Source of the DNA: a virus
Length of the DNA: 27,087 nt
Reading direction: 5' to 3' (one strand)
Virus record (IMG/VR): IMGVR_UViG_3300036804_000053
Coordinates: 1 to 27,087 of that record
Part shown: positions 1-27,087 of the stretch, in pieces
Layout of the letters: each line of letters starts with the position of its first letter
Position numbering within the stretch: the first letter of the stretch is position 1
Translations under genes and position numbers: made by a program
Notes under the pieces: generated by a model
What the model was told of the DNA's origin: nothing
What the model saw: only the letters and a program-made list of their open reading frames with translations
The model's database searches: none

Positions 1-170
1 CGCAGCTCGGTGATCAGGGTGAGCTCGGGCATGGCCAGCGGGGAGAGGTAATCGTGGTAGTAGCCGCGTGCGGCGCGGCGGATGATGGCGGCCGGCGCGT
101 GCGCGGCGGCCAGGGCGGCGGCGAGCGTGTGCGCGGTGTGTCCCTCGGGCAGGGGTTCGCTGGCGATCAT
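1..170 (-). CDS. Hypothetical protein, 3' end outside window
   Basis: An open frame reads leftward from an ATG at 168-170 off the window edge, giving at least 56 residues (begins MIASEPLPEGHTAHTLAAAL). The start is supported by an AGGAG ribosome site about 8 bases upstream on the minus strand. The visible part is alanine-rich with a basic stretch (IIRRAARGYYHDYL) and has no signal peptide or membrane segment. It is divergent from the secreted-protein gene at 250, so the 79 bases between them should hold both promoters. I do not recognise a family. That it is a real gene is inferred from the ribosome site and the open frame. Confidence 0.6.
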   Translation of the reverse strand, partial: MIASEPLPEGHTAHTLAAALAAAHAPAAIIRRAARGYYHDYLSPLAMPELTLITEL

Positions 171-249
171 TGGTTTTCTCCTGATCTGTTCCGATGTCAC
201 CGTGAGGCGCTATGGTGCCATGGGCGCGGCGCAACCTAAGGGAGGCATC

Positions 250-846
250 ATGAATCGGACACTGCGGCGGCTGGCTGTTGCCGCGTCGCTCGCGACTGGC
301 CTGGCGCTCGCCATTCCCGCTAGCGGCGCCCTCGCGTCGCCGGCCGGGCATCCGGCACCGGCGCCGCACGCCGAGCAGTTCTCGCTTGAGGTGTCGGGCA
401 TCGGCGCGGTTACCGTCAACGACGTGGAGGCGACCGGGCCGGTGGCGATCACGGCGGGCACCGTCTCGGAGCTGACGCCGGTTCGCGACCAGTACACCAG
501 CGGCAGCGATGACGTGATCGTGCGCCACAGCCCGCTCGCGGCGCTGACTGTCGACAACGCGGCGTGCACCGCGTACGTCGCCGAGCACGGTTACTGGCGG
601 TTCGCCGGCGGGGCCGGGGCGGACCTGTTCGCCCGCGGATCGGGCACGTTCGACGAGACCGCGCTGTGGTCGTTCGCGCTGACCCCGAAGTGGGTCAAGG
701 TGCACCACCACAAGTACCTGAAGATGGTGTGCCCGCTCGCGGCGCAGACCCCCGCGCAGGTGAGCGCGGACACGCAGGGCACCGGCACGGTCAGCGCGTC
801 GTTCTACGACGTGGCCGTGCACGGCACCGGGACGGCGCGGGCCTGA
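250..846 (+). CDS. Putative secreted protein
   Basis: A 198-residue protein. The ATG at 250 is preceded by AAGGGAGG, a near-perfect ribosome site; in-frame codons upstream lack one. Residues 1-30 form a Sec-type signal peptide: basic MNRTLRRL, a hydrophobic core, then a likely cleavage site after GALA-S. The mature part (about 168 residues) starts Pro/Ala/His-rich and continues as a probable beta-rich domain with two cysteines (in ACTAYV and MVCPLA) that could form a disulfide once exported. No catalytic motif is seen. A lone secreted protein beside phage genes, with its own ribosome site and terminator-like hairpin, fits a moron gene or flanking host DNA; the sequence does not decide which. 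Confidence 0.75.
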   Translation: MNRTLRRLAVAASLATGLALAIPASGALASPAGHPAPAPHAEQFSLEVSGIGAVTVNDVEATGPVAITAGTVSELTPVRDQYTSGSDDVIVRHSPLAALTVDNAACTAYVAEHGYWRFAGGAGADLFARGSGTFDETALWSFALTPKWVKVHHHKYLKMVCPLAAQTPAQVSADTQGTGTVSASFYDVAVHGTGTARA

Positions 847-864
847 CACAGCCCGCGCTCGCGG

Positions 865-893
865 ACCCCCCGGTTCATCGAGGACCGGGGGGT
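865..893. terminator. Terminator-like hairpin between convergent genes
   Basis: A perfect 10-bp inverted repeat (ACCCCCCGGT / ACCGGGGGGT) with a 9-base loop lies between the stop of the secreted-protein gene and the stop of the leftward zinc-ribbon gene. It lacks a T tract on either strand, so it would be a GC-hairpin type or bidirectional terminator as is common in high-GC actinobacteria. Confidence 0.6.
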
Positions 894-896
894 TCG

Positions 897-1262
897 TCAT
901 TGCCACGGCCACTCGCTGACCTCGCTGGGCTCGACCATGCCGAACCGGTCGGTGCCGAACCGGAGATAGCCGAGTCCCGGCGGCGCCTGAGGATCGTAGA
1001 CCTCGACGAGCCACAGTTCGCCGCGCGCCTGGGCCTCCATCGCCAGGCGCTGATGCTCCGCGCCGAGCAGCTCGACGCCTTCGGTGGAGTGCACCCAGAC
1101 GTCGGCGGTCATGTGCCCGGCGACGAACAGCCGCATCCGCAGCGAGATCCGGGTGAATTCGTGGCAGTTGCCGCAGTAGCCGTTGGCGATGTCGTCGGCG
1201 TTGCGGCTGACGTTCCGGCAGCGCGGGCAGGTGTAGGACTCGGGCGGTGGTGCGGTAGTCAT
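897..1262 (-). CDS. Small zinc-ribbon protein
   Basis: A 121-residue protein when started at the ATG at 1260-1262. An in-frame ATG at 1305-1307 would add 15 residues that repeat the MTTA start; neither start has a well-spaced ribosome site. I favour the shorter form because short zinc-ribbon proteins of actinobacterial phages usually start just before the first CxxC. Residues 12-33 carry CPRC-x14-CGNC, a probable zinc site. The rest (GELWLVEVYDPQ, LGYLRFGTDRFGM) looks like a small alpha/beta domain. Such proteins are frequent in phage accessory regions and their role is unknown. It is convergent with the secreted-protein gene. Confidence 0.7.
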   Translation of the reverse strand: MTTAPPPESYTCPRCRNVSRNADDIANGYCGNCHEFTRISLRMRLFVAGHMTADVWVHSTEGVELLGAEHQRLAMEAQARGELWLVEVYDPQAPPGLGYLRFGTDRFGMVEPSEVSEWPWQ

Positions 1263-1387
1263 ACTCCAGTGTCGCCCTTGGCCGCTATGATCGTCAGCGG
1301 TAGTCATGACCGCATTCCGGGTCCTGACCGGGCGACCGTCCGAGTGGTGTCGGGCCTAGCCGCCCCGCCGCCCTCCCGGCTGACGGT

Positions 1388-1439
1388 CGCTAGCCGCCGC
1401 TTCCTAGCCGGACGACGCTAGTCGCCGCTTCCTAGCCGG
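1388..1439. repeat. 28-bp period tandem repeat downstream of terS
   Basis: Two copies of a 24-bp sequence at 1388-1411 and 1416-1439 differ at one position (CGCTAGC versus CGCTAGT at the left end) and share the core CGCCGCTTCCTAGCCGG. They lie in the 145-bp gap between the end of the small terminase gene and the zinc-ribbon gene; a degraded relative (CCTAGCCGCC) lies near 1353. No clear hairpin terminator is visible, so the repeats may be protein-binding sites. Confidence 0.55.
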
Positions 1440-1453
1440 GAGGGTCGCGGGTG

Positions 1454-1909
1454 CTATGACAGCAGCCGCTCGCCGCTCAGGCCCGCCGTGCTGTGCTCGA
1501 TGCGCAGCGGCTGACGTGCTGACGGGGTGAACCCGAACTCCCGCGCCCACATCCGCACCTCCACCGAGGCATCGCGGCGCAGGGACACCGCCGGGTTCTT
1601 GTGCGCCAGGCCGTCGCGCCCGACCACCAGGGGGCCGGTCCGCGCCACGAGATCCGACAGCACCGCCAGCAGCGCGACGGCTTCGCAGTAGGCGCCGAGG
1701 GCGGTCGCGTCGACGGCCTTGGCGGTGCCCATCCGCGCCAGGTCGGGCATGATCCGGTCCCACTCGGCGACCGCCGGCTTGCTCAGCCACGCCGGCCGCT
1801 CGGGCGGCGCGTTGCGCGGCACCGGCTCGTCGCGGTTGATCCGGTACCGTTTCTCGCCCTTGATGATGCGCAGGTTCGTCGGCTCGGGCGCCGGGCCTCT
1901 ACGTCCCAA
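1454..1909 (-). CDS. terS: Phage terminase small subunit, P27 family
   Basis: 151 residues, the usual length for the P27 small terminase family (Terminase_4). The N-terminus MGRRGPAPEPTNLRIIKGEK is the family signature (MGRRGPKP...L+...G), followed by the Pro-rich PVPRNAPPERPAWLS, then helical AVAEWDRIMPDLARMG, ATALGAYCEAVALL and the closing REFGFTPSARQPLRI. In this family the protein recognises packaging DNA and feeds it to the large subunit. It is the last gene of a leftward operon, overlapping the methyltransferase by 11 bp. Oddity: the large subunit is rightward and starts about 4.5 kb away, whereas the two are normally adjacent on one strand. Confidence 0.9.
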   Translation of the reverse strand: MGRRGPAPEPTNLRIIKGEKRYRINRDEPVPRNAPPERPAWLSKPAVAEWDRIMPDLARMGTAKAVDATALGAYCEAVALLAVLSDLVARTGPLVVGRDGLAHKNPAVSLRRDASVEVRMWAREFGFTPSARQPLRIEHSTAGLSGERLLS

Positions 1910-2927
1910 CGGGCACCGCCTTGCGCAGGTGGCCGCCGAGGGCCTCGGTCAGCAGCGGGCACACGCTGTTGCCGATGCGGTGGTGCGCGACCTTGTACGT
2001 CGTGCCGGCCGGCCAGGTGAATTCGTCGGGGATGCCCTGCACGCGCATCAGCTCGCCGATCGTCAGGAAACGGTGCTCGCGCGGGTGCAGGATGCCGCAC
2101 CGGGTTGTGTCCACCAGCGCGGGAAGGGTCCAGCACACCCGGTCGAAATGGGCGCGCTGAAGGTTGTAGTAGGCGTGCCGCCCGCCGCGTTCCAGCAGCG
2201 CATGCTCGCCTTTGCGGCCGGGCTTGACGAGCACGGCCAGGCGCATGATGCGCTCGCCGGGCGCCGCGGGCTCGATGACGGGCGCCGGCGCCGGGGTGAG
2301 GGCGTCGCGCAGGATGACGCCACGGCGGGAGGGCGCCGGGAGACCGGGGGTTACCTCGAGGTCGGCGCGGGCGCCGGTGATGATGAGCCGGGGGCGCACC
2401 GTGGCGGCGCCGAACGCCTCAGCGGGCACGATCGCGGCGGTGATGGCGTACCCGGCGGCGGTCAGCGCCGCGCAGACTTCGGCGAAGCGGCGCGGGAAGC
2501 TGACCGGCAGGCCGGGCACGTTCTCCATCACGAACGCTTTCGGCTGCCAGGCGGTCAGCAATCGCACGAACTCAAGGAACAGCACCGAGCGGGGGTCGTC
2601 GTTCGCGCGCCGTCCGAGGCTGGAGAATCCTTGGCACGGCGGCGAGCCGTCAAGCAGGTCGAGCTCGCCCGGCGCGATGCCCAGTGCGCCGGGCGCCACG
2701 TCGGCGATGTCCCCCTGGTGGACGTGCACGCCGAAGTTGAGCCGCAGGCATTCGGCGGCGTGCGCGTCGTGCTCGACGGCGAGCAGCTCGCGGTACCCGG
2801 CGGCGAGGTAGCCGAGAGTCGAGCCGCCCATGCCCGCGAAGCAGGACGCGACCGTGGGGGCGTCATCGGCGCGCGGCGCGGTCGCGCGCTGCCACAGTTC
2901 CGACAGCCGGGCGGCGTAGCCGTTCAC
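1899..2927 (-). CDS. DNA (cytosine-5) methyltransferase
   Basis: 342 residues from a GTG whose GTGA overlaps the stop of the upstream ParB-like gene; an ATG at 2957 would add 10 residues inside that gene. The C5-methyltransferase motifs are present in order: motif I SCFAGMGGSTLGY (S-adenosylmethionine binding, about 28-40), motif IV GSPPCQGFSSLG with catalytic Cys98, motif VI MENVPG (Glu135), a variant motif VIII VRPRLIITG (about 178-185), motif IX LTIGELMRVQGIP (about 289-300) and motif X IGNSV (about 318-322). The interval for target recognition (about 190-285) is fairly short. No cognate restriction enzyme is nearby, so it is best read as an orphan phage methylase, perhaps protecting phage DNA from host restriction (inference). 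Confidence 0.93.
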   Translation of the reverse strand: MNGYAARLSELWQRATAPRADDAPTVASCFAGMGGSTLGYLAAGYRELLAVEHDAHAAECLRLNFGVHVHQGDIADVAPGALGIAPGELDLLDGSPPCQGFSSLGRRANDDPRSVLFLEFVRLLTAWQPKAFVMENVPGLPVSFPRRFAEVCAALTAAGYAITAAIVPAEAFGAATVRPRLIITGARADLEVTPGLPAPSRRGVILRDALTPAPAPVIEPAAPGERIMRLAVLVKPGRKGEHALLERGGRHAYYNLQRAHFDRVCWTLPALVDTTRCGILHPREHRFLTIGELMRVQGIPDEFTWPAGTTYKVAHHRIGNSVCPLLTEALGGHLRKAVPVGT

Positions 2928-3451
2928 CGCTCGCCGATCTCGAACTCGTGGCCGCACTGCGGGCAGGTGACCATCCGGCCGGGAGCGTCGTCGCCGGGCT
3001 CGCGCGGGACCAGGTGCTCGAACCCGGCGGGCAGTCCCTCGGTCTGCCTGGCCACCAGCGTCACCAGGTCGTCGGCCGTCATGCCGGACCCGCGCATGCC
3101 GTCGTCGCCGTCGGCCATCTCGGTCAGCAGGGTGATCAGCGCGTCCTCATCCCACACGCCGAGGCGCGCGAAGTGGTTGTCCGCGATCATGATCTTGCGG
3201 GCGACGTCATCGGTGCAGTCGGTGACCAGGCACGGCAGGTCGGCGATCCCGGCGTCCTTCGCCGCGCGCCATCGGTGCTCGCCGATGAGGATCCGCCCGG
3301 TGGACGCCTGCACCACCACGGCGCCGAAGAAGCCGATGGCGTCGATCGAGTCGGCGATCTCCTCGACCTGGCCGCGGTTCGGGTTGTCCGGGTGCGGTGC
3401 CAGCTTGTCGACGCTGCGCAGTTCGTAGCGGTGCGGGATGACCGACGCCAT
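2924..3451 (-). CDS. ParB-like (ParB/Srx fold) protein with C-terminal CxxC
   Basis: 175 residues; ATG at 3449-3451 with an upstream GAAAGG. Residues 8-100 match the ParB N-terminal nuclease-like domain: VDKLAPHPDNPNRG, IADSIDAIGFFGAVVV, the signature GEHRWRAAK (57-65) and an IADNHFA segment. The usual ParB helix-turn-helix and dimerisation domains are absent. The C-terminus (161-175) carries CPQCGHEFE, one half of a zinc knuckle. Such short phage ParB-like proteins are commonly encoded next to DNA methyltransferases, as here (4-bp overlap with the C5 methylase). The role may be DNA binding, nicking or CTP-dependent switching; it is not plasmid partition, as no ParA is present. Confidence 0.88.
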   Translation of the reverse strand: MASVIPHRYELRSVDKLAPHPDNPNRGQVEEIADSIDAIGFFGAVVVQASTGRILIGEHRWRAAKDAGIADLPCLVTDCTDDVARKIMIADNHFARLGVWDEDALITLLTEMADGDDGMRGSGMTADDLVTLVARQTEGLPAGFEHLVPREPGDDAPGRMVTCPQCGHEFEIGER

Positions 3452-3485
3452 GGCGGCCGCCTTTCGCCGAGGGGACTGCTGTTCA

Positions 3486-3540
3486 TGCTGCCAGTTGGCG
3501 CCGGGTGCTGCCAGTTGGCGAAGTGAGACACCGTGAGACA
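3486..3540. promoter_or_regulatory. Direct repeats upstream of the ParB-like gene
   Basis: TGCTGCCAGTTGGCG occurs at 3486-3500 and again at 3506-3520, a 20-bp spacing (about two helical turns). Each copy contains the short inverted repeat GCCA-GT-TGGC. Directly after, GTGAGACA occurs at 3523-3530 and 3533-3540, a 10-bp spacing. All lie 35-90 bp upstream of the leftward start codon, so they are candidate operator sites for the methyltransferase/terminase operon. No -10/-35 pair is convincing on that strand. Confidence 0.45.
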
Positions 3541-3729
3541 GCCGTGCAGCGAATCGCGATACGCGCTACGGGCTACGGTGTAGCGGCGACTGAAGTTTCA
3601 GAACTGCAAGCTCCCCGAAACCGGAAAACTGTGGCATGCGCGCAAGAAGGCGGGGACCGCTCTCAGAGCCAGTAACCAACCGGGGGCACCCCGCCACCAG
3701 AGCGCGCTTTCGAGCGTCCGAGCAGATTA

Positions 3730-3819
3730 GCGGTGACGCAGATCACCGAGCGGTTATTCGGTCATCCGAATGAAATCGCGGTGACGCGGATCACCGGGCA
3801 ATTATTCGGACATCCGAAT
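3730..3819. promoter_or_regulatory. Two 42-bp double-palindrome repeats (candidate operators)
   Basis: Units at 3730-3771 and 3778-3819 (48-bp period) are nearly identical. Each contains two separate inverted repeats: GGTGA-N6-TCACC and, about ten bases later, ATTCGG-N4-CCGAAT. Loop bases differ between copies (cgcaga/cgcgga; tcat/acat) while the arms are unchanged, which is what binding-site selection would leave. A further half-like element GGTGACTCACG starts near 3828. The array lies 34-124 bp upstream of the best -35 candidate. The pattern suggests cooperative binding of one or two dimeric regulators. Confidence 0.65.
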
Positions 3820-3852
3820 TCAGTCCTGGTGACTCACGCCACGCCGCCAACA

Positions 3853-3882
3853 TTCGCTTTCAGCGCCGCCGCCACGTAGAAT
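3853..3882 (+). promoter_or_regulatory. Candidate promoter for the small-gene operon
   Basis: A -10-like TAGAAT (3877-3882, five of six matches to TATAAT) lies 18 bases after a weak -35-like TTCGCT (3853-3858), just downstream of the operator-like repeats and at the left edge of the AT-rich leader. A second possibility is TTGACA at 3914-3919, a perfect -35, but the best following -10 (TACATT at 3934) is only 14 bases away. Either would transcribe the gene at 3981. Confidence 0.4.
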
Positions 3883-3980
3883 AATGATGTAGGGAAAAGG
3901 GAAACACCGAATCTTGACAATCGAATATCGGATTACATTCCGAAAGCCAATCAAGTAATCACAACGGAAGGTTCAATCAA

Positions 3981-4493
3981 ATGGCTATCAAGAAGAATGT
4001 TATCGACATGCCCGCCGACGGCGACGTGACCGAGGTCACCGATGGTTCTGACGTGCTCGTGACCGACGCCCCTGACGTGACTAACCTCACTGACGGCAAC
4101 GGCGTGACCGAGGGCACCGAAGGCACGGCCGACGGCGACAGCACTGACAAGCCGAACGATGACGCCGAACCGGCGTCGACGGTCGCCGAGTCCATGCGGA
4201 TCAACCTGCATGTGCTTATCGACGTCGATCCGGCTAAGTGGGATGTGTCGGCGATCACCGACGATGCCGCCGAGGCACGTCAGAAGGTGATCGATGCGCT
4301 GATGGCGGGCGGGTTCAGTGAGGCCGACGCCATCGCGACGGCGAACCTGGCGCATAAGCCGGTGACCGGCGACGGTCCGGCGGCGGTGCGCGATGCCGTC
4401 AAGGCTTACATGCTCGCATCGATGCGGGAACTGTCACAGATCAAGTCGGCCGGCGCAACGGTTCAGTATTACGAGCGCCCTGTTAAGAACTAG
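3981..4493 (+). CDS. Acidic hypothetical protein with VT-rich N-terminus
   Basis: 170 residues; ATG at 3981 with GGAAGG nine bases upstream. Residues 1-65 are strongly acidic and probably disordered, with repeating VTD/VTE-like steps (DVTEVTDGSD, VTNLTDG, GVTEGTEG). Residues 70-170 look folded: a short beta segment INLHVLIDVDPAKWD, an alpha-helical stretch with EARQKVIDALMAGGFSEADAIA, then DAVKAYMLASMRELSQIKSAGATVQYYE. Small phage-encoded actinobacterial proteins of the general form VxVDVDPxxW...DVxxYxxxxxx...GATV exist, with no known function. It is the first gene after the control region, so it is probably expressed early or constitutively. Its leader and first codons are AT-richer than neighbouring genes. 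No enzyme motif is seen. Confidence 0.8.
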   Translation: MAIKKNVIDMPADGDVTEVTDGSDVLVTDAPDVTNLTDGNGVTEGTEGTADGDSTDKPNDDAEPASTVAESMRINLHVLIDVDPAKWDVSAITDDAAEARQKVIDALMAGGFSEADAIATANLAHKPVTGDGPAAVRDAVKAYMLASMRELSQIKSAGATVQYYERPVKN

Positions 4494-4496
4494 TCA

Positions 4497-4540
4497 CCAT
4501 CCGTGACCGGCCAGGTTGCAATGCCTGGCCGGCACGATGG
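4497..4540 (+). terminator. Long hairpin right after the acidic-protein gene
   Basis: Four bases after the TAG stop there is a stem with a perfect 9-bp core, CCGGCCAGG (4507-4515) / CCTGGCCGG (4524-4532), and an 8-base loop. It is extended by CGTG/CACG and CCAT/ATGG with single bulges. There is no T tract, so it could be an attenuator, processing site or weak terminator. Confidence 0.5.
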
Positions 4541-4544
4541 ATGG

Positions 4545-4574
4545 AGGCATGCCGAATGAACATTCGGCATGCCT
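4545..4574. repeat. Perfect 14-bp inverted repeat
   Basis: AGGCATGCCGAATG and CATTCGGCATGCCT flank just two bases (AA), immediately after the preceding hairpin. As RNA this is a long stable stem; as DNA it is a near-continuous 30-bp palindrome that could bind a dimeric protein. It shares the CCGAATG/CATTCGG core with the ATTCGG palindromes near 3750 and 3798. Confidence 0.65.
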
Positions 4575-4624
4575 GCATCGATCGTGTATCGCGATCCCTG
4601 AAAACAATTCGGTTAGGAGTTCTC

Positions 4625-4804
4625 TTGAACGATCCCGGAATCCTCGATTACCGGCTGCGCGTGGAGGCCGTCGGCTGGCTCCGTGATTGCTTTCCGGATT
4701 GCCCGGACGACCTGACCGACCGAGAGGTCATGTTCAATGTCGGCGAGCATTACGACGGCGGCTGGCAGGCGTTCGCGCGCGCCAGTGCCGAGCTGACCGA
4801 CTGA
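4625..4804 (+). CDS. Small hypothetical protein (TTG start)
   Basis: 59 residues from a TTG at 4625-4627, chosen because AGGAG lies five bases upstream (4615-4619). An in-frame ATG at 4541 would place 28 extra residues inside the 14-bp inverted repeat with no ribosome site. The protein (starting MNDPGILDYRLRVEAVGWLR) is acidic and probably mostly helical, with Asp/Cys-rich CFPDCPDDLTDREV and a C-terminal YDGGWQAFARASAEL. Its TGA overlaps the next ATG by one base, indicating coupling. Small acidic proteins of this kind are common in actinophage accessory operons; no function is known. Confidence 0.7.
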   Translation: MNDPGILDYRLRVEAVGWLRDCFPDCPDDLTDREVMFNVGEHYDGGWQAFARASAELTD

Positions 4805-4974
4805 TGGCGGTCATCACGGTGATCGTGCCGGATTCGGACGCCGCCGACTGCCGTAAGTTCATCCTCGCCGGCATGCCGGCCGCGACCGTGCACCTGAAGT
4901 TGACCGACGGACTGGAGTTCAGCCCGGAGGCCATCGCGATGGCGCAACGGCAGACCGGGTTGCGCCGCCGGTGA
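4804..4974 (+). CDS. Small hypothetical protein
   Basis: 56 residues; the ATG shares its A with the upstream TGA (TGATG), a coupled start. The sequence has a beta-strand-like start (MAVITVIVPD), then SDAADCRKFILAGMPAATVHLKL and a basic tail (QRQTGLRRR). There are no motifs or membrane segment. It sits in the small-gene operon between the control region and the terminator at 5916. I do not recognise it. Confidence 0.65.
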   Translation: MAVITVIVPDSDAADCRKFILAGMPAATVHLKLTDGLEFSPEAIAMAQRQTGLRRR

Positions 4975-4993
4975 ACTGACGGCTTTGCCGGCC

Positions 4994-5013
4994 GGCCGCG
5001 GGTGACCGTGGCC
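4994..5013 (+). other. Short GC hairpin with GNRA-type loop
   Basis: GGCCGCGG (4994-5001) and CCGTGGCC (5006-5013) pair with one G-U wobble around a GTGA loop, in the 89-bp gap before the gene at 5064. The surrounding GGCCGG-rich DNA has other possible pairings, so this may be chance. Confidence 0.3.
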
Positions 5014-5063
5014 GGCGGGCATGGCCGGCAGTCCGCCGGTCGGTACTAACTGATGAGGTCTAC

Positions 5064-5432
5064 GTGCACAACACGATCACGATCGCAGAACTGTCCGTCC
5101 TGACGGCGAAGTTCCCCGCGATGCGCGGTGAGGACATCGCCGCGATCATGGGCGGCGCGCGGTACTACGCCAATGACGTCAACGGCGAGCCGACGCGAGT
5201 CAGCCTCGACAAGGACGGTCCTTACACGTTCGCCTACGCGAGCGCGGATGAGGTGATCCTGAACGATGAATGGGCGTGCGAAATGCTCGCCGACTCGACC
5301 GACGGGTTCCGCGAACCGGCGAACGCGCTGGCGGATGCTCAGTATGCGTTCAAGCTGGCGCTGCGCGAGTCGCTGTCGGGACACCCGGTTTCGTCGGTGA
5401 TCTCGCCGGCCGGCGACGCGGATTTCGCGTGA
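5064..5432 (+). CDS. Hypothetical protein
   Basis: 122 residues from a GTG with GAGG at 5055-5058 upstream. The protein begins MHNTITIAELSVLTAKFPAM, continues with a helix around GEDIAAIMGGARYYANDV, a central acidic part (ADEVILNDEWACEMLADS) and a helical ALADAQYAFKLALRESLSG. It is acidic and soluble, with no signal peptide or known catalytic motif. Its GTGA end overlaps the next gene by four bases, so the two are co-translated. No family is recognised. Confidence 0.75.
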   Translation: MHNTITIAELSVLTAKFPAMRGEDIAAIMGGARYYANDVNGEPTRVSLDKDGPYTFAYASADEVILNDEWACEMLADSTDGFREPANALADAQYAFKLALRESLSGHPVSSVISPAGDADFA

Positions 5433-5731
5433 GCAGTGAACACAGCGTGTCGGCGATCGCCACGGCGATCGCCGACGCGGACGAAAGCAGCGGCGATGAC
5501 ACGGTGGCCATGCTGAAATACGCCACGGCGTCGGAACTGGCCGCCGACATGTACCGCTGGGACTCGCGAATCCGGCTGGCGTCCCTCGGCGACGTGCGCC
5601 TGCTGGGCGAGCTCGTCGCCGGCCTGCTGTTCGACCTGCGCAATATCGCGCTCGGTCACAACTTCTGCCCGTTGTGCGGCGGCGAGCCCGACGGCGACCG
5701 CTGCTCGCTGTGTTTCCGGGCGCGGTCGTGA
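5429..5731 (+). CDS. Zinc-ribbon hypothetical protein
   Basis: 100 residues from a GTG overlapping the preceding stop (GTGA). The same frame extends further upstream, but only this start fits the coupling pattern. Residues 80-95 hold CPLC-x8-CSLC, a compact zinc ribbon at the C-terminus. The N-terminal 75 residues are predicted helical (SAIATAIADADES, ASELAADMYRWDSRIRLASLGDVRLLGELVAGLL). This arrangement resembles small phage proteins that bind nucleic acid or host factors, but the role is not known. Its stop overlaps the GTG of the next gene. Confidence 0.75.
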   Translation: MSSEHSVSAIATAIADADESSGDDTVAMLKYATASELAADMYRWDSRIRLASLGDVRLLGELVAGLLFDLRNIALGHNFCPLCGGEPDGDRCSLCFRARS

Positions 5732-5892
5732 GACTCACCGACGCGGACCGCGCGCGGGTGCGCGCGGTCCTGGCGGACCTGCTGAGCGAAATGGAGGACT
5801 CATGGTCGCTGGAGGCGATGTTCGCGCCGTACGCGGACATCGTGCGGCTGGTGCTCACCGACCGCAGGATGGACGGCGCCGCGATTGACTGA
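5728..5892 (+). CDS. Small hypothetical protein
   Basis: 54 residues from a GTG in a GTGA overlap with the zinc-ribbon gene. The sequence is helical and amphipathic (LTDADRARVRAVLADLLSEM, then SLEAMFAPYADIVRLVLTDRRM). It is the last gene of the small-gene operon, ending 23 bp before an intrinsic terminator. No motif is recognised; assignment as a gene rests on coupling and context. Confidence 0.65.
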   Translation: MRLTDADRARVRAVLADLLSEMEDSWSLEAMFAPYADIVRLVLTDRRMDGAAID

Positions 5893-5915
5893 AACCTGAT
5901 CACTGCAACCGGCCA

Positions 5916-5952
5916 GGGGCCGGCGTCTCCGGACGCCGGCCCCCTTTTTTTT
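5916..5952 (+). terminator. Strong intrinsic terminator
   Basis: A perfect 12-bp stem GGGGCCGGCGTC (5916-5927) / GACGCCGGCCCC (5932-5943) with a 4-base loop is followed at once by eight T residues (5945-5952). It ends the rightward small-gene operon and insulates it from the packaging and structural genes. Confidence 0.95.
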
Positions 5953-6001
5953 GCCGCGCCGGCCAGCGCGGCGCGCCCGTGGGGATTGCGTGAAGTTTCT
6001 A

Positions 6002-6022
6002 CGAGTTCGGTTCGCGAACTCG
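6002..6022. repeat. Inverted repeat upstream of the HNH gene
   Basis: CGAGTTCG (6002-6009) and CGAACTCG (6015-6022) are separated by five bases and enclose the palindrome GTTCGCGAAC. It lies about 70 bp before the HNH start, in the only gap (5953-6090) between the terminator and the packaging genes, so it could be an operator or part of a packaging site. Confidence 0.4.
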
Positions 6023-6090
6023 GCTTTACCGTCGCCGGGGGGAGCTTTTCCGGGCAGGATGTTTTTCGCGGAGGGTGGCACACTGGCGCC

Positions 6091-6405
6091 ATGCCGTACC
6101 GTGCGCCGTCAGCGTGCGCGCCGGGCTGCCCGAATCCGCGGGGACGCTGCCCGGCGCATCCCTCGGCGCGCTGGGGTGACGGCGCGCGCGGCCGGCCGAT
6201 GCCGCCGGGCTGGTCGGCGACCAGGGCGCGCATCCTGAAACGCGACGGGCACCGATGCCGGTCCTGCGGTGCGCCGGCCGCCGAGGTGCATCACCTGGAG
6301 CCGGGCAACGAGTCTGACGACATGCTGGTGTCGCTGTGCGAGCCGTGCCACCTGCCGATTTCGCTGGCGCAGGCGGCGGCCGCGCGCGAGCTCGCCAGGC
6401 CGTGA
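6091..6405 (+). CDS. HNH endonuclease
   Basis: 104 residues from ATG 6091; GGAGG lies 16 bases upstream, a loose spacing, and translation may be nearly leaderless. The N-terminus has a Cys/Pro cluster (CAPGCPNPRGRCPAHP), then GWSATRARILKRDGHRC and the HNH core: CRSC (56-59), VHHLEPG with His67-His68, Asn73, then CEPCH (83-87). The two Cys pairs bind structural zinc; the His/Asn residues bind the catalytic metal. In HK97-like phages a small HNH protein encoded beside the terminase is required for cos cleavage and packaging; the 4-bp GTGA overlap with the large terminase gene supports that role here. Confidence 0.88.
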   Translation: MPYRAPSACAPGCPNPRGRCPAHPSARWGDGARGRPMPPGWSATRARILKRDGHRCRSCGAPAAEVHHLEPGNESDDMLVSLCEPCHLPISLAQAAAARELARP

Positions 6406-8024
6406 GCGACCGGCGCCGGTTCCCGCCGTGCGGTCGCGTGCAGGACGAGATGATCTGCAACAAGCGGGGTGAGCACCTGTGCGAACCGCGCGTCGCGCAC
6501 GTGCTCGCGTTCTTTACCGAGTTGCTGGTGCACACCAAAGGCGACTGGGCGCGGCGCCCGTTCATCCCGGCTGACTGGGAGCGCGACGAGATCCTGACGC
6601 CGCTGTTCGGCACGGTGGAGTACGACGCGCAGCGCGGCCGCTACGTGCGCCGCTACCGCGAGCTGTACCTGTCGACCGGCCGCAAGAACGGCAAGACGGA
6701 ACTCATCGCGGGCCTGGTGCTGTACCTGACCGTCGCCGACGGCGAGGAGGAAGGCGAGATTTACGGCCTGGCGCTGGACAAGGATCAGGCCGGGCTCGCC
6801 TACCGCGTCGCGGTGCGGATGTGCGAGCTGTCGCCGGTGCTGTCGCACCGGGTGCTGGTCGTGCGTTCCTCGCGGCGCATCGTGGATCCGAAAAGCGCGT
6901 CATTCTTCGCGGTGATGGCCGGCGACGCGATGGGCTCGCTGGGCGCCAACCCGCACGCGGTCTACATCGACGAGCTGCTGACGCAGCCGGACCGCGAGCT
7001 GTATGACGCGCTGCGGACCGGGTTCGGGACGCGCGCGCAGCCGCTGATGATCCTGGTGACCACCGCGGACAACGACCCGGCCGGCTTCGCGGCGACGGAA
7101 CGCAAATGGTCCGAGCGGGTGCAGGAGAATCCCGAGCTGGACCGCCGCCGCCTGGTGGTGCTGCATGCGGCGCCGCGCGATGCCGACTGGACCAGCCCGG
7201 CGACGTGGAAGCTCGCCAACCCGGCACTCGGCGACTACCTGGCCGAGCAGGTGCTAGCGGATGAGTGCAACAAGGCGATAGCCAACCCGGCCGCCGAGCG
7301 CGCGTTCCGGCAGTACCGGCTGAACCAGCAATCGGCGCGGGCCGGGCGCGCGATCGACATGAGCCGCTGGGATACAGCTGCACGGCGAGCCGGCCCGGCG
7401 GACTTGTCCGCGCGCAGGTGCTACGGCGGCCTGGACCTCGGTTCGACGATCGACCTGGCGTCGTACGCGCTCGACTTCCCCGACGGCGCCGACGGTCACG
7501 ACGTGCTGTGGCGCGTGTGGGCGCCCGAGGCGGCATTGCCGGCGCTGGACCGGCGGACCGGCGGCCTGGCCACGGTGTGGGCCGATGAGGGCTGGCTGTC
7601 GCTGACCGAGGGCGACGTCATCGACTACGAGGCGATCAAGGTCGCATTGCGCGAAGACGCCGAGGCGTACGAGATCGCCGAGATCGCTTTCGACCGCTGG
7701 AACGCGACGCAACTGTCTCTCGACCTGCTGGACGAAGGTTTCCCGCTGATACAGACTGGTCAGGGCTTCGCGTCGATGTCCGGTCCGACGAAAGAGTTCC
7801 TCCGCCTGGTCGCGGGAGGCTTCTACCGTCACGGCGGCAACCCCGTCGTGCGGTGGCAGGCCGGCAACCTGATCACCCGGACGGACCCGGCGGGAAACCT
7901 CAAGCCGGACAAGGCCAAGAGCGCCGACAAGATCGACTCGATCGTTGCGGGCATCATGGCTCTAGACCGTGCGATCCGGCACGCAGAGCCGCAGCGCGAG
8001 GATTACGCGGCGGCCGGGTTCTAG
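6402..8024 (+). CDS. terL: Phage terminase large subunit
   Basis: 540 residues from a GTG overlapping the HNH stop. This is the packaging motor and DNA-cutting subunit (Terminase_1-like). ATPase domain: Walker A TGRKNGKT (92-99), preceded by RYRELYLS, and Walker B VYIDE (187-191), then a coupling-type MILVTTADND. The C-terminal nuclease domain shows the expected acidic residues: Asp345 in GLDLGST, Asp431 in IAFDRWN, and Asp509/Asp512 in KSADKIDSIVAG. Length and motif order are normal and the gene looks intact. The small subunit is encoded on the opposite strand at 1454-1909 rather than immediately upstream. Confidence 0.95.
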   Translation: MSDRRRFPPCGRVQDEMICNKRGEHLCEPRVAHVLAFFTELLVHTKGDWARRPFIPADWERDEILTPLFGTVEYDAQRGRYVRRYRELYLSTGRKNGKTELIAGLVLYLTVADGEEEGEIYGLALDKDQAGLAYRVAVRMCELSPVLSHRVLVVRSSRRIVDPKSASFFAVMAGDAMGSLGANPHAVYIDELLTQPDRELYDALRTGFGTRAQPLMILVTTADNDPAGFAATERKWSERVQENPELDRRRLVVLHAAPRDADWTSPATWKLANPALGDYLAEQVLADECNKAIANPAAERAFRQYRLNQQSARAGRAIDMSRWDTAARRAGPADLSARRCYGGLDLGSTIDLASYALDFPDGADGHDVLWRVWAPEAALPALDRRTGGLATVWADEGWLSLTEGDVIDYEAIKVALREDAEAYEIAEIAFDRWNATQLSLDLLDEGFPLIQTGQGFASMSGPTKEFLRLVAGGFYRHGGNPVVRWQAGNLITRTDPAGNLKPDKAKSADKIDSIVAGIMALDRAIRHAEPQREDYAAAGF

Positions 8025-8040
8025 CGAAGGGAGACGCGCC

Positions 8041-9555
8041 GTGGACTACACGGGCACTCTCGACCCGCCCGCGCTACGCCAGATGGCCGCCGCGAAGCTC
8101 GATTTTCAGGCGCAGCGCGCCCGGTTCTACCAGATGCACTATGACCTCGAGGCGGGCATAATCGCGCTGCTCGACACCCGCGAGCGGCAGACGTTCCGCA
8201 CGTTCCTGTCGGAATCTCACGCGAACTGGTGCGAACTGGTCGTCAACGCCGTCGCCGAGCGCCTCCAGGTCGTCGGGTTCCGGTTCGGCAGCAAGAGCGA
8301 GTCCGATGCGGCGTGGGCGATCTGGCAGGCGAACTGTCTCGATGCCGATGCCGAGCTCGTGCAGACCGACGCCCTGGTGCAGGCGACCGCGTTCATGCTG
8401 GTGCAGCCGGACGACGACAATCCCTCGGGCGTCTCCATCACCCCGGAGTCGGCGATGCAGGCGACCGTGCTGTACGAGCCGGGCAACCGCCGCAAGCGGA
8501 TCGCCGGGTACAAGCGGTTTTCCGCCGATCCGTGGGTGAGCGTCGAGATGGACCTGATTCCCGACGGGTCACTGCTGACGGGCACCGGCGGCCAGATCGA
8601 GGTGCTGATCCTGCCCGATGAGATCTGGACGTGGAATCCCGGCTCGTCGACGCCGACCGTGGAGCCGAACCCGGCCGGTTTCGTCGGCCTGATCGAGGTC
8701 GTGCCGCAGCCGCGGACGCTGGCCGCGCCGCGCTCGGAACTGCACAGCGCCGTGTCGATTCAGGACCGCATCCACACCACGATCTTCAACCGGCTCGTGG
8801 CGACCGACTACGGCGCGTTCCGGCAGATCTGGGCGACCGGCATCAAGATCGCCCGCGAGGTGATCAAGGAGGGCGAGAGCAACGGCGGCACGAACGGCAA
8901 CGGCAGCGCCGCGCCGGCCTCCAAGGTGGTCGCGCGGCCGTTCGACATCGGCGCCAACCGGCTGCTCGCCAACGAGGCGCCCGACGGCAAGTTCGGCAGC
9001 TTCCCCGAGTCGACGCTGAAGGGCTATCTCGACTCGGTGTCCCAGGACGTCGAGCAGCTCGCCGCGATCACGCAGACGCCGCCGCATTACCTGCTGGGCC
9101 AGCTCGTCAACCTGTCGGCCGACGCCATCAAGGCCGCCGAGACCGGCCTGGTGGCCAAGTGCCGGCGCCGCTCGCGGCACATCGGCGAGGCGTACGAGGA
9201 AGTCATGCGGTGCGCGTTCACGCTGACCGGCAACGCGGCGGCGGCCGACACGGGCGCCGAAGTGATCTGGGCCGACATGGAAACGCGGTCCGAGGCGCAG
9301 CGCGTTGACGCCCTGGTGAAGATGGCGACGCTGGGCGTGCCGCGCGACGTGCTGTGGCAGAAGTGGGGCGCCACGCCGCAGGAGATCGACGAGTGGAACA
9401 AGATGCTCGCCGCGAGCGCGGCCGAGACCGTGGAGGTGCAGCCGGCGCTGCCGCGCGGCATCAAGCCCGCAGCCGACGCCCCGGCGGCCGAGGTGCCCGC
9501 CATCGAGCCGAACGCCAAGCCCGCGCCAGCAGGCGCCCCCGCCCCTAACGCCTGA
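8041..9555 (+). CDS. Phage portal protein (SPP1 gp6-like)
   Basis: 504 residues from a GTG at 8041 with GAAGGGAG upstream; it starts 16 bp after the large terminase gene. The portal forms the dodecameric ring through which DNA enters and leaves the head. Support: position directly after terL; N-terminal YYxG-like region (FYQMHYDLEAGI); NWCELVVNAVAERLQVVGFRF; the central PNPAGFVGLIEVVP; a stem region DRIHTTIFNRLVATDYGAFRQIW; and LAAITQTPPHYLLGQLVNLSADAIKAAETGL, typical of SPP1 gp6-like portals. The last 60 residues are Ala/Pro-rich and probably disordered. Confidence 0.93.
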   Translation: MDYTGTLDPPALRQMAAAKLDFQAQRARFYQMHYDLEAGIIALLDTRERQTFRTFLSESHANWCELVVNAVAERLQVVGFRFGSKSESDAAWAIWQANCLDADAELVQTDALVQATAFMLVQPDDDNPSGVSITPESAMQATVLYEPGNRRKRIAGYKRFSADPWVSVEMDLIPDGSLLTGTGGQIEVLILPDEIWTWNPGSSTPTVEPNPAGFVGLIEVVPQPRTLAAPRSELHSAVSIQDRIHTTIFNRLVATDYGAFRQIWATGIKIAREVIKEGESNGGTNGNGSAAPASKVVARPFDIGANRLLANEAPDGKFGSFPESTLKGYLDSVSQDVEQLAAITQTPPHYLLGQLVNLSADAIKAAETGLVAKCRRRSRHIGEAYEEVMRCAFTLTGNAAAADTGAEVIWADMETRSEAQRVDALVKMATLGVPRDVLWQKWGATPQEIDEWNKMLAASAAETVEVQPALPRGIKPAADAPAAEVPAIEPNAKPAPAGAPAPNA

Positions 9556-9566
9556 AAGGACGTGCC

Positions 9567-11507
9567 ATGACCACTCGGGTGCAAGTGCTGGACGCGCAGC
9601 CGATACCGGGAAACATCCAGACCGGGCAGATCATCGGCACCTTCCTGCAAGTCACCTCAGAGAACGGCACCGGGCCGCCGGTCGCTACCCCGTGCCAGGG
9701 CACGGTGACATTCACCGCGACCCCGCCGGCGCTGATCGACGCGACGTCAGTCCCGCCGGCCACGCTGCTGCCCGACCCGTTCACCGCGATTCTCGATGCG
9801 ACCGGCAGCATCGACATCGACCTGATGGCCACCGACGACGAGGATCTCAACCCGTCGGGGTTCACCTACACGGCGAGCTTCGCTATCGGGCCGGCGTACC
9901 GCCCGTTCAGCATCGCGGTGCCGTCCGGCAGCGTGCAGGACCTGTCGCTTATCGCGCCGGTGTCCGCCTCCGGCGGCGAGGCGATCGTCGTCGGCCCGCA
10001 GGGTCCGCCGGGCGACACCGGGCCGCAGGGCGACCCAGGACCGCAGGGCGATCCGGGGCCGGCGGGACAGCCGCAACTGGCATGGCTGAACGCCAAGACG
10101 CAGTACGGGGCGAAGGGCGACGGCGCCGCCGACGACACCACGCCGATTCAGAACGCGGTCAACGCCGCGCACGCGGCCGGCGGCGGTGTCGTCTACCTGC
10201 CGCCGGGCACCTACAAGACCAGCGCCGTCATCCAGCTCTACAGCTACGTGACGCTGATGGGCGACGGCCCGGCCATCTGCGTGATCAAGCAGAGCAGCGG
10301 ATCGGCGAACGGCGTGTCGGTGGCCGGCCCGGCGGCGGGCTCGACGTTCAACGTCCAGATCCGCGGGCTGACCGTGCAGGGACCGGGCAGCGGCACCACG
10401 GGCACCGGCACCGGCACCGGCATCATCGGCGACACGACCCATTCGGGGCTGACGGGGACGACACCGTGGTACCTCGGGATCGACAACGTGGTGGTGCAGA
10501 ACTGGGGCGCCGACGGCATCAACATCTGGTTCCTGCTGGTGTCCGCGCTGAGCCGCGTCGTTACCCAGTACAACGGCGGCAACGGCGGGTACTTCTCCGG
10601 TGATCCGGTCAACTACGTGCCGGTCACGTCGACGTCGTTCACCGCCTGCTACGCGCGGCAGAACGTCAAAGCCGGCTGGGTGCTCGCCCAGGCGGATTAC
10701 TGCACGTTCAACGGGTGCGCGGCCGACAACGGCGGTATCGGCTACCTGCTGCAAGGCGTCCAGGGGGTGACGCTGAACGGCTGCGGCGCCGAGTCGCAGG
10801 CGGCCAACGGCGCGAACGGCGACGGAACGGCGTTCAAGATCGACAAGGACTCCAACAACAACCCGTCGTCGGGCGTCACGCTGAATTCCTGCTGGAACGT
10901 CGTCAACAAGGCAGTCGCTTTCTGGGTGACCGGGGCGTCCAAGAACGTCACGCTGGCGGCGTGCGTGGAGAACTCGCCCGGCGCCGGCGCGACCGCATCG
11001 GTCAAGTACGACGCGGGCACCACCGGGAACCTGATCGGCGCCTCGGTCGGCTCGCCGCTGGCGGTCCCGCCGGGCACCGCGAGCATCCTCAACGACGGCA
11101 ACGGCAGCATGACGCTAAGCGGCGCGGCGTACGTCGGCGGCGGCGTCAACTCCTACGCCGGCCTGGCGGTCTCGGGCGGGGCGACGTCGATTGCGGGCGG
11201 CAACTTCAGCCTCGTCAACGCCGACGCCGCCGCGCCGACCGTGGGCACCGGCGCGACGATCGGCACGGCCGGCTTCGCGGTGCGCCGCATGACGTCCGCC
11301 GCCGCCGTGACCGGGCTGATCCTCGCGCCGGGCACCGTCGACGGGCAGCAGCTCCAGATCATCAACGAGGGCGGGTTCAGCCTGTCGTTCAACGCCACGG
11401 CCGGCGTGTCGAACATCGCCGGCACGGTCGCTCTGGTGATCGCCACGGCGACAGCAGCCAAGTTCGTCTGGTCGTCGGTCAAGAACCTGTGGTACCACAT
11501 CGCGTGA
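9567..11507 (+). CDS. Collagen-like / pectate-lyase-fold fibre or spike
   Basis: 646 residues, ATG after GAAAGGACGTGCC. Three parts are visible. Residues 1-142 form an Ig-like beta domain (VTFTATPP, DATGSIDIDLMATDDEDLNP) of a kind seen in actinophage virion proteins. Residues 143-169 are nine Gly-X-Y triplets (GPQGPPGDTGPQGDPG...), a collagen-like triple helix that would enforce trimerisation. From residue about 178, YGAKGDGAADDTTPIQNAV and VVYLPPGTYKTS mark a pectate-lyase-3 type right-handed beta-helix, as in tailspikes and depolymerases, followed by a C-terminal domain (QLQIINEGGFSLSF). It probably binds or degrades surface polysaccharide. Its place between portal and scaffold genes is unusual and suggests a capsid fibre or displaced tailspike. 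Confidence 0.85.
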   Translation: MTTRVQVLDAQPIPGNIQTGQIIGTFLQVTSENGTGPPVATPCQGTVTFTATPPALIDATSVPPATLLPDPFTAILDATGSIDIDLMATDDEDLNPSGFTYTASFAIGPAYRPFSIAVPSGSVQDLSLIAPVSASGGEAIVVGPQGPPGDTGPQGDPGPQGDPGPAGQPQLAWLNAKTQYGAKGDGAADDTTPIQNAVNAAHAAGGGVVYLPPGTYKTSAVIQLYSYVTLMGDGPAICVIKQSSGSANGVSVAGPAAGSTFNVQIRGLTVQGPGSGTTGTGTGTGIIGDTTHSGLTGTTPWYLGIDNVVVQNWGADGINIWFLLVSALSRVVTQYNGGNGGYFSGDPVNYVPVTSTSFTACYARQNVKAGWVLAQADYCTFNGCAADNGGIGYLLQGVQGVTLNGCGAESQAANGANGDGTAFKIDKDSNNNPSSGVTLNSCWNVVNKAVAFWVTGASKNVTLAACVENSPGAGATASVKYDAGTTGNLIGASVGSPLAVPPGTASILNDGNGSMTLSGAAYVGGGVNSYAGLAVSGGATSIAGGNFSLVNADAAAPTVGTGATIGTAGFAVRRMTSAAAVTGLILAPGTVDGQQLQIINEGGFSLSFNATAGVSNIAGTVALVIATATAAKFVWSSVKNLWYHIA

Positions 11508-11521
11508 ACGGAGAGCATCGC

Positions 11522-12070
11522 ATGACAACGCCGCCAACACCGCCCGCGCCCCCGCCGGCGCCGGCACCGGCACCAGCACCGCCCGCGCCCGCCCCGGCGC
11601 CCGGCCCGAAGCCGGCCGAGCCGCCGGCGTCCGCCGAGGACATCGCGCGCATGCGCGCCACGCTCGACCAGGAGCGGCTAGCGCGCAAGGACGCCGAGGC
11701 GAAGCTAGCCGCCGCGCAGCAGGCATCGATGACCGAGCAGGAACGCGCGGTCGCGACCGCGCGCGCCGAGGGCAAGGCCGAGGCCGAGGCCCTGGCCGCG
11801 CAGCGCCTCGCGGCGGCCGAGTTCCGCATCCTGGCGGCCGGCCGCCTGGCCAACCCCGAGGGCGCGCTTGCCGTGATCGACATGAGCAAGCTGGTGCAGA
11901 AGAACGGCGAGCCGAACCGGCAGGCGATCGCCGCCCTCGTCGAGCAGCTCGCCCCGCAGCAGGCAGCCGGCAACGGGCACGTGATACCCGCCGGCGCGCG
12001 CACCGCGCCGGCGCCGGCCGCCGGGCAAGGCGACTGGCTCCGCAATGTCTCGCGGGGTCCGCGACGGTAG
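11522..12070 (+). CDS. Capsid scaffold protein
   Basis: 182 residues, ATG 11522 with GGAG upstream. The first 38 residues are almost only Pro and Ala, then a charged coiled-coil region (about 40-105: EDIARMRATLDQERLARKDAEAKLAAAQQ, EGKAEAEALAAQRLAAAEF), then a C-terminal part with VIDMSKLVQKNGEPNRQAIAALVEQLA. The coiled-coil core, size and position directly before the major capsid gene are standard for siphophage scaffolds, which guide procapsid assembly and then leave. The very long Pro-Ala leader is unusual. Confidence 0.85.
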   Translation: MTTPPTPPAPPPAPAPAPAPPAPAPAPGPKPAEPPASAEDIARMRATLDQERLARKDAEAKLAAAQQASMTEQERAVATARAEGKAEAEALAAQRLAAAEFRILAAGRLANPEGALAVIDMSKLVQKNGEPNRQAIAALVEQLAPQQAAGNGHVIPAGARTAPAPAAGQGDWLRNVSRGPRR

Positions 12071-12118
12071 AGGTGACATCGCACGTCAGCGCGGCGCATA
12101 CTGGCTGCGTTGCCGTGC

Positions 12119-12239
12119 GGCGTGATGCCGCCGGCAGCCGGTAGCCGAATCCGGGTGCTTCACTAGGCGTGATGCCGGGCCGGGACCGCGTGAGGCGTGA
12201 TGCCAGCGCGGTTCGGGTGGCGCGTAAAGCGGCGTGACC
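12119..12239. repeat. Repeated GGCGTGATGCC motif before the capsid gene
   Basis: The exact 11-mer GGCGTGATGCC occurs at 12119-12129, 12166-12176 and 12194-12204, with a shortened relative GGCGTGACC at 12231-12239. They fill the 202-bp gap (12071-12272) between scaffold and major capsid genes, the only sizeable gap in the structural operon. No coding frame or clear hairpin terminator is seen. Likely a regulatory element for capsid expression, such as activator sites or an RNA element. Confidence 0.6.
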
Positions 12240-12272
12240 AGTGCTGTCCACGTCACGCTGAAAGAAGCGCCA

Positions 12273-13271
12273 ATGACCACGCCGCCAATCGCGCCGCTGG
12301 ACTTTTCGGGCCTGGTCCCGATCGAGTACAGCACGCAGATCATCCAAGAGGCGATCCAGAAGTCCGCCGTCCTGCAACTGGCCAACCTGGTGCCGATGGG
12401 CACCGGCATCGCCGAGATGCCCGTCCCTACCTCCCTGCCGTCGGCCGGCTGGGTGAGCGTGGCGGGCGGCCGCAAGCCGTACACCGCGCTTGGCCTGGGC
12501 ACCAAGACGCTGCACGCCGAGGAAGTCGCCGCGGTCACCGCGATTCCGGACGTCTACCTCGAGGACGTGTCGATCAACCTGTGGGGCTGGGTTCGTCCCC
12601 GGCTCGCCGAGGCCATCGCTATCGCCATCGATGAGGCGATCCTGTTCGGCCACAACAACCCGGCCACGTTCCCGGCCGGCGGGGTGATCGATCCCGCGTT
12701 CAGCATCGCGACGGCGCCCGGCTACGACGCGGCCGACACGGTGAACAACGCGATGGCCGCCGTGGAAGCGCAGGGCCTGGCGGTCAACGGCGACGCCGCC
12801 GACCTGACCGTCAAGGGCATGCTCCGCGGGCTGCGCGACAGCATGGGCGCGCTGCTGCTCGGGTTCGACCAGATCAACGGCCGCGACACGCAGACGCTGT
12901 GGGGCCAGCCGATCACCTACACGCCGTTCATCACCGGCAACACGAATTTCATTACCGGCGACTGGTCCTCGCTGGTCGTCGGCGTCCGCCAGGACATCCG
13001 CTACATGATGGACCCCAGTGCCGTCATCGCCGACGACGCCGGCGCCGTGGTGATCTCCGGGTTCCAGGACAACACCACGCCGCTCAAGGTGTGGGCGCGG
13101 TTCGCCTGCACGATCATCAACCCGGTCACCCGCCTGGCGCCCAACGGCGCCAAGCCGTTCGCGCAGACCAAGCTCGCCGGGTGGACGCCCCCGGCAGCCG
13201 GCGCGCGGACCGCCGCGCCGGCGGCCGGCAGCCACGCCGAATCGCCGTCCAAGTCGAGCCGCTCGGCCTGA
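12273..13271 (+). CDS. Major capsid protein, HK97 fold
   Basis: 332 residues from ATG 12273 (upstream GAAAGAAG); an in-frame GTG at 12234 would add 13 residues with no better site. It builds the icosahedral shell. Family features: an N-arm (LVPIEYSTQIIQEAIQKSAVLQLANLVPMG), PVPTSLPSAGWVSVAGGRKP, the E-loop-adjacent KTLHAEEVAAVTAIPDVYLED, the spine-helix-like LRPRLAEAIAIAIDEAILFG equivalent, and the C-terminal WSSLVVGVRQDIRYM with VWARFACTIINP. The N-arm begins without a protease-processed delta domain because a separate scaffold is encoded upstream. The last 30 residues are Pro/Ala/Ser-rich and likely flexible. Confidence 0.93.
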   Translation: MTTPPIAPLDFSGLVPIEYSTQIIQEAIQKSAVLQLANLVPMGTGIAEMPVPTSLPSAGWVSVAGGRKPYTALGLGTKTLHAEEVAAVTAIPDVYLEDVSINLWGWVRPRLAEAIAIAIDEAILFGHNNPATFPAGGVIDPAFSIATAPGYDAADTVNNAMAAVEAQGLAVNGDAADLTVKGMLRGLRDSMGALLLGFDQINGRDTQTLWGQPITYTPFITGNTNFITGDWSSLVVGVRQDIRYMMDPSAVIADDAGAVVISGFQDNTTPLKVWARFACTIINPVTRLAPNGAKPFAQTKLAGWTPPAAGARTAAPAAGSHAESPSKSSRSA

Positions 13272-13275
13272 CCGC

Positions 13276-13659
13276 ATGACGAGCCCGATGCCGTGGCAGT
13301 CGTGGGCGCCTCCGCTGGACCCGCCCACGACTGGCGGCCTGCCCGTCGACGCGGCCACCGCGATCGCCGACGAGTGGTGGAGCGCTGACCCGCACATGTG
13401 CGCGGCGCTCCAGTGGGAGAGCTACGCGGCGATGCTGCCGCCCGCAGCAGCGGTCTCGCAGGTCTCGACCGGCGCGCAGAACGTCAGCTACAGCCCGGCG
13501 GCGCCGCCCGGCGCCTACGGGGCCGCGCTGGCGCGCGCCGCCTGGCACCGCTCGTTCGTTACCGGCGAGCTCGTCTCCGTGCCGCTGCACGCCACCACGC
13601 CGCGCCGCTTCGGCTACGGCGAGCCGTGGAACTGGTGGGAGTCGGAGCCGTGGCCATGA
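13276..13659 (+). CDS. Head-tail connector (adaptor) protein
   Basis: 127 residues, starting four bases after the capsid stop. It begins with Pro/Trp-rich MTSPMPWQSWAPP; then ATAIADEWWSADPHMCAALQWESYAAML (helices), VSTGAQNVSYSPAAPPGAYGAALARAAWHRSF, a beta turn followed by a helix as in gp6/gp15-type connectors that bind under the portal. No ribosome site is obvious, so coupling to capsid translation is likely. The assignment relies on gene order plus this helix/beta pattern; the stop overlaps the next ATG. Confidence 0.7.
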   Translation: MTSPMPWQSWAPPLDPPTTGGLPVDAATAIADEWWSADPHMCAALQWESYAAMLPPAAAVSQVSTGAQNVSYSPAAPPGAYGAALARAAWHRSFVTGELVSVPLHATTPRRFGYGEPWNWWESEPWP

Positions 13660-14048
13660 TGCCGGGGCTGCTGCTGGGACAGGACACCGTAAGCCTGTAC
13701 CCGGCCGACGCGAGCGCCGACGATCACGGCTGGGCGCAGCCCGGTCCCGATCCCTACTGGACCGGCACGGGCAACCTCCAGCTCGCGCCCGGACCATCAG
13801 ACCCGCGCGCCGCCGAGGGCGGCGGGCACGGTCCTTACGATCCGCACGCCGCGCAGGCCGGCGCGCTGTACCTGCCGCCGGACTGCCCGCTCGCCGACGG
13901 GTCAGCCGCGCAGATCCGCGGCTCGTGGTTCGTCGTGTCGCAGGCGCGGCTCGTCGCCGACCCGACGTCGGCGCCGGGCGACGGCGCCTCGTGCTGGGTC
14001 GCGACGGTGATCAGCTCCGCGCAGTGGGAGGCCGGCGATGGCACCTAG
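13656..14048 (+). CDS. Head closure / stopper protein
   Basis: 130 residues; two consecutive ATG codons at 13656 and 13659, the first in an ATGA overlap with the connector stop. Rich in Gly/Asp/Pro, with GTGNLQLAPGPSDPRAAE, a His/Pro loop, ALYLPPDCPLADGSAAQIRGSWFVV and ATVISSAQWEAGD. The final beta-rich region (IRGSWFVVSQARLVADP) resembles the small barrel of SPP1 gp16-type head closure proteins, which seal the packaged head. Family identity is inferred mainly from its place between connector and HK97-gp10-like genes. Confidence 0.6.
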   Translation: MMPGLLLGQDTVSLYPADASADDHGWAQPGPDPYWTGTGNLQLAPGPSDPRAAEGGGHGPYDPHAAQAGALYLPPDCPLADGSAAQIRGSWFVVSQARLVADPTSAPGDGASCWVATVISSAQWEAGDGT

Positions 14049-14340
14049 AGCCGAGTTCACGATCACCAGCTACGAGGCGCCGCGCCTGGCCGTCGATGCT
14101 TCGGTCGGCAGGATCGCGCGCCAGCTCGCCGCGCTCGCCGCCGACAACAGCCCGCGCGACACCGGCACGCTCGCCGCCGGGTACCAGGCGGTCCACGAGG
14201 GCCTGGGCGTGTGGAAGGTGATCAACGACGTCGAATACTGGCGGTTCGTCGAGTTCGGCACCGCAGAGCACGGCGCCGCGCAGCCGGCGATGGGCCGGGC
14301 GCTGGCCGAGATGCGCGCCCGGTACGGATCGGCGTTCTGA
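14038..14340 (+). CDS. HK97 gp10-like neck/tail completion protein
   Basis: 100 residues; ATG 14038 lies 11 bp inside the end of the previous gene. Diagnostic pattern: RIARQLAALAADNSPRDTGTLAAGYQ (helix then DTGxL), VWKVINDVEYWRFVEFGTAEHGAAQPAMGRALAEM, which matches the HK97-gp10/tail-component family (V-N...YAxxVEFGT...PxMxxAL). These proteins act at the head-tail joint. The TGA shares its A with the next ATG. Confidence 0.85.
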   Translation: MAPRAEFTITSYEAPRLAVDASVGRIARQLAALAADNSPRDTGTLAAGYQAVHEGLGVWKVINDVEYWRFVEFGTAEHGAAQPAMGRALAEMRARYGSAF

Positions 14341-14759
14341 TGACGTACCCGGTGATCGCGCAGCCCGATGCGGAGAAGTGGATCGTGCAGTGCCTCGCGC
14401 CGCTGGGCGCCGGCGTGACGTGCTTCTGCTTCGCGGCCAATCAGCTCAGCCTGACGGGCTGGCTGTGGTCGTACTCCATTCAGGTTGACGCGCGCGCCGG
14501 GCGCAAATCAGCGGCGCGCAACCTGGCCGAGTCCGCCCGCCAGGTGATGAGCGCCCTGACCTCGTTCGACTGGCCTGACGGCGTGATCTCTTACAGCCGC
14601 GCCGACAGCGGGCCTTTCTGGCTGCCCGACATGGACGGCGGTCCCCGCTACGTGGCGCGGTACGAGATCCGCGCCCATCCGATGCCCGGCGCCTGGCAGG
14701 CGCCCGCACCGCAAGCCCCGGCGCTCAGCCGCGCCGGCCAACCGAAGGGAAAGCCATGA
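14340..14759 (+). CDS. Tail terminator protein
   Basis: 139 residues; ATG at 14340-14342 overlaps the previous stop by one base. A beta-alpha mix: DAEKWIVQCLAPLGAGVTCF, WLWSYSIQVDARAGRKSAARNLAESARQVMSAL (beta strand into long helix), then GVISYSRADSGPFWLPDMDGGPRYVARYEIRAHP. The helix followed by a final strand pair resembles lambda gpU/SPP1 gp17-type tail terminators that cap the tail tube at the head end. Position just before the major tail protein is the standard place. The C-terminal 25 residues are Pro/Ala-rich. Confidence 0.75.
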   Translation: MTYPVIAQPDAEKWIVQCLAPLGAGVTCFCFAANQLSLTGWLWSYSIQVDARAGRKSAARNLAESARQVMSALTSFDWPDGVISYSRADSGPFWLPDMDGGPRYVARYEIRAHPMPGAWQAPAPQAPALSRAGQPKGKP

Positions 14760-15412
14760 CGACCCCCGTCTATGACATGGACCCGGCCGAGGTGCTCGTT
14801 GGCACCAGCAACGGCCCCGGTCTGTACGTCGCGCCGGTCGGCACCGACCCGCCAGCAGACACCAGCACCCCGTGGGCGTCCCCGTGGGAGATCCTCGGGT
14901 ACATCTCCGACGACGGCCCGACCGTCGGCTCGGCGACCACCACGCAGGACATCAAGCCGTGGCAGTCGCGTTCGCCGATCCGCACCGTGATCACCGAGCG
15001 CACGATGACGGTCAAGTTCATCCTCTGGCAGATCAACGAGATGACGCTGGCGATGTACTTCGACGCCGACCCGCCGACGCCGGCCGCCGACGGCTCGTTC
15101 GCGATGGAGGTCCGCAGCGACACCGACCAGCACCTGTACGCCATCGGCGTCGACACCGCCGACGGGCCGCGCGCGCTGCGGGTGATCTTCCACCGCGCGT
15201 CGCTGTCGGACGCCGCCGACATGCAGATCCAGAGCGGCGCCGCCGTGCCGCTGGAAGTCACCCTGACGGCGCTGGACGACGCGGGCGTGCTCGCCGACGT
15301 CCTGGTCGGCCCGTCGACCGCCGCGCCCGGCACTGACGTCCAAGCGCAGCAGCTTCCCGCGACCGCCGCCAAGACCCCGGCCATGGCCGGCAGCAGCACG
15401 GCGAAGGCGTGA
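14756..15412 (+). CDS. Major tail (tube) protein
   Basis: 218 residues; ATGA overlap with the tail terminator gene. The beta-rich core shows LYVAPVGTDPP, WEILGYISDDGPTVGSA, KPWQSRSPIRTVITERTMTVKF, NEMTLAMYF, LRVIFHRASLSD and PLEVTLTALDD, the usual pattern of actinophage tube subunits (WExLGYxSxDG is typical). It forms the stacked hexamers of the non-contractile tail tube. The last 40 residues are Ala/Thr/Gln-rich and probably exposed. Confidence 0.88.
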   Translation: MTTPVYDMDPAEVLVGTSNGPGLYVAPVGTDPPADTSTPWASPWEILGYISDDGPTVGSATTTQDIKPWQSRSPIRTVITERTMTVKFILWQINEMTLAMYFDADPPTPAADGSFAMEVRSDTDQHLYAIGVDTADGPRALRVIFHRASLSDAADMQIQSGAAVPLEVTLTALDDAGVLADVLVGPSTAAPGTDVQAQQLPATAAKTPAMAGSSTAKA

Positions 15413-15756
15413 CGGCGGCCAAGCCGGAACTGGACCTCTACGACCTCAGCGCGGCCGCCAACGCGGCGCTCGCCGAGGCGATCGAGCGGCCGTTCCGGTT
15501 CACCTACAAGGGCGTTGTCTACGAGCTGCCCAACCAGAAGCTGTGGCCGCTGTCGGCGATGGACGACATGGGCGGCGACATCGGCCAGTTCCTGACCGCG
15601 ATCGGCGCCAAGCCCGAGGTGTACGACGGGCTGTCGGCCGCCGGGCTTGTCGTCGGCGAGCTGCAACTGCTCATCGAGGCGGCGGTCAAGGACGCCGGGG
15701 TGGGAAGCCTCCCAAACTCCAAGCCGCCAGCGCGGCGCGGTTCGACCCGGACGTAG
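15409..15756 (+). CDS. Tail assembly chaperone G
   Basis: 115 residues from a GTG overlapping the tail protein stop (GTGA). An acidic N-terminus (KPELDLYDLSAAANAALAEAIERPF), then FTYKGVVYELPNQKLWPLSAMDDMG, and helices through LVVGELQLLIEAAVKDAG. It corresponds to lambda gpG: it binds the tape measure protein and recruits tail subunits before assembly. Near the 3' end the in-frame heptamer CCCAAAC allows a -1 shift into the following frame; without the shift, translation ends at TAG 15754-15756 after a short basic tail (PPARRGSTRT). Confidence 0.85.
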   Translation: MTAAKPELDLYDLSAAANAALAEAIERPFRFTYKGVVYELPNQKLWPLSAMDDMGGDIGQFLTAIGAKPEVYDGLSAAGLVVGELQLLIEAAVKDAGVGSLPNSKPPARRGSTRT

Positions 15757-16142
15757 AAGCGGCGATGCTGGCCGCGTACGGGGTCGACGTGCTCGACCCC
15801 GGCGTGTCGCTTCGCCGTGTCCATGTTCTGCTGGAGCGGCTGCCGCCGCATGCCCGCAGGGGCGGCGAGCAGTGGTCAACCGAGGCGGAACTGCTGGCCG
15901 GCCTGATCGATCACGTCGCCACGCTGACGTGGATCACCATGCGCGCCAACGGGTCGAACGCGTCACGGCCCAAGCCCATCGAGCGGCCGCCGATGCGCAG
16001 GCGGCCGAAGCGCGCGCCGGCTCCGCGGCCGCGACGCGCCCTCGGTCACCTCGAGGAGACAGGCGACGAGGCGACGGCCAGTTGGGCGGACGCCATCGGG
16101 GCGATAGCCGCAACTGACGGGGTGCGGGTGCGCCATGGCTGA
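15409..16142 (+). CDS. Tail assembly chaperone G-T (-1 frameshift product)
   Basis: Translation shifts back one base at CCCAAAC (15711-15717), giving join(15409..15717, 15717..16142), about 244 residues. The T part reads LQAASAARFDPDVEAAMLAAYGVDVLDPGVSLRRVHVLLERLPPH and continues through TEAELLAGLIDHVATLTWITM to a basic stretch (RRRPKRAPAPRPRRA) and an acidic end. The segment RVHVLLERLPP...LIDHVATLTWI strongly resembles the T part of actinophage G-T chaperones. The T frame lacks its own start with a ribosome site, and its stop overlaps the tape measure ATG. As in lambda, the G to G-T ratio probably governs tail assembly. Confidence 0.85.
15711..15717 (+). promoter_or_regulatory. -1 ribosomal frameshift site CCCAAAC
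   Basis: The zero frame reads CTC CCA AAC, so the heptamer is exactly X XXY YYZ with X=C, Y=A, Z=C. After slipping, the tRNAs read CCC AAA and the next codon is CTC in the -1 frame, which is open to 16142. The position, 39 bases before the G stop codon and between the G and T chaperone frames, is canonical for siphophages. GC-rich sequence follows and could form a stimulating structure. Confidence 0.88.
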
Positions 16143-19100
16143 TTACAGTTACGGCGGCCTGTCGATCGTGGTGCAGGCGATCACGGCGCCGATGGCCGCC
16201 GAGATCCGCCAGGCCGCGCTGCGGGCCGGCGACGAGGCAGCCGCGAGCCTTGAGAAGAAGCTCAGCCGCTCCATCACCGAGGGCCTGGTGCGCGGCGTCG
16301 CCGAGGGTTCGGCGAAGGCGTGGCGCGGCGCGGGACGCGCGGCTTCCGAGGGCCTGGCGTCGATGACGGAGGCCGCGCGCAAGGCGGCGACGGCGGCGGC
16401 GGTCGCGGCCAGCACGGCGTTCGAGCGGGAGGTCACGGCGCGGCTGGGCAGGGTCGCGGCGAAGACGCAGGAAATCCTGACGCCGATGGTGGAGGGAGCG
16501 CGCAGGGCGGCGGCGACGGCGGCGATCGCCGTGAGCGTCACGTTCGACCGGGAGGTCACCGCCCGGCTGGGCAAGGTCGCGGCCAAGGCGCAGGAAATCC
16601 TCACGCCGATGGTGGAGGGAGCGCGGAAGGCGGCGGCGACGGCGGCGATCGCGGCCAGCGTCACGTTCGACCGGGAGATCACCGCGCGCCTGAACGTGAT
16701 CGCCGCCAAGGCCGGCGATGCGCTGTCGGCGATGTCCGCGACGGCGCGCACGGCGGCCGCTAACGCCGCCGTGGCGGCGAGCCTGGCCTTTGACTCGATC
16801 CTCGCACCGCGCATCGCCAAGGCGGCAGCCAAGGCCGGGGAGGCGCTGTCGGGGCTGTCGGCGGCGGCGCGCAAGGAGGCAGCCTACGCCGCGTCGGTGG
16901 CCGGGAAGGTGTTCGGGGAGATCCTGGCGCCGGGGTTCGCGAAGGCGGCAGCAGCGGCCGAGAAGGCGCTGACGCCGATGGCGGCCGGCGTGCGCAAGGC
17001 GGCGGCGGTCGCGGCGCGCGCGGCCGGGTCGGTGTTCGGCGACGTCCTGGTGCCCGCTGTCGCCAAGGCGGTCGCGGCCGCGTCCGACAGCATGGCGACG
17101 CTGACGGACGCGGCGGGCGCCGTCGCGGCGTCGGCCAGCGCCGCGTTCGGCAGGATCATCGTGCCCGGATTCGCCAAGGCCGGCGAGCTGGCGTCGACGG
17201 CGTTCAACGCCGCGATGGACAGCCGGGTCGTCGCCGGCGCGCGCATGTCGGCGGCTAAGGCCGGCGAGTCGTTCAAGAGCGTCGGCAAGGCGGCGGGCGG
17301 CATGCTGAAGGGCGCCGCCGAGGCGGCGGCGCTGCTGGGTACCGGGTTCATCGGCTACGCGGTCAAGGCCGGCGTCGCCTACAACGTGCTTTACCAGAAG
17401 TCGATCAAGGCGTTCACGGTGACGCTCGGCAGCCAGAAGGCCGCCGAGAAGATGATGGCGAACATCTCGGCGTTCGCGAAGACCTCGCCGTTCCCGCGCC
17501 AGGCGTTCATCTCGGCGACTCAGACGATGCTCGGCTACGGCGTGTCCGCCAAGAAGATCATCCCCACCATGTCGGCGGTGCAGGATGCTGTCGCTGCGGT
17601 CGGCGGCGGCACCGACACGTTCACCAAGGTCATCAACGCGATCGCCAAGGTGCAGGCCGAGGGCAAGTTCACCGCGCGGACGTTCAACCAGCTCGGCAGC
17701 TACGGCATCAACGCCGCGCAGCTCATCGGCCAGGGCATGAACCTGACCGCCGCGCAGGTGCGCCAGGAGGTCACCAAGAACAAGCTCGACACGCAGACGG
17801 CGCTGACCGACCTGGTGACGCAGATGCAGATCAGGTACAAGGGCGCGGCGGCCGGGCTCAAGTCGACATGGACCGGCGCGAAGCAGTCGATTCAGGCCGC
17901 CATGCGCGACATCGGCTCGGCGATCGTGGAGCCGTTCATCAGCAAGAAGGGCGGCGGCCTGGCGATCCAGTGGGCCAACAAGCTCGGCAAGGTGCTGTGG
18001 GACCTGGAGCCGGCCGTCACGCCGCTGGTCAACGCGCTGATGGTGTCGCTGGCCCCGGCGATCCACGCGGTGAACCTCGGGATCAACTGGCTGCTCGACC
18101 AGGCCGACCAGCTCAAGGGCAAGAACCTGTCCGCCGCGACGAAGGCAGTCGAGAAGTTCGGCGGCGCGTTCACGGCGGTCGGCGCGGCGCTATCGGTTTT
18201 CACCGGGGCCAAGCTGCTGCGCGGCCTGCCGCTGATCGGCGACATCGCGGGCGGCCTGCTCGGGCCGTTCGAGGCGCTGGCCGGGCCGCTCGGCCTGATC
18301 GTCGGCGCGATCACGCTGATGGTGGCCAAGTCGCCGAAGCTGCGCGCCGCGCTCGTCGACGTCGGCAAGGGCGTCATCGCGTTCGTTGAGCCGGTTTTCT
18401 CCGCAGTCGTGACCCTGGCGCAGGCAGCCTTTTCCTGGGTCAGCCAGCTTGCCGGGGTCATCGGCGACAAGCTCGCGCCGGCGCTGTCGTCGCTCGCGTC
18501 CTGGCTGCCGGGCGCGGGCAAGAGCGCCGGGAAGTTCATCGGCAGCATCACCGGGACCGCCAAAGCGGCCGTCGCCAAGCCGGCGAAGCAGACAGCCGCG
18601 CAGTCGGTCGGGCAGCGGTTCGCCGCGCACGCGACCTCGGCGACCGCCGTAACCCCGCAAACCCCTGGCCTGCTTGCGCGCATCACCGGGAGCGTCACGA
18701 ACTTCGGCAGGGCCGTCGCCACCGACCTGACGCCGATCATGGAGGCGCTCGCCGGGGTTTTCAAGATCATCGTCCCGTACTGGGAGTGGTTCTTCGAGCT
18801 GCTGGCAAACAGGTTCGGCCCGATCCTGACGCGGGTGTGGACGCTGCTGTGGCCGCTGATCCAGGGCGTCGCCAAGTTCATCGGCGATGACCTGCGGGTG
18901 CTCGGCACCGTACTGGGAGTGGTGCTGCCGATCGCTTTCAAGGCGTTCGTCGCGGTGATGAAGTGGGTCGTCCCGATCATCATTGACGGCATCGCCGGAA
19001 TCATCACCATCGCGATCGACATGCTGGCCCCGTTCGTCAAGTTCCTCACCTGGCTGCTTGTCCACTTCTGGCCCGGCGTGCAGCGGGTGGCGGGGCTGCT

Positions 19101-22023
19101 GGTCGGCGCGTGGAACTGGATCTCCAGCTCCGCGAAGAAGGCTTTCGATGCGACCTGGGGCTGGATCAAGGATTTCAGCAGCAAGTTCATCGACTGGGCG
19201 TCGCACCTGTTCGAGACCATCGGGAAGTTTTTCAGCGACGGCTGGTCCGGCCTGGTCAGCGGGGCCACGAACGTCGGCGGTGACGTGCTCCGGGTGCTGA
19301 AGTCCGGATTCGAGGCCGCATGGAAAGACATCTCGTCGTGGGTGCGCGACCACATCGTCGGGCCGATCGTCAACGCGGTGAAGTGGTTCTTCCACATCGG
19401 CGGCAGCAACCCGGCGGGCGCCAGCGCCAAGAGCGCGAGCTCGCCCGTGCACGTGGGGGCGCAGGGCGGCGGCGGGACCGGTATCGCGGTGGCCAGCGCG
19501 GCGGCCGCAGCGCCCGGCGACGACAGCGGCGGCGGCCTGTGGGGCAACGTCGGCGGCATCTTCGCCGGCATGGTCGAACAGGTCGTGACCTCGGATGCGC
19601 TCAAGATCGGGGAGAAGATCTTCGGCTCGGCTGCCGACGCGCTGGGCTGGATCGTGGTCAAGGGCCTGGTGGCGGTCAAGGATCTCGGCAAGGTCGCGCT
19701 CGGCGCGCTGGAGAAGATCCCCGGCGTAAGCTCGGCGCTCGGCTTCCTCGGCGGCGCGCTCGGCGGCGGCGTCGGCGGCGTCACCGGCCTGGTCAACCGG
19801 GCGCTCGCCTACGCCGGCCATGCCTACATCTGGGGCGGCGGCGCGAACTCGGCGACCGGGTTCGACTGCTCGTCATTCGTCAACATGATCGCCGGGATGG
19901 CGGGCCTGCCCGAGCCCGGCGGATTCCGCGCGCCGAGCAGCCAGCACGGGCCGGTTACCGGCAACTGGCTGAGCTTCGGCGGACTTCAGACGGTGCCGTA
20001 TGACCAGATGATGCCGGGCGACCTGTACGTCAACACCTCGCACATGGGCATCGTGACGGGCAAGGGCATGGGATTCGCGGCGCGGTCCACGCAGAGCCGC
20101 ACCGGGCCGCAGAGCGTCCCGAGGGGCGTCTACACGATCCGGCGGTGGCCGGGCGGCGGCGGGACCGGCGGCGGCGTCGGCGACGGCAGCCTGCTCGCGC
20201 AGGCACTGTCGGGCCTGCTGTCGCAGGGCCAGGGGGCGGCGCCGTCGGTCGTCTCCGGTTCGAGCAGCCAGAACCTGGAGACGATCGCCCGGTACATGTT
20301 CGGGCACGGCTGGAGCCTGCCCGGCGCCGCCGGGGTCGCGGGCAACATCTGGCGCGAGTCGCTCGGCGACCCGCTGTCGTACGGGTCCGGCGGACGCGGG
20401 CTGATCGGCTGGACGCCGCCCAACACGCTGCCCAACTCGGCGTTCATTCCCGGCAACCCGTCGGCGTCGCTGAGCAGGCAGCTTCCCCTCGTCAACTCGT
20501 TCTTCCGCGACCACATGGGCCGCTACCTGGCCCTGGCCAACGCGCAGAGCGACGCGGGGCTGGCCGCGCTGGTCATCATGAACATGGGCGAACGGCCGGC
20601 CGGCTCCAGCCAGTCCAACCCGTTCTTCGGCGGCACCGGCACCTCGGCGGGCAGCCAGCGCGCGGCGATGGCACGCAACATCTTCGACCTGCTACGCCAG
20701 TCGGCAACGGTCAAGATGGCCACCGGCGGCGTGATCCGCGAGCCGGTGGCCGGCATCGGCGTTTCGGGCACGAGCTACCTGCTCGGCGAGAACGGCCCCG
20801 AGGGCGTGCTGCCGGCGAAGCTGCTGGAGTACCTGAAGCAGCTTCTCAAGATGATGGCGGCGACCGCCGCCAGGCAGCCGGCGGACCGCCGCAACCTGCT
20901 TGTCGGCTCGCAGGACGTCGCCGCGCCGGTGAAGAAGGCGGTGGCCGCCGCTGTCAGCGGCGCCGCGTCCAAGGCGGCGGCGGCGGGCGCGGCGACTGCG
21001 GCGGCCGCCGGGACGGTGACCGGCGGCTCGGTGGCTGCGGTGAAGAAAGCGCAGGAGTACGCCACCAGGGCGGCGAAGGTCGCGGCGACCAACGCGGCGC
21101 GCGCGGCGCGGGTCGCGGCGAGCAACAGCGCGGCACTGGCGCGGGTAGCGGCCTCCAACACCGCCCGGTCGGCGCGTGTCGCCGCGACCGACGCGGCGCG
21201 GCTGGTCAAGCTACAGGCGACGATCACCGCGCGCATGACGAAGGTCAGCGCGACCAACGCCGCGCGGCTGGCCAGCGCGAACCTGACGAACTCGACCAAC
21301 GCGCACAAGACGGCGATCACCAACGCCGCGGATCTCGCCAGGGCGCAGGCGCGGCACTACGCGTCCGCGCAGACGCGGGCCAACGCGATCGCCCGCGTCA
21401 CCGCCTCCAACAACGAGCGGCTCGCGAAACTGGACCTGTCCAACGTCAAGCGGCTCGCGCAGGCCAAGACGACGAACGCGACCAGGCTGGCGGCCGCCGA
21501 GGCGACCAGCGATGCGCAGCTCGCCAGGGCGAAGGCGACCAACGCGAGCGACCTGGCGAAGGCGAACGCGTCCAACGCGGCCGCGCTGAGCAAGGCCGAG
21601 ACGTCGGCGATGCTGGCGCTGGAGAAGACCGGCATCAGCGCCGCCGAGGCGCTCAAGAAGCTGGCGGCGAGCAACCCCGGCCTTATCGCCCTGGCGAAGG
21701 GCAAGCCGATGCCGCGCGGCCGCAACGACCTGTTCATCCCCGGCCGGCCGGTGCTGACCAAGGCGCAGATTGACCGGGCGATCAAGAATCCGCCGTTGCT
21801 GCCGCCCTGGGTGAAGCAGCGGATCGGCGACGTCACCGGCTCGGCGTCGGGACGCGGGCAGATGGCGATCTCGCCGAAGGAGGCGCAGCAGATCCGCGAT
21901 GCGGTGGCCAAGCAGCCGGTTGTCGTCAACGTCTTCCCGCGCGAGAAGCAGTCGGAGACGGAAGTTGCCGCCGCCGTCTCGCGGAGCCTCAACTGGGCGG
22001 CGCAAGGCGGTGCACGAGGATGA
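16135..22023 (+). CDS. Tail tape measure protein with NlpC/P60-like and lysozyme domains
   Basis: 1962 residues; ATG 16135 overlaps the G-T stop. Parts in order: residues 59-372, an Ala-rich helical region of 41-residue repeats; about 385-640, a TP901-type core (FAKTSPFPRQAFISATQTMLGYG, GKFTARTFNQLGSYGINAAQL, LKSTWTGAKQSIQAAMRDIG); about 690-780 and 870-1090, hydrophobic Trp-rich membrane-like stretches; about 1220-1340, an NlpC/P60-like peptidase (YIWGGGANSATGFDCSSF with Cys1245; SHMGIVTGKG with His1303); about 1380-1520, a phage tail lysozyme-like domain (AGVAGNIWRESLGD, Glu1408); GENGPEGVLPAKLL; residues 1640-1833, 11-residue repeats; and a C-terminal VVVNVFPREKQSETEV. It sets tail length and probably cuts the wall during DNA entry. 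At roughly 1.5 angstrom per residue the upper estimate is near 290 nm. Confidence 0.94.
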   Translation: MADYSYGGLSIVVQAITAPMAAEIRQAALRAGDEAAASLEKKLSRSITEGLVRGVAEGSAKAWRGAGRAASEGLASMTEAARKAATAAAVAASTAFEREVTARLGRVAAKTQEILTPMVEGARRAAATAAIAVSVTFDREVTARLGKVAAKAQEILTPMVEGARKAAATAAIAASVTFDREITARLNVIAAKAGDALSAMSATARTAAANAAVAASLAFDSILAPRIAKAAAKAGEALSGLSAAARKEAAYAASVAGKVFGEILAPGFAKAAAAAEKALTPMAAGVRKAAAVAARAAGSVFGDVLVPAVAKAVAAASDSMATLTDAAGAVAASASAAFGRIIVPGFAKAGELASTAFNAAMDSRVVAGARMSAAKAGESFKSVGKAAGGMLKGAAEAAALLGTGFIGYAVKAGVAYNVLYQKSIKAFTVTLGSQKAAEKMMANISAFAKTSPFPRQAFISATQTMLGYGVSAKKIIPTMSAVQDAVAAVGGGTDTFTKVINAIAKVQAEGKFTARTFNQLGSYGINAAQLIGQGMNLTAAQVRQEVTKNKLDTQTALTDLVTQMQIRYKGAAAGLKSTWTGAKQSIQAAMRDIGSAIVEPFISKKGGGLAIQWANKLGKVLWDLEPAVTPLVNALMVSLAPAIHAVNLGINWLLDQADQLKGKNLSAATKAVEKFGGAFTAVGAALSVFTGAKLLRGLPLIGDIAGGLLGPFEALAGPLGLIVGAITLMVAKSPKLRAALVDVGKGVIAFVEPVFSAVVTLAQAAFSWVSQLAGVIGDKLAPALSSLASWLPGAGKSAGKFIGSITGTAKAAVAKPAKQTAAQSVGQRFAAHATSATAVTPQTPGLLARITGSVTNFGRAVATDLTPIMEALAGVFKIIVPYWEWFFELLANRFGPILTRVWTLLWPLIQGVAKFIGDDLRVLGTVLGVVLPIAFKAFVAVMKWVVPIIIDGIAGIITIAIDMLAPFVKFLTWLLVHFWPGVQRVAGLLVGAWNWISSSAKKAFDATWGWIKDFSSKFIDWASHLFETIGKFFSDGWSGLVSGATNVGGDVLRVLKSGFEAAWKDISSWVRDHIVGPIVNAVKWFFHIGGSNPAGASAKSASSPVHVGAQGGGGTGIAVASAAAAAPGDDSGGGLWGNVGGIFAGMVEQVVTSDALKIGEKIFGSAADALGWIVVKGLVAVKDLGKVALGALEKIPGVSSALGFLGGALGGGVGGVTGLVNRALAYAGHAYIWGGGANSATGFDCSSFVNMIAGMAGLPEPGGFRAPSSQHGPVTGNWLSFGGLQTVPYDQMMPGDLYVNTSHMGIVTGKGMGFAARSTQSRTGPQSVPRGVYTIRRWPGGGGTGGGVGDGSLLAQALSGLLSQGQGAAPSVVSGSSSQNLETIARYMFGHGWSLPGAAGVAGNIWRESLGDPLSYGSGGRGLIGWTPPNTLPNSAFIPGNPSASLSRQLPLVNSFFRDHMGRYLALANAQSDAGLAALVIMNMGERPAGSSQSNPFFGGTGTSAGSQRAAMARNIFDLLRQSATVKMATGGVIREPVAGIGVSGTSYLLGENGPEGVLPAKLLEYLKQLLKMMAATAARQPADRRNLLVGSQDVAAPVKKAVAAAVSGAASKAAAAGAATAAAAGTVTGGSVAAVKKAQEYATRAAKVAATNAARAARVAASNSAALARVAASNTARSARVAATDAARLVKLQATITARMTKVSATNAARLASANLTNSTNAHKTAITNAADLARAQARHYASAQTRANAIARVTASNNERLAKLDLSNVKRLAQAKTTNATRLAAAEATSDAQLARAKATNASDLAKANASNAAALSKAETSAMLALEKTGISAAEALKKLAASNPGLIALAKGKPMPRGRNDLFIPGRPVLTKAQIDRAIKNPPLLPPWVKQRIGDVTGSASGRGQMAISPKEAQQIRDAVAKQPVVVNVFPREKQSETEVAAAVSRSLNWAAQGGARG
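16309..17250 (+). repeat. 41-residue (123-bp) tandem repeats in tape measure N-terminus
   Basis: Units begin at Phe 96, 137, 178, 219, 260 and 301, with shortened 37-residue units before and after and a last one from 338. Units 1-3 share FDREVTARLG, AAKAQEILTPMVEGAR and KAAATAAIAASVT; later units drift to FGxILAPGFAKAAAxA. At the DNA level units 1 and 2 (from 16420 and 16543) match in long stretches including synonymous positions, for example AATCCT-ACGCCGATGGTGG, which indicates recent duplication. Confidence 0.85.
21052..21633 (+). repeat. 11-residue (hendecad) repeats in tape measure C-terminus
   Basis: Residues 1640-1833 consist of about 17 consecutive units of 11 residues with one 7-residue skip. 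The pattern is [A/T][S/T]N-x-A-x-[L/A]-A-[R/K]-[V/A]-x; examples are ATNAARAARVA, ASNSAALARVA, ASNTARSARVA, ATNAARLASAN, ASNNERLAKLD, TTNATRLAAAE and ATNASDLAKAN. An 11/3 periodicity implies a long straight or slightly right-handed helix or coiled coil. It lies after the lysozyme-like domain. Confidence 0.85.
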
Positions 22024-23552
22024 GCAGCCAGCCGGCCGACATTTTCCCGATCTCGCCCCATGCAAGCCCGTCGGTCACCTGGGACGGGCTGGAACTCAAC
22101 CCGCTCGCCGAGGACGCCAACGGCGTGCTCGCCGTCGTCGAGGACGTGACCGGCTGGTACGACAGTCCCGACTACGACGGGCACGACACGGCGCTGGTGC
22201 TGTCGGACGGCTCGCTGGCCGGCCCGAAGACAGCGGCGGCGCGGACCGTGACGATCAGCGGTTCGGTGGTCGGCCCGGCGTACTCCCTCGCGCTGTTCCG
22301 CGACCAGCTCATCATGCGCGCCGCCGCGCTGCTGCCCGCCGACCTGACGATCCCCGACAAGGCCGGCCGGTACATGACCGCGAGCGTCCGCTGTGACAGC
22401 GACGGCCTCAAGCACACGTTCGCCGGCCCGGACCTGTTCACCTACCAGGCGACGCTGACGGCCCCCGACCCGCGCCTGTACGGCTACCAGACCGGCGTCA
22501 CCCTCACCAACTCCGCGGGCGCCACCGGCTGGACCTACGACTCGGCTAAGTGGCACCTGCCGATCACCGGGACGCCGCTGGCGGCTGCCTACAACTGGGT
22601 GATGAACAACGTCTCGTTCCTGCCCGGCGCCGGGCCGGTCAGCAGCTACCTGTTCGGGACGACGGACCAGCCGAACCGCACCGGGGTTCCCGTCACCGGC
22701 AACGCGGGCGCCGGGAAGATCAACGCCGGGGACATCGCGATCGGCATCGTCACAGCAGACCGGCCGGTGGCGCTGCGCGCCGACGACACGCAGGGCAACG
22801 ACTGGGTTCCGCTCATCAGCGTCGACGGAACCGGGCTCAGCCACCGCATTTTCGTGTGCGACAAGGCCAAGGCGCTAGCAAGCGCGGATGTCGTCTCGTT
22901 CCGTGGGTCGGTGCTGGCGAACTTCGCCGCGTCGATCTTCGGCCTGCACGGCACGGGCGGCCGCCTCACGACCGACACCGGGTACAGCGGCAACACGGTC
23001 AACCAGTTCGGGGCGATTGACCTGGCCGTCCCGACCGGCGTGATCCTGTCGGTGACCAGCGGCCAGGGGGCGGGCAACGCGCCGCTCGACCCGGCCGGCT
23101 GGACGGGGATCGAGAAGTTCACGGCGCAGAGCCTGAACCAGACGGCCGCGTTCACCACGGCGACCGCGCCGACCTGGCCGATGCCCGGCATCGCGCGCCA
23201 CTACAAGCGCGCCTACGCGTCCAAATCGCTGCCCAACGACGCGGACCTGTTCAATAACGGCAACGTCGCCGCGCCGGTGCTGCTCACCTACAACGGCGAC
23301 CTCGGGGCGTCGCGCCTGGTCGACAACGCGACCGGCAACACGATCTACCTCGCGCCCGTGACGCTCGGCGCGCAGGTCTACCTCGACACCTCCACGCTGA
23401 ACGCGTGGGCGCCGGGCGGCGCGTCGCGCGCCGGCTACGTGCTGCCCGGCTCGGTGCCGCTGCTGATTCCCGCGCTCGGCACGGCCTCGTGGAGCCTGTA
23501 CGCCACGGGTTCCGGCTCGCTCGACCTGACGTGGCGCTCGGCATGGCACTGA
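22020..23552 (+). CDS. Distal tail protein (Dit) with large insertion
   Basis: 510 residues; ATG in an ATGA overlap with the tape measure stop. Residues 1-160 fit the Dit N-terminal ring domain: VTWDGLELNPLAED, VLAVVEDVTGWYDSPDYDGHDTALVLSDG, ARTVTISGSVVGP, LALFRDQLIMRA, and the closing FTYQATLTAPDPRLYGY. A C-terminal galectin-like part follows from about 395 (GNVAAPVLLTYNGDL, TGNTIYLAPVTLGAQVYLDT, LIPALGTASWSLYATGSGSLDLTWRSAW). Between them, about 165-395 is an extra beta-rich domain (AGDIAIGIVTADRPVALR, IFVCDKAKALASADVVSF, VILSVTSGQG, LDPAGWTGIEKF), beyond the usual Dit length of about 250-300. Dit forms the hexameric ring joining tail tube and tip; the insert could bind host sugars. Confidence 0.85.
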   Translation: MSSQPADIFPISPHASPSVTWDGLELNPLAEDANGVLAVVEDVTGWYDSPDYDGHDTALVLSDGSLAGPKTAAARTVTISGSVVGPAYSLALFRDQLIMRAAALLPADLTIPDKAGRYMTASVRCDSDGLKHTFAGPDLFTYQATLTAPDPRLYGYQTGVTLTNSAGATGWTYDSAKWHLPITGTPLAAAYNWVMNNVSFLPGAGPVSSYLFGTTDQPNRTGVPVTGNAGAGKINAGDIAIGIVTADRPVALRADDTQGNDWVPLISVDGTGLSHRIFVCDKAKALASADVVSFRGSVLANFAASIFGLHGTGGRLTTDTGYSGNTVNQFGAIDLAVPTGVILSVTSGQGAGNAPLDPAGWTGIEKFTAQSLNQTAAFTTATAPTWPMPGIARHYKRAYASKSLPNDADLFNNGNVAAPVLLTYNGDLGASRLVDNATGNTIYLAPVTLGAQVYLDTSTLNAWAPGGASRAGYVLPGSVPLLIPALGTASWSLYATGSGSLDLTWRSAWH

Positions 23553-24745
23553 CAGGCCAGCCGCAGCCGCTGCCGGGAATGTGGTCATTCTGGGCCGACA
23601 CGATCATCGGCGGCGTGCCGCTGGGGCCGGTGACGTGCACCGCGTTCACCGCGTCGTCGCTGCTGTCGGACTTCGGGACCGGTTCGGTGACCATCCCGTC
23701 GGGGTCGACGACGCTGCCGCCGGACCAGTTGCTCCGCCTGTGGTCCTGGCGGCTGTGGGCGTACTACAACGGCGTGCCGGTCTGGTGCGGCGTGCCGACC
23801 GGCGTCGCCGACCAGGCGGCCGGCACGGTCACGCTGACGCTGATCGAACTGTGCGGCTACCTGACCAAGCGCGTCCTGGACTACCCCGCCGGGCTGAACT
23901 ACGTGCAGGCCGAGCAGACCGCGATCGCGCGGGACCTGGCCAAGCCGCTGATGGACATCGGCGTTGCTCTCACCTACGAGCCCGGACCCGGCTACCTGCG
24001 CAACGCCTCGTTCGCCTACCTCGGCAGCACCGACTACGCGGAGCTGCTGACGTCGTTCGTGCAGCAGCTCAACGGCCCGGAGTTCCGCGCTCAGTATTCC
24101 GTCAGCGCCGGCGGCCGGCCTCAGTGCCTGTTCCGCATCGCCTACCCGCGCGTCGGGGCGGCGACCGGGCTGGGCCTGATCGTGCCCGGCAACGCCGTCG
24201 ACTACGGCGCCACCTGGGACAGTGACCGGCTGCGGACCCGCACGTTCGCGACGGGCGCCGTGCCGGCCGGCGCGGCGGCGGGCACCACGGCGCCGGTCGT
24301 GGTCGTGGACAACCCGCAAGCCGACCTTCCGCCGCTCGATGCCGTCGACGACTACCAGGACGTGAGCGACGTTCCCACCCTGACTTCGCTCGCCAACACC
24401 AGCGCCGTGCAGTACGCCGCGCCCGCGGTGTCCATCACCGGGACATTGCCCGCATCGCTGCCCGCGCTCGGCACCTACGGCCCCGGCGATGACGTGTCGG
24501 TGCTGGTAACCGATCCGCTGCTGCCCGGCGGCCTGGTCACCACGGCGCGGCTGACCCAGATGGACATCGACGCCGGCGCGAACACAGTCGCGCTGACCGT
24601 CGCCACGGTCGCGCCCGCGCCGAAAGCGCGCGACACCCTCGCCGCCCGGCTGTGGAGCGGCGAGGTAGTGATGGCGCGCATGTCGCACAACAACCTCGCG
24701 CCCGTCGCCGCGCAGCAGACAGACACGCCAGGAGGCATCTCATGA
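23543..24745 (+). CDS. Minor tail protein, Tal/baseplate hub-like
   Basis: 400 residues from ATG 23543, overlapping the Dit gene by 10 bp. The N-terminal half has the beta-rich hub pattern seen in actinophage minor tail proteins: TASSLLSDFGTGSVTIPSG, LWAYYNGVPVWCGVPTGVADQAAGTVTLTLIELCGYLTKR, AIARDLAKPLMDIGV and SFVQQLNGPEFRAQYS (a recurrent W/F-x-D...GPEFR motif). Then TWDSDRLRTRTFATGA and a domain ending LTQMDIDAGANTVALTVATVAP. It probably plugs the tail tip as the adhesion/hub protein. No peptidase domain is attached, consistent with enzymes being in the tape measure protein. An ATGA overlap leads into the next gene. Confidence 0.75.
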   Translation: MALTGQPQPLPGMWSFWADTIIGGVPLGPVTCTAFTASSLLSDFGTGSVTIPSGSTTLPPDQLLRLWSWRLWAYYNGVPVWCGVPTGVADQAAGTVTLTLIELCGYLTKRVLDYPAGLNYVQAEQTAIARDLAKPLMDIGVALTYEPGPGYLRNASFAYLGSTDYAELLTSFVQQLNGPEFRAQYSVSAGGRPQCLFRIAYPRVGAATGLGLIVPGNAVDYGATWDSDRLRTRTFATGAVPAGAAAGTTAPVVVVDNPQADLPPLDAVDDYQDVSDVPTLTSLANTSAVQYAAPAVSITGTLPASLPALGTYGPGDDVSVLVTDPLLPGGLVTTARLTQMDIDAGANTVALTVATVAPAPKARDTLAARLWSGEVVMARMSHNNLAPVAAQQTDTPGGIS

Positions 24746-25809
24746 CAACGCCAAGCGGTCTCCTCGCCTGGGGCCAGTCCGGGAACTACAACGCCGTCGA
24801 CGACCGCAGCGTGATAACGGCGCTGGCCAACAGCCGCAACGGTGTCGTGATTCCGTGCCCGCTTTCGGCAGGCAGCGGCCTGACCGTGAACGTCGGGGCC
24901 GGCTGGCTGGCCGTGGCCAACTGCGGCGACGGAACCTCGGGCGTGATCGGCAGCCGGGTGGCGATCCCGGTCGCGGTGCCCGCCGGGCCGGCCACCGGCA
25001 CCCTGACGTCCTACATCTGGGCCGACGTGAACCCCGACGCGGCGACCTTCACGATCAACGTCATCACCCCGGCGGCGGCCGCCGGGCGAAGCGGCGTCCA
25101 GCTCGGCACCGTGCTCGCGAACGCGGGCAACAACACGGCCGCGTCGATGACGCTTACCGCGGTTCCGGCGGGCTTCGCCAACGTCAACGGCCTGACCATC
25201 GCCACCGCCGAGACCGGCGGGACCGCGTACGTGTACGCCACCAAGTCGGGCATGCTCTACGTCCAGTCGCGGGTGCCCCCGGCGGCGGCCGGCACGATCG
25301 TCACCTCCGTGCAGGACGGCGCGCACCGGGGCGCGGCCACCGCCTCCGACGGCATCTCGATCACGCCCAAATACACGATCCAGTCTGCCGACAAGATCGC
25401 CTACTCCCACTACCGGCTTTGGACCGCCGGTATCGCGAAGTCGCCCAACCCTGCCGCCAACTTCAACTTTGACGTCAACGTCGCGGGCGTCGGCTACGCG
25501 CGGCTGACGTTCGCCGCCAGCGTGTTCCCCGCCGGAACCTCGTTCAACTTCAGCATGGAAGCGCACATGCAGCTCGACACCGGGGCGGCCAACGCGTTCC
25601 TCACCCTGAAACTTGACATGACCAGCCTGGCCGGCCTGACGGTCAGCGCGCTCCAGTGCGTCCAGAACATGCCGATCGCGGCGGGCGACAGTTACATGCA
25701 GCTCCGCACCAACCTCGCACAGCAGGCCGGCCCCGGCGCGGCGGATACCTGGTCGTCGGTCTTCCAGCGGTTCGGCGGGGCTGACCCCACCGCGCAGATA
25801 ACGCCGTAG
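24742..25809 (+). CDS. Minor tail / probable receptor-binding protein
   Basis: 355 residues; ATG 24742 with GGAGG seven bases upstream and a 4-bp overlap with the hub gene. The N-terminus (SGLLAWGQSGNYNAVDDRSVITALANSRNGVV) leads to an upper-baseplate-type beta domain: LTVNVGAGWLAVANCGDGTSGVIGSR, TSYIWADVNPDAATFTINVI, GVQLGTVLANAGNN. The C-terminal part (about 215-355) is a separate beta-sandwich-like region (IAYSHYRLWTAGIAKSPN, FNFDVNVAGVGYARLTF, YMQLRTNLAQQAG). Similar proteins in Streptomyces-type siphophages end the tail module. It is the likely receptor-binding tip; no catalytic motif is seen. Confidence 0.7.
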   Translation: MTTPSGLLAWGQSGNYNAVDDRSVITALANSRNGVVIPCPLSAGSGLTVNVGAGWLAVANCGDGTSGVIGSRVAIPVAVPAGPATGTLTSYIWADVNPDAATFTINVITPAAAAGRSGVQLGTVLANAGNNTAASMTLTAVPAGFANVNGLTIATAETGGTAYVYATKSGMLYVQSRVPPAAAGTIVTSVQDGAHRGAATASDGISITPKYTIQSADKIAYSHYRLWTAGIAKSPNPAANFNFDVNVAGVGYARLTFAASVFPAGTSFNFSMEAHMQLDTGAANAFLTLKLDMTSLAGLTVSALQCVQNMPIAAGDSYMQLRTNLAQQAGPGAADTWSSVFQRFGGADPTAQITP

Positions 25810-25846
25810 CGTAGACCTCGGACGCGGCGCCGAGAGGAGAACGCCC

Positions 25847-25984
25847 ATGACCGACGAGCGCGACGAGCGCATCGAGCCGCCGCCGAACCCGGAGCCGCCC
25901 GTAGCGGAGCAGGTCGAGAACTGGGGACGGCCCGGCGACCCGGAGCCCGACCCCGGCGACGACGGGGAGGCCAGCGAGCGGTGA
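25847..25984 (+). CDS. 45-residue acidic protein before endolysin
   Basis: ATG 25847 follows GAGAGGAGAA, an excellent ribosome site, and the stop overlaps the endolysin GTG (GTGA). The protein is almost wholly Glu, Asp, Pro and Arg (MTDERDERIEPPPNPEPPVA, then EQVENWGRPGDPEPDPGDDG) and is surely disordered. It has no membrane segment, so it is not a holin. Such short Pro/acidic peptides between tail and lysis genes recur in actinophages; their role is unknown. Confidence 0.7.
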   Translation: MTDERDERIEPPPNPEPPVAEQVENWGRPGDPEPDPGDDGEASER

Positions 25985-26844
25985 GCCTCAAGCGGGTATG
26001 GATCGGCTCGCCTAATTACTCGAGCAGGGGCGGCTCTGGTGTCCGGCTGATCGTGCTGCACACCAGCGAGGGCGCGCAGGACTTCCGGTCGCTAGGTTCC
26101 TATTTTCAGGGGCCAGTTGATGCCAGCTCGCACACCGGCATCGACAACAAGAAGCGCGGCGAGATCGGCGAGTACGTCAAGCGCGGCAATAACGCCTGGA
26201 CGCAGGCCGGCGCCAACTCGGTGTCGGTCTCGGCCGAGCTGTGCACCCCGAGCGGCGCGGCCGCGAACTGGTCGCGCGACTACTGGCTGAACGAGCAGCG
26301 CATCCTGCTCGACAACGCCGCCGACTGGGTGGCCGAGGAAGCCGCGGCTTTCGGCATCCCGATCACCGAGCTGTCGCCGGGCCAGGCGCAAGGCGGCGGG
26401 CGCGGTGTGTGCCAGCACATGGACCTCGGGAGCTGGGGCGGCGGTCACAGCGACTGCGGCAGCGGCTTCCCGATCGATTACGTTCTCGACAAGGCAGCAG
26501 GCGGCGCACCCGAGCCGGAACCGCCCAAGCCCGAGCCAGAAGAGGAGGAGGCCATGCTGCTAACCGGCATGCTCGACCCCGGCCAGACGGTCACAGTGCC
26601 GTTCCCCGCCAAGTCGTTCGACCGCGTGATGCTGTTCACCACCGCCAAGGACACCGGGGTACCGGTGCGCTGCACGTTCCACTCGGCCAGCGGGCCGGAC
26701 AACGGCAACAGCATCCAGACCATCAACGTGACCGACAACGGCGTCGGCGGCACGGCGTTCCCGCACTGGGAAACGACCGACGTCGCGACCATGACGAACA
26801 ACGGCGGCGCGAAGATCGCCTGGACGCTCTACAAGGGCGGCTGA
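25981..26844 (+). CDS. Endolysin, N-acetylmuramoyl-L-alanine amidase
   Basis: 287 residues from a GTG in a 4-bp overlap. Residues 20-175 are an Amidase_2/PGRP-type zinc amidase, which cuts the bond between muramic acid and the stem peptide: VRLIVLHTSEG (His27), SSHTGID, GVCQHMDLGSWGGGHSDCG. His27, His146 and Cys159 are the likely zinc ligands. A linker PEPEPPKPEPEEEE (about 182-195) joins a C-terminal beta-rich domain of about 90 residues (GMLDPGQTVTVPFPAKSFDRVMLFTTAKD, IQTINVTDNGVGGTAF, KIAWTLYKGG) that probably binds the cell wall; I cannot assign it to a known binding family. No signal peptide is present, so release would need a holin, which is not recognised in this window. Confidence 0.9.
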   Translation: MSLKRVWIGSPNYSSRGGSGVRLIVLHTSEGAQDFRSLGSYFQGPVDASSHTGIDNKKRGEIGEYVKRGNNAWTQAGANSVSVSAELCTPSGAAANWSRDYWLNEQRILLDNAADWVAEEAAAFGIPITELSPGQAQGGGRGVCQHMDLGSWGGGHSDCGSGFPIDYVLDKAAGGAPEPEPPKPEPEEEEAMLLTGMLDPGQTVTVPFPAKSFDRVMLFTTAKDTGVPVRCTFHSASGPDNGNSIQTINVTDNGVGGTAFPHWETTDVATMTNNGGAKIAWTLYKGG

Positions 26845-26898
26845 GGTTCGGTACTTTGGTTAGCGGGACACCTTGGCCGGTCTCCCGCTGTTGAGGGC

Positions 26899-26955
26899 AA
26901 AAAGCAGGACCCGCACCGCGCCCCCGTGATGGGCTGCGGTGCGGGTCCTGCCGTT
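26899..26955. terminator. Strong bidirectional intrinsic terminator
   Basis: A perfect 16-bp stem GCAGGACCCGCACCGC (26904-26919) / GCGGTGCGGGTCCTGC (26936-26951) has a 16-base loop. On the minus strand it is followed by TTTTT (AAAAA at 26899-26903), a classic terminator for the leftward gene at 26973. On the plus strand it ends CGTTT and would stop the structural/lysis operon less strictly. Confidence 0.92.
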
Positions 26956-26972
26956 TCCCCTGCGGAGGGGTC

Positions 26973-27087
26973 TTACATCGCCAGTTGCTCGGCGATCATC
27001 GCATCGGTCGCGCCGGTCGCCTTCGCGAGCCGCACGGCCAGTTCCTCGCGCAGTTCCGGACGCCAGATCGCGCCCTCGTCAGGCTTC
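26973..27087 (-). CDS. Hypothetical protein, 5' end outside window
   Basis: A leftward frame enters from the right edge and stops at TAA (26973-26975), giving the last 37 residues, including ELREELAVRLAKATGATDAM and ending IAEQLAM. The end looks helical. It is convergent with the endolysin, and the terminator at 26899-26955 follows it with the T tract in its direction. That pairing and the open frame are the only evidence; no family can be assigned from this fragment. Confidence 0.55.
   Translation of the reverse strand, partial: KPDEGAIWRPELREELAVRLAKATGATDAMIAEQLAM

Follow-up and report, generated by a model that had tools for sequence, protein, structure and literature searches.

The tape measure protein (TMP) encoded in the window, a 27-kb IMG/VR viral contig of 27,087 nucleotides, carries about 200 residues of tandem 11-residue (hendecad) repeats behind its wall hydrolases, and these repeats are predicted to form one uninterrupted helix. 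The repeat register is kept in the two close relatives that reach this part of the protein, and the region appears to have been inserted in one clade, between the hydrolases and a conserved C-terminal motif. Taken as a whole, our analyses are best read as describing an inserted helical rod that would act as a trimeric spacer between the hydrolases and an anchor in the tail hub, a reading to which we give about an even chance.

The 1962-residue ORF is a tape measure protein, as revealed by its TMP_3 domain (residues 420-592, E 8e-15, Pfam), its matches to PHROG tape measure families and its neighbours, a tail assembly chaperone gene and minor tail genes. Its domain layout is given in Table 1. 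An earlier note on this DNA had placed the repeats after a lysozyme-like domain, and they do follow the Phage_lysozyme2 domain. Long hydrophobic stretches lie at about residues 870-990 of the TMP, apart from the hendecad array.

Table 1. Features of the tape measure gene, with positions in the window and residue numbers in the TMP
Feature	Position	Strand	Details
Tape measure protein (TMP) gene	16135..22023	+	1962 aa ORF; Pfam TMP_3 and PHROG tape measure families
N-terminal 41-residue repeats	16315..17154	+	about residues 61-340; lag-41 z up to 17
NlpC/P60 domain	19816..20097	+	residues 1228-1321; Pfam PF00877, E 6e-5
Phage_lysozyme2 domain	20272..20694	+	residues 1380-1520; Pfam PF18013, E 6e-10
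EPV/GPE motif GGVIREPVAGIGVSGTSYLLGENGPEGVLP	20725..20814	+	residues 1531-1560; conserved across 17 aligned TMPs
Hendecad block 1	21058..21354	+	residues 1642-1740; 9 units; within AlphaFold2 helix 1633-1832
7-residue skip HYASAQT	21355..21375	+	residues 1741-1747; conserved in L005, absent in L006
Hendecad block 2	21376..21672	+	residues 1748-1846; 9 units, last two degenerate
Fast-changing linker	21673..21915	+	residues 1847-1927; 16-18% identity to relatives; low pLDDT stretches
C-terminal anchor motif VVVNVFPREKQSETEVAAAVSRSLNWAAQGGARG	21916..22020	+	residues 1928-1962; conserved across 23 soil-phage TMP C-termini

Within positions 21052-21633 (TMP residues 1640-1833), residues spaced by 11 are identical at a frequency of 0.372, as compared with a mean of 0.151 in same-composition shuffles (z 9.4, 0/5000), and the signal extends to lag 22 (z 8.2) and lag 33 (z 4.1). 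In the same shuffle test, lag 7 was not above chance. The units stand in register, and the whole array, at residues about 1642-1846 (21058-21672), is composed of 16 clear and 2 degenerate units with the consensus N-A-A-R-L-A-K-A-x-A-[T/S] and a single 7-residue skip. The earlier note had described about 17 such units, uninterrupted but for one 7-residue skip; this description and its motif are borne out, and the C-terminal edge can be extended by about 13 residues. Since a 7-residue skip following a hendecad makes 18 residues, or five helical turns, the helix can run on through it. An 11-11-18 spacing (11+7) has been described for other TMPs (PMC3271669).

AlphaFold2, applied to residues 1531-1962 as a single chain with 17 aligned sequences, predicted an uninterrupted helix of ~200 residues (1633-1832), with a pLDDT of 89-96 over most of it, a confidence to be read in view of the readiness with which Ala-rich sequences yield confident lone helices. 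At 0.15 nm per residue, this helix would be ~30 nm long. In the diverged relative L006, a helix of 187 residues was predicted; the disordered or globular outcome that would have spoken against the long helix of the earlier note was not seen. Such single-chain models bear on the helix and not on the oligomer, and on this modelling the array is very probably a helical rod. The anchor is also predicted to end in a helix.

The composition of the units was analyzed by pooling 50 units from three homologues (the window, L005 and L006). Asn falls at position +0 in 33 of its 48 occurrences; the pooled p value of about 1e-23, relative to an even spread over positions, is too small owing to shared ancestry, but p stays below 1e-6 for every homologue taken singly. 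Bulky aliphatic residues occupy +4 in 37 and +7 in 16 of the 50 units, K or R occupies +6 in 42 and +3 in 22, and Ala is found elsewhere. The array is one third Ala; it contains 28 basic residues against 10 acidic ones, and 2 aromatics in 197 residues. On an 11/3 wheel, Leu at +4, position +8 and the Ala residues at +1, +5 and +9 form an apolar face opposite the basic residues, while Asn and Lys flank it on either side and share no single narrow face. Rough symmetric-bundle scans, with two to six straight helices, arrived at this face for each of the three homologues, the best core being led by Leu at +4. Asn has a fixed place in the unit, from which a conserved polar layer had been proposed; in these scans, however, it flanks the core rather than occupying its centre, so that such a layer is no more than a possibility. 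The core face is weak, being made of Ala and one Leu or Val per unit, with a residue at +8, near the centre, that is often polar, and a bundle is thus plausible at most. A test for compensation between positions +4 and +7, where the bulky residues lie, gave no significant result. The predicted helix of the array is continuous, keeps its register every 11 residues and bears an apolar stripe that is consistent, as is characteristic of a hendecad (11/3) helix.

Helices of this type can also lie on membranes, as do those formed by the 11-residue repeats of alpha-synuclein and perilipin. After ejection, the array might form an amphipathic 11/3 helix on the anionic surface of the host membrane and thereby steady the pore. 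The 11-residue period fits such a surface helix, the direction of the hydrophobic moment is consistent among the three homologues, and the net charges of their arrays are +18, +14 and +8. However, the face is of low hydrophobicity, with a polar residue common at its centre, the TMP already has its separate long hydrophobic stretches, and no family match was found. We consider a membrane-surface role improbable.

Long helices with an 11-residue periodicity are likewise present in the peripheral stalk b subunits of ATP synthase and in LEA group 3 proteins, although the context of the array is different. The term hendecad also appears in a review of rotary ATPase stalks. The hendecads have no Pfam match to the ATP synthase stalk, and no Pfam LEA match (LEA group 3, LEA_4) is listed up to E 10, with filters dropping most matches above about 0.1, so the LEA-type membership suggested earlier finds no support in Pfam. 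Among TMPs, the 11-residue period is already known. In 2011, repeats of this length, marked by Trp or Phe, were reported for nearly 5% of annotated TMPs, and the arrays come and go among TMPs, with a variable copy number (PMC3271669). The TMP of phage TP901-1 also carries 11-residue repeats (PMC5099701), and Trp-rich repeats of 44 residues (4x11) occur in the middle of the TMP in three relatives of the window protein. Contrary to the earlier note, the period itself is therefore not foreign to TMPs, and the contrast that the note drew with usual TMPs applies to the unit type and its place. Like the Trp/Phe-marked repeats of Clostridium botulinum prophages, staphylococcal phages, TP901-1 and p2, the array consists of tandem 11-residue units within a TMP, and the 18-residue (11+7) spacing sometimes found there occurs once here. 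Unlike them, it lacks the aromatic marker, displaying instead an Asn/Leu/Lys pattern in a sequence that is one third Ala, and it lies behind the wall hydrolases, adjoining the C-terminal anchor. In Belcaid-type terms, the array has the tandem period and lacks a Trp or Phe every 11 residues. The aromatic-free Asn/Ala/Lys unit appears to be new, as does its location behind the hydrolases; the unit had no match among named phages, Pfam families or solved structures.

The relatives, which like the window are known from contigs alone, were reached only via the neighbouring genes, the TMP_3 domain, an alignment of the anchor and the enzyme region. Used alone as a query, the C-terminal part of the window's TMP retrieved no relatives from viral or genome contigs, and the anchor alignment had no match in the genome contigs. 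In named phages, only the N-terminal and middle parts of the TMP match, with no significant match for the hendecads, the anchor or the enzyme region. Sequence searches of the PDB gave no match for the hendecads, phiX174 H included, and no significant match between the anchor and the C-termini of solved TMPs. The best TMP match of a profile spanning the EPV motif to the anchor was the DT57C tape measure (E 0.47, hhalign probability 8%), which was not taken as evidence, the match being mainly over the GPE motif.

Close TMP relatives were found on three contigs. Two of them, L005 (= L002, L007, L042) and L006 (= L032, L041), extend to the C-terminus; L004 ends before the C-terminal part. The hendecads and their register are kept in both, in agreement with the earlier expectation, and their number could be compared as that note had proposed. 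L005 has the identical unit layout, skip included, in a gapless alignment over which the array is 52% identical, and L006, which lacks the skip, has about 13 units. Orthologous units of the window and L005 are more alike than non-orthologous ones (0.52 versus 0.35 identical; 0/5000 permutations), indicating that the array is older than the split between the two. On the other hand, the unit number varies among relatives (about 17 versus 13), and an exact length of the array is therefore not required.

At this high GC, synonymous distances look compressed, with values of about 0.3-1.1 in all regions; we therefore discarded dN/dS as a measure of divergence and used the relative protein divergence in its place. 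The enzyme region of the window's TMP is 86% and 72% identical to those of the relatives. When the protein is compared with that of L005, the enzymes are 85-91% and the anchor 79% identical, and the figure is 52% for the hendecads and 18% for the linker that follows them; over both relatives, the ranges are 72-91% for the enzymes, 40-52% for the hendecads and 16-18% for the linker. The hendecads thus diverge at a level between the linker and the enzymes, as expected of a structural spacer, and the sequence comparison indicates that the constraint is on the hendecad pattern more than on the exact residues.

The last ~35 residues, with the motif [VI]NVYPxxxQSETEIAAAVSRxLxWA, are common to 23 distinct soil-phage TMP C-termini. 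The gap between the EPV motif and this anchor is 39-57 residues in 20 loci (two of them identical), 159 in L003 and 404 in L005. From the EPV motif to the end of the protein, the window, L005 and L006 have 432-442 residues, versus 74-89 in the short layout. The short gap in 20 loci and the long one in these three point to a clade-specific insertion of ~350 residues, mostly the rod, between the hydrolase and EPV/GPE segment and the C-terminal anchor; a loss of ~350 residues in the other lineages would be less parsimonious. L003 has a different, His/Ala-rich linker at that place and no hendecads. An obligate link between the array and the NlpC and lysozyme pair was also considered and rejected, since L051 has an NlpC domain and a lysozyme-like stretch without the array.

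The extra helix could simply be ordinary tail-length material, placed close to the C-terminus and idle once the tape is ejected. Arrays are gained and lost among TMPs (PMC3271669), the unit number varies here as well, and the length of the tail in TP901-1 follows that of the TMP helix, with about 0.145 nm for each residue (PMC5099701). The insertion, however, always lies behind the hydrolases, adjoining the anchor, its unit type is unlike the Trp-rich mid-TMP repeats of the relatives, and L005 preserves the skip as well as the individual units. Furthermore, the loss of the C-terminal-most 11-residue repeats of TP901-1 reduces plaquing 1000-fold, with lysogeny partly persisting (PMC5099701), showing that the repeats nearest the C-terminus matter. 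A role confined to tail length is possible, though we would not favour it. In the same phage, the replacement of one repeat by 11 Ala residues is tolerated (PMC5099701). The TP901-1 data suggest that the identity of the residues counts for less than length and register, as would fit a spacer.

The TMP C-terminus is trimeric in the hubs of Douge (residues 1658-1699, PMC13033339), lambda (gpH 818-842, PMC10721106), T5 (the last 35 residues of pb2C, PMC10038345) and 80alpha (the last 20 residues, PMC7048315). By analogy, a C-terminal segment is expected at the tail tip here, which agrees with the position near a hub-held C-terminus that had been suggested for the array. The resolved hub segments comprise only 20-42 residues, whereas here a helix of 200 residues precedes the anchor. 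If the C-terminus sits in the hub as in the solved TMPs, the rod would lie in the distal tail lumen, between the hub and the hydrolases. We infer three parallel helices because the solved TMPs are trimers with their last 20-42 residues in the hub, and on this analogy a parallel trimer in the virion is rather probable.

In the proposed mechanism, a soil-phage lineage would have gained ~350 residues between the EPV/GPE segment and the C-terminal motif expected in the baseplate hub, and three ~30-nm helices would lie in parallel in the lumen of the distal tail. They would form a bundle with little supercoil, the Leu(+4)/Ala stripe facing inward and the Lys/Arg/Thr face outward. In the virion, the rod would add as much as ~30 nm to the distal tail. 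Upon ejection, the C-terminus may stay at the opened hub, as in the model for T5, in which part of the TMP remains docked there and the rest moves outward (PMC10038345); the rod would then set the reach of the hydrolases and the membrane segments into the wall. Given that most relatives lack the rod, it is probably a spacer for tail length or enzyme reach. The thickness of the Gram-positive wall is comparable to 30 nm. Whether spacing is the main role we regard as an evenly balanced question, and the narrower proposal, that the rod serves enzyme reach rather than mere tail length, is tentative.

A rod docked at the open hub might also line or gate the DNA path through the wall, with its amide and basic side chains facing the genome as in the phiX174 H tube. 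Both are hendecad helices of phage DNA-delivery proteins with such side chains at fixed places (Asn at +0, K/R at +3 and +6 in the array), and in the H tube, which has three hendecads, most of the residues that line the lumen are Asn, Gln and Arg (PMC7354561). In Douge infection, moreover, a channel-like density that spans the envelope has been ascribed to the TMP (PMC13033339). However, H belongs to an ssDNA microvirus and forms a decamer, with only three hendecads followed by heptads and no detectable sequence relation to the array, and Asn and Lys are not on one narrow face here. Solved TMPs are trimers, and three helices cannot enclose DNA as the ten of the H tube do. We therefore consider a DNA conduit very unlikely; if true, it would be a convergent counterpart of the H tube in a dsDNA phage, arising from the addition of hendecads to a TMP.

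As for the proposed trimeric rod, the natural insertion and deletion series (gaps of 39-57, 159 and about 400 residues) could separate tail length from enzyme reach. It bears on the distance that the wall-cutting enzymes of a phage can span from the tail hub, and on the job of the C-terminal portion of the tape once it has been ejected.

Within the tail assembly chaperone gene, the slippery heptamer C CCA AAC lies in phase at 15711-15717 (+), and a -1 shift at this site reaches an open frame that extends to 16142. The heptamer with its open -1 frame matches the usual programmed frameshift preceding a tape measure protein (TMP).

The N-terminus of the window TMP is built from a 41-residue repeat (16315-17154, +; z up to 17 at lag 41), and the corresponding region of the related TMP of soil-phage locus L006 carries 42-residue repeats. 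Toward the C-terminus, the linker that precedes the conserved C-terminal anchor motif contains runs rich in His and Ala, for example HLAHLAHLAHLAHL, in the L006 TMP and in that of L003 (6093-9989, near its end). The TMPs of L017, L025 and L028 have the anchor in common with the window TMP but lack the EPV/GPE motif, the conserved segment after the wall hydrolases; their final 300 residues include a stretch of Ala, Ser and Gly with an 11-residue period (z 6-7).

The portal and capsid genes flank the tail-spike-like gene, and this interval is an unusual location for a tail spike. The genes at 1454-3451, the small terminase subunit among them, are encoded on the other strand from the structural genes, while the large-terminase-like gene is on the + strand.

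Features of the window outside the TMP gene
Feature	Position	Strand	Remark
Terminase small subunit, C-5 cytosine methylase, ParB-like gene	1454-3451	-	
Large-terminase-like gene	6336-8024	+	large subunit judged from sequence only
Tail-spike-like protein gene	9567-11507	+	pectate-lyase fold and short collagen-like stretch
Tail assembly chaperone gene	15409-15756	+
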